NCBI GenBank assembly: GCA_015491865.1
Contig: WFVD01000015.1
Span: 186,001-250,000, forward strand
Length of the DNA stretch: 64,000 nucleotides
Direction of reading: 5' to 3'
DNA from: Gammaproteobacteria bacterium
GTDB taxonomy: Bacteria > Pseudomonadota > Gammaproteobacteria > SZUA-140
Part shown: one piece after another, positions 1-64,000 of the stretch
Layout of the letters: the number at the start of each line of letters is the position of its first letter
Numbering within the stretch: the first letter of the stretch is position 1
Translations under genes and position numbers: made by a program
Notes under the pieces: model-generated
Told to the model about the DNA's origin: nothing
What the model saw: only the letters and a program-made list of their open reading frames with translations
The model's database searches: none

Positions 1-1987
1 CCGCCCCGTTAAGGCTGCTGACCCTGAGCACACAGGAGCCATCATTTCCCTCAAAGCGATCCGAAGATGGGTGCACTATTTCAAACAGCACTCCATCCCG
101 TTGCCACTGCTGCCCCTTTACACAGCGCTGTGCGCCATGTTGCCAGCTTACTTTTTGCGGTACGCTGGTGATGATCTGTTTCACTTCGATCTGTTCAATC
201 ACTGAGCGTGCGCCCCCCATGTGATCATTATCGCCGTGGCCGATGATCAACGTCTCCACCTTATCGATACCGACGCTATTTAAAAAAGGAACCACCACTG
301 CGCTGCCGGTATCAAAACTGCTGCTGTATCGCGGCCCGGTATCATAGATCAGCGTATATTTCTGCGTCTGCACCACCGCTGCCAGCCCTTGGCCGACATC
401 CAGCAATGTAAACCACCACTCTCCATCAGCTGGGCGCTGTGGTGTGATAAGAAACAGCGGCAGCAGCCAGAGGGTGCCGAGCCAGCGCCCCGGAATCCCA
501 CGCGGGGATAACAGCAACAGGACACCAATCAATGCGGGTAACAGTGTCCAGCTGGCTGGCGGATGCTGCTGCCACAACCCTTGCGGCTGTGCTGCAAGTG
601 ATTCGAGCAGTGGCCACATCCAGCCTAGTGCGCTCGATGCGGCATTAAGCAGCATCGCACCGACATCCGGCAAGAGCAGCGTCATCGCAGTACCGAGTAG
701 TACCAGTGGCACTACACAAAAACTGACCCACGGCACTGCAATGAAGTTAGCTACTGGCGACAGCAGTGGAAATTGCTGAAAGGTCATTAACAGCAGCGGC
801 AGTAGCGCCACGGCCACAATCAGATGCACTCTGCCCCAGCGCCACCAGAGCTCATGTGCCCTGTTTGTAGCTGCTCGCCGGTTCATCCGCCCACTCATCG
901 CAAAGATGATCGCCGCCACCGCTGCGAATGAGAGCCAGAAACCGGTGGACATCACGACAAATGGATCGATCACCAGAACGATCATCAGCGCCAGCGCGAT
1001 TGTATCGCTAAAACGCCGTTGGCGTTGAAGCAGTAGCATCAACATCACGATAGCCACCATCACCAGCGCACGCTGTGTCGGTATCGTAAAACCCGCTAGC
1101 GTGGCATAAAATGTCGCTGCCAGTAACCCCGCCACCGCAGCGACCCGCGGTGCTGGCCAGTGTAGCGTCGCACTGGCGATGCGAGGCCACAGCCACTGCG
1201 TCAGGAAAAAGACCATGCCTGCAACCAGCCCGATATGTAGCCCGGAGATGGCAACCAGATGAATGGTGCCGCTCTTGCGCAACACCTCCCACTGCGGCTG
1301 CGTGATCGCCTGCCGTTCACCGATCGCCAGCGCCATCACGATACCCTTGAAGTCTGGCTGTTCAAGCTGGTCAGTGATCGCATCCGCCAGCGATTGACGC
1401 ATGCGCTGCACGGGATAAGAGAGGCGATCACTTGATAGCAAGCGGTTATCTGCTGAGGTGCGCACATAACCTGTCGCCCCTATTCGCTGCTGGAAGAGCC
1501 ACCCTTCGTAGTCAAAACCACCAGGGTTCATAAAACCGTGAGGCCTTTTGAGTCTCACAGTTAACTGCCATCGGTCACCAACATTGAGTAGAGGCGCACT
1601 ACCGTACCAGTTTATTCTGACACGCTGTGGTGACTCATCAAGGGGCTGACCATTGTGCTGCATCCTCTCAACATCAAATAGAAAACGCCACCGTCGCCCC
1701 TGCTGCTGTGGGATAGATGCAATCGCTCCCTGTATTAAAAGATCTTCCCTTTCAAGGTCGGCAGGCAGGCCGCCTGCCAGCAGCAGGCTTGCCTGTAGCA
1801 GTGCCCAGTGGAAGCCAGCGACTGCAAATAGCAGCGGACGCAGCGGCGCGACAAAATATGCACATACGATGGCAAGCAGTAACAGTACAACCCAAAGTGC
1901 CAGCCGAGTAGATGAGACCTGAGGCAGTTCAGCAAGCTGCTGAAACAGCAAAATCCCACATAAAAATGCGATGGCTCCAAGACGCAT
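1..1987 (-). CDS. comEC: DNA internalization channel protein ComEC/Rec2 (3' end cut by window)
   Basis: An open frame of about 662 codons begins at the ATG at 1987, behind an AGGGAAGA ribosome site, and runs off the left edge. ComEC forms the inner-membrane channel that carries single-stranded DNA into the cytoplasm during natural transformation. Seen: a hydrophobic N-terminus, a DUF4131-like segment, a multi-helix competence domain (about residues 190-450, including SGLHIGL near 245) and a metallo-beta-lactamase-like C-terminal domain with LLDVGQG and HGDNDHMGG (near residue 581). The last motif is the nuclease-like signature of the family. The gene is divergent from the DUF2062 gene. No other competence genes are in view, so competence is not shown. 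The missing 3' end is probably short, since family members are about 750 residues. Confidence 0.93.
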   Translation of the reverse strand, partial: MRLGAIAFLCGILLFQQLAELPQVSSTRLALWVVLLLLAIVCAYFVAPLRPLLFAVAGFHWALLQASLLLAGGLPADLEREDLLIQGAIASIPQQQGRRWRFLFDVERMQHNGQPLDESPQRVRINWYGSAPLLNVGDRWQLTVRLKRPHGFMNPGGFDYEGWLFQQRIGATGYVRTSADNRLLSSDRLSYPVQRMRQSLADAITDQLEQPDFKGIVMALAIGERQAITQPQWEVLRKSGTIHLVAISGLHIGLVAGMVFFLTQWLWPRIASATLHWPAPRVAAVAGLLAATFYATLAGFTIPTQRALVMVAIVMLMLLLQRQRRFSDTIALALMIVLVIDPFVVMSTGFWLSFAAVAAIIFAMSGRMNRRAATNRAHELWWRWGRVHLIVAVALLPLLLMTFQQFPLLSPVANFIAVPWVSFCVVPLVLLGTAMTLLLPDVGAMLLNAASSALGWMWPLLESLAAQPQGLWQQHPPASWTLLPALIGVLLLLSPRGIPGRWLGTLWLLPLFLITPQRPADGEWWFTLLDVGQGLAAVVQTQKYTLIYDTGPRYSSSFDTGSAVVVPFLNSVGIDKVETLIIGHGDNDHMGGARSVIEQIEVKQIITSVPQKVSWQHGAQRCVKGQQWQRDGVLFEIVHPSSDRFEGNDGSCVLRVSSLNGA

Positions 1988-2074
1988 ATTCTTCCCTGAT
2001 TATGCACGCCGCCGTACGGTAGATACGGTGGCCAAATATAGACAGCTACCGCAAGCTTAAGCTATTGTAATCGG

Positions 2075-2608
2075 ATGCCCAAAAAAATAATAAAAAGGTT
2101 CCTGCCCGATCCAAAAAAGATCCGCGATCATAAACACCTGCAAATTTTTGGCAAGCTGATTCACGAACCCAACCTGTGGCACCTTAACCGCCGCTCCGTT
2201 TCAGGTGCGTTCTCGGTTGGCCTGTTTATGGCGCTTGTTCCGGTTCCCTTTCAGATGATTCTGGCAGCCGCCGCTGCGATCCTGCTGCGTGTTAATCTGC
2301 CAATCTCTGTCGCGCTGGTCTGGATAACTAACCCACTGACCATGCCGGCGATCTTCTACTGTGCATACAAATTTGGCGCGTGGGTGCTCGACACCCCGGT
2401 TCGAGAGATCGCATTTGAACTCTCAACCGAATGGCTAATGACGCAACTGGGTGACATCTGGGCACCCTTTCTGCTGGGCTGCTTCTTGATTGGCCTGCTA
2501 CTGGCGACCATCAGTAATATCGTGATTCGCTGGCTTTGGCGCTCTCATGTCTTAAGAGGGTGGAAAGAGCGTCGTAAACGGCGCAGGGCGAGACGCCAGC
2601 AGAGCTGA
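2075..2608 (+). CDS. DUF2062 family membrane protein
   Basis: A 177-residue protein with a basic N-terminus, hydrophobic segments at about residues 43-95 and 125-150, and a strongly Arg/Lys-rich C-terminal tail (KERRKRRRARR). The run with GAFSVGLFMALVPVPFQM and WITNPLTMPAIFY is typical of DUF2062 proteins, which are small inner-membrane proteins of unknown function. In many gammaproteobacteria this gene sits beside the lol genes and comEC, as it does here. It converges on lolD with no gap between the two stop codons. Confidence 0.85.
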   Translation: MPKKIIKRFLPDPKKIRDHKHLQIFGKLIHEPNLWHLNRRSVSGAFSVGLFMALVPVPFQMILAAAAAILLRVNLPISVALVWITNPLTMPAIFYCAYKFGAWVLDTPVREIAFELSTEWLMTQLGDIWAPFLLGCFLIGLLLATISNIVIRWLWRSHVLRGWKERRKRRRARRQQS

Positions 2609-3313
2609 TTAAGCCGTCTGCACCTTCAACACCCCGTCTTCAAGCAGCAGAATGCGATCCATCCGCTGAGCCAGTGCCGCCTCATGAGTCACCACCACAA
2701 AACTGGTATTGAGTTCCTGGTTCAGCTCCAGCATCAGGCCATAAATATGGTCTGCATTTTTACGATCCAGATTCCCCGTCGGCTCATCTGCCAGCACACA
2801 CTTTGGTTCTGTCACCAATGCTCGGGCCACCGCGGCACGTTGCCGTTCACCACCCGACATCTCGCCAGGCTTATGGTGAGCGCGCTGCCCAAGGCCCACC
2901 TTTTCCAGCAACATTACCGCACGCTGAGTTGCTATCGCAGGTGAAACACCGCGGATTAATAGTGGGATCGCAACATTTTCCAGCGCTGAGAACTCCGCGA
3001 GCAGATGGTGAAACTGATAGACAAAACCGAGTGTCGAATTGCGTAGCTTACTACGCTGCCGCTCACTTAATTTCGTCACCTCCTGCCCATGCACATAGAC
3101 CTCTCCACCCGAGGCGCTATCAAGCCCTCCCAGAAGGTGTAGTAGCGTACTTTTGCCCTCTCCGGAGCTACCGACGATCGCAATGCGCTCCCCTACCGCT
3201 ACCTCAAAATTAATAGCACGCAGCACCTCGACATTCATCCCGCCATCGGTAAAACGTTTTTTCAGATTGATGCACTGCAGTACTGGGAGTGCGGCGCTCA
3301 CTGAATCATTCAT
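2609..3313 (-). CDS. lolD: Lipoprotein-releasing ABC transporter ATP-binding protein LolD
   Basis: ATPase of the Lol system, which extracts mature lipoproteins from the outer face of the inner membrane and hands them to LolA. With the ATG at 3313 the protein has 234 residues, the normal LolD length; an upstream in-frame start would add 20 atypical residues. Seen: Walker [10 protein letters not shown], the Q-loop region [21 protein letters not shown] signature MSGGERQR, Walker [13 protein letters not shown] and a switch His in VVVTHEAAL. The start overlaps the 3' end of lolC by eight bases, which indicates translational coupling. Confidence 0.95.
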
Positions 3314-4553
3314 AACGTAGCGCCTCCGCTGGTTGAGTGCGAGAGGCACGCCATGCAGGATAGAGTGTCGCAACCAGTGAGATTACCAGTGAAGCACTAC
3401 TGATGGCGATAACATCAGAGGCGCGCATATCAGAGGGGAGATCGCTGATGTAATAAACATCCGCCGCAAGAAACTGAATGCTGAAAAGTTGTTCGATGGC
3501 TGGCACCAGCGTCTCCACATTAACCGCCAGCGCAACGCCACCGACAGTCCCCAGAAACGTTCCGATCACACCGATCAATGTTCCCTGCACAATAAAGATC
3601 CCCATGATCGATGCCGGGCTGCTACCCAATGTCCGCAGGATCGCAATGTCGCTCTCTTTATCTGTCACCATCATCACAAGGGTGGAGACGATATTAAAAG
3701 CAGCCACCGCAACGATAAGAAACAGAATCACAAACATCACGGTTTTTTCCATCTGCACGGCACGAAAAAAATTGGCATGCTGGCGCGTCCAGTCACTGGC
3801 ACGGTAGCCCAGTGGCAGTTCATTCTGCAACTCACGCGTTAGTTTCGGTGCGGCAAACATATCATCCAGCTTAACGCGTACACCTGTCACCCCACCATTG
3901 AGGCGGAAAAGACGTGAGGCATCCTCGATATGCATCAGCGCAAGCGCGCTGTCATATTCATACATCCCGATTTCAAAGATGCCGACAACGGTGAAACGCT
4001 TAAGCCGCGGCAGCACTCCGACAGCTGTAATGTTCGCCTGTGGCGTGATCAGGGTAACCTTGTCACCAGGCGCGGCACGCATCGATAGCGCCAGATCTTT
4101 ACCAAGAATGATGCCGAACTCACCTGGCTGAAGGTTTTCCAGCTTTCCGACCAGCATCTTCTCCTCAAGCTTTGAGACCTCACCTTCCTGCGCGGGAAGC
4201 ACACCACGAATCAACGTGCCACTCACAATCGCCCCCTGACTCACCATCCCCTCAGCCTGAATATAGGGGGCGACGCCAGTAACTCCGTTATACTGGCGCA
4301 GCATCTCTCCAACCTGCTGCCACGCCTGTAGCGGTTTACCTACCGCCTGTACGGTGACATGAGAAACCACCCCGAGGATGCGTTCACGTAGCTCTTTTTC
4401 AAAACCGTTCATCACTGAGATAACCGTAATCAACACCGTTACACCGAGAGCGATCCCCAACATTGAGATCAGCGAAATAAAAGAGATAAAGTGATTTCGG
4501 CGCTTGGCGCGGGTGTAGCGCAGGCCTATAAAGATTTCTAACGGTCTAAACAT
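3306..4553 (-). CDS. lolC: Lipoprotein-releasing ABC transporter permease LolC/LolE family
   Basis: A 415-residue permease with a transmembrane helix at about residues 24-46, a large periplasmic domain (about 47-265) and three C-terminal helices (about 270-400, FtsX-like), the MacB/LolC/LolE architecture. The N-terminal [30 protein letters not shown] is a family hallmark; only parts are quoted exactly elsewhere. It partners LolD. Classical gammaproteobacteria have lolC-lolD-lolE, but here lolD is followed directly by the DUF2062 gene and comEC, with no lolE. The permease may therefore be a LolF-type subunit acting as a homodimer, or lolE may lie elsewhere. Confidence 0.9.
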
Positions 4554-4677
4554 TGCGGCATTAAAGCATAACTGGCCGTTAAAATAAGTAAATTATTCTG
4601 AGGCCTCTGCATGATTCATATTTCCCCGTTCCAGCAAGATAAAAATGAATCGTGCAGCGGATCATCATCTGGAAAAA

Positions 4678-4754
<77 letters not shown>

Positions 4755-4829
4755 AGTGTACTACTAGTTGACTGCCTTTCAGCTCACTGAAAGCGACAGA
4801 CAGGTATTACGGACTGACTATTTAGATCT

Positions 4830-5183
4830 TTATTTGATGAGCGTTAAAACTTCTTCAAGCTCTTTGCGTACTTCACGAACCAGCTGGCGGCTACGGCTAT
4901 TGTCACTCTTCATCTCAGTTCCCGAAAGCTTCTGACGCGCCCCACCGATGGTGAAGCCGTCATCATAGAGCAGACCACGAATCTGGCGCACTAACATCAC
5001 ATCCTGGCGCTGATAATAGCGGCGGTTACCACGCCGCTTCACCGGGTTAAGGTGTGGAAACTCCTGCTCCCAGTAGCGAAGTACATGCGGTTTTACGCCA
5101 CACAGTTCACTAACTTCACCGATCGTAAAATATCGCTTCCCGGGAATCGGGGGGAGTTCACTGTTGCTGCTGGGTTCCAGCAT
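4830..5183 (-). CDS. MerR family transcriptional regulator (downstream of ihfA)
   Basis: A 117-residue protein with the MerR winged helix: [21 protein letters not shown] (about residues 19-39) and [19 protein letters not shown] (about 50-68). A short C-terminal helix follows, without the Cys metal-binding loop of CueR or MerR. Small MerR proteins directly after ihfA are common in gammaproteobacteria and their effector is generally unknown. The start overlaps the end of ihfA by 26 bases, so the two are probably co-translated. Confidence 0.88.
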
Positions 5184-5463
5184 GGGCCTCTACTCTTGCT
5201 TTTAGTTTCTGTCCCGGATGGAAAGTGACCACGCGGCGTGCGGTGATTGGAATCTCTTCACCAGTCTTTGGGTTCCTACCTGGTCGCTGGCTTTTATCTC
5301 GCAGGTTGAAGTTTCCAAATCCCGAAAGCTTGACCTGCTTTCCTGTCGTCAGTGCTCTACGCACCTCTTCGAAAAACATCTCAACCAGGTCTTTTGCCTC
5401 CCGTTTGTTGAGCCCAAACTCCTCAAACAGTCTCTCTGCCATATCCGCTTTTGTTAGCGCCAT
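5158..5463 (-). CDS. ihfA: Integration host factor subunit alpha
   Basis: A 101-residue HU/IHF family protein. It forms the IHF heterodimer with IhfB and bends DNA sharply at specific sites. The N-terminal [20 protein letters not shown] and the beta-arm sequence [12 protein letters not shown], with the intercalating proline, are diagnostic of the alpha subunit. It lies immediately after pheT, the conserved gammaproteobacterial position. IHF is a usual partner of sigma54 promoters such as the one proposed near 57.67 kb; that link is inference. Confidence 0.97.
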
Positions 5464-5486
5464 AATTTTTTATTCTCGCCGTAGTT

Positions 5487-7868
5487 CTATTCTCTCAATG
5501 TCGCCCCGAGGTTTTTATTGAGTGATGACAGCACCCCCACTACAACGCTGTCAATTTCAGTATCCGTTAGAGTGCGTGAAAATTCCTGCAAGGTCAACCC
5601 TAATGCAACACTTTTTCTTCCTGAATCAACACCTTTGCCTTGATAAAGATCAAATAACTGCAACTCCTGTAAACGCTCTCCGGCGGCAATTTTAATGCAA
5701 TCACGTATACTCTGCGAGGATACATTTTCATCGACAATCACGGCAATATCGCGGCGTACTGCAGGAAATTTAGAGAGCTCATGAAAAGCTGGCAAGGCCC
5801 TTCTGGCGACCGCATCGTAGCTGACCTCAAACAGAAAGGCGTCAACATCCAGCCCCATTTTGTGAGCAATTTCAGGGTGCAACTGCCCCATATAACCACA
5901 AATCACGCCATCTCCATCACTAATAGCTGCTGACTGACCAGGATGGAGTGCGGGGTGCGCCTCTGCGTTGAAGGTGAACCTCTGCCCAGCGGCAAGCGCT
6001 AGCAGCGCTTCAACGTCCCCTTTGAGATCAAAAAAATCGGCTTCTCGCCTCTTTTCACCCCATTGGAGTTCCAGATGAGTCCCACAGATCACACCAGAAA
6101 TTACCTTTTCCTCTTTTCTATCATTTAGTTGGCCACGAAACCTCACACCAATCTCGAACAGGCGAATACGTTTCTGCTGGCGATTCTGGTTATAGCTTAA
6201 CGCCTGAAGGAGGCCGGTCCAGAGGGTTGAGCGCATCACCGACATTTCGGCCGAAATAGGATTGGCCAGTTTGATAGCGGTGATATCGGGGTTCAATCGC
6301 AACTGCTGCGCCTCGTCCACAAAGCTGTAGGTGATCACCTCCTGATAGCCGCGATCAACAAAGCGCTGGCGAATCTGTTGTGGGGTCACTTCTGTTTCGG
6401 ACGCTGCGTTTATCTGCAGGCGCGCGATGGGTGGGATGCTCGGAATATTGTCATACCCCACAATGCGTGCCAGCTCTTCGACCAGATCCGCTTCAATCGA
6501 GATATCAAAGCGAAACGACGGTGCGGTGGCACACCATTCACCAGCTGTCGGGCGCTCAACCGTCATCCCCAGACGATTCAGAATCTCGCTTACATCCTCT
6601 TCCGCCAGCTCAATTCCAAGCATCCGTTTAAGGCGTGAAGCGCGCAGGGTAACAGCTGCTCGTTTCGGTAGCTGGGCCTCATTAACCACTTCAGTCACTG
6701 GCCCCGCATCACCGCCAACAATCGCCAGCAGTAACTGTGTGGCGCGTTCCATTGCGCGGCGCGGCAGCTGGTAATCAACCCCACGCTCAAAACGGTGCGA
6801 CGACTCTGTGTGCAGCCCGTACCGGCGCGCCTTACCTGCGATCACATCTGGCTCAAAAAAGGCGCTCTCCAAAAACAGGTCTGCCGTCTCATCTTCCACC
6901 GCACTATCACTACCCCCCATCACTCCTGCTAGTGCAAGCGCGCCATTCTGGTCAGCAATTACCAGCGTGTCATCGCTGAGTTTAATAGTCTCGTCGTTTA
7001 ATAATTTGATCGACTCGCCACTCTTTGCCTGGCGAACTTCAATAGCACCAGAGAGTTTATTGAACGCGAAGGCGTGCATCGGCTGCCCCAGCTCAAGCAT
7101 CACATAGTTGGTTACATCGACAACCGGACTAATAGCACGCACGCCACTGCGACGCAGACGCTCCTGCATCCAGATCGGTGTGGCTGCTTTTGGGTTGATC
7201 CCTTTAATGACTCGACCAAGATAACGCGGACAGGCTGCTGTAGCCGTTACTTTAACTGGGAACTGTTCATCGATCGTTGGCTCAACCGCCTCCGTTGCAA
7301 TCTCGTTTAACCCGCAACGATTGAAGACAGCCACTTCACGCGCAATGCCGGCGATGCTCAGACAATCACTGCGATTTGGGGTAAGACCCAGCTCCAGCGT
7401 CACATCATCCAGCTGTAGATAATCACGGATATTAGCCCCGATAGTGGCATCAGCTGGCAGCGGCATCAATCCATCGGCACTCTCAGCAAGCCCTATCTCC
7501 TGCTCAGAACAGAGCATTCCCATCGAAGCCACGCCACGAAGCTTCGCCTTCTTAATCTTAAAACCGCCCGGCAGCAGAGCCCCCACACATGCCGTCGGTA
7601 CGCGCATGCCTGTATGAACATTTTTTGCGCCACAGACGATCTGTAGCGGCGCATCCTGACCAATATCCACCTGGCAGATCTGTAATTTATCTGCTTCTGG
7701 ATGCGCCTCAACAGAGAGCACTTCACCCACCACCACGCCACTAAAATCTTCCGCAACCGGCAACACCGCATCGACCTCAAGCCCGGCCATGGTGAGCTGT
7801 TTTGAAAGCGTTTCGATTGAGATGTCGGGGTTTACCCACTCGCTTAGCCACTGCACACTAAATTTCAT
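5487..7868 (-). CDS. pheT: Phenylalanyl-tRNA synthetase beta subunit
   Basis: A 793-residue subunit of the alpha2-beta2 enzyme that charges tRNA-Phe. In order: an N-terminal B1/EMAP-like tRNA-binding domain (about residues 40-150, LQICQVDIG, GAKNV), the B3/B4 editing domain (about 205-385), the B5 domain (about 400-475, LNRLGMTVE), the catalytic-like core (about 480-690) and a C-terminal FDX-ACB anticodon-binding domain (about 700-793, FPAVRRDIAVIVDE). The length matches the usual 790-800 residues. It is co-directional with pheS and followed by ihfA. Confidence 0.97.
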   Translation of the reverse strand: MKFSVQWLSEWVNPDISIETLSKQLTMAGLEVDAVLPVAEDFSGVVVGEVLSVEAHPEADKLQICQVDIGQDAPLQIVCGAKNVHTGMRVPTACVGALLPGGFKIKKAKLRGVASMGMLCSEQEIGLAESADGLMPLPADATIGANIRDYLQLDDVTLELGLTPNRSDCLSIAGIAREVAVFNRCGLNEIATEAVEPTIDEQFPVKVTATAACPRYLGRVIKGINPKAATPIWMQERLRRSGVRAISPVVDVTNYVMLELGQPMHAFAFNKLSGAIEVRQAKSGESIKLLNDETIKLSDDTLVIADQNGALALAGVMGGSDSAVEDETADLFLESAFFEPDVIAGKARRYGLHTESSHRFERGVDYQLPRRAMERATQLLLAIVGGDAGPVTEVVNEAQLPKRAAVTLRASRLKRMLGIELAEEDVSEILNRLGMTVERPTAGEWCATAPSFRFDISIEADLVEELARIVGYDNIPSIPPIARLQINAASETEVTPQQIRQRFVDRGYQEVITYSFVDEAQQLRLNPDITAIKLANPISAEMSVMRSTLWTGLLQALSYNQNRQQKRIRLFEIGVRFRGQLNDRKEEKVISGVICGTHLELQWGEKRREADFFDLKGDVEALLALAAGQRFTFNAEAHPALHPGQSAAISDGDGVICGYMGQLHPEIAHKMGLDVDAFLFEVSYDAVARRALPAFHELSKFPAVRRDIAVIVDENVSSQSIRDCIKIAAGERLQELQLFDLYQGKGVDSGRKSVALGLTLQEFSRTLTDTEIDSVVVGVLSSLNKNLGATLRE

Positions 7869-7926
7869 ATCAATTCAGGGAAAAGGCGCATTGCTTTTTA
7901 CCTTTTCCCTTTCCCCTTATTTTTAA

Positions 7927-8946
<1,020 letters not shown>

Positions 8947-9000
8947 TTACATCCTGCTTAATTCAAATAGGAGATCAATCTCTGTCGGCACCATCAAAAA

Positions 9001-9026
9001 AGGGGAAAGGCATAGACCTTTCCCCC
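9001..9026 (-). terminator. Intrinsic terminator/attenuator between rplT and pheS
   Basis: In the minus-strand transcript, GGGGAAAGG and CCTTTCCCC form a perfect 9-bp stem with a six-base loop, followed directly by six U residues. It lies about 65 bases after rplT and about 55 bases before the pheS start, where E. coli has the pheM leader attenuator. No Phe-rich leader peptide is visible ahead of the stem. Confidence 0.85.
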
Positions 9027-9093
9027 TCTCTGTTTGTCCTTAAACCAGGCATCAGTTCATACCCGGCATTAAAAACGGTGTTGCTATCAGTAC

Positions 9094-9447
9094 TTAGAGG
9101 TTGGCCTTTGCTTTTTCTGCAATGGCAGCAAATGCAACCTTATCAAATACCGCTAAATCAGCAAGTACCTTACGATCAATCTCGATCGCCGCTTTCTTCA
9201 GCCCATTAATCAAACGGCTGTAGGAGAGACCACACTCTCTGGCTGCTGCATTGATACGAACAATCCAGAGCGCACGGAACTGACGCTTTCTCTGACGACG
9301 ATCACGATAAGCATACTGACCCGCTTTGGTAACGGCTTGCACGGCAACACGATAGACATTTTTACGACGCCCACGGTAGCCTTTCGCCTGCTTAATAATT
9401 TTTTTGTGTCTGGCGTGAGCGGTGACACCACGTTTTACTCTAGGCAT
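9094..9447 (-). CDS. rplT: 50S ribosomal protein L20
   Basis: A 117-residue protein starting [19 protein letters not shown], the standard L20 N-terminus. It is highly basic and has the C-terminal globular domain ([18 protein letters not shown]-like region, about residues 80-117). It binds 23S rRNA during early 50S assembly; in E. coli it also represses its own operon. It follows rpmI by 17 bases. Confidence 0.98.
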
Positions 9448-9464
9448 AACTAATCACTCCTCGC

Positions 9465-9662
9465 TTAACTATAAGGCAACATACGGCTGACCATTCTGCT
9501 ATCAGCCTGACAAATAATGGTACCGATACGCAGCTGGCGCTTACGTTTGGTGCTTTTTTTCGTCAAAATATGACTACGGTGTGATTGTCCGCGCTTGAAG
9601 GAACCAGACGCCGTGCGCTTGAAACGCTTGGCAGCTCCACTGTGACTCTTGATCTTTGGCAT
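9465..9662 (-). CDS. rpmI: 50S ribosomal protein L35
   Basis: A 65-residue, very basic protein beginning [20 protein letters not shown], the typical L35 signature. It lies between infC and rplT in the conserved infC-rpmI-rplT order, with a 61-base infC-rpmI gap. Confidence 0.98.
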
Positions 9663-9723
9663 TACTTAACTAACTCCGCATTTGATCGTAATAATTTGAT
9701 CCTGCAAAAACACGTTGGGCAAG

Positions 9724-10245
9724 CTATTTCTTTTTGATGGGGGCGAGCACCATCACCATCTGGCGCCCCTCCATCCGCGGAAATTGCTCTACCGTTCCGA
9801 GTTCTTTCAGGTCGGCTTCAATCCTTTGTAATAATTTGCGGCCTATCTCCTGATGAGCCATTTCGCGGCCACGAAAACGTAATGTGACCTTTGCCTTATC
9901 CCCGGCATCTAGAAAACGAGTCAGGTTGCGTAGTTTTACCTGATAGTCGCCCTCTTCCGTCCCTGGTCTAAACTTTACCTCTTTTACCTGGATCTGCTTC
10001 TGTTTCTTCTTTGCCGCGTGTTTCTTTTTGCTAAGCTCAAACAGATGCTTACCAAAGTCCATAATTCGACAGACCGGCGGCTCACCATTGGGAACAATCT
10101 CGACGAGATCCAGGTCAGCCTCTTCAGCCATCTGTTTGGCCTCATTTATTGAAACAACACCTGCTTGTTCGCCATCAGCTCCAATCAGACGCACCTGCGG
10201 TACGTTGATCTCATCATTCAGGCGCAGCTCTTTTTCTCCAGCGAT
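9724..10245 (-). CDS. infC: Translation initiation factor IF-3 (probable AUC start)
   Basis: IF-3 checks start-codon and initiator-tRNA pairing on the 30S subunit. An apparent GTG at 10194 would remove the conserved N-terminal strand. The frame stays open upstream to an ATC at 10243-10245, eight bases after a GGAGG, which gives 173 residues beginning [20 protein letters not shown] after the initiator. This matches the family N-terminus (usual length about 175-180). The start is three bases beyond the thrS stop, so the ribosome site lies inside thrS. Rare AUU or AUC starts are a known device by which IF-3 limits its own synthesis. Domain features: [15 protein letters not shown] in the N-domain and a C-domain ending RQMVMVLAP. 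Confidence 0.93.
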
Positions 10246-10248
10246 TTC

Positions 10249-12174
10249 CTAATCCTCCAAAACAACACGGCCGTGGCTCGCGATATCGGCATTGATATGA
10301 TCTATAAAGGCATCCAGGGACATGCTTCCAAGATCTTCGCCACTTCGCGTGCGCACAGCCACGAGATTACCATCGACTTCCCGGTCCCCTATTACCAGCA
10401 AGTATGGTACACGTTGTAGTGTATGTTCGCGAATTTTAAAGCTTATCTTCTCATTTCTCAAGTCTGATTTTGCTCTGAGTCCGCGCTGTACCAATCTTTT
10501 GGTCACTTCTTCTACATATTCTGACTGGCGATCCGTGATATTGAGCACCGCTACCTGTTGCGGTGAGAGCCAGGTTGGGAAGAAACCGGCATGCTCTTCG
10601 ATCAAAATCCCGATAAAGCGCTCCAGTGAGCCAAGGATCGCCCGGTGCAGCATAACCGGCACCTGCTTTGTGCCATCGTCGGCAATAAACTGTGCATCTA
10701 GACGCCCCGGCATCGAAAAATCGACCTGGATCGTGCCACACTGCCACACACGCCCCAGGCAGTCTTTGAGCGAAAATTCAATTTTAGGACCGTAAAAAGC
10801 GCCTTCGCCCGGCTGTAGGTCCCAATCCAGCCCCTTCGCATTTAACGCCTCTTCTAACGCATGTTCTGACTTATCCCACTCAGCATCCCCCCCCACTCGA
10901 TTTTCAGGGCGGGTCGAGAGTTTGATAATGATCTCATTAAAACCAAAATCAGCGTAAACTTGATAGAGCAGATCGATAAAGGCCGCAACCTCACTCTGAA
11001 TCTGCGCCTCGGTGCAGAAGATATGGGCGTCATCCTGGACAAAATTGCGCAGCCGCATCAACCCATGCAGCGTACCCGAGGGTTCATTTCGCAAACAGGA
11101 GCCAAACTCCGCCATTCGTAACGGCAGATCGCGGTAACTCTTCAACCCCTGATTATAAATCTGCACATGACAGGGGCAGTTCATCGGCTTGATCGCGTAA
11201 TCGCGGTTCTCTGAATGGGTGGTAAACATATCGTCACTAAACTTTTCCCAGTGACCTGACTTTTCCCATAGCGACCTGTCGACCACCTGCGGGGTGCGCA
11301 CCTCAGAATAGTTATTCTGTTTCAGTATGTTGCGGATATATTGTTCGACTTCACGGTAGATCGTCCAGCCGTTATCGTGCCAGAAGATCATCCCCGGCGC
11401 CTCTTCCTGGATGTGGTAGAGATCCAGCTTTTTGGCGATCTTGCGGTGATCGCGCTTTCCGGCCTCTTCAAGGCGATGCAGATAGGCTTTGAGCCCCTTT
11501 TTATCTTTCCATGCTGTCCCGTAGATGCGCTGCAGCATTTCATTATTTGAATCACCACGCCAGTAGGCACCGGCCAGCTTCATCAATTTAAAGTGTTTTA
11601 ATTTGCCGGTACTGGGGACATGTGGGCCACGACAGAGATCAATAAAGTCGCCCTGTTGGTAGAGCGACAGCGTTTCATTGGCAGGAATCGCTTCAATCAG
11701 CTCCGCCTTGTATTGTTCCCCCTGGCCGCGGAAAAATTCAATCGCCTCTTCGCGCACCATGACGCTACGTCTGATTGGCAGGTTTTGCGCAGCAATCTCC
11801 ACCATCTTCTTTTCAATCGCAGTCAGATCTTCCGGGGTAAAGCGCTTTTCATAGGCGAAGTCGTAATAGAAGCCCTCTTCAATCACCGGGCCGATGGTGA
11901 CCTGAGCCTCAGGAAACAGTGATTTCACCGCTTGTGCCAACAGATGCGCCGTCGAATGGCGAATAATCTCAAGCCCCTCTTCATCGCGATCGGTGATGAT
12001 GACAACGCTCGCATCTTTTTCTATCAGGGTTGAGGCATCAACCAGTGCGCCATTAACCTTGCCGGCAAGAGTGCCCTTAGCAAGGCCGGCACCGATAGAA
12101 GCGGCAACTTCCATTAAAGTGACCGCCTGATCGTATTGGCGTTGACTACCGTCTGGGAGCGTTACTGTAGGCAT
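10249..12174 (-). CDS. thrS: Threonyl-tRNA synthetase
   Basis: A 641-residue class II synthetase. In order: a TGS domain (about residues 1-62), an editing domain (about 65-225, [11 protein letters not shown] with catalytic His residues), a catalytic core (about 240-535) and an anticodon-binding domain (about 540-641). The Zn-ligand motif MNCPCHV and the [10 protein letters not shown] motif 2 region are visible. It heads the thrS-infC-rpmI-rplT operon, and its last codons carry the Shine-Dalgarno sequence for infC. Confidence 0.98.
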
Positions 12175-12250
12175 TTACGACTCTGGATATGTCCGGCTAT
12201 ATATAAAAAAGCACCGAATATCGAATGGATAAACAGTGCCATCAAAAACT

Positions 12251-12327
12251 TGGTAGACGCGATTGGATTCGAACCAACGACCCCCACCATGTCAAGGTGG
12301 TGCTCTAACCAACTGAGCTACGCGTCT
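12251..12327 (-). tRNA. tRNA-Val (anticodon GAC)
   Basis: A 77-base cloverleaf on the minus strand with acceptor AGACGCG/CGCGTCT, anticodon stem CCACC/GGTGG, loop TTGACAT (anticodon GAC), T-loop TTCGAAT and encoded CCA. It lies just upstream of thrS in the same direction. Confidence 0.97.
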
Positions 12328-12410
12328 TCATAGACGGCGTAAGATACAGGAATTACTGCCCTGATTTCAAGTAATAAAGCTAGCCAGCCGCTTTAATTTA
12401 TAAAACAGAA

Positions 12411-12586
12411 GGAACCACAGGTTAATCACCTCCCCTCTCATGGCGTGCCAGGCGTAACGGAGTGGAGCGGAACGCCAGCTCCTTCAGGACGGCAAACTCG
12501 ATGCGAGATGAAGCGCCAGATTAAGCGATTATTTTGTCTTGTTGCTTCACACCTCGTCATGACAATGACAATTAACCAGAGATTCC
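12411..12586. repeat. MITE-like dispersed inverted-repeat element, copy 1
   Basis: An about 176-bp non-coding segment with imperfect terminal inverted repeats: left end GGAACCACAGGTTAAT, right end (reverse complement) GGAATCTCTGGTTAAT. The interior shares with the copies near 28.2 and 44.3 kb the blocks CGAGATGA, TTAAGCGAT, CTTCAC and CCTCGTCATGACAA. There is no open reading frame for a transposase, so it would have to be moved by an enzyme encoded elsewhere. Confidence 0.7.
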
Positions 12587-12745
12587 TACAGTCAACGAGG
12601 TAGCCTCCGTGCCAATTAACGAGCCACAACTGCCAAATCCATGCTCAACGGAGACCCGCTCGGCTGGACAAATCTCACATGATCATTCATATTTCTGCTT
12701 CATTTACCGATACGTCTTGTGTCCTTATTTTCAAAGAGAAACTCA

Positions 12746-13786
12746 ATGTCAGAATCATGGGATCAAAATAAAAGCGATAATAACTGGGAGCTGCCAGAGG
12801 GGATGGACCCGATGAGAGTCATGCAGGTTGCATCAAGCTACTGGCACTCCTGTGCGCTCCACGCCGCTAATCGACTGGATATTTTCAACCTGCTAGATGG
12901 CACCTCTAAAACCCTGGATGAATTAACCGCTGCGACAGGGGCTGACCGTCGCTGCCTGGGTGGCCTGTTAAGCGCGCTTGTTTCTATCGACTTCCTTGAT
13001 CGCGATGGCGACACCTTTCGCAACAATCCGTTCGGCCAGACCTTCCTGACCTCCTCGAGCCAGTTTTACCAGGGCGGCATCGTCTATATGTTTGAAAACT
13101 GGTACGAAGCCTGGGGTGGGCTCTATAACACCGTGATGACGGGTAAACCATCGGCATTGATGCATCAGGAATATTCCGACCAGGAGACGCGCGACTACAT
13201 GATGGGCATGCATAATCGTGCTCTTTCCCAGTCAGATGTGCTCACCGGCATGGTCGACCTGACGGGTAAAAAACAGCTGATGGATGTCGGCTGTGGCCCC
13301 GCCACCTTTGCAATCAAATTTTGCGAACGGTATGACGGCCTGAACGCTGTGGCGATGGACCGTGCGCAGAACCTGGAAATTGCGCAGGAAATTGTTGATC
13401 AATACAAAATGGAGGCGCGTGTTGAGCTGCGCCCTGGTGATTACAACGCGGATAGTCTGGGTGATAATAACGATGCGATGCTGCTCTCATCGATGACGAA
13501 TCAGGAGTCACCCGAAAACATAAAGAAATTACTGCAGAAATGTTATGACTCAATGAATAAAAATGGCGTTATTATGATTCAGGAACAGCTACTCAACCCC
13601 GACAAAACCGGGCCAGAACTGGCGGCGATGATCGGTGTTAATCAGATTATTAACACCATTGGTGGCTCTTCATATTCCACAACTGAAATGGAAGAGATCA
13701 TGGCTGCTGTTGGGTTTGTTGATATCAAATCTGAACAGATGCCTGCGCCCAGCCCCTTTATGTTGTTGACTGGTTACAAACGCTAA
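12746..13786 (+). CDS. SAM-dependent methyltransferase, O-methyltransferase family 2-like
   Basis: With the ATG at 12746 the protein has 346 residues; an earlier GTG is less likely because AAAGAGAA sits just ahead of this ATG. The N-terminal half resembles the winged-helix dimerisation domain of acetylserotonin/caffeate-type methyltransferases (LHAANRLDIFNLLDG, TLDELTAATG, about residues 35-85). The C-terminal Rossmann domain has the SAM motif LMDVGCGPATFA (about residue 178), an acidic MDRAQNL and GDYNAD. The substrate is unknown. The gene is monocistronic: a repeat lies upstream, a terminator follows and no pathway genes are adjacent. Related family members methylate hydroxyls, thiols or carbon, so only the class is assigned. 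Confidence 0.8.
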   Translation: MSESWDQNKSDNNWELPEGMDPMRVMQVASSYWHSCALHAANRLDIFNLLDGTSKTLDELTAATGADRRCLGGLLSALVSIDFLDRDGDTFRNNPFGQTFLTSSSQFYQGGIVYMFENWYEAWGGLYNTVMTGKPSALMHQEYSDQETRDYMMGMHNRALSQSDVLTGMVDLTGKKQLMDVGCGPATFAIKFCERYDGLNAVAMDRAQNLEIAQEIVDQYKMEARVELRPGDYNADSLGDNNDAMLLSSMTNQESPENIKKLLQKCYDSMNKNGVIMIQEQLLNPDKTGPELAAMIGVNQIINTIGGSSYSTTEMEEIMAAVGFVDIKSEQMPAPSPFMLLTGYKR

Positions 13787-13820
13787 GCCCCTGTTCAAAC
13801 CGGCAGCATCTAGAAAACAG

Positions 13821-13853
13821 AAAAGCCCTGATCAAATGGTCAGGGCTTTTTCT
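13821..13853. terminator. Bidirectional intrinsic terminator
   Basis: AAAAGCCCTGA and TCAGGGCTTTT form an 11-bp stem around an eight-base loop, with T-runs on either strand. It separates the methyltransferase gene from the convergent DUF4389 gene and can serve both. Confidence 0.9.
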
Positions 13854-13894
13854 TTTCAGGGATTTTCCCCTTAGTCAAATTGAGCAATAAAAAG

Positions 13895-14281
13895 TCAGGC
13901 TGACGCTTTTGCCTCACCTGAACTATCCGCAACACTCACTATTGGGCTTTTCGCTGCAGGCCAACTACCGAATGGAAAAGGTTTATCTTCAGTCTGGTAG
14001 GTTTGAAATGCAGCGATTGATGCAACATATTGCGAAAGGCTATCGCCAAACGCCATCAATTTCGGATGGTGCTCACCCTGAGAGATACGATAGACAAACT
14101 GCATCAGCATTGTCACTCCGATAGCAAACTCACTGATGCGAAGCGCAATCCAGAACAGCACCATAAATACGAGCCTGAGCCACTGCTCACCTAAATCACT
14201 TTTCTTATCGGTTGCCGTCTCAGTCACTGAAACAGTTTCCGCGGTGCTATCGATTGTTTGAACCTCTTCCTGCTGACTCAT
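13895..14281 (-). CDS. DUF4389 domain membrane protein
   Basis: A 128-residue protein from the ATG at 14281; an in-frame ATG at 14293 would give 132 residues. A polar, acidic N-terminus (about 30 residues) precedes two hydrophobic helices (about residues 36-75, LVFMVLFWIALRISEFAIGVTM). The conserved cytoplasmic segment with QGEHHPKLMAFGDSLSQY and FPFGSWP is typical of DUF4389. The function is unknown. It is transcribed alone toward the shared terminator. Confidence 0.82.
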   Translation of the reverse strand: MSQQEEVQTIDSTAETVSVTETATDKKSDLGEQWLRLVFMVLFWIALRISEFAIGVTMLMQFVYRISQGEHHPKLMAFGDSLSQYVASIAAFQTYQTEDKPFPFGSWPAAKSPIVSVADSSGEAKASA

Positions 14282-14293
14282 AACTCCCCCCAT

Positions 14294-14624
14294 TTATCTG
14301 TTCGCTAAAAGAATCAACTTAAGACAATAGACGCTGTAATAAAGTTCCGTGTTCACTCATAAGATATATTAAAAACTTCATCCCTGTGATGCGACTTTAC
14401 ACAACTTTTACGCATCACGTCAGCTTAAATTTCCTCTCTCTAACAGCAAGCAATAACCCCTCACTGGGAGCGGCATTAAATCAGTTCAAGAATTCAAGAA
14501 AGCACAAAAGGATAGACCGCTATGTTTCAGTGACACATAATTAGAAGATATTTTTCTGGCGCAAATATCGAGCACTTAATCGGGTTAAAAAGCATCTTCA
14601 TAGCTCCCCCTAAACACGACTATC
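14294..14624. other. Intergenic region without a recognised gene
   Basis: The interval is AT-rich and has no convincing coding frame. The only structure seen is an inverted repeat, GTGATGCG at 14386-14393 and CGCATCAC at 14411-14418, with a 17-base spacer. It could be a protein-binding site upstream of the DUF4389 gene. No classical terminator follows ygfX. Confidence 0.4.
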
Positions 14625-15071
14625 TTACCTGCTAACGATCGCTCTACCCATTTTCAAGCTGACTGATAGCGCCCTGAAGCTCTCTTCCGAAAGTGAATCG
14701 CGCAGGAGTAGCAGAGTGTGGCGTTTTCCCTCCGCCTGCAATATCAGAATAATCAGATGAGGGTGAATGTAACTGGATGGTGAGAGTGTCACCTCCTGCG
14801 CATCACCCTCTCGCGTATGCAGTCGCCATTCACCTGTTGTTTCTCGCACCAATAGCCGTATTGATGTTGACGTAGATTGCAATATGTGATGTTGATAGAG
14901 CCAAAGGTAGTAAAGCCAGAGAAGCGCAATAAGTGGCAGTGCGATGAGCGCGGGATAGACAACAAACAGAACCAGAGTTGCGCCAGTAAAATTGGCGATT
15001 AGAAACCATTTAAGAGTGACCGAGGGCTTTGGCTCAATCGATAAAGAGGGCTCGTACCTTATTGACGACAT
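14625..15071 (-). CDS. ygfX: YgfX family membrane protein (CptA-like)
   Basis: With the ATG at 15071 (AAGGA eight bases upstream) the protein has 148 residues and overlaps the end of sdhE by 38 bases. It has two adjacent transmembrane helices (about residues 22-60) and a C-terminal beta-rich domain (LLVRETTGEWRLHTREG, about 72-90), the YgfX layout. In E. coli YgfX (CptA) is encoded with SdhE/YgfY and has been proposed as a cytoskeleton-targeting toxin, though this is debated. Here it ends the sdhCDAB-sdhE operon, which fits a membrane role linked to SdhE better than a free-standing toxin-antitoxin pair. Confidence 0.78.
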   Translation of the reverse strand: MSSIRYEPSLSIEPKPSVTLKWFLIANFTGATLVLFVVYPALIALPLIALLWLYYLWLYQHHILQSTSTSIRLLVRETTGEWRLHTREGDAQEVTLSPSSYIHPHLIILILQAEGKRHTLLLLRDSLSEESFRALSVSLKMGRAIVSR

Positions 15072-15300
15072 CGGCAATATCCTTATCTTCCGGCTGTTCA
15101 CGTCCCATTAGATATTCCAGCAACTGCTGGTCAGGGGTTTTGAGTAGCCGCTCAAAGGCCAGCTTCTCTTCAGCTGAAAGGCTGGCATAGCCTTTCTCCA
15201 GAAATTCACGAAGAAACAGATCTAACTCCAGCATGCCGCGTCGACATTGCCATTGAAGGCGCGCTTCTCGGTGACTTCCCATGGCTACCGAACGGCTCAT
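15034..15300 (-). CDS. sdhE: FAD assembly factor SdhE (YgfY)
   Basis: An 88-residue protein with the diagnostic RRGMLELDLFLREF (about residues 20-33), matching the RGxxE motif that promotes covalent flavinylation of SdhA. It begins at the last base of the sdhB stop codon (TGATG arrangement), so it is translationally coupled to sdhB and made with its client. An internal ATG at 15282 would shorten the N-terminus by six residues; either start is possible. Confidence 0.93.
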   Translation of the reverse strand: MSRSVAMGSHREARLQWQCRRGMLELDLFLREFLEKGYASLSAEEKLAFERLLKTPDQQLLEYLMGREQPEDKDIADVVNKVRALFID

Positions 15301-16001
15301 CAGGTGAGCTGTTTGAGCATCATATGTTTGATTTTACCAATTGCCCGAGTGGGGTTCAGCCCTTTTGGGCAGACCTGTACACAGTTCATGATGGTGTGAC
15401 AGCGGTAGAGCTTGTAGGCATCTTCCATCTCATCAAGACGTTCGTCCGTCGCCTGGTCACGGCTGTCGGCAAGAAAACGGTAGGACTGTAACAATGCAGC
15501 AGGCCCCATAAACTTGTCAGGATTCCACCAGAACGATGGACACGAAGTGGAGCAGCAGGCACACAGCACACATTCATATAGGCCATCCAGCTCCTCGCGC
15601 TGAGCTGGGGTCTGTTTAAACTCCACCTCCGGCTCGGGGTCTTTTACAATCAGATAAGGCTTGGCGGCACGGTACTGTTTATAAAACTGCGCCATATCGA
15701 CTACCAGATCACGAATCACCGGTAGGCCCGGTAGTGGGCGAATCTCAATTGGCTGCTCAAGGTCAGCAATGGCTGTCACACATGAAAGTGCATTGGTACC
15801 GTTGATGTTGAGACCATCCGAACCGCACACCCCTTCACCACAGGAGTGACGAAAACTGAGGCTCTCATCCTGCGCCTTTACCATCTTGAGCGCATCCAGC
15901 ACCATCTTGTCAGCACCAAGTGCCAGCTCATACTCCTGCATGTAAGGCTGTTGATCTTTTTCCGGATTATAGCGATAGACCGATAGACGAACAGTTTCCA
16001 T
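15300..16001 (-). CDS. sdhB: Succinate dehydrogenase iron-sulfur subunit
   Basis: A 233-residue protein from the ATG at 16001, with AAGGAG eight bases upstream. It carries electrons from the SdhA flavin to the quinone site. Ligand clusters are complete: SCGEGVCGSDG plus a later Cys for the 2Fe-2S cluster (about residues 52-75), CVLCACCSTSCP for 4Fe-4S (about 145-156), and CHTIMNC with CVQVCPKGLNP for the 3Fe-4S and remaining ligands (about 200-215). It is co-transcribed with sdhCDA and sdhE. Confidence 0.97.
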   Translation of the reverse strand: METVRLSVYRYNPEKDQQPYMQEYELALGADKMVLDALKMVKAQDESLSFRHSCGEGVCGSDGLNINGTNALSCVTAIADLEQPIEIRPLPGLPVIRDLVVDMAQFYKQYRAAKPYLIVKDPEPEVEFKQTPAQREELDGLYECVLCACCSTSCPSFWWNPDKFMGPAALLQSYRFLADSRDQATDERLDEMEDAYKLYRCHTIMNCVQVCPKGLNPTRAIGKIKHMMLKQLT

Positions 16002-16017
16002 TAACACCACTCCTTCA

Positions 16018-17793
16018 TCAATAGACGCGTGGCTTGGGCGGGAAGGCCGCGACGCTTTTCGGTTTCATCCGCACCGGTTTATATTCGAGCTTGCGTCCCT
16101 CTTTAAAATAGAGGCTGTGCTTCATCCAGCGCTCATCATCACGCTCAGGATAATCTATTCTTGAGTGGGCACCGCGGCTCTCCTGGCGTGCGAGTGCAGA
16201 GGTCGCCGCAGCCAGCGCAATATCCACCAGATTTTCCAGCTCAAAGGCTTCAATACGTGCCGTGTTAAAGACGCGGCTGTGATCTTTTAACGTTACATGC
16301 TGCATCCGTTCCTGAATCTCCAGCAGCTTTTCAACACCCTCGGCCATCAGCGCCTCTGAACGAAACACGCCGTTGTAATCTTCCATTGTCTTTTGCAGAT
16401 CAGCACGCAGTGAGTCCACGCTTTCACCATCGCCTTTGCGATCCCAGCGCGCCATATGATCCATCGCAGCCGTGATGCTATCCTCATCGATGGGGCGATG
16501 AAAGCGGTTCTCAGAAAGATATTCGATAATGTGGTTACCAGCAGCCCGCCCAAAGACGATGATATCGAGCAGTGAATTTCCACCCAGGCGGTTGGCACCA
16601 TGTACCGAAACACAAGCACACTCGCCTGCGGCATAGAGTCCCGGTACGATCTCTTCACCCTGACGTTCCGGCACCACTACCTGACCATCTCGATTGGTTG
16701 GAATACCGCCCATAGTGTAGTGCGCGGTGGGATAGATTGGCACCGGTTCTTTGGCGGCATCGATATGCATAAAGGTCTTCACCATGTCATAGATACCGGG
16801 CAGACGTTGGCGCAGCGTCGCCTCCCCAAGATGGTCGAGCTTTAGCATCACATAGTCTTTATTGGGGCCACAACCACGCCCCTCCTTGATTTCAGTGTAT
16901 ATGGAGCGGCTCACCACATCGCGGCTCGCAAGGTCTTTGGCGTGTGGCGCATAGCGTTCCATGAAACGTTCCCCATCCCCATTGAGTAGATACCCCCCCT
17001 CGCCGCGCGCCCCTTCCGTGATCAACATCCCCTTGCCAGCAACACCGGTTGGATGAAACTGGATGAACTCCATATCCTGCAACGGGATGCCGGCACGCAG
17101 CGCCATCCCCATACCGTCACCCGTATTAATATGTGCGTTGGTGTTGGTGCGGTACATCTGACCTGCGCCACCGGTGGCTATCAGGGTCGTTTTCGCTTCA
17201 ATGATCAACGGCTCACCGGTTTCGATACACATCACCAGCGCGCCTAAAATATAGCCCTCTTTATCTTTGAGCAGATCAATCGCGAAGTATTCATCAAAAA
17301 AGTGGGTCTTGGCCTTGATGTTCTGCTGAAATAGCGAATGCAGAATGGCGTGGCCAGTTCTATCGGCCGCCGCGCAGGTGCGAGCCGCCTGGTCTCCCCC
17401 AAAGTTCTGGCTCTGCCCACCAAAGGGGCGCTGGTAGATCTTGCCGTTATCGAGGCGTGAGAACGGCACCCCAAAGTGCTCCAGTTCAACCACCAGGCGT
17501 GAAGCGGTGCGGCACATATATTCAATCGCATCCTGGTCACCGAGATAGTCACTCCCCTTCACTGTGTCATACATATGCCAGTGCCAGTTATCGGGGAGCA
17601 CATTGGCAAGTGCGGCGTTGATGCCTCCCTGCGCTGCAACCGTATGCGAGCGGGTCGGAAAGACCTTTGAGACGACTGCGACAGAAGCATCGGCCTGCGA
17701 CATCTGCACTGCGGCACGTAATCCGCCGCCGCCGGCACCGATCACTAGCGTATCAAAGCGTCGTCGTTCAATGTTTTGTCTGGTATGGCTCAT
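16018..17793 (-). CDS. sdhA: Succinate dehydrogenase flavoprotein subunit
   Basis: A 591-residue catalytic subunit that oxidises succinate to fumarate. Seen: FAD-binding [13 protein letters not shown] (about residues 18-30), the covalent-FAD motif [15 protein letters not shown] (His near 50), the substrate-site HPTG segment and [16 protein letters not shown]. It also has the HTMGG-like stretch [11 protein letters not shown] and a C-terminal RKLEYKPV ending. Start and sdhD stop overlap in ATGA. Confidence 0.98.
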
Positions 17794-18128
17794 ACAGTCA
17801 CCGTCAGTAAAATCTTCGTAATCCAGATCGCCGCACCCAGCAGCGCAAAGCCAACCCCTGTCAGCAGCAGCAGGCGCAGGCCATCAATGTGAATGTAATC
17901 CATGATCACATCGCGCATGCCGATCCAAGCGTGTACGAGTAGCAGCAGGAAAAAAAGCGTTGCAGTGATTGCGACAAAGGTGTTCGCCATCATCATGCGC
18001 CACTCCAGAAACGAAGCGGGTGTGTTTGAGATAAAGTAGATCGCAAAGCCGACCACAAACAGCATCATATAAACAGCGCTCAGGCGCTGCATTAACCAGG
18101 TACGTAAACCGATCGATTTGCGGCTCAT
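17790..18128 (-). CDS. sdhD: Succinate dehydrogenase membrane anchor subunit SdhD
   Basis: A 112-residue protein from the ATG at 18128, which overlaps the sdhC stop as ATGA. It has three transmembrane helices (about residues 15-36, 50-75, 85-110). The short SxxxxHxxxGxRDVxxDY-type signature appears as [18 protein letters not shown], which carries the heme-ligand region. With SdhC it binds heme b and ubiquinone. Confidence 0.93.
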
Positions 18129-18502
18129 AACATCACCACCATGCCGATAACTGTCACTAGCAGTCCCGCGCCCAACACACACCATGCGCTCTTGCGGCCA
18201 TTGACCACATCTACGCCAATATCAAGATCCAGCATAAAATAACGGATACCGGCAAAAAAGTGATGGGCAAAACACCACAGTGCCATAAGGAGCACAAGTC
18301 GAAAAAGACCACTATCAAATAGTGAGGTAACCTTTTCGTATCCCTGAGGACTGTTTAGCGAGAGCCCCAGCAGATAGATGACCGCCGGGATGGAGAGGAA
18401 CATCACTATCCCGGTGATGCGGTGCGCCACGGAGAGCACCGCCATCACAGGCATATCGATACGAGTTAGATCCAGAAAGACCGGACGTTTTTTGTTTTCC
18501 AT
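18125..18502 (-). CDS. sdhC: Succinate dehydrogenase cytochrome b556 subunit SdhC
   Basis: A 125-residue protein from the ATG at 18502. RPVFLDLTRIDMPVMAVLSVAHRITG gives the family SxxHRxTG motif (LSVAHRITGIVMF, about residues 25-37) used in quinone binding. A second motif near residue 85 (WCFAHHFFAGIRY) carries the heme-ligand His. It has three transmembrane helices and is the first gene of sdhCDAB-sdhE-ygfX, divergent from ygfZ. Confidence 0.95.
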   Translation of the reverse strand: MENKKRPVFLDLTRIDMPVMAVLSVAHRITGIVMFLSIPAVIYLLGLSLNSPQGYEKVTSLFDSGLFRLVLLMALWCFAHHFFAGIRYFMLDLDIGVDVVNGRKSAWCVLGAGLLVTVIGMVVML

Positions 18503-18656
18503 AACCACTCATTATGAATTATCGATGTGTCACCGTAGTGTAACGTATTGAACTGATTCGTCCAGAATATTATCACCCGCGACTATTTCGGCTATCATCA
18601 CTCTTTATGCAACAGTATGTTGAATACTATTTAAACTGAGCAGGATATTGGCATCA

Positions 18657-19715
18657 ATGAACAGACAGTGGCAGCAGTACCTCCTGAGCCTGGGGGCAGT
18701 TTTATCGAGTGATGAGGATCGTATTGAGCACTTTGGCCAGCCAACAAAAGAACAGATGGCGGTCACCACTGGCGATGTCATGATCCCAATCACACAGACC
18801 GCCCATATCCATGCTTCAGGCAAAGATGCAAAATCATTTTTACAGGGACAACTGACCAATGACATTGGCCTGATCGATCTGCAGCACAGCCAGTTGAGTG
18901 GTTACTGTAACCCCAAAGGGCGTCTGCTGGCGCTCTTCCGTATCTCGCAGCACGATGATGGCTATCGTCTGCACCTGCCTGACTGCTTGCTTGAGAAGAC
19001 GCTAAAACGCCTCAACATGTTTGTCTTAATGGCGAAGGTCACACTGGAGACGTCATCGCCGGAGATAATACGGACTGGGGTGGCAGGCCCGCGTGCGGTT
19101 GAAAAACTTGGCGCCCACCTCAACACCCTTCCTGATGCTGAAAATGGTGTGACTGAAGAGAATAAAGTCACCATTCTCAGGCATCCCGGCCGGCAGCCCC
19201 GTTTTGAGCTGATCGCTGATCGTGATGTCATGCAAAATTTGTGGCAGAAATTATCGCCAGATTTTACCCCTGTCGGTAGTGGTGCCTGGCAACGGCTCGA
19301 TATTGATGCGGGGCAGCCACAGGTGGTAGCCGAGACTGCGGAAATGTTTATCCCGCAGATGCTCAACCTGCATGTGATCGATGGTGTCAGCTTTAAAAAA
19401 GGGTGCTACCCCGGTCAGGAGGTGGTGGCCCGCCTCCATTACCGCGGCAAGCTGAAACGCCATATGCGGATCGTTCAATTCAGAGCCGCTCACTGCCCGG
19501 CTGCAGGAACAGCCATCTACCCGCTGGATAGCGAAGGCGAGCCACCGTCTGTCGGCAATATTGTGCGGGCAGAATTCATCTCGGCTGATGAATGCCGCGC
19601 ACTTTGCGTTATCGCAAACGATTCTGCAATTGATAATGGCCTCTGTTTACAACGAGATAGAAAAACAGTACTAACATTGCATGATTTACCGTACGATTTT
19701 CCGACAGCGAGTTAG
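18657..19715 (+). CDS. ygfZ: Folate-binding Fe-S maintenance protein YgfZ (IbaG57/GcvT-like)
   Basis: A 352-residue GcvT-like protein from the ATG at 18657; a TTG at 18648 would add three residues. The family signature KGCYPGQEVVARLHYRGK (about residues 245-262), with its essential Cys, is intact. YgfZ binds tetrahydrofolate and supports repair or assembly of some Fe-S enzymes, including MiaB-type methylthiotransferases. RimO, encoded at 47 kb, is a plausible client. It is divergent from the sdh operon. Confidence 0.92.
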   Translation: MNRQWQQYLLSLGAVLSSDEDRIEHFGQPTKEQMAVTTGDVMIPITQTAHIHASGKDAKSFLQGQLTNDIGLIDLQHSQLSGYCNPKGRLLALFRISQHDDGYRLHLPDCLLEKTLKRLNMFVLMAKVTLETSSPEIIRTGVAGPRAVEKLGAHLNTLPDAENGVTEENKVTILRHPGRQPRFELIADRDVMQNLWQKLSPDFTPVGSGAWQRLDIDAGQPQVVAETAEMFIPQMLNLHVIDGVSFKKGCYPGQEVVARLHYRGKLKRHMRIVQFRAAHCPAAGTAIYPLDSEGEPPSVGNIVRAEFISADECRALCVIANDSAIDNGLCLQRDRKTVLTLHDLPYDFPTAS

Positions 19716-19742
19716 CCACGCAAGCCTTAGCACCACCCAGAA

Positions 19743-19773
19743 TGACCATTTTTATCCGGGATAAAAATGGTCA
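19743..19773. promoter_or_regulatory. 31-bp perfect AT-rich palindrome before the HDOD cluster
   Basis: TGACCATTTTTATCC, a central G, and GGATAAAAATGGTCA form 15-bp arms with no mismatch. It lies 28 bases after ygfZ and 90 bases before the first HDOD gene. The T-run is inside the arm, not after it, so it is not a textbook terminator. A dimeric repressor site or a transcript-end hairpin are both possible. Confidence 0.6.
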
Positions 19774-19862
19774 AGTTAATCATAAAGCGGGCGATAATTT
19801 AAGGGAATCATAGAGATAACCATCATAACAAGAATTATCTGCTGTCAAAAACTAAGGCGTTT

Positions 19863-20711
19863 ATGGCTAACTCACTCATCGAAAAGTTTTGCAATGACCT
19901 TGTCGCCGACATTAAGGCCAACAAGGTCTCGCTACCTGCGCTGCCTGAAGTTGCACTCAAGGCACGCAAACTGCTGAATGAGCAAGGCACCACATCCAAT
20001 CAGATATCAAAGGTGATCAGCGCCGATGCAGTGATCACCACACGTCTGTTACGCGCCGTTAATAGCCCACTCTACCGCACACGCAGCCAGGTCGAAGATG
20101 TCAAAATGGCCATCACCCGATTAGGCAACGCCAATGTACGCAACCTGGTCACCAGCCTGGCAATGGAACAGCTCTACCAGACCGGGCTTTCTGATGAGGT
20201 GAAACAGAAACTTAAAGAGAACTGGAAACATAGCCTGCATGTTGCATCGCTAAGTTTTGTGATCGCGCGAGACTACACTCAGTTGACGCCAGATGAGGCG
20301 ATGCTTAGCGGCCTGATTCACGACATTGGCGTGCTACCAATCCTTGAGTATGCCGAGCTGCTCCCGGATATCCTCTCAAGCAAGGCTGCGTTAGATCGCC
20401 TTGTATTTGTGCTCCATACTAAAATAGGCCACCTGGTATTAAAAAAATGGAACTTTCCTGAGGAGCTTGTCACCGTGGCGCGTGAACATGAGAACTTTGA
20501 ACGCGATACGGGTATCAACCCTGACTATACCGATGTGGTGCTGGTTGCAAACCTGCTGAGCCATGTTGGATCTGACCACCCCCACACAAAGCTGGACTGG
20601 AACTTGATCCCCGCTTTTAACCGCCTCGCCATGACCCCTGAAGAGAGCATTGCAGCGATTAAGGATGCGCATGATGAGATTATCGAGATACAGAATATTT
20701 TTTCTCAATAA
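19863..20711 (+). CDS. HDOD domain protein, tandem copy 1
   Basis: A 282-residue single-domain HDOD protein. Conserved features: LPALPEVALKARKL (about residues 20-33), INS/VNSPLYR (about 67), ITRLGNANVRNLV (about 83), GLIHDIGVLPILEYAE (about 150-165) and HTKIGHLVLKKWNFPEELV (about 182-200). HDOD proteins are HD-related signalling proteins, often without demonstrated catalysis, linked to stress, motility or cyclic-nucleotide control. Two close paralogues follow at once on the same strand. Confidence 0.9.
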   Translation: MANSLIEKFCNDLVADIKANKVSLPALPEVALKARKLLNEQGTTSNQISKVISADAVITTRLLRAVNSPLYRTRSQVEDVKMAITRLGNANVRNLVTSLAMEQLYQTGLSDEVKQKLKENWKHSLHVASLSFVIARDYTQLTPDEAMLSGLIHDIGVLPILEYAELLPDILSSKAALDRLVFVLHTKIGHLVLKKWNFPEELVTVAREHENFERDTGINPDYTDVVLVANLLSHVGSDHPHTKLDWNLIPAFNRLAMTPEESIAAIKDAHDEIIEIQNIFSQ

Positions 20712-20743
20712 CCTGTTTTTACTTAATGGTTAAACAATAAACG

Positions 20744-21595
20744 ATGTCCCGGGAACTGATTGACAAACTGATCCATGAGATGCTTGATGACATCAAGGCT
20801 AACCGTATCATGCTGCCCACGTTACCTGAGGTGGCGTATAAAATTAGAGACCTTATTGATCGTCCGGACACCTCTACCAGTCGTATATGTGACGCATTAA
20901 AACTCGATGCAGCACTATCGGCCCGGCTGTTAAAACTCGCCAATAGCCCGCTGTTTCGCACCAGTAGCCCGATTGAAGATATCAATACTGCCGTAACGCG
21001 GCTGGGCACCCGAAACATTCGCAATATGGTAACCAATCTGGTGCTGGAGCAGATGTACCAAGCAGGCTGTTATTCACCAGATGTGCAGAAGATTCTTAAA
21101 GCGCAGTGGAAATATAATCTACGCATTGCTGCAATCAGCCATTTTCTGACTCAGCATTTCACTTCGCTCAATGCCGATGAAGCGCTAATGGCTGGGCTGG
21201 TGCATGACATCGGCACGCTGCCAGTTATTGAATACGCAGAATCCATTCCGGAGTTAACCTCGAATCCGCAGGCGATGGAGATGCTGGTTACCCGGCTTCA
21301 CACTAAAATCGGTCGTTTAATCCTTAAAAAATGGCGCTTTCCTGAATCACTGATCACCGTCGCAGCAGAACATGAAGATATCTATCGTGATCCAGGTATC
21401 AACATCGACTATACCGACATTGTGATTATCGCAAATCTGCTCGCCCATATCGGCACTGATCATCCAGTAACAAAACTAGACTGGAACACCATTCCGGCAT
21501 TTAACCGCATTGCGATCGCACCCGAAGACTGTATCAACGCGATTAAAAATGCGCGCGATGACATCACCAAAATCCAGCAGATTTTCGCTCACTAA
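20744..21595 (+). CDS. HDOD domain protein, tandem copy 2
   Basis: A 283-residue paralogue of its neighbours with LPTLPEVAYKIRDLI, LANSPLFRTSSPIEDI, VTRLGTRNIRNMV, GLVHDIGTLPVIEYAE and HTKIGRLILKKWRFPESLI at matching positions. The gap to copy 1 is 32 bases. The C-terminal TDHPVTKLDWNTIPAFNRI is close to copy 1 (SDHPHTKLDWNLIPAFNRL), so these two are nearest relatives. No extra output or receiver domain is present. Confidence 0.9.
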   Translation: MSRELIDKLIHEMLDDIKANRIMLPTLPEVAYKIRDLIDRPDTSTSRICDALKLDAALSARLLKLANSPLFRTSSPIEDINTAVTRLGTRNIRNMVTNLVLEQMYQAGCYSPDVQKILKAQWKYNLRIAAISHFLTQHFTSLNADEALMAGLVHDIGTLPVIEYAESIPELTSNPQAMEMLVTRLHTKIGRLILKKWRFPESLITVAAEHEDIYRDPGINIDYTDIVIIANLLAHIGTDHPVTKLDWNTIPAFNRIAIAPEDCINAIKNARDDITKIQQIFAH

Positions 21596-21615
21596 CCACA
21601 CCAGAAAAGGCCCCA

Positions 21616-22464
21616 ATGGAAGCACAATTCATCGACAGATTTATCGCTGGTCTGCTGGAGGAGATCAAGCATAAACGCCTCGACCTGCCGACGCTGCCGG
21701 AAGTGGCAATAAAAATCGGCGAAACGGTTGATGACCCCAACAGCACAGCAGCGCAACTCGCAAAAGTGATCTGCATTGATGCTGCACTTTCTGCACGTCT
21801 GCTGCAGGCCGCCAATAGCCCTTTGTTTAGAGGTAAAGATCAAATTGATAATATTAAGGCTGCCATTACCCGCCTCGGGGCAAACCAGGTAAAAACATTG
21901 ATCAATAGCATCGTCGTTGAACAGGTGTTCCAGTCTGGCGGCAATCAGGTAATCAACGCCATCCTTAAACAGCAGTGGCTTCACTCGATGCAGGTAGCGG
22001 CGATCAGTTATGTCTTAGCCAAACGTTTTACCCGGCTAAAGCCCGATATCGCCATGCTAGCCGGTCTGATTCATGATATCGGAGCGCTGCCGATCCTCGC
22101 ATATGCGGGTCGCTTTCCTGATCTGGTGAGTAACAAAACGCAGTTAACAGCCATCACTTATCGGCTGCATACTCAGATAGGAAAGCTTGTGCTTGAAGGG
22201 TGGAACTTCCCCCTGGAACTGATCACAGTGGCCGCTGAACATGAGCATTATAGCCGCAGATCTGACCCATCACCCGACTATGTGGATGTAATCATGATCG
22301 CCAACCTTCACACCTATATCACTAAACCACACCCCTCAAATATGTGCGAGTGGACGGAGATCCCGGCCTTCAAGGCGCTGGGGTTGACACCTGAAGAGAG
22401 CATGTCTGCACTGGAAGAGGCGAGAGCCGAAGTTCAAACGGTGCTAAATATGTTGAAAGTGTAG
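21616..22464 (+). CDS. HDOD domain protein, tandem copy 3
   Basis: A 282-residue paralogue with LPTLPEVAIKIGETV, AANSPLFRGKDQIDNI, ITRLGANQVKTLI, GLIHDIGALPILAYAG and HTQIGKLVLEGWNFPLELI. The C-terminus is more diverged (KPHPSNMCEWTEIPAFKAL) than in copies 1 and 2. It starts 20 bases after copy 2, so the three probably form one transcript and may hetero-oligomerise. It converges on lysS. Confidence 0.9.
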   Translation: MEAQFIDRFIAGLLEEIKHKRLDLPTLPEVAIKIGETVDDPNSTAAQLAKVICIDAALSARLLQAANSPLFRGKDQIDNIKAAITRLGANQVKTLINSIVVEQVFQSGGNQVINAILKQQWLHSMQVAAISYVLAKRFTRLKPDIAMLAGLIHDIGALPILAYAGRFPDLVSNKTQLTAITYRLHTQIGKLVLEGWNFPLELITVAAEHEHYSRRSDPSPDYVDVIMIANLHTYITKPHPSNMCEWTEIPAFKALGLTPEESMSALEEARAEVQTVLNMLKV

Positions 22465-22489
22465 TACGAGCGCCAGCGCTTGCTGCTGG

Positions 22490-23989
22490 TTACTTTTGTG
22501 GTCGCATGTGCGGAAACAGCAGCACATCGCGAATAGAAGGTGAGTCGGTAAAGAGCATCACCAGGCGATCAATCCCGATCCCCTCTCCAGCGGTCGGTGG
22601 CATGCCGTGTTCCAGCGCACAGATGTAGTCTTCATCAAAATGCATCGCCTCATCATCCCCCGCCGCCTTCTCTGCCAGTTGCTGCCGAAAACGTTCGGCC
22701 TGATCTTCCGCATCATTTAACTCGGTAAAGCCGTTGGCGATTTCGCGCCCGCCGATAAAGAGCTCAAAACGGTCGGTGATAGAGGGATCATCATCATTGC
22801 GCCTTGCCAGCGGGGATACTTCAGTTGGGTATGCGGTGATAAAGGTTGGATCAACCAGACGAGGTTCAACGCTCTTCTCAAAGATCTCGATCTGTAGCTT
22901 GCCGACACCATAACTCGCCTTCACCGGAATAGAAAGACGCTCCGCTATTGCACGCAGGCTATCGATTGATTCCAGCGCTTCCGCCTGGATATCCGCATTA
23001 TAATGAAGAATCGAATCTTTCACTGACATCCGGGTAAACGGTTTACCGAAGTCATATTCATCACCCTGATAGGTGATGACCGTGCTACCTATCACCGTTT
23101 CAGCAATCCCGCGAAACAGTGTCTCACTAAGATCCATTAAATCATGATAATCCGCATAGGCCTGATAAAACTCCAGCATGGTAAACTCAGGGTTGTGTCG
23201 CGTTGAAAGCCCTTCGTTACGGAAATTACGATTGATCTCAAACACGCGCTCAAACCCGCCCACGACTAGCCGCTTCAGGTAGAGCTCTGGTGCAATGCGC
23301 AGGTAGAGATCGATATCCAGCGCATTGTGGTAGGTCTCAAACGGGCGCGCCGTTGCCCCGCCCGGTACAACCTGCATCATCGGTGTTTCGACTTCCAGGA
23401 AATCACGCTCAATTAGAAAGTGCCGAATATAGCTAACGATCCGGGTGCGGATACGAAAGGTGTCGCGTGTCGGCTCATTCATGATCAGATCAAGGTAGCG
23501 CTGACGATAGCGTATCTCCTGATCTGTCACTCCATGATATTTTTCAGGCAGTGGGCGTAGCGCTTTGGTTAACAGGCGAACGCTATCTGCGCGCACAGAC
23601 AGCTCACCGGTTCTGGTTTTGAATAGCGTCCCTTCAACACCGATGATGTCTCCGATATCCCAGCGTTTAAAGGCCTGGTACTCATCAATACCGATCACAT
23701 CGCGCTGCACATAGAGCTGCATCTTGCCAGACATATCCTGCAGGTGAACAAAGCTCGCCTTACCCATCATGCGGCGTGTCATGATGCGCCCGGCAATTTT
23801 CACACGAATCGCTGCTGATTCCAGCGCATCATTCTCCCGCTCACCATATTCAGCATGCAGCTCACCAGCTACCACATTACGGCGAAAGTCACATGGAAAG
23901 GGGTTCCCCTGCTCACGCAACTGCGTTAATTTTGCCCGACGCTGAGCAATCTGCTCCTGCTCTTCTGCCTGTTGTGCTTGTTCACTCAT
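22490..23989 (-). CDS. lysS: Lysyl-tRNA synthetase (class II)
   Basis: A 499-residue class II enzyme: an N-terminal OB-fold anticodon-binding domain (about residues 60-170, [20 protein letters not shown]) and a catalytic core with [15 protein letters not shown], a motif 2 region [20 protein letters not shown] and motif 3 [16 protein letters not shown]. It is encoded downstream of prfB, the conserved bacterial pairing. Confidence 0.98.
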
Positions 23990-24052
23990 CTCAATAAATC
24001 CCAGCCATTAAATAAAAAACAGTCCCTTTTATAACCCCTTTATCCCAAAAGC

Positions 24053-25151
24053 TTACAGCCCGCTTTTCAGGCTCGCCTCAATAAACGGGTCAATATCACC
24101 ATCCAGTACCGCCTGGGTATTTCCAGTCTCGACCGAGGTGCGCAGGTCTTTGATGCGTGACTGGTCGAGCACATAGGAGCGAATCTGACTGCCCCAGCCG
24201 ATATCGGACTTGCTCTCTTCCAGCGCCTGCTGGTCTGCGCTCCTTTTCTGCATCTCTAACTCATACAGACGAGACTTTAACTGCTTCATCGCCGTCGCAC
24301 GGTTTTTGTGCTGAGAGCGGTCATTCTGGCACTGCACCACCACGCCCGTAGGTTCATGGGTGATTCGCACCGCAGAATCGGTACGGTTAACATGCTGCCC
24401 CCCGGCACCACTGGCACGATAGGTATCGATGCGCAGGTCGGCAGGATTAATATCGACATCAAAATCGTCCGCCACTTCGGGTGAAACAAAAACAGCCGCA
24501 AATGAGGTGTGGCGTCGGTTGCCAGAATCGAACGGTGATTTGCGAACCAGGCGATGCACCCCACATTCGGTACGCAGCCAGCCGTAGGCATATTCACCTT
24601 CATATTTGATTGTCGCGCTTTTGATCCCGGCCACTTCCCCAGGTGAACATTCGATCAGTTCTGTTTTGAAACCACGGCGCTCACCCCAGCGCAGGTACAT
24701 GCGGAGTAACATTTCGGCCCAGTCCTGCGCTTCAGTGCCGCCCGAACCAGATTGAATATCGAGAAAAGCGTTGCAGGGATCCATCTCACCGGAGAACATG
24801 CGGCGAAATTCGAGTTCGGAGAGTTTCGCCTCAAGCGCATCCAGATCGGTGATGACCGCATTTGCCGTCTCTTCATCATTTTCATCTTCAGCGAGCTGCA
24901 GCAGCTCCCGCCCTTCAGTCAACCCCTCAAAAAGTGCATCGAAGGAGCCCACCATCTGTTCAAGCTGCGCGCGCGCTCGACCAAGGGCCTGTGCTCGATC
25001 AGAGTTATTCCATACCTCTGGCTCTTCCAGTTCGCGCGTAACTTCTGTTAGCGCTTCACGTCGATTATCGACGTCAAAGATACCCCCTAAGGGCTTCCAG
25101 CCGCTGCTGCATCTCCTTGATACGACCAAAAACTAGATTGAGTTCCAACAT
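24053..25151 (-). CDS. prfB: Peptide chain release factor RF2 with programmed +1 frameshift
   Basis: Translation begins at the ATG at 25151 and reads 25 codons ([14 protein letters not shown]...LRGYL) to an in-frame TGA at 25074-25076. A +1 shift at CTT (25077-25079) then continues as [12 protein letters not shown] to the stop at 24053. The joined product has 365 residues, the size of E. coli RF2. The slippery context is AGGGGG TAT CTT TGA C, with an internal Shine-Dalgarno-like AGGGGG, the classical RF2 autoregulatory site. The stop-codon motif SPF (in [11 protein letters not shown]) and catalytic GGQ ([13 protein letters not shown]) are present. RF2 terminates at UGA and UAA. Confidence 0.97.
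25074..25088 (-). promoter_or_regulatory. prfB +1 programmed frameshift site
   Basis: The minus strand reads AGG GGG TAT CTT TGA, followed by C. This is the conserved shift signal: a Shine-Dalgarno-like purine run three bases before CTT and a UGA-C context. Low RF2 slows decoding of UGA and favours the shift, so RF2 limits its own synthesis. Confidence 0.97.
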
Positions 25152-25373
25152 GTTACATCCCGCTTAATGCACTGAAATTCGGTAAGTGCAGGATTCTACA
25201 GGAAACAGGGATTGAGGTATATGCAGCGCCCCCGCTTAAAGAAGCCGGCCCTCCAATCCACCTGATAAGTATTTTTTACGAGAGTGGATTCTTTGGCCCG
25301 TATTTTGCTCAACTCTGTTTAAGTGTCAATTTCCAACGATAAAAATTAGATAAATTGATCTGGTCACACGCAA

Positions 25374-25955
25374 ATGAAACGAAATAACAGAGGTTTTCGC
25401 TCTACAGAAAAAGGAGTCGCCTCCAGTTCGCCATTTTTCTGGCAACCCATATTCTATCACCTCGCCACGCTCTTGCTAGCAGCCTGCCTGATGCTGATGC
25501 ACACCAGTACATACGCCAGTGGTTATAGCCTGATCATCAATGGTAAAGCCTTTCATAAAGAACAACCTAAAACAGGTGCCTTTAATGAAAAGAACTGGGG
25601 ATTAGGGCTTCAGTACGATTACAGCCTCTATAAAAAACACTGGGTTCCCTACCTAACAATCAGTGGCTTCAAAGACTCTTTTAAACGAAACTCTTTTTAT
25701 GCAGGTGGTGGCATGATGCGGCGCTTCACAGTTGCCAACAGCTATCGTGACCTCAACTTTGATGCAGGCATTGTCGCATTCTTTATGACTCGCAAAGATC
25801 ACAAAAACGGCCGCCCTTTTTTTGGCATGCTTCCCGCATTCTCTGTTGGTGCTGATAACATTGCACTCAACATCAGTTATGTTCCTAAAGTTGCACCCAA
25901 GCTGGTCCCTTTATGGTTTATTCAGCTTAAGCTCTCCTTTGAAAACTTCAACTAA
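25374..25955 (+). CDS. Hypothetical exported beta-barrel-like protein
   Basis: A 193-residue protein of unrecognised family. Residues about 1-50 include a polar lead and a hydrophobic signal segment (LATLLLAACLMLMHTSTYA). The mature part has alternating aromatic strands (NWGLGLQYDYSLY, WVPYLTISGFKD, SFYAGGGMMRRF, FGMLPAFSVGADNIALNISYVPK) and ends in LSFENFN. This resembles small outer-membrane beta-barrels such as PagP or PagL-type lipid A modifiers, but no catalytic motif was identified. The gene stands alone between prfB and the cold-shock gene. The start may lie further in, because the first 20 residues are unusual for a signal peptide. Confidence 0.55.
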   Translation: MKRNNRGFRSTEKGVASSSPFFWQPIFYHLATLLLAACLMLMHTSTYASGYSLIINGKAFHKEQPKTGAFNEKNWGLGLQYDYSLYKKHWVPYLTISGFKDSFKRNSFYAGGGMMRRFTVANSYRDLNFDAGIVAFFMTRKDHKNGRPFFGMLPAFSVGADNIALNISYVPKVAPKLVPLWFIQLKLSFENFN

Positions 25956-26117
25956 AAGCAACAGATTAGATACTTCATTCGTTGCCAGATAAGAAGTTCA
26001 CATTTTATAAGGAAATAGGTACACTCGACCGTAGTGGCGCTTTTATAGTGCGCGCAATATGCGCTCAATGCATATGCACATTGCTTTAGAAAACTTTATA
26101 GAATAGAGGTTAATGAC

Positions 26118-26324
26118 ATGGTTACAGGTACAGTTAAATGGTTTAACGAATCCAAAGGCTTCGGCTTTATCACCCCAGCAGATGGTAGTGCAGATGTATT
26201 TGTTCACTTCTCTGCCATCGCCGGCGATGGTTTCAAAACCCTTGCAGAAGGGCAGGCAGTCAGCTTCAATGTTGAAGATGGCCCTAAAGGTCTGCAAGCA
26301 ACACAGGTTTCCGCTGAAAGCTAA
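26118..26324 (+). CDS. Cold-shock domain protein (CspA family)
   Basis: A 68-residue single OB-fold protein with both RNA-binding motifs, KGFGFI (RNP1) and VFVHFSAI (RNP2), after [10 protein letters not shown]. It acts as an RNA chaperone. The about 140-base upstream region contains short inverted repeats (GCGC/GCGC near 26052-26064, CAATG/CATTG near 26066) that may structure a long 5' leader, as in cspA genes. A strong terminator follows, so the gene is monocistronic. Expression in the cold is not shown by sequence. Confidence 0.95.
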
Positions 26325-26346
26325 GCAACTGTTTATCGCTTATCGG

Positions 26347-26383
26347 TGCCCTTGCGAGTTTTCCCGCAAGGGCATTTTTGTTT
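26347..26383 (+). terminator. Intrinsic terminator of the cold-shock gene
   Basis: TGCCCTTGCG and CGCAAGGGCA form a 10-bp stem with an eight-base loop, followed by TTTTTGTTTT. Confidence 0.93.
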
Positions 26384-26495
26384 TACCCATACCCTTTCGC
26401 ACTGTGCAGTTACGCGCTGCGCTCTGTTCAAGTAATTAAGCAATCCGGCACCCCCTCTCCTCGCCTGAAAGTAAAAAACCTTAAAAACCAATAAC

Positions 26496-26524
26496 TTGAT
26501 AGGGTCAGGTTATTTCTGTATAAT
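26496..26524 (+). promoter_or_regulatory. Sigma70-type promoter for the SulP transporter gene
   Basis: A -35 box TTGATA (26496-26501) and a -10 box TATAAT (26519-26524) are separated by exactly 17 bases. The expected transcript start would give a leader of about 35 bases before the ATG at 26567. Confidence 0.8.
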
Positions 26525-26566
26525 TCACCCCCTTAAATTCTCACCGCACCCAAGAGTACGCGCCCA

Positions 26567-28093
26567 ATGTTTGATCTTCGATCGACTCACAAAAACATCA
26601 AAGATGATCTTTTATCTGGCCTCACCGTATCGCTGGCTATGGTGCCAGAGGCGATCGCCTTTGCATTTGTCGCCGGCGTCAATCCACTCGTAGGGCTTTA
26701 CGCCGCTTTTTTTGTCGGTCTGATTGCCGCATCAATCGGCGGGCGACCAGGCATGATCTCCGGGGCAACCGGTGCGCTGGCTGTTGTCATGGTCTCACTG
26801 GTCGCCGACCACGGCGTTGAGTACCTCTTTGCTGCAGTGGTACTGATGGGGGTTATTCAGGTCAGCGCGGGCGTACTGAAAATCGGCAAGTTCATTCGCA
26901 TGGTGCCATACCCGGTGATGCTCGGTTTTGTTAACGGCCTCGCGATCGTCATCTTTCTCGCCCAGCTACAGCAGTTCAAAGAAGAAAAAGCGAATGGGAG
27001 TGAAGGGTGGCTGGCGATGCCTGACATGGCGCTACTGCTTGGGCTGGTTGCCGTGACCATGGCGATCATCCACTATCTGCCTCGCTTTACCCGCGTGATT
27101 CCGTCATCGCTCGCGGCGATCATTGTCGTCACGCTGATTGTAACCCTGCTTAATCTTGATGTACGCACCGTCGGCGATGTTGCCTCAATCGGTGGCGGCC
27201 TGCCCGATTTTCATATCCCGGCGGTACCCTTTACCTGGGAAACATTGATGATTATCCTCCCTTACTCGCTTATTCTCGCTGCAATCGGCCTGATTGAGTC
27301 ACTGCTGACAATGCGCCTGATCGACGAGGTGACCCAGACACGCGGCCGCGGCAATAAAGAGTGCATTGGCCAGGGCACCGCCAATGTCGTGACCGGTTTC
27401 TTTGGTGGTATGGGTGGCTGCGCGATGATTGGGCAGAGCATGATCAACATCAACTCTGGTGGGCTCGGTCGCCTCTCCGGCATCACGGCAGCAATCGCGC
27501 TCCTCTGCTACATCCTCTTTGCCTCTCCGCTAATTGAGATGATCCCGGTTGCGGCACTGATCGGGGTGATGTTTATCGTCGTACTCGGCACCTTTGAGTG
27601 GTCGAGCTTCCGTATTATGGGCAAGATCCCACGTGCAGATGCCTTTGTTCTGATACTCGTCTCCGCTGTCACTGTAGCAACTGATCTTGCGATCGCTGTG
27701 ATCGTCGGTGTCATTGTCTCAGCACTGGTCTTCGCATGGGAAAGCGCCAAACACATGAGCGCCAAAACCTACACTAAAGAAAATGGCACGCTTGTTTATG
27801 AGCTTCATGGCCCGCTTTTCTTTAGCTCAGTCACCAGCTTCAATGAGATTTTTGATCCCAACAATGATCCGGATGAAGTTGAGATTGATTTCCGGCACAC
27901 CCGCGTCTCCGATCATTCCGGAATAGAAGCGATTGACTCCCTGGCAGAGCGCTACTCCAGACTGGGAAAGAAATTACACCTAACTCATCTCAGCCCGGAA
28001 TGTATTTCGCTACTGGTAAAGGCGGGCGACCTGGCTGAAGTCAATGTCAGCGAAGACCCTCACTACCATGTTGCAACAGATCGCCTCGGCTAA
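26567..28093 (+). CDS. SulP family anion transporter with STAS domain
   Basis: A 508-residue permease with 10-14 hydrophobic segments (about residues 20-410) and a cytoplasmic STAS domain (about 425-500, [39 protein letters not shown]). The N-terminal [21 protein letters not shown] is the SulP signature. The substrate is not set by sequence: family members move sulfate, bicarbonate (BicA) or other anions. No sulfate-assimilation gene is adjacent, and a carbonic anhydrase lies 31 kb away, so neither substrate is favoured by context. It has its own promoter. Confidence 0.92.
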
Positions 28094-28119
28094 AGCAGCC
28101 ACTCTTTTTTCCGCCTGTA

Positions 28120-28145
28120 CCACCCCCTGATATTTCAGGGGGTGG
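28120..28145 (+). terminator. Hairpin after the SulP gene
   Basis: CCACCCCCTGA and TCAGGGGGTGG form an 11-bp GC-rich stem around TATT, 27 bases after the stop. The downstream tract is CT-rich and not T-only, so termination may be partial. Confidence 0.65.
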
Positions 28146-28290
28146 CTCTCTTCTCTCATTGCGAGAAAAGCGTGACGGGGCGAAAGTCCAGTCTTTCAGA
28201 ACGGTCAATCTCGACGCGAGATGAACCGCTACATTAAGCGATAACTTCGACGCTTCACGCCCCGTCATGACCATTAATCAGAGGCTCCCT
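28146..28290. repeat. MITE-like dispersed inverted-repeat element, copy 2
   Basis: It shares with the copies at 12.4 and 44.3 kb the blocks CATTGCGAG, CAATCTCGAC, GAGATGA, TTAAGCGAT, ACTTCG, CTTCAC and CGTCATGAC, with a right end resembling ATTAATCAGAG. The left end is less clear than in the others, perhaps truncated next to the SulP terminator hairpin. Internal arms GACGGGGCG and CGCCCCGTC can pair. There is no coding frame. Confidence 0.65.
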
Positions 28291-28314
28291 AAGTAAAGTT
28301 TTTGTGACACATCC

Positions 28315-28342
28315 CTTGAAAAAAAACCGCGAGACACCATCT
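28315..28342 (+). promoter_or_regulatory. Sigma32 (RpoH)-type heat-shock promoter
   Basis: CTTGAAA (28315-28321) and CACCATCT (28335-28342) are 13 bases apart. The consensus is CTTGAAA, 11-16 bases, CCCCATNT; only one informative base differs. It lies about 90 bases upstream of the first Hsp20 gene. Confidence 0.85.
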
Positions 28343-28403
28343 CACAAACACAGGGGATTGGGGCAAAAATGCACAACTCACCCTGTTAACAATTGTTTAT
28401 TTT

Positions 28404-28427
28404 CATATTGCTTATAAGGAGGATATG
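28404..28427 (+). promoter_or_regulatory. ROSE-like RNA thermometer over the hsp20 ribosome site
   Basis: The leader segment can fold as CATAT pairing with ATATG around an inner UGCU pairing with AGGA of the AAGGAGG Shine-Dalgarno, closing a UAUA loop. UUGCU (28408-28412) is the conserved ROSE motif U(U/C)GCU, which places a G opposite a G in the ribosome site. The structure would melt at heat-shock temperature. Two Gs remain bulged in this drawing. Confidence 0.75.
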
Positions 28428-28429
28428 TC

Positions 28430-28897
28430 ATGACGACTATTGACCTAACACCACTCTACCGTAACACCGTTGGATTTGATCGCCTTGCTTCACTGCTGGA
28501 CAACGCTTTCAGAATTGAGCAGGGAAACTCTAGCTACCCCCCCTATGATATTGAGGCGCTAGATGAGCAGCGGTATGCCATCTCCCTGGCAGTAGCCGGA
28601 TTTAACCAGGAAGAGCTTGATATTCAGGCAGAAAGGGGCGTACTGACTGTTAAGGGTAAAAAGAAGGAAGACAAAACAAAGCATAACTACCTCTATCAGG
28701 GCATTGCAACGCGCGCCTTTGAACGCAAGTTCAATCTGGCAGATCATGTTGAAATCACAGGGGCCAGGCTCGATAACGGTCTGTTAACCATTGAGTTAAA
28801 ACACGAGCTTCCTGAAGCGATGAAGCCTAAAAAGATTGAGATCAGCACCGACTCAGGCGTGCTTGAACATCAAGCTAACGCTGAACAGGCTGCTTAA
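28430..28897 (+). CDS. Small heat-shock protein, IbpA-like Hsp20
   Basis: A 155-residue alpha-crystallin domain protein close in style to IbpA/IbpB: N-terminal YRNTVGFDRLASLLD, YPPYDIEALDEQRYAISLAVAGF (about residues 37-60), ERGVLTVKGKK, AFERKFNLADHV and LDNGLLTIELKHELPE. It holds unfolding proteins at high temperature. Expression signals are unusually complete: a sigma32-type promoter and a ROSE-like leader. A second, different Hsp20 gene follows. Confidence 0.93.
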   Translation: MTTIDLTPLYRNTVGFDRLASLLDNAFRIEQGNSSYPPYDIEALDEQRYAISLAVAGFNQEELDIQAERGVLTVKGKKKEDKTKHNYLYQGIATRAFERKFNLADHVEITGARLDNGLLTIELKHELPEAMKPKKIEISTDSGVLEHQANAEQAA

Positions 28898-28907
28898 AAG
28901 CTGATAC

Positions 28908-28932
28908 CCGGGAGGGGGGTCTCCCCTCCTAT
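28908..28932 (+). other. GC-rich hairpin between the two hsp20 genes
   Basis: GGAGGGG and CCCCTCC form a 7-bp stem with a short loop about 20 bases after the first hsp20 stop, with no T-run. It could stabilise the upstream message or act as a partial attenuator that lowers expression of the second gene. Confidence 0.5.
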
Positions 28933-28951
28933 AACCAAAGGAGAGACTGTC

Positions 28952-29524
28952 ATGGACCTGAAAAAACTCAACCCCTGGAACTGGTTTAAGCATGAAGAGA
29001 AACAACAGGATAAACAGAACACGATCCCAGTTAAACGGGGAGACTACCTGCAGGCGGCGCATCATCCACTAAGCAGCATGCTACAGCTACACCGGGAAGT
29101 TGACCGCCTGTTTGAGAATGCTTTTCGTGGCTTGCCATCGGTTGGCCGCTCACCCCTCTGGGATCAGTTGGCAAACGACGACTTTATGCCATTCTTTCAC
29201 GCAAGTGTTAACGTTGCCAGTGACGACAAACAGTACACCATTACACTGGAAGCGCCCGGTATGTCTCAGGAAGATATCTCCATTGAACTTAAAGGGGACA
29301 CTTTATTTATCAAAGGAGATAAACAGCAGGAAGCGGATGAGAAAGAACAGCATTTCTATCGTGTTGAACGCCACTATGGCCACTTTGAGCGTGTTCTTTC
29401 AATTCCTGAGGATGGTAATACCGAAGAGATTAGCGCATCAATGAAAGATGGAGTGCTTACGCTCACCATCCCACGTAAAGAGGTAACTGCATCTGATGTC
29501 AAAAAGATTGAGATCAATCATTAA
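28952..29524 (+). CDS. Small heat-shock protein, Hsp20 class A-like
   Basis: A 190-residue protein with a long polar N-terminal arm (about residues 1-80, LHREVDRLFENAFRG) and an alpha-crystallin domain (about 85-185): FHASVNVASDDKQYTITLEAPGM, ELKGDTLFIKGDKQQ, HFYRVERHYGHFERVLSIPE and MKDGVLTLTIPRKE. It is only distantly related to the IbpA-like neighbour; the pair may form mixed oligomers. It has its own AAAGGAGAG ribosome site and a terminator. Confidence 0.92.
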   Translation: MDLKKLNPWNWFKHEEKQQDKQNTIPVKRGDYLQAAHHPLSSMLQLHREVDRLFENAFRGLPSVGRSPLWDQLANDDFMPFFHASVNVASDDKQYTITLEAPGMSQEDISIELKGDTLFIKGDKQQEADEKEQHFYRVERHYGHFERVLSIPEDGNTEEISASMKDGVLTLTIPRKEVTASDVKKIEINH

Positions 29525-29548
29525 CCGATCTCAATATAAACCACTAAA

Positions 29549-29579
29549 CAAGCCCTGCTCACTGCCGGGCTTGTTTTTT
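29549..29579 (+). terminator. Intrinsic terminator after the second hsp20 gene
   Basis: CAAGCCC and GGGCTTG form a 7-bp stem around an 11-base loop, followed by six T residues. Confidence 0.9.
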
Positions 29580-29634
29580 AACTGCTTAAGCGACAGGTTC
29601 ATGAGCTGAGGTGCTCTACCCATAACAGGAGGTA

Positions 29635-30168
29635 ATGATGAATACAGAGAAGACAGACAACGATAAAGATGACGAGAGTCGATTTATACTGGGCTACGAA
29701 AAATTCCTGCAGCGAGCAGAGCAGACACTGCTCACGACAACCAGGCGAACAGAAGGTGCATTAAAACATGCGCTTGAAGTGGCAAAAGAAAAGGCTATAG
29801 CGCTGGGTGAACTAACTCAGGAAGAGGCCGAAAAGATCCATGGGTTTGTTACCCGCGATCTCCACGCTGCCGGAGAGCATCTGGCAGCGAAGGAACGCGC
29901 AATCACTGACTGGCTTCATCTCGGGGTGCTTGTGGTCGAAAAAACGTTATTAAACCGTTTTACAGCCCTCTCGCAAGCGGCTAAATTAGAGCTGGTTCAT
30001 CTGAAAAAAGCCAAACAGAGACTGGATGAGTGGCATACCGGAGAGATCACTACCATCGGCACGCTCTGCTGTACAAACTGTGGTAAGCAGATTCATTTTG
30101 AGCATGTCGGCCGTATTCCTCCCTGCCCTGACTGCCACGCCACCATTTTTAAACGTGTAAGGACATAG
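29635..30168 (+). CDS. Zinc-ribbon protein of the DUF1451/YbeL family
   Basis: A 177-residue protein with a helical N-terminal region (about residues 15-140) and a C-terminal rubredoxin-like zinc ribbon with ligands in CCTNCGK and CPDCHA (about 150-172, GKQIHFEHVGRIPPCPDC). This matches the E. coli YbeL layout, function unknown. AGGAGG lies just upstream of two consecutive ATG codons (29635 and 29638). It follows the hsp20 pair, but a terminator separates them. Confidence 0.85.
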   Translation: MMNTEKTDNDKDDESRFILGYEKFLQRAEQTLLTTTRRTEGALKHALEVAKEKAIALGELTQEEAEKIHGFVTRDLHAAGEHLAAKERAITDWLHLGVLVVEKTLLNRFTALSQAAKLELVHLKKAKQRLDEWHTGEITTIGTLCCTNCGKQIHFEHVGRIPPCPDCHATIFKRVRT

Positions 30169-30189
30169 ATTAAAGATAAAAGGATAAGA

Positions 30190-30457
30190 TGCAGCCATTC
30201 AATCCACACTACCTGACTCAGCGGACCAGAAACACTATTCATAGTCTGCTGATTATAGCCCTTCACTTTCCTCTCCAAGCCATACAAATCTTGCCGGACA
30301 ATCTGCTAACTTTTTCTTCACCTTGCAGTTTTTTTAAAGGCTTGACCCCATTAAATTCATGCTGGTTGGATTGACCGGGACCTGACTCCACTCCACTTAA
30401 GCGCTTTGCGACAACTCCATCAAAATACTCAGACAAAAAACCCTTTTTCATAGCCAT
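30190..30457 (-). pseudogene. Decayed 5' remnant of an EcoRII C-domain-like restriction endonuclease
   Basis: From the ATG at 30451 (or 30457) the frame reads MKKGFLSEYFDGVVAKRLSG, then VESG and SNQHEFNGVKPLKKL. I recognise this as the N-terminal block of EcoRII-C-like type II restriction endonucleases. The frame then ends. After a shift near residue 50, another frame continues the family pattern (CPARFVWLGEESEGL), followed by stop codons. The rest of the expected roughly 300-residue protein and any methyltransferase are absent. It is probably a degraded leftover of a restriction-modification insertion. The recognition is from memory of the family, so moderate confidence. Confidence 0.5.
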
Positions 30458-30585
30458 TCTCTTCCAATAGTCTCATCTCTCTAATATCATTGTGACCAAC
30501 TAACAAGTCAGATTCAATGTCAATATTAACAGTCGAGAATGAGACACTCAGGGAAATACGAGAAAAAAAGTTCACGTAGGTTATT

Positions 30586-30771
30586 TCAAAGCGCTCTGCT
30601 CTTCATCGCCCCACAACGGCTGCATTTATAAGCAGTGACTAACTTGCCCTGCTTCACATCAAACTGCTTTTGATTTTCGATCACCCACTTGTGGAAACCC
30701 CGACGACAGAGGGTGACACCTTTTGCTTTTTCTGCAGGGTTTTTCTGTTTGAAGGGGAGGATGTCAGCCAT
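30586..30771 (-). CDS. Small conserved hypothetical protein with Cys pair
   Basis: A 61-residue basic protein. It has ADILPFKQK at the N-terminus, TLCRRGFHKWVI (about residues 20-31), QFDVKQGKLVTAYKCSRCG and a C-terminal MKSRAL. The CxxC (about residues 49-52) plus Cys 22 and His 27 could bind one zinc. Similar short proteins occur in proteobacteria without an assigned role. It lies downstream of sucC on the same strand, after a hairpin, in the slot where sucD would be expected. Confidence 0.7.
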   Translation of the reverse strand: MADILPFKQKNPAEKAKGVTLCRRGFHKWVIENQKQFDVKQGKLVTAYKCSRCGAMKSRAL

Positions 30772-30800
30772 GACTCAAAACCAGGGGTCCGGATGGGAGC

Positions 30801-30828
30801 GGGATCAGAGTCTGTTGGCTCTGATCCC
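30801..30828 (-). terminator. Hairpin after sucC
   Basis: GGGATCAGAG and CTCTGATCCC form a perfect 10-bp stem with an eight-base loop, 11 bases after the sucC stop. No T-run follows on the minus strand. It may protect the 3' end of the suc transcript or cause Rho-independent pausing. Confidence 0.65.
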
Positions 30829-30838
30829 AATCATTAAA

Positions 30839-32008
30839 CTAGTGGGTAGCAGCAACCGCTTCAACGATTTTAGTTGCTGACTCTTTCAGCCCTTTGGCCG
30901 CAATAATATCCAGCCCACTCTCTTCCAGTAGTTCAAGTCCACGGGCGGCGTTATTACCTTCGAGATGCACCACGACCGGCACCTGAATCCCGACCTCCTT
31001 GATCGCACCGATCACCCCTTCGGCAATCATGTCACAACGCACGATACCACCAAAGATGTTGACCAGTACCCCTTTGACTTTATCGTCTGACAGAATAATC
31101 TTAAACGCTTCGGCAACGCGCTCTTTATCTGCGGTGCCACCGACATCCAGAAAGTTAGCCGGTTCTCCACCCTGTAGTTTGATCAGGTCCATCGTTGCCA
31201 TCGCAAGCCCGGCACCGTTGACCATGCAACCGATGTTGCCATCGAGTGCAATATAATTTAGATCCCACTCACTCGCATGCGCTTCACGCGCATCTTCCTG
31301 AGTGGCATCACGTAGCGCCTGCAACTCTTTATGGCGATAGAGCGCATTGTCATCGATATTGATCTTGCCATCCAGGCAGAGGATGTCGCCTGCTTTTGTG
31401 ACCACTAATGGGTTGATCTCCATCAGGCTCAGATCTTTCTCTTTAAACAGGCGCACCAGCGCTGTCAACATCTTCACAAACTGGCCAATCTGCTTGCCTT
31501 CCAGACCCAGGCCGAAGGCGAGCTTACGCCCCTGATAGGGGAGCAGGTCACCCATCGGATGGACAGATATTTTAAGGATCTTTTCAGGGGTCTCTTCGGC
31601 GACTTTTTCGATCTCCATGCCGCCTTCGGTGGAAGCCATTACCGTGACACACTTCAATGAGCGATCAACAACCATTCCAAGGTATAGCTCCTGCTCGATA
31701 TCACAGGGGGTTTCAATCATTACCTGATTGATCGGCTGACCTTTGGCATCGGTCTGAAAAGTGACCAGATTGGTGCCAAGCATCGACCTGACTGCATCAA
31801 TCACCTCAGCCTTACTATCGGTGATTTTAACACCTCCGGCCTTACCGCGACCGCCTGCATGTACCTGCGCCTTGACTACCCAGCGAGTTCCGCCTAAAGC
31901 ATCAAGTGCTTCATCTGCCGCATCAGCGTTATCAATGACTCGGTTACTGGGAACAGCAATGCCATATTCTGCAAACAGTGCTTTGGCCTGGTATTCATGT
32001 AGATTCAT
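30839..32008 (-). CDS. sucC: Succinyl-CoA synthetase (ADP-forming) beta subunit
   Basis: A 389-residue ATP-grasp protein, full length. Features: [17 protein letters not shown], the ATP-binding [12 protein letters not shown] (about residues 50-61), [19 protein letters not shown] (about 197-215) and the phosphohistidine-interacting [11 protein letters not shown] (about 315-325). It converts succinyl-CoA to succinate with ATP formation, but only together with the alpha subunit SucD. sucD normally follows directly; here it does not. Confidence 0.97.
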
Positions 32009-32112
32009 GGATCGATTCCTTATTAACTATCATCTCTATGATTCAGTTCTCATTCTGCTACTGGGCACGACCACAGGGAGTCCTTGTGAGGGGGGCTCCA
32101 GTAGCGGCGAAT

Positions 32113-33555
<1,443 letters not shown>

Positions 33556-33596
33556 TTAGCAGCCCTCTCCCTTATTTAAGCTGTTATAAAAAGCGA

Positions 33597-34820
33597 TTAA
33601 ACTTCTAATAACATGCGTGCAGGATCTTCAAGCATTTCCTTAATCTTCACCAGAAACTGCACCGCCTCTCTGCCATCAATCAAACGGTGGTCATACGAAT
33701 GTGCAAGATACATCATCGGTAACACCACCACCTCACCATTTTCCACCATGGCCCGCTCCTGAATCTTATGCATGCCGAGAATACCACTCTGCGGTGGATT
33801 GATTATTGGCGTTGACAGCATCGAACCAAACACACCTCCGTTGGTAATGGTAAAGGTGCCGCCGGTAATATCCTCTATCCCCAGCGATTTATTCTGCGCC
33901 TTTTCTGCATACTCTCTGATCTTTGCTTCAATCTCGGCCATGCTCATCAGGTCGGCATCACGCAGAATCGGTACCACCAAGCCACGCGGTGAACTGACAG
34001 CTATGCCGATGTCGTAAAAACCGTGATAGATCACATCATTGCCTTCAATCGAGGCGTTGACCCCAGGCACCTGCTTTAACGCTTCAACCGTTGCCTTGAC
34101 GAAAAAGGACATAAAGCCGAGGCGTACATCGTGAGTTTTTTCAAACAGGTCTCGATTGCGGGCACGTAGCTCCATCACCGGCTTCATATTCACTTCATTA
34201 AAGGTGGTTAGCATGGCAGCGTTGTGTTGCGCTTCAACTAGGCGCTCTGCCACACGTGCGCGCAGACGACTCATCGGCACCCGTTTTTCCGGACGACCGT
34301 CAACGTTATCCGTTACCGCCTGTGTGGTAACTGCCGGCTTAGCGGCACTCTCCGGCTCGGGCACTCTGGCTGCTGGCGCGCTATTAATCACCTTAAGGAC
34401 ATCTTCTTTAAGGATACGGCCACCTTTGCCACTGCCCGTTACCTGGGTGGAATCAATACCTTTTTCAGCCATCAGTTTGCGCGCAGCAGGGGCGATGGCA
34501 ACATCCGTCGCCTCACTTTTATCACCGCTTTCAGTCGCTGCAGGCTGAGCCGTTTCTGTTGCTGCTGGTTTTTCCGCGACAGCACCCGCTTCAATGCGAG
34601 CCAGTAACTGTTCAGATAAAACGGTCGCCCCTTCATTTTCGATAATCTCAGTGAGTACACCATCTTCTGGTGCCGGCACTTCAAACACCACCTTGTCGGT
34701 TTCGATCTCCGCCAGCACTTCATCCCGTTTAACCTGATCACCCGGCTGTTTATGCCAGGCGATCACTGAGCCGTCGGCCACCGATTCAGGAAAGCCAGGT
34801 ACCTTTACATCAATTGCCAT
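33597..34820 (-). CDS. sucB: Dihydrolipoyl succinyltransferase (E2 of oxoglutarate dehydrogenase)
   Basis: A 407-residue protein from the ATG at 34820. It has an N-terminal lipoyl domain with the modified Lys in [15 protein letters not shown] (about residue 43), an Ala/Pro-rich linker and a peripheral-subunit-binding domain ([14 protein letters not shown], about 110-145). The C-terminal acyltransferase domain has catalytic [12 protein letters not shown] (about 375-386). It forms the core of the complex with SucA and LpdA. Confidence 0.97.
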
Positions 34821-34876
34821 CACGCTTCCTTTTTAAAGTTAAAGTTGATGCAGCTTAAAGTTGTTCCAGCATCTAG

Positions 34877-37756
34877 TCATGTTGATACCGCTGGTGGTTC
34901 GCCCAGTGCATCGTCGAGCAGATCCTGCAACTGTTTAATATGGAGTGGCATATAGCCCACCGCCGGCGCTGCCGAAAAAGGGCGCCCGGCATATTCAAGA
35001 TAGAACGCCTTACCCAACACTGTTCTCATGTGATGCTGACTTGAGAACCACGCCCCCTGATTCATCGGCTCTTCCTGACACCAGATAAATTTCGTCGCAT
35101 TCGGGTAGCGTTCAAGTTCTACTTTTAGCGCATCTTTGGGAAAAGGGTATAGCTGCTCAATACGAATCACAGCCACATCATCGCGCCCATCCTGCTGGCG
35201 CCGGTCAAAAATATCGTAATAGACTTTGCCACTACAGATAACGACCCGCTTTACTTTACGCTCATCCAGTGCTTCTGTCTCTGGGATCACGGTCTGGAAA
35301 TGACCGTCACAGAGGTCTTCTAACGAGTTAACCGCACGCCGATGGCGCAGTAGACTCTTGGGTGTCATGACGATCAACGGCTTGCGGCATTTCATTAACA
35401 TCTGACGACGTAACAGATGAAACATCTGAGCTGGGGTCGTCGGGGCACACACCTGCATATTGTGCTGAGCGCAGAGCTGCATGTAGCGCTCCAGACGCGC
35501 CGAGGAGTGCTCTGGCCCCTGCCCTTCATAACCGTGAGGCAACAACATCACCAACCCACTCAGCCGCCCCCATTTTTGTTCACCCGCACTAATAAACTGG
35601 TCAATCACAACCTGTGCATTATTGGCAAAATCACCAAACTGCGCCTCCCAGATCGTCAGGGTATTGGGGTCTGTGGTGGAGTAACCGTACTCAAATGCCA
35701 GCACCGCCTCCTCTGACAGAAGCGAATTGATCACCAGAAAGTTGACCGGCTTCACATCGCTCTCATCACTCAGATGACGCAGCGGTACGTGTGTCTCACC
35801 ATTTTGCTGGTTATAGAGCACCGCATGGCGGTGAAAAAAAGTACCACGCCCACAATCCTGCCCTGAGAGCCGTACACTAAAGCCATCTTCCAGTAACGTG
35901 GCATAAGCCATGGTTTCAGCAAAGCCCCAATCGACCGGCAATGCGCCGGCTGCCATTTTATGACGGCTCTCAAAGATTTTGTTCACATTTTTATGAAGCA
36001 CAAAGCCATCGGGCAACTGATGCATCTTCTCCGCATATTCGCGTAATTTCACCAGTTCAATTCGGGTATCAACCGGCAGTGTGATGTCGCCATTCAGATA
36101 GGGCTGCCAGTCAAAAGTGTAGGGGTTTTTAACCTCTTCGTCACGAATATATTCCGGCACGACGCCATCACCGGCATCAAGCGCATCACGAAATCGAATC
36201 ATAAATGCGGCGGCTTCTTCTTCATCAACGACCCCTTCGCGGACGAGCGTTTCGGCATAGAGCGCCCGCGTTGTTTTCATCGCCTTGATGCGTTGATACA
36301 TCAGCGGCTGGGTTGCGGAAGGCTCATCCGCCTCACTATGGCCATTGCGGCGATAACAGACCAGATCGATCACCACATCTTTATGAAAGGCCATGCGGTA
36401 ATCTAACGCTATCTGGGTGACAAAAAGCACCGCTTCAGGGTCATCTCCATTGACATGCAGGATAGGGGCGTTGACCATCTTTGCCACGTCGGTGCAGTAC
36501 AATGTTGAGCGTGAATCTTTTTGATTACTGGTAGTAAAGCCGACCTGATTATTGATGACGATATGAATCGTCCCTTTGGTGGAATAACCGCGTGACTGAG
36601 ACATGTTAAAGGTCTCCATCACAACTCCCTGGCCTGCAAATGCTGCATCACCATGGATCACGACCGGCACCACCTGGTCACCTTCGTTATCGTTGCGCCC
36701 CGCCTGACGGGCGCGCACAGAACCTTCAACCACTGGCCCTACAATCTCCAGATGCGATGGATTAAAGGCCAGCGCCATATGAACCGGTCCACCGGGCGTG
36801 TTAATGTTGGATGAAAAACCGAGGTGATATTTTACATCGCCCGTTCCTTCACTATTATTCTTCGCCTTGCCCTCAAACTCTAAAAAGAGGTCTGCCGGGT
36901 TTTTACCCATAATATTGATCAACACATTCAACCGACCACGGTGTGCCATGCCAACAGTGATCTCTTTGACACCGTGGCTACCACCCCGTTTTACAATCTT
37001 GTCCAACATTGGAATCAGGGACTCAGCCCCTTCTAGCGAAAAACGTTTCTGCCCGGTATATTTTGTATGCAGGTAGCGCTCCAGCCCTTCTGCGGCGGTA
37101 ATACGATCGAGTAGCTGTTTTTTTGCTTCATCCGAGAAAGTACCGGGGCCGTAGCCCGCCTCTACTCGCTGCATAATCCAGTGGCGTTCATCTGCATCTG
37201 CAATATGCATATATTCGACCCCGATGTTGCCGCAGTAGAGCCGTTTAAGCTGCTCAACAATATCTTTTAGCGCTGCGCGCTGCTTCCCATCAACCATCAG
37301 TGAACCGGTCTGGAAAGTGGTATCAAGATCCTGTTCAGAAAGACCGTAATGTGCGAGGCGAAGCTCAGCAACTTCCGGCCGCTCGGTCATGCCAAGCGGA
37401 TCAAGCGTTGCCTGAAGGTGGCCAAGAAAACGGTATGAATCGATAAACTGGAGAATCTGCGCCTGCTTTTCGCTCTGCGCGGAACCCGCTGTTGATGGCG
37501 ATGCGGCGGTTACTCGAATCTGCCTCTGCCTGGCTAACTGGCGAAAAGAGTCCTTGATCGCAGTATGCGATAGATCTTTTGTGGTACCGTTAACATTCGG
37601 AAGCGTCTCAAAACGCTCACGCCAGGTATCACTGACTGAGCCAGGGTCTTCCAGGAAGTTTTCGTAAAGCAGCTCCAGGTAAGCGGCATTTCCACCCGCA
37701 AGGTAAGAACTCTCCCATAGCTCATCCAATGATTTCTTGTTGGAACTCCCGTCCAT
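34877..37756 (-). CDS. sucA: 2-oxoglutarate dehydrogenase E1 component
   Basis: A 959-residue thiamine-diphosphate enzyme from the ATG at 37756; an upstream TTG would add six atypical residues. Features: N-terminal LWESSYLAGGNAAYLELLYENF, ITVGMAHRGRLNVLIN (about 255-270), HGDAAFAGQGVVMET (about 370-385), the ThDP/Mg region near VNGDDPEAV and a C-terminal QEEPMNQGAW. It is the first gene of sucA-sucB-lpdA-sucC. It indicates a complete oxidative TCA step, unlike many obligate chemolithoautotrophs. Confidence 0.98.
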   Translation of the reverse strand: MDGSSNKKSLDELWESSYLAGGNAAYLELLYENFLEDPGSVSDTWRERFETLPNVNGTTKDLSHTAIKDSFRQLARQRQIRVTAASPSTAGSAQSEKQAQILQFIDSYRFLGHLQATLDPLGMTERPEVAELRLAHYGLSEQDLDTTFQTGSLMVDGKQRAALKDIVEQLKRLYCGNIGVEYMHIADADERHWIMQRVEAGYGPGTFSDEAKKQLLDRITAAEGLERYLHTKYTGQKRFSLEGAESLIPMLDKIVKRGGSHGVKEITVGMAHRGRLNVLINIMGKNPADLFLEFEGKAKNNSEGTGDVKYHLGFSSNINTPGGPVHMALAFNPSHLEIVGPVVEGSVRARQAGRNDNEGDQVVPVVIHGDAAFAGQGVVMETFNMSQSRGYSTKGTIHIVINNQVGFTTSNQKDSRSTLYCTDVAKMVNAPILHVNGDDPEAVLFVTQIALDYRMAFHKDVVIDLVCYRRNGHSEADEPSATQPLMYQRIKAMKTTRALYAETLVREGVVDEEEAAAFMIRFRDALDAGDGVVPEYIRDEEVKNPYTFDWQPYLNGDITLPVDTRIELVKLREYAEKMHQLPDGFVLHKNVNKIFESRHKMAAGALPVDWGFAETMAYATLLEDGFSVRLSGQDCGRGTFFHRHAVLYNQQNGETHVPLRHLSDESDVKPVNFLVINSLLSEEAVLAFEYGYSTTDPNTLTIWEAQFGDFANNAQVVIDQFISAGEQKWGRLSGLVMLLPHGYEGQGPEHSSARLERYMQLCAQHNMQVCAPTTPAQMFHLLRRQMLMKCRKPLIVMTPKSLLRHRRAVNSLEDLCDGHFQTVIPETEALDERKVKRVVICSGKVYYDIFDRRQQDGRDDVAVIRIEQLYPFPKDALKVELERYPNATKFIWCQEEPMNQGAWFSSQHHMRTVLGKAFYLEYAGRPFSAAPAVGYMPLHIKQLQDLLDDALGEPPAVST

Positions 37757-37884
37757 TTTCCACCCACAATGCAAAACTGATCTATTTTAAGACGCAACCT
37801 TAAGTAATGTCGGTAAGCGTCAGGATTTCTATAGTCTTCTAATGATTATCGCTATTTTATGATGATGAAAGCGTAAAAAGGGGA

Positions 37885-38175
37885 TTAATCTTCTTCAGCC
37901 GTCCACTTCTGCAGGGCTTCAATAATCTTTCCCGCCTGCTCTTTACTGGAAATATTAAATTTCGACTTCTGCATATATTCACCATTACGCTTCTGGTAAC
38001 GGCGAATTGTGTATCGTGTCTGGCTATACTCCTCTTTGCGTTTGTCCCAGTCCTGATACTTAAAGATGATTGTTGACCAGGCCCCTTTTGTTAACACCTG
38101 TTTGTCGAGCTGTTTTACCAGGTCGATGCCATCTTCTGAGTAATCTATTGTGATCTCGTCCACTGTTTCAGCCAT
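37885..38175 (-). CDS. Conserved hypothetical protein, 96 residues
   Basis: Not recognised with confidence. It has an acidic N-terminus (ETVDEITIDYSEDG), a strand-rich centre with WSTIIFKYQDWDKRKEEYSQ and RYTIRRYQKRNGEYMQKSKF, and a C-terminal helix EQAGKIIEALQKW. The strand-strand-helix pattern with a DWD motif recalls PC4-like single-strand nucleic-acid binders, but that is speculation. It stands alone upstream of the lipoprotein gene on the same strand. Confidence 0.7.
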   Translation of the reverse strand: MAETVDEITIDYSEDGIDLVKQLDKQVLTKGAWSTIIFKYQDWDKRKEEYSQTRYTIRRYQKRNGEYMQKSKFNISSKEQAGKIIEALQKWTAEED

Positions 38176-38260
38176 ACTTCCTCCAGGTTAATATCAGGCG
38201 CTCTGTCGCCCTGATCAGTCAGCACAAATACCATGCCTATCTGTTTCCAGTTCCGTGCCG

Positions 38261-38602
38261 CTACTGCTTCATATAATAGGCACCTGATTTATAAATCAGT
38301 TTGCGACGGTCTGATGATACTTCAAATTCAACATTAATGGTCTGCCGGGATGTCGGCAGCGCTATTTTTACCTGGCTTCCAATATGCTGGTAAGTCCCCT
38401 GCATCTTCCCACCCTTTTCTGCAAGTACCGTGACCGTATCATCTGAATCAAAGATCAGAGCATCATCGTCATCATTCTCAGGGTTATAGGCCAGCTCCCA
38501 TTTCCCTAAAAGCCAGCCTGTATCCTGCTGACCATCTGCACCACAACCCGCCAGTGTTACCATAAAAATGGCGGCCAGTAGCCACCCCAAACCTTGCTTC
38601 AT
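38261..38602 (-). CDS. Small lipoprotein of unknown function
   Basis: A 113-residue protein from the ATG at 38602. A signal peptide ends in lipobox LAGC (about residues 17-20). The mature domain is small and beta-rich: WLLGKWELAYNPENDDDD, TYQHIGSQVKIALP, FEVSSDRRKLIYKSGAYYMK, lipocalin- or META-like in feel but unassigned. It follows the DUF1631 gene by 13 bases, so it is likely co-transcribed. Confidence 0.75.
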   Translation of the reverse strand: MKQGLGWLLAAIFMVTLAGCGADGQQDTGWLLGKWELAYNPENDDDDALIFDSDDTVTVLAEKGGKMQGTYQHIGSQVKIALPTSRQTINVEFEVSSDRRKLIYKSGAYYMKQ

Positions 38603-38615
38603 TATTACCATTCCT

Positions 38616-41054
38616 CTAGCTAGCTAGCTGCATAATTTTTGTAAATACACTATCAAATGCCCGATCAAATAGCGGCAGTTCCTCAATAACCCTTGCGTTT
38701 CCCTGGCGGAACTCCTCCGCCAGCCCGTAATAAGATTTTTCTGCAACCACCTGGTAGCGCCAGTTCACAAAGGCGTAGTGGGTAAACTCATCCCCTTTCC
38801 AGGCCAATTTAGTGCGCCGCCTCTCCCCTTTTTCATCCTGCAGCTCAACCCACGCTCCCACTTCCAGCGCGGCAACCTGCACCGTAAATCTGTCATCTAT
38901 CCGTGGACCGTGCTCCTCTTCCTGTACAATCCCCATCGCTTCCATCATCTTTTTAAATTCGCCACTATCATTATTCTCAGACGGGGAAAGAGAGAGTTCT
39001 TCATTTTTTGTTAGCTCATCAACGGGAAGGTCAAGCTCATCCGCCAGATCCCTCAACAGGCAATCAATTTCATCAACCGGCTGCGGTTTGAGCACAGCCT
39101 CTGCCAGGGGCTGCGACGACAGGGTGGCAGTCGAAATATTTGCAATATGATAACGCTCTATCTCCTGAATAACACCCTGCATCTGCGCTTCAGTATAACC
39201 GATCATCGCCAGCCCTTCTCTTACCTCGTCGATGATCACCGGTATCACCGCTAACAGCTTTTTTTTCCCACTGGCGGTTTTCGGCGGATCCATACTCCAG
39301 ACCAGGTCGCCTATCATCTGCTCAGCACGCTGAAAGGCTTCGCTATCGCACCCCTCTTTATCGATGATGGTCGATAACACCTCACGCCAGCGACCCATCA
39401 GAAATGCCTTGATCTCTTCCGGGACCTTTCGATGCAGTAACTTCCCAGCGATTATTTCTGCAGTATTTTTATGCGCCTTCGCAGCACGACTGTTTTTCTC
39501 TGCCCTTTTACCAATCTCCTGATGAACCTGGTGAAAACCGGCATTATGCTCATCCATAAAGGCAGTCAAATCTGCCAGGCAGGTTTCAAAAAGTTCAACA
39601 TCCCCCTGAAACTCATGCATCAGACACATCACAATCGATTCAATTTTTTTATAGACCAGATCACTGCTCTTTTCACCTTCTACTACAGCATTAACCGTCT
39701 GTCCGGCAATCGTTAGCTGGTTCAATAGCACCCTTGCAGGATGCTCTTTCTGGGAGAAAAATACGCGGTCAATGATCGCTACTTTCAATACGGGAATCTG
39801 TAACCGGCCAAGCAGCGCTTTCACATTATCGGGAAGGTGCTCATCACCCATCAAGTCATCAAATATCATATTGATAACATCAATGGTCTCATCATCAAGC
39901 TGGCTTATCCCATCTGAAGAGCCACCTTCACGCCCGCTAAGCTCTGTTTTGATGTGAGCCTTTAACGCCTCACCTGACATCTCAATGCCAGACTCAAACA
40001 GCTCGTTGGTCGCCTGTAAACCAGATAGCGCCTCTATCAACTGTGGTGTGATCGGTGTTGAAACTAATGCCGCCTGCGGCACCGTCCCTGCAACAGCCTC
40101 ACCAGTAAATAGCCCTGCCAGTTGCTGGATACCCTGAAAAGCGTGAGGCAAGGGCATCTCTCCTGCAGTTATTCCCGTTCCGGCACCTTCACTAACACTA
40201 TTAGCCACTCCTTCAACAGGAGCCGTGTACGCTTGCGGCTGTTGAGTAACGCTGCCGGGTGCAGCTGCATGGGTATGATTGCTACTCCCATCCTGGGCGC
40301 TACCCTGCTGCGCTGCTCGTACAGTCGAAGGGTGGTTGACATACTCCGGTGCGGGGCTTTTTTTTACTTTTCTTTTGATCTCAGGCATGACGCCAGCCTG
40401 GGCTAAAATATCATTTAGCTCATCGTAAAGGGAGCCAATAGATTCCAGCAGGCTTCTTTCAAGGGAGCGATAGATGGCCAGCTTGACCTTGATATCAAGC
40501 TCCAGTGGCTGCAGTATCTCTTCAAAGGCACTGCAGATGGTGGCAGAACCAAAGGGCACTCTCCCTTCTTCCATGTCATGCTCAGGCAATAAGCAACTCA
40601 AACGCTGCTCCAGTGCATACAGCTCATCGCTACAGTGCTCAAATATTTTCGAGGTGATCTGCTCAACAACCAGCGACTCCTCTAATTGTGACTCTTCAAC
40701 GAGAGTCAGCGCATCATCCAGATCCTCAATGGAATCGCCATGACGATCACGTTGATTAAGTGCCTGATTAAGTAGCCTCGAATAGCTTAAATGAAACTGT
40801 CTGGCGAGGTTGTCGTGCTCACTGCGTAGCTGGCGCATTGCTTCGCTGTAGCGTTGCGCCTTGGTAAATTCATGAGTGGTCTCCATCAATTTAGTCAGAT
40901 CATTTCTCACCTGCTTGGCCAGCAGTTCAAACACTCTATCGACGTAAGTTTCAGAAGATCTCTGGCACTGTTTTATGAGCGCACGCACCCGTGAGCGAGG
41001 CAGGGTAACTCCTTGCTCTTTTTCTTCGAGAAATGGTTTTTCCTCGTCACTCAT
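38616..41054 (-). CDS. DUF1631 family protein, 812 residues
   Basis: A large, mostly helical soluble protein. The N-terminal part (about residues 20-215) is helical. A Gln/Ala-rich linker follows (about 235-320). The DUF1631 core (about 400-690) contains DLMGDEHLPDNVKALLGRLQIPVLKVAIID and HPARVLLNQL. The C-terminal end (about 730-812, VGAWVELQDEKGERRRTKLAW) resembles a PilZ-like beta-barrel without a clear RxxxR c-di-GMP motif. Function unknown; it occurs in many proteobacteria. It is followed by a lipoprotein gene and preceded by a ParA-like gene. Confidence 0.85.
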   Translation of the reverse strand: MSDEEKPFLEEKEQGVTLPRSRVRALIKQCQRSSETYVDRVFELLAKQVRNDLTKLMETTHEFTKAQRYSEAMRQLRSEHDNLARQFHLSYSRLLNQALNQRDRHGDSIEDLDDALTLVEESQLEESLVVEQITSKIFEHCSDELYALEQRLSCLLPEHDMEEGRVPFGSATICSAFEEILQPLELDIKVKLAIYRSLERSLLESIGSLYDELNDILAQAGVMPEIKRKVKKSPAPEYVNHPSTVRAAQQGSAQDGSSNHTHAAAPGSVTQQPQAYTAPVEGVANSVSEGAGTGITAGEMPLPHAFQGIQQLAGLFTGEAVAGTVPQAALVSTPITPQLIEALSGLQATNELFESGIEMSGEALKAHIKTELSGREGGSSDGISQLDDETIDVINMIFDDLMGDEHLPDNVKALLGRLQIPVLKVAIIDRVFFSQKEHPARVLLNQLTIAGQTVNAVVEGEKSSDLVYKKIESIVMCLMHEFQGDVELFETCLADLTAFMDEHNAGFHQVHQEIGKRAEKNSRAAKAHKNTAEIIAGKLLHRKVPEEIKAFLMGRWREVLSTIIDKEGCDSEAFQRAEQMIGDLVWSMDPPKTASGKKKLLAVIPVIIDEVREGLAMIGYTEAQMQGVIQEIERYHIANISTATLSSQPLAEAVLKPQPVDEIDCLLRDLADELDLPVDELTKNEELSLSPSENNDSGEFKKMMEAMGIVQEEEHGPRIDDRFTVQVAALEVGAWVELQDEKGERRRTKLAWKGDEFTHYAFVNWRYQVVAEKSYYGLAEEFRQGNARVIEELPLFDRAFDSVFTKIMQLAS

Positions 41055-41192
41055 TTACAGCCATTGCCTCGACGCCTGTTTTCATTGAATGATCTGTATA
41101 ACCTTATCGGTTAACTTTAACTTAACTTTAATAAAATCAATTACTAACAAAGTTATTTAGATGCCTTCCCTGGCGCTAAAACAACCGTCCTG

Positions 41193-41903
41193 TCACCCTC
41201 TGGCACTCCCTGCCATCAATGGGGCAGGGTGTGAGCGGCGGCTAACTGAAGAGTGCGCCGCCAACCACTTCACCAGAGGGAGCCATTGCGACAGTTCAAG
41301 CCGAACCGTTTGAGGGCTTAATTCATGTACTCCCAGACCAGATTCAACGGCACGAATATAGTTATCAGTATCTGCTAATGCAGCGACAAACGGAATATGA
41401 AGTTCATCGAGAAAGTGCTTTAGTGGCCGGTAAAGTGCCTTTTTAGCGCGAATGCGGTTCGCCACCACGCCAATGACGGTATGATTTTGACGACATGCAT
41501 TGATGATCAGTTTCAGCTCATAAATAAACTCAGATGAGGCGTGGATGTCGATCGGAGATGGCACAACCGGTACGATAATCACATCCGCTTTTATCACCAT
41601 CTCATTCAGTATCTTTTTGCACATACCAGCCGGCGCATCAATCACCACACGCTCAGTGTTATATGGAATGCTAAGCTGAAACGTCCGTGTGACACCAGTT
41701 TTAAAATGACTCGCGTCTACCATGTGAATGGCAGGGGAATCGCTCTGTTCACGCAGATGGCTCCAATGGAGACTGGATCCCTGAGGGTCGTAGTCCATCA
41801 GTGCTGTTTTCAGGTGTGATGCTGCAAAGAGGCTCGCCAGGTTCGAAGCGATAGTCGTTTTACCGCTCCCGCCTTTCGAATTAATCACTAACACCGTCTG
41901 CAT
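41193..41903 (-). CDS. ParA/MinD-like P-loop ATPase
   Basis: A 236-residue protein from the ATG at 41903; an in-frame ATG at 41918 adds five residues. It carries a deviant Walker A KGGSGKTTIA (about residues 9-18), DYDPQGSS (about 37-44), Walker B-like VVIDAPAGM (about 105-113) and VVPSPIDIHAS (about 129-139). This is the short chromosomal ParA type used to place cellular cargo. No parB, minE or cargo gene is adjacent. The upstream neighbour of the DUF1631 gene is this ATPase, but the 138-base gap leaves the link uncertain. Confidence 0.88.
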   Translation of the reverse strand: MQTVLVINSKGGSGKTTIASNLASLFAASHLKTALMDYDPQGSSLHWSHLREQSDSPAIHMVDASHFKTGVTRTFQLSIPYNTERVVIDAPAGMCKKILNEMVIKADVIIVPVVPSPIDIHASSEFIYELKLIINACRQNHTVIGVVANRIRAKKALYRPLKHFLDELHIPFVAALADTDNYIRAVESGLGVHELSPQTVRLELSQWLPLVKWLAAHSSVSRRSHPAPLMAGSARG

Positions 41904-42088
41904 ATCCGCCTGCTCCATTTTCAGTCACAGGGGACGGCTCACATGTCAGACAAAGGCTCAGCGGCCAGCTACTAGCTAAGGAGTCATCCCCTTCATACTG
42001 ATTGAGTCGGCACCAGCGCGGTATTTATTAAGCAAACCAGTGGCTATTGAGCCTGCAGGCTCAACAACTACTAACCGTAAGGCACGGC

Positions 42089-43492
42089 TCAATTATCTGT
42101 TTTTTCGTGAATGCCAGCTTTTTCTACGGGCTTGCTACAGCTCAGCAGCCATACATAACCGGCCACACCAGCAATAACTGACCCAGCCAAAACACCTGTT
42201 TTTGCCATTAGCAGATATTCAGCCTGACCAGCAAAGCCGAGTTCTGCAACAAAGATAGACATTGTAAAACCGATACCGCTCAGCAGCGCGACTCCACAGA
42301 TCTGCGCAAAAGAGACCCCTTCTGGCAGGCGGCAGAGCCCCAGCTTCAGTGCCACCCAGCTGATGCCGGCAACTCCGATAAACTTACCGGCAATCAGGCC
42401 CGCAATCACACCGAGCGCTACCGGGTGGCTAAGTGTTTCACCGAGGGATAAGAAATCAATCGGAATGCCGGCATTGATAAAGGCAAACAGTGGAATAACC
42501 AGAAAAGCCACGGGCATGTGCATGCTGTGCTCCAGGCGTTGCAGTGGTGTTTCAACGGCGTGCACACCATCTTCCAGTGTCTGCACAATCGCCTTCTGCT
42601 CATCATTTTTCATAATGCTTTCACCGGGGCGATAACTTCTGTCAAAACGGGCGATCAGCTCTTTTACACGCTGGCTAAAGAGTACCGGATCATATTTTGG
42701 ACGAGCCGGGATCATCAACGCTGTCAGGACACCCGCCAACGTTGCATGAACACCTGATTTTAACAGTGCAAACCACAGCAATGTACCAATCAGAAAATAG
42801 GGCAGCGGTTTACGAATACCGACCACATTAAAAAAGACTAGTACCGCAAAAAGTAAACAGCCGATCAGCAACGGCTCCATCATCACCTGCTCGGTGTAAA
42901 AAATTGCAATGACGAGCACTGCGCCAAGATCATCAACAATTGCCAGTGCAACAAGAAAAGTGATCAGCGCCTTTGGTACACGACTTCCCAGCAGTACGAG
43001 CGCACCAATCGCAAAAGCGATATCAGTCGCCATCGGAATCCCCCAGCCATGCGCTCCCGCTGTGCCTGCATTGATCGCGTAGTAGATTAACGCCGGAATC
43101 AACATCCCACCGATAGCTGCAAGAATAGGCAAAACAGCCTGTTTAGGCTCAGCCAGTTCGCCCACCAATATTTCGCGTTTTAGCTCCAGCCCGACGACAA
43201 AAAAGAAGAGTGCCATCAGCCCATCATTCACCCAGTGGTGGAGTGTCTTTTCAATCTCCCAGCTGCCAACGGCTAGTCCGATTTTGGTGTGGACAAAATG
43301 CTGGTAAGCCTCTGCGTAGAGGCTGTTAGCGGCGACGAGCGCCAGCAGGGCGCAGGCCATCAATAAAAAGCCACTCGTGGTCTCGCGGTGAATAAACTCT
43401 TCAAAGGGGGTTACGACACGATCAAACGTCTTTTCCCAGGGGGCAAAATACTTACGCTGGCTCGATTGGTTGTCAGGCTGCTGCTGTTCCAT
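42089..43492 (-). CDS. nhaA: Na+/H+ antiporter NhaA
   Basis: A 467-residue integral membrane antiporter, longer than E. coli NhaA (388) because of an N-terminal extension and a cytoplasmic insertion (about residues 245-310). The ion-binding Asp pair is in ALAIVDDLGAVLVIA (about residues 183-184), and GHHWxN-like HHWVNDGLMALFFFVVGLE is at the start. It exports Na+ in exchange for protons, as expected for a marine or saline habitat. nhaR, its probable activator, is divergent 1 kb away. Confidence 0.95.
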   Translation of the reverse strand: MEQQQPDNQSSQRKYFAPWEKTFDRVVTPFEEFIHRETTSGFLLMACALLALVAANSLYAEAYQHFVHTKIGLAVGSWEIEKTLHHWVNDGLMALFFFVVGLELKREILVGELAEPKQAVLPILAAIGGMLIPALIYYAINAGTAGAHGWGIPMATDIAFAIGALVLLGSRVPKALITFLVALAIVDDLGAVLVIAIFYTEQVMMEPLLIGCLLFAVLVFFNVVGIRKPLPYFLIGTLLWFALLKSGVHATLAGVLTALMIPARPKYDPVLFSQRVKELIARFDRSYRPGESIMKNDEQKAIVQTLEDGVHAVETPLQRLEHSMHMPVAFLVIPLFAFINAGIPIDFLSLGETLSHPVALGVIAGLIAGKFIGVAGISWVALKLGLCRLPEGVSFAQICGVALLSGIGFTMSIFVAELGFAGQAEYLLMAKTGVLAGSVIAGVAGYVWLLSCSKPVEKAGIHEKTDN

Positions 43493-43664
43493 TATATAAC
43501 TTCTCTAATATCAACCTGGTTTACTACGCCAGGTAAGGGGGGAATTCATCCCCGAAATACCGCCCAATGACTACTGCCGGCTAAATTCCGAGAGCGGGAT
43601 ATTATACGCAGATATTACAGTGATGTCTCTCTAATTCAGCTGTGGAGACGCCTGAAAAGAGGCG

Positions 43665-44084
43665 CTAGCCTACCACTGTGGTAGCCACTTCTGGTGCCAG
43701 TAATGCACCAGTAAATATCATCATCGGGCGTGTGATCAAAATGCCTAGCCCCTGGGCTCTGTGGTCTTTTTTTAGTGCGATGACCCGCTCCGCCTCCTCT
43801 TTGCCCGAAACAATGGCTCGTGCAACCTGTACCTGCACGGCGTAAAGGACATAGAGCGTGATCACCAGCATAAAGTGAATCCAGACACCAAAAGTCAGAA
43901 TATCACCCTGTGCGATTAGCTGGTTGTACCAGTCTCGTGTCATAAAAAGATAAATTGGGAAAGTTAAATCAAAAATCAGTAGCGAAACCATCACGCTGAT
44001 ATGAAATGTACGAATATGGGCAAAGTAAAAAGCGGCAAACTGTAACAAACAGGTTGCAGATGCAAATATGATCGCGCCAGTCAT
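43665..44084 (-). CDS. Membrane protein of unknown function between nhaA and nhaR
   Basis: A 139-residue protein with four hydrophobic helices (about residues 3-20, 27-48, 62-88, 115-135) and a charged loop KEEAERVIALKKDHRAQG. HISVMVSLLIFDLTFPIYLFMTRDWY recalls DUF420-like membrane proteins, but I do not recognise it firmly. It sits between nhaA and nhaR, so a role in ion homeostasis is possible. Confidence 0.65.
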   Translation of the reverse strand: MTGAIIFASATCLLQFAAFYFAHIRTFHISVMVSLLIFDLTFPIYLFMTRDWYNQLIAQGDILTFGVWIHFMLVITLYVLYAVQVQVARAIVSGKEEAERVIALKKDHRAQGLGILITRPMMIFTGALLAPEVATTVVG

Positions 44085-44245
44085 GCTATATCATTACTCT
44101 CAATAATTTAGAGGATCAGTGAAAAACTCGTCAGGAACCACTTGGACAAAAGTGGATAGTAAGGTGATACTCACCATAACGCCAGCATCCGACAATAAAT
44201 TGCGCCACCACCATTAACCCCATAAAATAGTACGGATTACGCTAT

Positions 44246-44373
44246 GGAACCTCTGACTAATTGCCTTATCTGTCATTGCGAGCAAAGCGCGGCAATCTCG
44301 ACACTAGATGAGCCATTGAGTTAAGCGATGACTTCGCCACTTCACTCCTCGTCATGACAATTAATCAGATTCC
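44246..44373. repeat. MITE-like dispersed inverted-repeat element, copy 3
   Basis: A 128-bp element with terminal repeats: left GGAACCTCTGACTAATTG, right (reverse complement) GGAATCTGATTAATTG. The interior carries GTCATTGCGAGCAAAGCGC, CAATCTCGACAC, TTAAGCGATGACTTCG and CCTCGTCATGACAATTAAT, shared with copies 1 and 2. It lies in the nhaR upstream region, with no coding frame. Confidence 0.75.
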
Positions 44374-44488
44374 CTAACTTATTTTACTGGAAATTTTTTC
44401 GAAAAGAGATTATAAGTGTTTTTTGAGTCCGAGAAAATCGATTATTAAACATCAAAGTATCGACTAATACGAACAATGGTATAGCACA

Positions 44489-45397
44489 ATGAATAGCATC
44501 AATTATAAACATCTCCACTATTTCTGGGTCGTTGCCAGAGAGGGAAGTATTGCGCGGGCGAGCGAGCAGCTCCACCTAACGCCACAGACAATTAGTGGCC
44601 AGTTAAGTCTGCTAGAGAAGTCTGTGGGTAAAAAACTCTTCTCCAGATCGGGTAGAAACCTGGTGCTTACCGAAGCGGGGCGCACCGCGCTCGAATATGC
44701 GGATGATATTTTTCTACTGGGGGCTGAACTTCAAAATGTACTCTCAAACCGTGCGGTTGAAGGCAGCCCACTGCGATTATCAGTCGGCATCACAGATGTA
44801 ATTCCAAAACTGATCGCTCACCGCTTACTTGAACCTGCACTGCAGATCGACGAGCCGGTCCGCATTATCTGCCATGAGGATAGCCTGGATAACCTGTTAA
44901 CCGATATCGCCGCGCATAAACTGGATGTTGTGATATCCGATCGCCCCATTCGACCTTCGATGAATGTGCGCGCTTTCAATCACCATCTGGGGTCATGCGA
45001 TATCACATTTTTTGCCGACGCTAAACTGACTGAAAAATATAAGGGGGGGTTCCCCCACTCACTCGATCAGGCGCCGATGCTGCTGCCTGTTGCTGGCAAT
45101 GCGATCCGGCGTGAGATTATGCAGTGGTTCGACAGCCTGGGCGTTCGCCCGATCATCGTTGGTGAGTTTGATGACAGCGCATTAATGAAGACCTTTGGGC
45201 AGGCGGGTGTGGGGATTTTTGCTGCGCCAACCGTCATCACTAACGATATTGAACGACAGCACAATGTGTTTGCAATCGGTTCAACCGATAAAATTCATGA
45301 AGAGTTTTATGCCATCTCCCCGGAGCGCAAGTTAAAACACCCGGGTGTGATTGCCATCAATGACTCAGCCCACAAGAATGTCTTTCCTGAAATGTGA
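44489..45397 (+). CDS. nhaR: LysR-type activator NhaR
   Basis: A 302-residue LysR protein. The N-terminal helix-turn-helix INYKHLHYFWVVAREGSIARA-type block (about residues 4-24; ASEQLHLTPQTISGQLSLLE at 24-43) matches NhaR, the Na+-responsive activator of nhaA. The effector domain follows (about 95-300). nhaA is nearby on the opposite strand. The gene ends exactly where the convergent neighbour ends, with no intergenic base. Confidence 0.9.
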   Translation: MNSINYKHLHYFWVVAREGSIARASEQLHLTPQTISGQLSLLEKSVGKKLFSRSGRNLVLTEAGRTALEYADDIFLLGAELQNVLSNRAVEGSPLRLSVGITDVIPKLIAHRLLEPALQIDEPVRIICHEDSLDNLLTDIAAHKLDVVISDRPIRPSMNVRAFNHHLGSCDITFFADAKLTEKYKGGFPHSLDQAPMLLPVAGNAIRREIMQWFDSLGVRPIIVGEFDDSALMKTFGQAGVGIFAAPTVITNDIERQHNVFAIGSTDKIHEEFYAISPERKLKHPGVIAINDSAHKNVFPEM

Positions 45398-45709
45398 TTA
45401 ATCTTCTGCGGTCGCAATTGGGCGCCATGTTCCGCTAAGCTTTTCAAGCTCACAGTCACTCAAGCGCTCCTCTCCAGCCAGCAGATCACTGGCTATCTCA
45501 ATCGGCTCACCGTTGTCATCCTGATACCCCCAGCCACCCTCACTGGTAAGATCAATTAACGTACTGGCGATATCATCGATCCGCATTGAATACTCTGCTG
45601 CCAGTTCACGTAGATCTGTCATCTGCAGATTGGCCTGTTTTTCGTCGTACGCTTCGCGCAATAACGTGATTAAAAATGGTTTAAGGGAAAGCGGTCCGTG
45701 ACGAGGCAT
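45398..45709 (-). CDS. Unrecognised small protein, tandem paralogue A
   Basis: A 103-residue acidic protein from the ATG at 45709 (GGAGA eight bases upstream). Not a family I can name. It shares a pattern with the upstream gene: EAY near the start, L..D...LA, then IRxDDI..T...L...G.W.Y, an IxI strand, and a C-terminal LSGTWRPI. The DDI block looks like a small helical domain followed by a beta-hairpin. It lies 19 bases after paralogue B on the same strand. Confidence 0.75.
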   Translation of the reverse strand: MPRHGPLSLKPFLITLLREAYDEKQANLQMTDLRELAAEYSMRIDDIASTLIDLTSEGGWGYQDDNGEPIEIASDLLAGEERLSDCELEKLSGTWRPIATAED

Positions 45710-45728
45710 TCTCAATCTCTCCGATCAT

Positions 45729-46073
45729 TTAAGCTGTCGCAACTGAATCACGTAATACGGGTCGCCATTCACCCGTAAAACCGCGCAGATCCTTTTCCTG
45801 AAGACGTGCATTCACATACAATTGATCCAGCGTCTCCCTGGTGATTTTGACTGGTGCCGAGTCTTTTATATATTGCCATTCACCATGAATACAGAGTTCA
45901 AACATCGTCACCATAATATCATCAAAGCGGATTTTGTTATCCACCGCGAGCCTATGGAAATCATCTATATTGAGCGCACCTCCCTTCATTCGATAAGCCT
46001 CTTTAGCCAGCCCCTCCAGCGCAATATCCCACTTTGGAACCTCGTCACCACCTACTATCATCGAATCACTCAC
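45729..46073 (-). CDS. Unrecognised small protein, tandem paralogue B
   Basis: A 114-residue protein. The best start is the GTG at 46073, eight bases after GAGGGG; an ATG at 46061 and a GTG at 46082 are alternatives. Motifs aligned with paralogue A: AKEAYRMKGGALNIDDFHRLA, IRFDDIMVTMFEL, HGEWQYIKDSAPVKI and DLRGFTGEWRPV. Identity between the two is low, but the order and spacing of W, DDI and WRP motifs is shared. It probably forms a two-gene unit with paralogue A, with ycgL upstream. Confidence 0.75.
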   Translation of the reverse strand: MSDSMIVGGDEVPKWDIALEGLAKEAYRMKGGALNIDDFHRLAVDNKIRFDDIMVTMFELCIHGEWQYIKDSAPVKITRETLDQLYVNARLQEKDLRGFTGEWRPVLRDSVATA

Positions 46074-46179
46074 AAGCCACACCCCTCAATACTGGAATTT
46101 CACCCATACCAAACCGTAACCACCGGCGTTACTCCCTTGCGCCTCTATCGGCAGTTTTTTGAAAAACCTGAAAAAACTA

Positions 46180-46464
46180 TCATAACTTACTATTTTCTAT
46201 GTAATTTACCGTTTCATACTTTGGTGGCGTCTGCAAATAGAAGCCGCTTTCATGGAGTGCCTTCATCACCTCAGTCACATCTGCCTGAGCAAGCTTGCGC
46301 GCCTCCGACAGCTCTAGTTCCATCACGAACTCAAGCTCCCCTAACAGGCTGGAAAGGGTTTCGGGAATAGAGGAGAGATCATCCTCCTGCCCGGCATCGC
46401 GTCTGAGATAGAGATAATAATCAGGTTTTCTTCCGCTTTTATAGACTGCACAATTTGCTCTCAT
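46180..46464 (-). CDS. ycgL: YcgL family protein
   Basis: A 94-residue protein matching the YcgL pattern: CAVYKSGRKPDYYLYLRRDAG, IPETLSSLLGELEFVMELEL, ARKLAQADVTEVMKAL and GFYLQTPPKYET. YcgL is a small alpha/beta protein of gammaproteobacteria near the minC or rnd genes, with no firmly assigned function. It is co-directional with the paralogue pair, with a 106-base gap, and lies just downstream of the proposed CsrB-like RNA. Confidence 0.9.
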   Translation of the reverse strand: MRANCAVYKSGRKPDYYLYLRRDAGQEDDLSSIPETLSSLLGELEFVMELELSEARKLAQADVTEVMKALHESGFYLQTPPKYETVNYIENSKL

Positions 46465-46549
46465 TTCTCACCCGGACGTTTTGAATGTTGTTCAATTTTG
46501 AGGAAGAGGCATTCTAGTCCTCACATCCCAATCGAACAAGGAGATGGCT

Positions 46550-46815
46550 CATTTAAAAACAGAAAAGCGCCGCCAGGCGCTTTATCAGTAGACTTTTAGA
46601 TCTATTTTGCAGCATCCCTGCTGCTACATTCTTCCCTGTGCTGCCCGCTTAAGGGGGAATAACAGACAGCGACAACTCCGTTTGCCTGTGCGATCCTGCG
46701 TTAATGACTGACATCCCTCTCACTCCATTTTGATCCATCCATTGATGCCAGTCCCTTTGGCCTTCTTCCTGGAATAGTCCTGGTTCGACAGACTACCCAT
46801 TCATCCCATCAAATA
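46550..46815 (-). ncRNA. Candidate CsrB/RsmZ-type CsrA-sequestering small RNA
   Basis: Transcribed on the minus strand, ending in a terminator at 46564-46583. Twelve GGA motifs occur between 46615 and 46806; about three are expected by chance. Only two GGA trinucleotides lie on the other strand. Forms include CAGGATC, CAGGAAG, CAGGGAAG and AGGGAT, close to the CsrA site. GGA sits in hairpin loops at 46609-46624 (GCAGC, AGGGAT, GCTGC) and 46747-46761 (GCCA, AAGGGAC, TGGC), with a third near 46665-46688 (CAA, ACGGAG, TTG within ACAG/CTGT). No coding frame is credible. The 5' end is approximate; no promoter was identified. Confidence 0.68.
46564..46583 (-). terminator. Intrinsic terminator of the CsrB-like RNA
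   Basis: AAAGCGCC and GGCGCTTT form an 8-bp stem around a four-base loop. On the minus strand it is followed by TTTCTGTTTTT, so it terminates a transcript coming from the otherwise empty interval upstream of ycgL. Confidence 0.85.
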
Positions 46816-47018
46816 ACGACGACAGTGCTCAACACCTTATCGCTATGACAGATATATAGCGGCCACAATTCCAGACTCATGAACTCGGATATCACAGTTT
46901 TATTAAATAAACCGGTCCTGAGGATCGTACCTGGGGTAAAATAGGCGCTGGCATAATCAGCCTGATTTAAAATTATCTCCAGCGACTTCAATATGTTAAA
47001 AAAATTAGAAGTGATGTA

Positions 47019-48347
47019 ATGAGCCATTCTCCAGCTAAAATCGGTTTTGTCAGCCTCGGCTGCCCCAAAGCACTCGTCGACTCAGAACAGATCATCACCC
47101 GCCTGCGTGCCGAGGGATACGAAATCAGCGCCAGTTACGAACAGGCCGATATGGTCGTGGTGAACACCTGCGGCTTCATCGACGCAGCCATCGAAGAGTC
47201 ACTGGATGCGATTGGCGAAGCAATCAACAAAAATGGCAAAGTCATCGTCACCGGCTGCCTCGGCGCTCACGGCAACACGATTCATGAGCAATTCCCCGAT
47301 CTCCTTGCCGTAACAGGCCCACATGCCGCCCATGAGGTGATGACCGCCATCCATACACACCTGCCCCCGCTTCACGACCCTTACACCAGCCTGGTGCCGC
47401 CACAGGGCATCAAGCTCACCCCAAAACATTACGCCTACCTGAAGATCTCTGAGGGTTGCAACCATCGCTGCACTTTTTGCATCATCCCCTCACTGCGCGG
47501 TGATCTGGTGAGCCGCCCGGTCGGTGAAGTGATGCAGGAGGCAGAAAACCTCGTCAATGCCGGTGTGCGTGAGCTTCTGGTGATATCACAGGACACCAGT
47601 GCCTATGGCGTTGATACCCGCTACAGGCTCGATTTCTGGAACGGCAAACCGATGAAGACCCAGTTTCTTCCCCTGGTCGAAGCACTCGGGGAGCTCGGTG
47701 TGTGGGTGCGCCTGCACTATGTCTACCCCTACCCACATGTCGATAATCTCATTCCACTGATGGCTGAAGGCAAGATACTCCCTTACCTCGACATCCCGCT
47801 TCAGCACGCTAGCCCTTCTATATTAAAGGCGATGAAACGCCCGGCACACAGTGAAAATACACTGGAACGCATCCGAAAATGGCGCTCAATCTGCCCCGAT
47901 ATCACACTACGCAGCACCTTTGTGGTCGGCTTTCCTGGTGAAACGGAATCTGATTTCAACTACCTGCTCGATTTTATGCAGGAGGCGCAGCTCGATCGCG
48001 TCGGTGCCTTCGCCTACTCCCCTGTTACCGGTGCGGCCGCCAATACGCTGCCCAACCCCGTACCTGAAGCGATTAAAGAGGAGCGCCTGGCAGAATTCAT
48101 GGCACTTCAAGCCACTATCAGCGCTAATAAACGGCAGCAATTAATTGGCAGCGAAATGGTGGTGATTGTCGATGAGGTTAGCGAAACTGGCATCGTGGCA
48201 CGCTCAGTGGCCGACGCACCGGAGGTCGATGGGATCGTTCACATTCCGGAAATTGCAGAACTGGCTACAGGTGACTTTGTCGAGGTCAGAATCACTGGCG
48301 CAGATGAACATGATCTCTTTGCTTCGTTAATGATTGATAAGCCGTAA
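47019..48347 (+). CDS. rimO: Ribosomal protein S12 methylthiotransferase RimO
   Basis: A 442-residue radical-SAM enzyme that methylthiolates an Asp of ribosomal protein S12. N-terminal UPF0004 domain with [14 protein letters not shown] and VVNTCGFID carries Cys ligands for the auxiliary cluster. The radical SAM motif is [11 protein letters not shown] (about residues 147-157). A C-terminal TRAM domain follows (about 375-440). It is transcribed divergently from the proposed small RNA. Confidence 0.97.
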
Positions 48348-48489
48348 CAGATTTACGAATCCCATTGTCCCCTATTACTATTGACCTCTCAATCGATACA
48401 TGCGAAATTAGCCGCACTATTTTAGTCGAGATTAGCCACCAGCGTTGGGCCTCGACATTTTTCGGCACTGAGAATGGAGAAATCACAAC

Positions 48490-48609
48490 ATGAGCGTCAA
48501 CCGCTATAAGCAGCTTAAATATAATACAAAAGATGTCATAACACTTCTGGTGGCTATTCCAGTCGTCATCACAATCGCCATTCTGATCGTTTCACAGGTC
48601 CCTGCATAG
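48490..48609 (+). CDS. 39-residue single-pass membrane peptide
   Basis: Reading MSVNRYKQLKYNTKDV, then a hydrophobic helix ITLLVAIPVVITIAILIVS and a short QVPA tail. GGAG lies about 10 bases upstream of the ATG, and an intrinsic terminator follows 45 bases after the stop. The N-terminus is basic and would be cytoplasmic. The class is a small membrane peptide of unknown function; it could be a subunit of a larger complex. Confidence 0.65.
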   Translation: MSVNRYKQLKYNTKDVITLLVAIPVVITIAILIVSQVPA

Positions 48610-48653
48610 ATCTCGACCAGATCTGTTTTTTCTCTGAATCGAGATAAAAAAGA

Positions 48654-48675
48654 GGGAGCCAGTAGCTCCCTTTTT
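48654..48675 (+). terminator. Intrinsic terminator after the 39-residue peptide gene
   Basis: GGGAGC and GCTCCC form a 6-bp stem with a five-base loop, followed by five T residues. Confidence 0.9.
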
Positions 48676-48882
48676 GTTTGCCTGATCGCCGCAGAAAAAG
48701 CGTCAGTAGAGGTTTGCTCGTACCAGAACAGGTCTGTTTTGCACAGGTGATTCAAAACACCGTATCGATAGCATCGGCATCGGTTCCAACCTTCTGGCGT
48801 AAAACAGCCCTGAAGCAACATAAGGGGACCACTGTGTTAGTATCCACACTAAACAAACCTTGCCTGAGAGAATAGCTGCAGC

Positions 48883-49602
48883 ATGAATGATCCGATACGC
48901 CTCTCCAGACGCCTGATCGAACTGATCCACTGCTCACGCCGAGAGGCGGAACAGTATATCGAAGGTGGCTGGGTACTGGTGGATGGGGTGATTATCGATC
49001 AGCCACAGTTCAAGGTACTCGACCAGAAAGTCTCGCTACACCCCGAAGCCACGCTCGCTCCCTGCCCGCCAGTGACGATGATCTTTCATCAACCAACCGG
49101 GTTTGATGCAGCCTCACCAACAGCCCCCCTTGCACTGATAACTGCGCAAAGCCACGCCTCGGATGATCAATCGGGTATTCGTCTTCTGAAGCGCCATTTT
49201 TCCCGGCTAAAAGCGACCGCACCACTGGAAGATGGCGCGACAGGACTCATCGCCTTTTCACAAGATCGGCGTGTGGTTCGCAGGCTGGTTGACGATGCCA
49301 ATAAAAATGAGCAGGAGTACCTCGTCGAGGTGAGCGGCGAGATCGCCCCGGATGGCCTTGAGCAACTTAATCGCCCCATGAAGATGGCCAACTGGCCACT
49401 CCCTCTGGCCAAAGTGAGCTGGCAGAATGAGACCCGCCTGCGCTTTGCCCTCAAAAACGTGCGCCCCGGACAGATTAAATTCATGTGCCAGAGCGTTGGA
49501 TTAACAGTAAACGCGATGAAACGACTTCGAATCGGCCGCGTCTCTTTATCAAAACTGCCACCCGGCCAGTGGCGCTACCTGCCCAATGGCACGCTATTTT
49601 AA
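48883..49602 (+). CDS. RsuA/RluF-like pseudouridine synthase family protein
   Basis: A 239-residue protein with an S4-like RNA-binding domain (about residues 6-50, RLIELIHCSRREAEQYIEGGWVLVDG) followed by a pseudouridine-synthase-like fold (about 65-235, EYLVEVSGEI, LRFALKNVRPGQIKFMC, RIGRVSLSKLPPGQWR). In RsuA-family enzymes the catalytic Asp lies in GRLDxxTxGL. The matching segment here reads APLEDGATGL, with Glu at the Asp position and Asp one residue later. The protein is either a diverged enzyme or RNA-binding only. It is monocistronic. Confidence 0.82.
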   Translation: MNDPIRLSRRLIELIHCSRREAEQYIEGGWVLVDGVIIDQPQFKVLDQKVSLHPEATLAPCPPVTMIFHQPTGFDAASPTAPLALITAQSHASDDQSGIRLLKRHFSRLKATAPLEDGATGLIAFSQDRRVVRRLVDDANKNEQEYLVEVSGEIAPDGLEQLNRPMKMANWPLPLAKVSWQNETRLRFALKNVRPGQIKFMCQSVGLTVNAMKRLRIGRVSLSKLPPGQWRYLPNGTLF

Positions 49603-49815
49603 AAGAATTTAAGTATAAAAGGCGGTGGCTACTTATCTCATACAGGTTTATCGAGAATATCTCTCTGTTTTTGCAACAACGGGTTGTAATTCAGAATATC
49701 AGCTATAAAATCAATATAATAAGATAACCTCCAGCTCAAAACCAGTTATCCTGTCCGATAGCTGGTACGAACGGACTAAACTCTATGCTGGCACTACGCC
49801 ACTGAAGGCTGCACC

Positions 49816-51924
49816 ATGATCGTAAAAAGCATCTCAATACTCGCCCTGCTCATCAGCGCCACATGGCAGCTCGCAGTTGCTGCTCCGCCTCTCTCACCCG
49901 CACCAGAACATAGCTACTCTGCGGTGCTTGTTGCCAAATTCATTACCCAGTTCCATTACAAAGAGAACAGGCTCGACGATGCACAATCCAGGGCGATACT
50001 GAAAGAGTATATCGATGCACTGGACCCTAACCGCAACACCTTTACCCAGAAAGATATTGCGCTCATTAACCGCTACAGCACATCGCTCGACGACGCCATT
50101 CGCCGCGGCGACATGGCCCCCGCCTTTCTCATCTACCGAAAATTCAACCGCCGCCGCATTGAACGGGCCGAATATGCGCTGGCACGGCTAGAGCAACCCT
50201 TTGATTTCACCATCGATGAAACGTACCTGTTTGATCGTAGCAACGCTGACTGGCCTGAAGATACAGAGGCGCTGGATGAGATCTGGCGCAAGCGGGTAAA
50301 GAATGATGTGCTAAGCCTGATGCTTGCGCATAAAAGCGAAGAAGAGCTGAAAAAGACACTACGAAAGCGCTACAAACGCTACATTACCCGCGCCGACCAA
50401 ATGAAAGCGGAAGATGTTTATGAGGCGTTTATCAACGCCTACCTGACATCGATTGAACCTCACACCGCCTATTTCTCGCCGCGCACTTCAGAAAATTTTA
50501 ATATCAACATGAAGCTTTCGCTGGAAGGGATCGGAGCCGTACTGCAGACCGTCGGGGACTACACCGTCGTCAAGAAAACCATCCCTGGCGGCCCCGCTGA
50601 AAAGAGTGGCCAGTTCCAGCCCGAAGACCGCATCAGTGGCGTTGGCCAAGGGCATGATGGTGAGATAGAAGATGTGGTTGGCTGGCGCATCGATGATGTC
50701 GTTGCGTTGATCCGTGGCCCCAAAAACTCAGTCGTGCGACTACAGGTACTCCCCAAAGGTAAAGAGGGTGATGGCGTTGGGAAAATCATCACCATCACCC
50801 GTGACAAGATCCAACTGGAAGAGCAGCACGCCCAGAAGAGGATCATTGAAGTACCCAATGGCGACCAGACGACTCGTATCGGCATCATCTCGATTCCCAC
50901 CTTCTACATGGATTTTGAGGCTGCCAGGCGGGGCGATAAAGATTATGTCAGCACCACGCGTGACACCCGAAAACTACTTAACGAATTAAAAGCGGAAGGG
51001 GTTGATGGTGTTGTTATCGACCTGATTGGGAATGGTGGCGGCTCCCTGCCTGAAGCGATCTCCCTCACGGGCCTGTTTATCAAGTCTGGCCCGGTGGTGC
51101 AGGTTAAGGATAGTGCAAACAAACTGGATATCAATGAAGATACCGATAACGGTATCGCCTATGACGGTCCGGTCGCGGTTCTGGTCAATCGCTTTAGCGC
51201 CTCTGCCTCCGAGATCTTTGCCGGTGCCATGCAGGATTACGGTCGCGCCACCATTCTCGGTGAAACCACCTACGGCAAGGGCACCGTACAGCAGATGCTA
51301 GACCTGAATCGCCATGCCCCCAGAGATAGCGCCACACTAGGCCAACTGAAACTTACTATGGCACAGTTCTTCCGCGTCAATGGAGACAGCACACAAAATC
51401 GCGGCGTAATCCCCGATATTATTTTCCCTACCGCCGAACCCAGCTCAGAACTGGGCGAAAGTGCACTGGATAATGCACTCCCGTGGGCACGCATTGAGGC
51501 CGCCAACTATACGCCATTTAGTCGCGTCCATATGGACCTAGCCGAGGTGATTGCTACCCACAAAAAACGGACACAATCTGATGACGGTTTTGAATATCTA
51601 TTAGCCCAGACAGAAGCACGTAAAGCGGCTATGGCTAAGAAGTCTGTCACGCTACTTAAAACAGCACGCAAGGCAGAGAGAGAGAAGCAGGAACGTGAAG
51701 GGCTGGCGCGAATCAACCATTTCAGAACCTCGATTGGGCTGGAGCCGAACGATATCAGCGACCTTGAGAATGAGAGCGAAGTGGCCACCGCTGAAGATGA
51801 ACGTTTTGCAGATGAAGTGAAAAATATTCAGCTCAAAGAAGCCGCCGCGATACTCACTGATATTATTGCCCTGTCGACAGATGATAAAATGATCCATCAT
51901 CGCATGGCGAGCAGCTCACGCTGA
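49816..51924 (+). CDS. prc: Carboxy-terminal (tail-specific) protease Prc
   Basis: A 702-residue periplasmic S41 protease. A signal peptide (about residues 1-22, ALLISATWQLAVAA) is followed by an N-terminal helical domain (about 30-220), a PDZ domain (about 235-330) and the S41 core. Catalytic Ser lies in NRFSASASEIF (about 458) and Lys in TYGKGTVQ (about 485). A DUF3340-like C-terminal domain follows (about 560-690). It trims or degrades periplasmic proteins such as lytic enzymes and FtsI in E. coli. It converges on smc. Confidence 0.95.
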   Translation: MIVKSISILALLISATWQLAVAAPPLSPAPEHSYSAVLVAKFITQFHYKENRLDDAQSRAILKEYIDALDPNRNTFTQKDIALINRYSTSLDDAIRRGDMAPAFLIYRKFNRRRIERAEYALARLEQPFDFTIDETYLFDRSNADWPEDTEALDEIWRKRVKNDVLSLMLAHKSEEELKKTLRKRYKRYITRADQMKAEDVYEAFINAYLTSIEPHTAYFSPRTSENFNINMKLSLEGIGAVLQTVGDYTVVKKTIPGGPAEKSGQFQPEDRISGVGQGHDGEIEDVVGWRIDDVVALIRGPKNSVVRLQVLPKGKEGDGVGKIITITRDKIQLEEQHAQKRIIEVPNGDQTTRIGIISIPTFYMDFEAARRGDKDYVSTTRDTRKLLNELKAEGVDGVVIDLIGNGGGSLPEAISLTGLFIKSGPVVQVKDSANKLDINEDTDNGIAYDGPVAVLVNRFSASASEIFAGAMQDYGRATILGETTYGKGTVQQMLDLNRHAPRDSATLGQLKLTMAQFFRVNGDSTQNRGVIPDIIFPTAEPSSELGESALDNALPWARIEAANYTPFSRVHMDLAEVIATHKKRTQSDDGFEYLLAQTEARKAAMAKKSVTLLKTARKAEREKQEREGLARINHFRTSIGLEPNDISDLENESEVATAEDERFADEVKNIQLKEAAAILTDIIALSTDDKMIHHRMASSSR

Positions 51925-51994
51925 TGATCGAGAGGGCTGAATTTCGACCGCTTTTGCCTCGCCCCATACTCACCTGAGCGGTTTTAACAGTCTG

Positions 51995-54900
51995 CTAAAC
52001 TGCTTCCACCATCTGTATCGCCTCCGCAACATCGACAGCAACCAGGCGCGATACACCCGGCTCATGCATGGTCACGCCGACCAGCTGGTGCGAGATCTCC
52101 ATCGTGATTTTGTTATGGGTGATGAAGATAAACTGCACCCGGTCCGACATCTCTTTAACTAGCTGGCTAAAGCGGATGGTGTTGTTGTCATCGAGCGGCG
52201 CATCGACCTCATCAAGGATACAGAACGGCGCAGGGTTAAGCTCAAAGATTGCAAAGACCATCGCCACCGCGGTGAGCGCCTTTTCACCACCCGAGAGTAG
52301 ATGGATACTGCTGTTACGCTTACCTGGCGGATGCGCCATGATGGTGACACCGGCATCCAGCACATCATCACTGGTCATCTCAAGACGCGCGCTACCGCCA
52401 CCAAAGAGGCGTGGAAAAAGCTCCTGTAGCTTGTCATTAACCTTCTCAAAGGTGTCTTTAAAACGGGTGCGAGTTTCGTGGTCGATTTTACGGATAGCGC
52501 TCTCCAGCGTCTCCAGCGCCTCACCGAGGTCGGAGAGTTGTGAGTCGAGATAGCTCTTGCGCTCCGACTGCTCAGTGTACTCTTCAATCGCCGCGAGGTT
52601 GATTGCACCCAGGCGCTGAATGCGACGCTCCATCTCTTCCGCCTGATTCGCCCACGCCGCCTCACTGGCCCCTTCGGGCATCTCGGCAATCAACGCTTCC
52701 AGTCTGTATTGCGACTCGTCAATCTGCTCCTGCAATGTCTGGCGGCGCACCTTGATCTCCTGCCACGCCATCCGCATCTGCTCCAGCTCAGCGCGAATCA
52801 CCAGCACCTGCTGCTCAGTTTCGCTGCGGCGACTACCGAGCTCGCGCAGCGTGTGATCACACAGCTCAACCTGACGGCGTACCTCTGCCAGCTCACCCTC
52901 AACCAGAAGACGTTTTTCAAGCAACGTTTCCAGCTCCATTCTGCTATTTTCGAGCGGCTCAACACCCTCTTCAAGCGCCTGCGTCAGCTCTTCGCGACGG
53001 CGTTCCAGATTACCCATCTGGCGCTGCATCCGTTCTGTGTTGGTCGTCAGTGTGCCCAGCTGGGTGCGCATCGAATCAATTCTCAACATAAATTCACGTG
53101 CGATGTCGCGGTCGCGCTGCGCCTGCTGGCGACATTCAGCCAGCATCGCACTCAGCTCTTCACGCTGATCGCTAAGCGCGGCGCGCTGCTCCTGATGTTC
53201 GGCCATTTCAGCGATCATCAATTCAAGGCGTTCGCGAGCGACAATCAACTCTTCGCCACACTTCTCATTGTGGGCGCGGATCTCTTCAAGCTCCTCCTGC
53301 AGGCGACTCTTCCTCGCCTCCACCTGCTCCAGGCGCGCTTTTTTACTGCTTAGCAGTGAGCGCACCTCGGCATTATGATGGGCGATCTGATTGATATTAC
53401 GCTGCAAGGTCTCGCGCTGCTCTTCCAGTGCAGCAAGCTTGACCTGCCCCTCCTCAAGCCGCTGTTCCAGTTGACAGAGATGCTCATCAGCCTCATCCAG
53501 ACTCTTCGAAACGAGCTTAAGCTCTTGTTCACGTACAATAACCCCACCGTCTTCTTCACTACCACGCACCACCCGAAGCCAGTCCAGACCAAGCCAGACC
53601 CCATCACGAGTGACAACCGACTCCTGCGGCTGTAACTGAGCGCGCAACGCCAGCGCCTCTTCCACAGTATCAACCGCATAGACGCCAGAAAGCACGCCAT
53701 CGAGTGGCCACTCAGAGTGAACCTTACCCAACAACGGCAGACCGACCGGTCTGAACGAGTCGCGCCGCTTCGCCTGCTGTGTATCAAAGAGGGTCAGCGA
53801 CCCCTGCTGCAGTGACGCAAGATGATCTGTGACGGACCCGATACCCTCCACACAGAGCGCCTCGATATTCTGCCCCAGCACAATTTCAACGGCGCGCTCC
53901 CAGCCGTTTTCAACATTAAGGGTTTCAGCAAGACGCTGCTGCTCATCCAGTTGGTGCGTTTCCAGCCAGCTGGTGACAGCACCCGGCTGCTTGCCGAGCG
54001 CCGCCTTCTGCAACGCCTCTAACGAGGCGTGTTGTTTCTGCAGCTCGACTAGGTGACTGCGTGCATCAACCAGTTCACGGCTACTTGCCGCATTCGTTTC
54101 ACGCTGCTGAGTAATCTCGCTAAGCAGCTGGTGCACCTCCTGCTGCAACCCTTCGAGCTGACTACTACTTTCGGCAGACTGCTCACTGAGGGTAGCCACC
54201 TCATCCCTGAGATCAGCCGCATCAAGGGAGCGATATTCTGCCTCCTGACGCTGCAGACGCTGCTGCTGGCGCGCCATATCTTCTTCGAGATGGATGATGC
54301 GGGTGCGTTCAACTTCAGACTGCTGTGTCTTGCTCGCAACCGTACTATTAAAAGACTCCCACGCCTCCTGCCAGCCCTGCTGACGCGCCTCGACCGCACG
54401 CAGCGCCTCGGTTGAGATCGTCGCCTGCGCCTCTGCGGCCTCAAACTGGGGATCACAAGCCTCCAGTGATGCATTAATCTCTTCGATCTGACGCTGATCA
54501 TGCTCGATATGCACCCTACCTTCGGTTAAGGTCTGCAGTGCCTGCTCAAGCTCAAGCTGATTCTCTTCGCGTTTTTCCTGCATGTGTTGAATCGTCTGTT
54601 CAACACGTGCGATGTCCGCACCGATGCTATAGAACTGCCCCTGCACCTGATTAAACTGCTCGTTCGCTTCACTATGTGCAAGACGCTGCTTTTCAATCTC
54701 TGTATCGGTGGCGCACTGCTCAGCCAGCTGACCTTCAAGCGCGGTCTCACGCCCCTGAATCGCCTGATCTTTCAGCTGCACCTCACCGTCAAGCCCCTGG
54801 TAACGCAGTGCCAACAGCTGCGCCTTAATCAGGCGCTCTTCCTGCTTGAGAACTTTATACTTCTCAGCGGTCTTCGCCTGGCGCTGCAATGTCTGTAGTC

Positions 54901-55510
54901 GTTTATCAAGTTCACCCACCAGGTCTTCGATTCGACTCATGTTTTCTTTTGTATGACGAATGCGCGTCTCGGTCTCACGACGACGTTCTTTATATTTTGA
55001 GATCCCCGCAGCCTCCTCCAGAAATGCGCGCAACTCTTCCGGCTTCGCCTCAATCAGGCGTGTAATCATCCCCTGCTCAATGATCGAATAACTGCGAGGC
55101 CCGAGACCGGTGCCAAGGAAGACATCGGTAATGTCACGACGACGACACCTGGTGCCATTCAAATAGTAGCTGGATTTTCCTTCGCGGTTGATCTGGCGCT
55201 TGACCGATAGCTCGCTGTATTTGGCATATTCACCACCCAGTCGCCCCTGGGAGTTGTTAAATACCAGCTCAACCGTCGCTGCGCCAACCGGCTTACGCCC
55301 CGATGAGCCGTTAAAAATAACATCCGCGAGCGAGTCACCCCGCAGGTTTTTGGCCGAACTTTCGCCCATCACCCAGCGTACTGCGTCGATCACGTTTGAT
55401 TTGCCACAACCATTCGGCCCGACAACACCGATCAGCTGGCCAGGCATCTCTAACGTAGTGGGGTCAACAAAGGATTTAAAACCGGCGAGTTTAATTTTCT
55501 GCAACTGCAT
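51995..55510 (-). CDS. smc: Chromosome segregation protein SMC
   Basis: An 1171-residue condensin ATPase from the ATG at 55510; upstream in-frame codons would add 11 atypical residues. N-terminal head with Walker A GPNGCGKSN (about residues 32-40), a long coiled-coil (about 165-500), a hinge (about 510-640), a second coiled-coil (about 655-1000) and a C-terminal head with signature LSGGEKALTA and Walker B FCILDEVDAPLDD. A full Smc with ScpAB, not MukBEF, is indicated; scpAB are not in view. It is convergent with prc. Confidence 0.96.
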   Translation of the reverse strand: MQLQKIKLAGFKSFVDPTTLEMPGQLIGVVGPNGCGKSNVIDAVRWVMGESSAKNLRGDSLADVIFNGSSGRKPVGAATVELVFNNSQGRLGGEYAKYSELSVKRQINREGKSSYYLNGTRCRRRDITDVFLGTGLGPRSYSIIEQGMITRLIEAKPEELRAFLEEAAGISKYKERRRETETRIRHTKENMSRIEDLVGELDKRLQTLQRQAKTAEKYKVLKQEERLIKAQLLALRYQGLDGEVQLKDQAIQGRETALEGQLAEQCATDTEIEKQRLAHSEANEQFNQVQGQFYSIGADIARVEQTIQHMQEKREENQLELEQALQTLTEGRVHIEHDQRQIEEINASLEACDPQFEAAEAQATISTEALRAVEARQQGWQEAWESFNSTVASKTQQSEVERTRIIHLEEDMARQQQRLQRQEAEYRSLDAADLRDEVATLSEQSAESSSQLEGLQQEVHQLLSEITQQRETNAASSRELVDARSHLVELQKQHASLEALQKAALGKQPGAVTSWLETHQLDEQQRLAETLNVENGWERAVEIVLGQNIEALCVEGIGSVTDHLASLQQGSLTLFDTQQAKRRDSFRPVGLPLLGKVHSEWPLDGVLSGVYAVDTVEEALALRAQLQPQESVVTRDGVWLGLDWLRVVRGSEEDGGVIVREQELKLVSKSLDEADEHLCQLEQRLEEGQVKLAALEEQRETLQRNINQIAHHNAEVRSLLSSKKARLEQVEARKSRLQEELEEIRAHNEKCGEELIVARERLELMIAEMAEHQEQRAALSDQREELSAMLAECRQQAQRDRDIAREFMLRIDSMRTQLGTLTTNTERMQRQMGNLERRREELTQALEEGVEPLENSRMELETLLEKRLLVEGELAEVRRQVELCDHTLRELGSRRSETEQQVLVIRAELEQMRMAWQEIKVRRQTLQEQIDESQYRLEALIAEMPEGASEAAWANQAEEMERRIQRLGAINLAAIEEYTEQSERKSYLDSQLSDLGEALETLESAIRKIDHETRTRFKDTFEKVNDKLQELFPRLFGGGSARLEMTSDDVLDAGVTIMAHPPGKRNSSIHLLSGGEKALTAVAMVFAIFELNPAPFCILDEVDAPLDDNNTIRFSQLVKEMSDRVQFIFITHNKITMEISHQLVGVTMHEPGVSRLVAVDVAEAIQMVEAV

Positions 55511-55765
55511 GGCAAGGGAAGATACATGATAAAGAGCACACAAGACAAGCCTGGATATCCCCGGAGATTTCTATTGATACGCACTAAACGAGATCCGAGA
55601 TTAATAATCTGTTATTTTACCCGCTCTGATGATCTGATTTTAATTGAAGGAGTAATGTCGGGCATCGATCTCAGCCACTACAGATCGACAATTAACCTTT
55701 AGTAACAATAGGTTAATATAGATTTACAGAATTTACTGCAGATTGATTCACCGCTTATACAGTCC

Positions 55766-56155
55766 ATGGCAAGCACACCCAGTAAAACACTCGAAACCTT
55801 TGACAACCCAAACCAGGATCGCGACTACACCATCCGCATCCGCATCCCGGAATTCACCTGCCTCTGCCCAAAGACCGGCCAGCCGGACTTCGCGACCATC
55901 AATATTGACTACGTGCCAGAACAGAGCTGCATCGAACTCAAGTCGCTGAAGATGTACATCTGGTCTTTCCGTGACGAAGGGGCATTCCATGAAAAGGTGA
56001 CCAACCAGATGTTGAGCGATTTTGTCACCGCCTGCAACCCACGCTTCATGCGGGTCACCGCCGAATTCAACGTCCGCGGCGGGGTCTACACCAACGTGGT
56101 GGCCGAGCATCGCAACCCAGACTGGGTCGCTCCTGAACCCGTTCACCTCCCCTAA
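55766..56155 (+). CDS. queF: NADPH-dependent 7-cyano-7-deazaguanine reductase QueF
   Basis: A 129-residue short (unimodular) QueF that reduces preQ0 to preQ1 in queuosine synthesis. The catalytic Cys and Asp are in [12 protein letters not shown] (about residues 35-46), and the QueF motif is [20 protein letters not shown] (about 56-75). In many gammaproteobacteria QueF is the long form, so the short form is notable. It is followed by an FGGY kinase gene after 26 bases. Confidence 0.96.
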
Positions 56156-56181
56156 TCCAGATTTTTAAGCCAGACCAGCCA

Positions 56182-57468
56182 ATGGCGCGCCATCCCCTCT
56201 ATCTGGGAATCGATGTAGGCACCAGCGGCTGCCGCGCCGTCGTCATCGATGAGCACGGCACACAGATCGCCACACACCACGTCACGATGGCCGCCCCCAA
56301 TCAGGATGGCGCACGCATCGAGCAAAACGGCTGGATCTGGTGGAAGACGGTCTGCACACTGCTGGAAGAACTACGCGATACAGTACCCATGGGTGAAATC
56401 GCAGCGATTGCCGTTGATGGCACCTCCGGCACCCTGCTGATTACTGATGAGAAAGGCAATCCACTCTGTGATGCACTGATGTACAACGATGCCCGCAGCA
56501 GCAAAGAGGCTGAAAAAGTTGCCGCCGTCGCGCCGCCGAAAAGTGGCGCACATGGCGCCAGTTCAGCGCTCGCCAAACTGCTGTGGTTTCAAAAACAGGG
56601 CCTGCCTGAGAATGCCCAATACGCACTCCATCAGGCCGACTGGATCGCAGGGCAACTGAGCGGCCGATTTGGCATCAGCGATGAAAATAACTGCCTCAAA
56701 CTGGGTTACGATATTATCGAGCGCTGCTGGCCAGCATGGTTTGATCAATTAGATGTTGATCGTTCACTGCTACCCGAGGTCACGATTCCGGGAACCACCA
56801 TCGATACCATTCGCGCTGATATAGCCACTCATCTGGGATTGTCACCACAAACCAGAATCGTCAGCGGCACCACCGACAGCATCGCAGCATTTCTCGCCAC
56901 CGGCGCATCAGAGATTGGCGACGCGGTCACCTCACTCGGTTCAACGCTGGCATTGAAAGTACTGTCTGACAAGCCCATCTTCGCCCCCGAGCAGGGTGTC
57001 TACAGCCATCGTCTGGGAGATAAATGGTTAGTCGGCGGCGCATCAAACTGCGGCGGCACAACATTATTGCAGTTCTTCAGCACAGAAGAGATGACCGCCA
57101 TGACACCACACCTCAACCCGATCAAGCCTGCTGATTTAGACTACTACCCACTCCCATCAATAGGCGAGCGCTTTCCAGTCAATGACCCAACACTCGCACC
57201 ACGTCTCGATCCGCGCCCAGAGAATGATTTACTGTTTTTTCAGGGGCTGCTTGAAGGGATCGCTGCGGTAGAAAAACAGGGCTACCAGCGGCTGGCGGAT
57301 CTAGGCGCGCCCTACCCCACCCGAGTATTAACCATGGGCGGCGGAGCAAAGAATTACGCCTGGGGAGCAATCAGGCAACAGAGACTCAACACACCAGTCG
57401 AACTCTGCCACAAAGTACCAACCGCCCAGGGCCCTGCGCTGCAGGCATTAAACAGCAGGACGCAATAG
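56182..57468 (+). CDS. FGGY family carbohydrate kinase
   Basis: A 428-residue kinase with the N-terminal phosphate motif GIDVGTSGCRAVV (about residues 8-20), AVDGTSGTLLITDE (about 78-91), MYNDARSS (about 99-106), a C-terminal ATP-binding region VGGASNCGG and TMGGGAKN. It is shorter than glycerol or xylulose kinases and resembles the D-ribulokinase-like subgroup. The substrate is not set by sequence. It may be co-transcribed with queF; the pairing has no evident metabolic logic. Confidence 0.85.
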   Translation: MARHPLYLGIDVGTSGCRAVVIDEHGTQIATHHVTMAAPNQDGARIEQNGWIWWKTVCTLLEELRDTVPMGEIAAIAVDGTSGTLLITDEKGNPLCDALMYNDARSSKEAEKVAAVAPPKSGAHGASSALAKLLWFQKQGLPENAQYALHQADWIAGQLSGRFGISDENNCLKLGYDIIERCWPAWFDQLDVDRSLLPEVTIPGTTIDTIRADIATHLGLSPQTRIVSGTTDSIAAFLATGASEIGDAVTSLGSTLALKVLSDKPIFAPEQGVYSHRLGDKWLVGGASNCGGTTLLQFFSTEEMTAMTPHLNPIKPADLDYYPLPSIGERFPVNDPTLAPRLDPRPENDLLFFQGLLEGIAAVEKQGYQRLADLGAPYPTRVLTMGGGAKNYAWGAIRQQRLNTPVELCHKVPTAQGPALQALNSRTQ

Positions 57469-57670
57469 GGGCACTGCTGCTTTTCCCAGAGTCATAAATA
57501 TGTTAAGTCAAGATTTGACTCCCTTACTTTCAATAACTGTCAAATGCTCCCGTAAAGGGCTCTAACCCCCTTATTCTTTAATTCTGCAAGAAATGTCAGT
57601 ATTCTTTACACTTTCACCTGCGATGATAATGTGCGCGTGAATTTTTCATAATAAACAATGTGTTATTTGT

Positions 57671-57688
57671 TTGGCATAAATTATGCCC
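57671..57688 (+). promoter_or_regulatory. Probable sigma54 promoter of the PEP-CTERM gene
   Basis: TTGGCATAAATTATGCCC has the -24 GG and -12 GC elements at the exact 12-base spacing of the sigma54 consensus TGGCACNNNNNTTGCW. It lies about 130 bases upstream of the start of the PEP-CTERM gene. The near-palindromic form TTGGCAT/ATGCCCAA also allows an operator. Confidence 0.6.
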
Positions 57689-57818
57689 AATATTTATAGC
57701 TAGCCGACCAACAACGTACAAATAATGGGTTGGCTTGCAATGCAGAGGGGGATGCTTGGGGTTCACGAGTGTTCCAGTTTAATTGTATGTTAACTTTGAA
57801 TAAGGAAAAGGATTGATC

Positions 57819-58595
57819 ATGAGCGGGCAAAAAATCTTATCTATATTTAAACAAAGTTTGATAGCGTTGCCATTAGTGGCTATTAGTGTTTCAGCATTCG
57901 CCGTTCCTATTCAGTGGACTGACTGGGAAACGAGCAATAACGCAAATGGTTTTACGGCTTTAGGTAGTATTACGTCAGGCACCTCAACTGTTGAGGTCAC
58001 ATATAACAATCCTCAAGGCGTCGGGTTTTACAATACAGGTGCTGGTGCTGATTATTGGACTGGTGGAACTGATGCCACTTCGCCCTATACAAGTTCCGTT
58101 GTAGATAACAGGCCGACTGGATCGGATATCATCGCGCTACAATATGCTGGCCCGCAAACTTTAAGTTTTTCTGAAGTTATTGCTAACCCGGTTTTTTCCT
58201 ATGTAAGCCTAAATGGAAATGGTTATGCATTCGATCAGGATTTTGAGATCCTAAGTTTTGGTGATCTTTCTGATGGTAACGCCTGTGGATATTGGGGCTG
58301 CGGGACTTCATACAAAGAGGTAGTTGATTTAGGTGGAGGCAACTTTGAATATCGACTTTTAGGTACAGGAGAACCTCACGGTACGATACGGTTTTCAGGT
58401 GCTTTCAGTTCCGTTTCATGGACTAGCCTGACGAATGAGTTCTGGAATGGTTTCACCGTAGGCATTGAAGGAACTGCCGCACAGGTCTTTCCACCAACCA
58501 CTAGTGTCCCGGAACCCGCTTCTATTGCCCTGTTAGGCTTAGGGCTTGTCGGCTTGGCTTTCTCTCGGCGATGTAACAAGGGAACTGCTGCTTAG
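57819..58595 (+). CDS. PEP-CTERM sorting domain protein
   Basis: A 258-residue secreted protein from the ATG at 57819 (AAGGAAAAGG upstream). It has an N-terminal signal peptide (about residues 1-27, ending VSAFA), a beta-rich low-Lys extracellular domain with aromatic and Asn/Gly content (WTDWETSNNANGFTALGS) and a C-terminal PEP-CTERM signal: VPEPASIALLGLGLVGLAF then SRR. Such signals are processed by exosortase, which is linked to exopolysaccharide or biofilm export. No exosortase gene is in this window. Codon and base use look more AT-rich than the neighbouring genes. Confidence 0.9.
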   Translation: MSGQKILSIFKQSLIALPLVAISVSAFAVPIQWTDWETSNNANGFTALGSITSGTSTVEVTYNNPQGVGFYNTGAGADYWTGGTDATSPYTSSVVDNRPTGSDIIALQYAGPQTLSFSEVIANPVFSYVSLNGNGYAFDQDFEILSFGDLSDGNACGYWGCGTSYKEVVDLGGGNFEYRLLGTGEPHGTIRFSGAFSSVSWTSLTNEFWNGFTVGIEGTAAQVFPPTTSVPEPASIALLGLGLVGLAFSRRCNKGTAA

Positions 58596-59089
58596 CTTCT
58601 CTGTAAATGCAGCTATTACCCACCGCGCGTAACCACTAAGAACCGCCTCTTGACCAGGGGCGGCTCTTAATCGCTAAAGGACTAAGAGGGCAGGGCCCTT
58701 TCAGGGGGCTGATAACCAACGGTGATAGGCGTCGTCTTCACAAAGCACCGGCTCACGACTTCGCCCGCGCTGCACGACATGCGCAGGTGCATCCGGAAAA
58801 AAGAATCCAGGCTTCCGCCTTTTTAAGTACATGTACTTACATATTGCATGTTAAAATATTATACATAACCACCGCATGGTAGACAGGCCATGGCTCTCTT
58901 CCTTTCGTAAAAAAAACTTGAGTATAGATCTTTTGAGGGGTTCTTCAATCAGAGGCAATCCAGCCTGACCCTGTTGCCACTATCCTTATGCGATAAACAC
59001 TGGATTTTTATCTTCACACTGGCTAGTCTTGGGGGTTCTGAGGGGTAATAGTTCATTAAATTTTACTATAGAAAACAAGAGGCAGATTA
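58596..59089. other. Intergenic region with weak terminator and a 16-bp palindrome
   Basis: A hairpin at 58638-58668 (AAGAACCGCC and GGCGGCTCTT with one mismatch) follows the PEP-CTERM gene and may end its transcript. A perfect palindrome TAAGTACATGTACTTA occurs at 58824-58839. No coding frame in the remainder is credible. Confidence 0.55.
58824..58839. promoter_or_regulatory. Perfect 16-bp palindrome, possible operator
   Basis: TAAGTACATGTACTTA is a gap-free inverted repeat in an AT-rich stretch, about 250 bases upstream of the carbonic anhydrase gene. It is the size of a dimer binding site. No matching second copy was noticed in the window. Confidence 0.45.
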
Positions 59090-59935
59090 ATGGAAATCAA
59101 GCGTATGACATTTTTGAAGGGCGTGGCGATTGGGGGCATCGCCATGCTAACAGCTGCATGTTCGGATTCTGATGACCATCACGAATCGAAAGCGGCTGAC
59201 CATGGGAAAGCGGCTCATGCTGAGAAAGCGAGCCATGCGGGTGCCGCTGGTCACCCCTCCCACTGGGCCTATGAAGGCAATGGTGCGCCGCACGCCTGGA
59301 GCGTCATCAAAGAGGAGTACGCCACCTGCGGTACCGGTAAGAGCCAGTCTCCGATCGATATTTCAACGGTCACCATTAGCGATCTCTCTGAAATCGAATT
59401 TAACTACAAATCGATTCCGCTGGAGCTGACCAACAATGGTCACACCGCCCAGGTAAACTATCACAGTGGCAGCTACATCACCGTTGGTGGAAAACGTTAC
59501 GACCTGCTTCAGTTCCATTTTCACGCCCCTTCTGAACATACCATCGGTGGCAAAGGTTACGACATGGTTGTGCATCTGGTTCACAAGGCGGCCGATGGCC
59601 AGCTGGGTGTCATTGGCGTGCTGTTCAAAGCAGGCAAAGATAAAAATAAGGTTATCGACAAACTGTGGGCTAACCTGCCAACAGAGAGCGGCCAGACTAA
59701 TACGGTCAAAAACAGTCGCATCAATGCGATTGATCTGTTGCCAGCAGATCTCACCTACTTCAACTACTCTGGCTCTTTGACCACACCACCATGTTCTGAG
59801 GGGGTTAACTGGATGGTCATGGCCACCCCGGCGCCCATCTCTGCGAAACAGGTTAAGCAGTTTACCGATCTGTTCCCGCTGAGTACCCGCCCGGTACAGC
59901 CACTGAATGGGCGCGTGGTACGCGTTAGCAACTAG
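59090..59935 (+). CDS. Alpha-class carbonic anhydrase, exported lipoprotein
   Basis: A 281-residue protein with a twin-feature N-terminus: a signal segment and lipobox LTAAC (about residues 20-24). A His/Ala/Lys-rich spacer follows (about 28-58, DDHHESKAADH). The catalytic domain (about 60-281) has SPIDI, the zinc His pair in FHFHAPSEH (about 146-154), the third His in VVHLVHK and TTPPCSEGV. It interconverts CO2 and bicarbonate in the periplasm or at the membrane. The His-rich spacer may bind zinc. It is monocistronic with a terminator. Confidence 0.93.
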   Translation: MEIKRMTFLKGVAIGGIAMLTAACSDSDDHHESKAADHGKAAHAEKASHAGAAGHPSHWAYEGNGAPHAWSVIKEEYATCGTGKSQSPIDISTVTISDLSEIEFNYKSIPLELTNNGHTAQVNYHSGSYITVGGKRYDLLQFHFHAPSEHTIGGKGYDMVVHLVHKAADGQLGVIGVLFKAGKDKNKVIDKLWANLPTESGQTNTVKNSRINAIDLLPADLTYFNYSGSLTTPPCSEGVNWMVMATPAPISAKQVKQFTDLFPLSTRPVQPLNGRVVRVSN

Positions 59936-59956
59936 TCTCAGGCTGTTGATAATGGT

Positions 59957-59989
59957 GGCGAGGATGTGACAGCGTCCTCGCCTTTTTTG
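59957..59989 (+). terminator. Intrinsic terminator after the carbonic anhydrase gene
   Basis: GGCGAGGA and TCCTCGCC form an 8-bp stem with a 10-base loop, followed by six T residues. Confidence 0.93.
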
Positions 59990-60104
59990 TATCTAAAATT
60001 CAGGCATCGATGATGGCGTTTCGATGCGCTTGCTCTATTCTGTAACACTACGATGGTTTAGCAGTAGCGCATGTTGCGCTGCTCAACTACCCGCTTTCAG
60101 GCAA

Positions 60105-60134
60105 TAAAAAAGGGCGCCCACAACAGGCACCCTT
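60105..60134 (-). terminator. Intrinsic terminator of htpX
   Basis: On the minus strand AAGGGTGCC and GGCGCCCTT form a 9-bp stem with one G-U pair around a seven-base loop, followed by TTTTTT. Confidence 0.85.
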
Positions 60135-60155
60135 TTCATGAAAAGCAGCGCGTAA

Positions 60156-61043
60156 TTACTGATTCGCTTTTAGCGCGGCAATCCGCTCTTCCAGCGGAGG
60201 ATGGCTCATAAAAAGCCTTTTAATACCACTACCAATCCCACCCGCGATACCAAAAGCAGCCAGCTGATCTGGTAGCGGCTCTGTCGCACCACTTGCACGC
60301 TGCAGCGCTTCCAGTGCGGCAATCATCCTAGAACGATCAGAGAGCTGCGCACCACCTTCATCAGCACGAAATTCTCGTTTACGGCTGAACCACATCACGA
60401 TAATAGCCGCCAGCACACCGAGGATTAATTCCGCTACGATCATCGTGACATAATAGCCAATACCGTGGCCACGCTCATTTTTAAGGATCACTCGATCGAC
60501 AAAATGGCCAATTACACGAGATAGGAACATCACAAAGGTGTTTAGAACCCCCTGAATCAGGGCCAGGGTGATCATGTCGCCATTGGCTACATGAGCCACT
60601 TCATGCCCGAGTACCGCTTCAACTTCACCCCGACTCATGTTGTCAAGCAGCCCAGAGCTCACGGCGACTAGCGCCTTGTTGCGGCTCATTCCGGTCGCGA
60701 ATGCATTGGGCGAGGCCGAAGGGAAGATCGCAACTTCCGGCATGCCAATACCAGCCTTTTCGGCCTGACGTTGAACGGTTGCAACCAACCAGCGCTCTGT
60801 TTCATTAGCAGGTGTCTCAATCACCTGAGCGCCAGTGGTGCGTTTGGCCATCCACTTGGAGATAGCGAGTGAGATAAAAGAGCCGCCCATACCGAAAACT
60901 GCACAGAACACCAGCAGCGCCGGAATATCCAGGTTTATCCCCTGTGCATCCATGTAGCCCTCAAAACCAAATAGACTGAGCGTAATACTCAGGACGATCA
61001 TGATCGCGATGTTTGTCATCAGGAAAAGAAAAATACGCTTCAT
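60156..61043 (-). CDS. htpX: Zn-dependent membrane protease HtpX
   Basis: A 295-residue M48 protease. Two N-terminal transmembrane helices (about residues 5-22, 37-57) precede the catalytic HEVAH (about residue 147, [11 protein letters not shown]). A further hydrophobic region (about 160-215) and a late Glu ligand in [12 protein letters not shown] follow. It degrades misfolded membrane proteins with FtsH. No other stress gene is adjacent. Confidence 0.96.
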
Positions 61044-61244
61044 TCCAACACTCCGAATTTTCAGTATAAATTGATGTTAAGTTTGCTGATTTCGAATTAT
61101 ACGATGTATGGGGCGTTTTGTCAGAGTTCAAGTCCCCCTGGGGCTTTACACACCTCACCATCACTATAAAGGCTGCCTGAATTGAAACAACCCGTCCGCC
61201 TCGATAAGATGGCAGTCCCACAACATGATAAAAAATCAGCCCCC

Positions 61245-62060
61245 ATGAAAAGACGCCTTCTTATCTCGCTCAGCCTGCTTCTCCTGATCGGCTGCGAGCA
61301 GTCAGGCCACGATAACCACGCCGCTGAAGGGCATAACCATACAGATGGTATGGAGCATGATCACAGCGGTGATAACGACCATATCGATCGTTCGCAGCAT
61401 CTAGTCCATATCACCGATCAGAATGAGCTCTTTCTGCAGTACGAAACACTGGTCGCCAAGCGTGATTCTGTCTTCCTTGCCCACATAACAGACTTACGTG
61501 ATTACACCCCAGTCCCGGGTGGGTTTATCACCATCACCCTTTCAGGGGGCGATTTACCCGACGAGACCTTCAGTGGCAAACGCCCCGTTCGTGCGGGAAT
61601 TCACATTGAGGTGGCGTTGCCACAATATGCTGGGGAACGTCAGTTGTCACTCAGCTTAACTTCCCCAACGATCACTACCACCCATGAACTCGGAGCAGTG
61701 ACTGTCTATCCGGACAAGGCCAGCGCCAGAATCAGCCCGCCACCCATATTGCCAGATAATACGATCTATCTTGAAAAAGAGGCGCAGTGGCAAGCGGGGC
61801 TAACCATTTTACCCCCGGAAACTGATGCACAGCTGCAGTTGATGCTCCCGGTATCAGCGATCCACCAGGATAATGAAGGGGAATTTATATATGTTATGCA
61901 TGGCGCAGAGTTCTTTGAACGACGAAAGGTAGTCACGAAAAAGACAACCCAGGAGAAGGTCATCATCGTGCAAGGAGCAAATGCCAATGAACGTGTCATT
62001 ATAGATGGCGGCAACATCTTGCATGACGATAATGAAAAACACTCTCTCCATACCCACTAA
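61245..62060 (+). CDS. His-rich lipoprotein resembling an efflux adaptor domain
   Basis: A 271-residue protein from the ATG at 61245, where the signal peptide MKRRLLISLSLLLLIGC ends in a lipobox. An in-frame ATG at 61209 and a TTG at 61182 are less fitting. The mature N-terminus is very His/Asp-rich (HDNHAAEGHNHTDGMEHDHSG). The middle and C-terminal parts resemble the beta-barrel and membrane-proximal domains of heavy-metal RND adaptors (VSAIHQDNEGEFIYVM, VVTKKTTQEKVIIVQG, ANERVIIDGG). No coiled-coil hairpin, pump or outer-membrane channel gene is adjacent. A metal-binding periplasmic role is likely. Confidence 0.72.
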   Translation: MKRRLLISLSLLLLIGCEQSGHDNHAAEGHNHTDGMEHDHSGDNDHIDRSQHLVHITDQNELFLQYETLVAKRDSVFLAHITDLRDYTPVPGGFITITLSGGDLPDETFSGKRPVRAGIHIEVALPQYAGERQLSLSLTSPTITTTHELGAVTVYPDKASARISPPPILPDNTIYLEKEAQWQAGLTILPPETDAQLQLMLPVSAIHQDNEGEFIYVMHGAEFFERRKVVTKKTTQEKVIIVQGANANERVIIDGGNILHDDNEKHSLHTH

Positions 62061-62304
62061 CCACAACGCACTTCCGCGCGACATCAACCACCCTTTCTTG
62101 ACAGGCGTGAATCAAATCGTTAACTTGATTTTCATCTTCACATCAGGAAACCGCTGATTAACACCCTTTTAATCCATACAATATTGCATATTTACGTGCC
62201 AGCATTTGAGAAAACTACTACGTCATTTTAAAGGCATTCAGTAACAAAAGGAGATGTGATAGCGACTTAAATAGATTGGTTATCCAGTAACCAGGAGGTA
62301 TTCA

Positions 62305-63792
62305 GTGAGCGATCGATCAACTAACACCAGCCAGTGGTCTCTTGTGGTGCAGCGTGTAACCTCAGAGAGTGTTGAAGTATGGGTGGGCACACTTTTCCCA
62401 ACCCTGAAAAAACCAGATCTCGCGCGTGTTGAACTGATCCTGCCCGATGGTAGCAAGCGTACTAAGCGTATTACTAAAACGGACTGGCAGCGCCCGTTTG
62501 ATAAAATGAAACAACGCTTTTACAAAGTCGTTAAATTCAATAAGCTCGAAGCGGGCAAACGTTACAAACTGAACTTCATCCGTCGCATTGAAGCAGTCGG
62601 TCGTCAGATCCCTCAATCGTGGCAACACCTTCGCAGCGGTACTTTCACCACACTGCCCAACAGGATACCGCTTAAAGGTAAAAAACCGTTTACCATCGCA
62701 CTTGGGAGCTGTTTCTATAATCACCGTGATGGTGGGCGTGCTGCGGCAGCCTATAAAGCACTCTACCAACACGGGTCAGAAAATGTCCGCCCTGATATCA
62801 CATTTCTAACCGGCGACCAGGTCTACCTCGATATCGGTTTCGACTCACTCTCACTAATACCCAGTGAGATCCGCCAACGAGTTGCAGATGACTACGCCCT
62901 GCACTGGCAGGCAATGGGCAGTATTTTGAGCAGCGGTGGCACCTGGATGCTACCCGATGACCATGAGTTCTGGAATGATTATCCATTTTACAAATCGGCC
63001 ATCCCGCAACTACAGGCACTGCGCCTGCGGCATGTGCGCAAGGCGTGGGATGCTGTCGCAACAGATGGTGTGCAGAATGTTCAATGCAGCGCAGGCTTTG
63101 AGACCTTTACCATCGGCAAGGATCTCTCTGTCTGTATCGCAGACTTTCGATCGTTCCGAGATGATCACGGCTTCACCACCCCGGCCATCCTCAATAAGAT
63201 AAAAAAATGGGCGGGCGGACTGGCTTCGCCTGGGGTCTTTGTGGTATCGCAACCTTTGATTGTGGAAGAGAATAAGAGTGAGAAAAACCTGCTCAGCTAT
63301 AAACAACAGTATGCAGAGCTGTTACAGGCCTTTTCGACAAGTGGTCATGACATCGTATTGATGAGTGGTGATGTTCACTTTGGGCGCATCTCCACCACGC
63401 AGCTGGGCAACAAAAAGAAAGGGCCGAGGCTGATTGAGATCATCGCTTCACCACTTTCAAATCTCACCTATTTAAATGGCATTGCAACCGACAAACCCAA
63501 ATCGAAACCCGTTAAGTTTCCGGCACCCGAGGTGTGCAGACTCAACGGCTGGAAGCCTGTTAAAGTCACCTACAATAAGCTCTATCAGGTCAGCACCAAA
63601 AGGGGAAATATCTTTTCCCCCTATCCCCGTACTAAAACACGCGAACATTTTATGACGATCAGCTTTAGCCGCAACACAGCCACAGGCACCATTGATCTCA
63701 GCGCTAATGCGTGGCGGGTTCGCGAAACCCGAGGCATCAAACTGATTCCAGTTAAGGACTTTCAGCGCACTTTCACATTCAAACTCAAATAA
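62305..63792 (+). CDS. PhoD-like metallophosphatase family protein
   Basis: A 495-residue protein starting at GTG (62305) behind AGGAGGT. Metal-binding motifs of the PhoD/metallophosphatase family are in order: ALGSCFYN (about residue 131), FLTGDQVYLD (about 168), LPDDHEFWND (about 215) and LMSGDVHFG (about 352). An N-terminal beta-sandwich-like domain (about 1-115) is present. No signal peptide is evident, so a cytoplasmic location is likely, unlike classical PhoD. The substrate is not known. A small partial gene follows in the same direction. Confidence 0.85.
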   Translation: MSDRSTNTSQWSLVVQRVTSESVEVWVGTLFPTLKKPDLARVELILPDGSKRTKRITKTDWQRPFDKMKQRFYKVVKFNKLEAGKRYKLNFIRRIEAVGRQIPQSWQHLRSGTFTTLPNRIPLKGKKPFTIALGSCFYNHRDGGRAAAAYKALYQHGSENVRPDITFLTGDQVYLDIGFDSLSLIPSEIRQRVADDYALHWQAMGSILSSGGTWMLPDDHEFWNDYPFYKSAIPQLQALRLRHVRKAWDAVATDGVQNVQCSAGFETFTIGKDLSVCIADFRSFRDDHGFTTPAILNKIKKWAGGLASPGVFVVSQPLIVEENKSEKNLLSYKQQYAELLQAFSTSGHDIVLMSGDVHFGRISTTQLGNKKKGPRLIEIIASPLSNLTYLNGIATDKPKSKPVKFPAPEVCRLNGWKPVKVTYNKLYQVSTKRGNIFSPYPRTKTREHFMTISFSRNTATGTIDLSANAWRVRETRGIKLIPVKDFQRTFTFKLK

Positions 63793-63825
63793 GGATCACA
63801 CCACGCTATTACCAGGGAGAATCAC

Positions 63826-64000
63826 ATGAAGAGCGATACTCTGCCATCGGAACAGGAGCATATCACCAGCCTGACGGGTTTTTTAAAAAATGTTATGCGT
63901 CTTGCCGTCTACGCAGTAGAGAATGGAGTATTGCCAGACAATATACAGATGGATGAGCTATACCGCATGTGGGAGACAAAGGTCGTACATAAAAAAGCGC
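63826..64000 (+). CDS. Partial gene at right edge, unknown
   Basis: An open frame starts at the ATG at 63826 behind AGGGAGA and runs off the window. The visible 58 residues are MKSDTLPSEQEHITSLTGFL followed by a helical segment with RLAVYAVENGVLPDN and ELYRMWETKVV. Not recognised. It lies 33 bases after the PhoD-like gene, so is probably co-transcribed. Confidence 0.6.
   Translation, partial: MKSDTLPSEQEHITSLTGFLKNVMRLAVYAVENGVLPDNIQMDELYRMWETKVVHKKA

Follow-up and report, generated by a model that had tools for sequence, protein, structure and literature searches.

A predicted Csr-type small RNA with repeated GGA motifs between rimO and ycgL in a gammaproteobacterial genome

The gap between rimO and ycgL very probably contains the gene for a small RNA that sequesters CsrA and resembles CsrB and RsmZ in function, a reading drawn from sequence comparison. 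The predicted RNA, RNA1, is ≈295 nt long, carries 12 GGA motifs and extends from 46852 to 46555 on the minus strand (5' end approximate) of the window, the 64-kb stretch of DNA that was analyzed. In the proposed mechanism, RNA1 would be transcribed independently as a non-coding RNA, presumably under the control of UvrY, and would display some twelve GGA motifs, placed in the loops of hairpins and in single-stranded linkers. Several CsrA dimers could then be bound at once, and this sequestration would free the mRNAs that CsrA targets. An initial annotation of the region had proposed a CsrB/RsmZ-type regulatory RNA, and the proposal is supported by the retention of GGA motifs, by the presence of csrA and of a uvrY/gacA orthologue and by a second Csr-type RNA. 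RNA1 would be one of at least two Csr-type RNAs in this genome. The same annotation placed control of virulence at the locus, a suggestion for which we found no basis; nothing in the analysis bears on virulence.

Upstream of RNA1 lies its divergent neighbor rimO (47019-48347, plus strand), which encodes a radical SAM methylthiotransferase, and downstream, past the terminator, lies ycgL (46180-46464, minus strand; PF05166, 93.6 bits). Two small genes of 105 and 117 aa that belong to no Pfam family are found downstream of ycgL (45398-46082, minus strand), and other genomes of the genus have counterparts of them adjoining rimO-ycgL. Within 192 bases of the gap (46806-46615), a recount confirmed 12 GGA motifs on the minus strand versus 2 on the plus strand; the first bases of the twelve are at 46806, 46780, 46769, 46754, 46740, 46736, 46726, 46716, 46696, 46679, 46635 and 46617. 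On either strand of the whole window, only the RNA1 stretch reaches 12 GGA in 192 nt; the second-highest count, 11 per 192 nt, is found on the minus strand near 38,980. Since the stretch is purine-rich and mononucleotide shuffles of it reach 12 GGA at P ≈0.04, the count on its own is suggestive only, and taken by itself it would leave some room for a chance purine-rich intergenic sequence. Chance is refuted by conservation over seven genomes, by preferential retention of the GGA motifs and by compensatory changes, and we consider this explanation extremely improbable. It is conservation, rather than the GGA count, that decides.

A nucleotide search of 94 genomes (our own and its relatives) located the RNA1 stretch in five further genomes, all of the same genus. 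A covariance model, R1, was built on these six sequences; the conserved core that it describes (46600-46764, minus strand) scores 177 bits. Searching with R1 independently revealed a seventh, diverged copy in genome G001 (E 4e-24), and homologues are present in seven of the ten genomes of the genus. Searched in 20 genomes of the family, R1 restricted RNA1 to this one genus, and when 369 genomes sampled from the class were searched it matched in the genus only. Regions upstream of rimO scanned in 80 outside genomes contained nothing resembling RNA1; the GGA-rich stretches examined in these regions appeared to be coding sequence and were rejected. A weak R1 match at 23848-24035, spanning the start of a lysS-like gene and the end of a prfB-like gene, was judged to be due to chance. 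The sister species G002 and G005 retain rimO-ycgL and lack RNA1. In two other genomes, G004 and G007, the contig sequence diverges from the other copies just before the terminator; these copies (L006 and L008, ≈100-330) enter unrelated sequence with a common GATTGTTAACAC, and may be cut short or fused to other DNA, possibly at a mobile-element junction.

The initial annotation held that loss of the GGA motifs in relatives would speak against its reading. The motifs are instead preferentially retained: 7 of the 9 in the core are invariant in all five relatives found first, versus 24 of 154 (16%) other trinucleotides, with a permutation P of 0.0004 that is approximate because overlapping triplets are treated as independent. 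Across the seven-sequence alignment, five GGA motifs are kept in 7/7 sequences, two in 6/7 and one in 5/7. Judged from these alignments, the repeated GGA motifs of RNA1 are kept by selection. The homologues also bear on the idea that the stretch is a short protein-coding gene, for which it can be said that two of the seven have one frame free of stops across the core. Most homologues, however, have stops in every frame, and no single frame stays open throughout; moreover, single-base indels occur among the homologues and the conserved GGAs are spread over all three phases. Nor is RNA1 a leader of ycgL, even though ycgL is the next gene on the same strand, because a terminator intervenes and because the two sister species mentioned above keep rimO-ycgL without RNA1. 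A coding gene or a ycgL leader is hence a most improbable account of the stretch.

We then turn to the structure of RNA1. In the consensus fold 91.6% of cells are paired, compared with 27-44% when partners are slid one to three columns, a comparison biased in favor of structure, since six of the seven aligned sequences had supplied the model to which the alignment was fitted. Folded as a single sequence, RNA1 is of unremarkable stability (z -0.75). Among the GGA hairpins described in the initial annotation, those at 46609-46624 and 46747-46761 (both minus strand) are present and kept in relatives, whereas the one at 46665-46688 falls outside the conserved fold. The first, GCAGCA-GGGA-TGCTGC (consensus GCAGCA-RGGA-TGCTGC), has 98% of its cells paired and a loop GGA in 7/7 homologues; the second and shorter, GCCAA-AGGGA-CTGGC (consensus GCCAA-ANGGA-TTGGC), has 86% of cells paired and its loop GGA in 6/7. 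A long conserved hairpin (46636-46675, minus strand; helix 4) shows compensatory changes at 5 pairs, and its loop is GGA-free. This covarying, GGA-free hairpin would suit a conserved small RNA that belongs to some other class, such as a base-pairing RNA in which the GGA motifs are incidental or mimic Shine-Dalgarno sequences, as would the absence of a significant Rfam family for RNA1: at the gathering threshold, Rfam identified in the window only cspA (a thermoregulator 5' leader at 25954-26379, plus strand; RF01766, 94 bits) and two tRNAs. Yet GGA is by a wide margin the most conserved trinucleotide, in loops and linkers alike, and csrA, uvrY and a second Csr-type RNA share the genome, so that an RNA of another class appears improbable. 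The Csr-type reading of RNA1 is one of function. Compared with the Rfam CsrB model (RF00018), a check proposed in the initial annotation, RNA1 obtained 10.0 bits (E 2.1) against a gathering threshold of 71, and because of this difference it is classed by function rather than assigned to RF00018 by sequence.

The strong terminator claimed to follow the GGA stretch is real: an intrinsic stem-loop occupies 46583-46564 on the minus strand, and its T-rich tail, TCTGTTTTT, reaches 46555. At the other end lies a conserved -10-like element, GCTATATATCTGTC (46845-46860, minus strand), which reads GATAATA in relatives and has no good -35; a promoter consensus scan found no promoter at this element. The region upstream of RNA1 keeps the GATAATA/TATATAT -10-like element together with an A+T-rich block, and the 5' end of RNA1 is probably nearer 46850 than 46815, behind the -10-like element. 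The initial annotation had also proposed looking for a GacA-type site upstream. A search for a GacA/UvrY box gave at best 8/12 matches to TGTAAGN6CTTACA, no better than shuffles, which is not a convincing box, and the box-like motif of the second Csr-type RNA (see below) was not found near RNA1. RNA1 fits the Csr/Rsm functional class in every testable feature except the GacA box.

As for the partners of a Csr-type RNA, the genome possesses a canonical csrA of 61 aa (PF02599, 91.4 bits), the gene whose absence had been named as evidence against the reading. This csrA is just downstream of an aspartokinase gene (the aspartokinase was identified by reading only). A UvrY/GacA orthologue scores above the curated equivalog cut-off (NF007018, 306 vs 280 bits). 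No protein reaches the cut-off of 890 bits for the BarA sensor kinase (NF008318); the best match, at 455 bits, covers the hybrid-kinase part within an open frame of 1251 residues, possibly a diverged GacS/BarA.

When the whole genome was searched with RF00018, the top rank (27.9 bits, E 6.6e-6) went to a second Csr-type RNA, RNA2, at G000:C15:126902-127162 on the minus strand (L001:1501-1761). The gap that holds it is flanked by genes for a phosphate-type permease and for a UvrD/AddA-like helicase-nuclease. Copies of RNA2 are found in seven genomes of the genus (our own and six others), with 10 to 15 GGA motifs each, mostly as AAGGATG, and they carry a strong terminator. In all seven copies a TGTAGGnnTTTnCTGA-like element lies ≈197 bases upstream of the -10. 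It matches the GacA box TGTAAGN6CTTACA at 8-9/12, each match singly being no better than shuffles; we liken it to a GacA box because its position is constant in the seven copies, rather than for its match score. In G005 the RNA (L095, ≈1500-1759, minus strand) is longer and contains repeated AACAAGGATGTGGGTTT units, which suggests that RNA2 grew there by repeat duplication. A third GGA-rich candidate is located just downstream of RNA2 in G001 (L096:1821-1923); it is weakly RsmZ-like (27.1 bits versus a gathering threshold of 44) and is followed by a strong terminator-like hairpin. A weak R2 match at G000:C4:94814-94978, at the junction of an flhA-like and an flhF-like gene, was judged to be a chance hit.

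It is possible, although we hold it to be rather unlikely, that RNA1 is a lineage-specific Csr RNA, cleanly gained or lost within one genus, whose transcription does not rely on a UvrY-box-like element such as RNA2 carries. If so, different signals would reach the same pool of CsrA through the two RNAs. Because Csr RNAs change too quickly for Rfam models to detect them easily, how they are born and lost has been mapped only poorly. The genus studied here provides an aligned set of loci: seven species have RNA1, two have a clean empty site, and a second Csr RNA is also present. Should this be verified, the genus would allow comparisons, on a small scale, of how CsrA-sequestering RNAs come into being, of what persists in them (GGA motifs, hairpin loops) and of the need of each RNA for UvrY.

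Known Csr/Rsm RNAs bind CsrA via GGA motifs that sit in unstructured regions or in the loops of hairpins; they are strongly divergent even inside one bacterium, and two or more occur in most of the species studied (PMC4211561). Usually, they show no sequence conservation (PMC11882849). RNA1 resembles CsrB and CsrC of E. coli in being intergenic, in carrying numerous GGA motifs within loops and linkers (12, against 22 in CsrB and 14 in CsrC; PMC11882849), and in having an intrinsic terminator and csrA and uvrY in the genome; it differs from them in its gene neighborhood and in lacking homology at Rfam thresholds and a clear UvrY box. As with RsmX, RsmY, RsmZ and RsmW of Pseudomonas, there are several dissimilar Csr-type RNAs per genome, with GGA motifs in hairpin loops. 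RNA1 is longer than these RNAs and has no match to RF00166 (PrrB/RsmZ), a model found below threshold in the related loci of RNA2 and of the third candidate. The Pf1, Pf2 and Pf3 RNAs of Pseudoalteromonas fuliginea, which have 9 to 25 GGA motifs, are experimentally verified, whereas RNA1 is predicted; like RNA1, they were recognized by GGA motifs, promoter and terminator and are patchily distributed within a genus (PMC9927453, PMC11882849).
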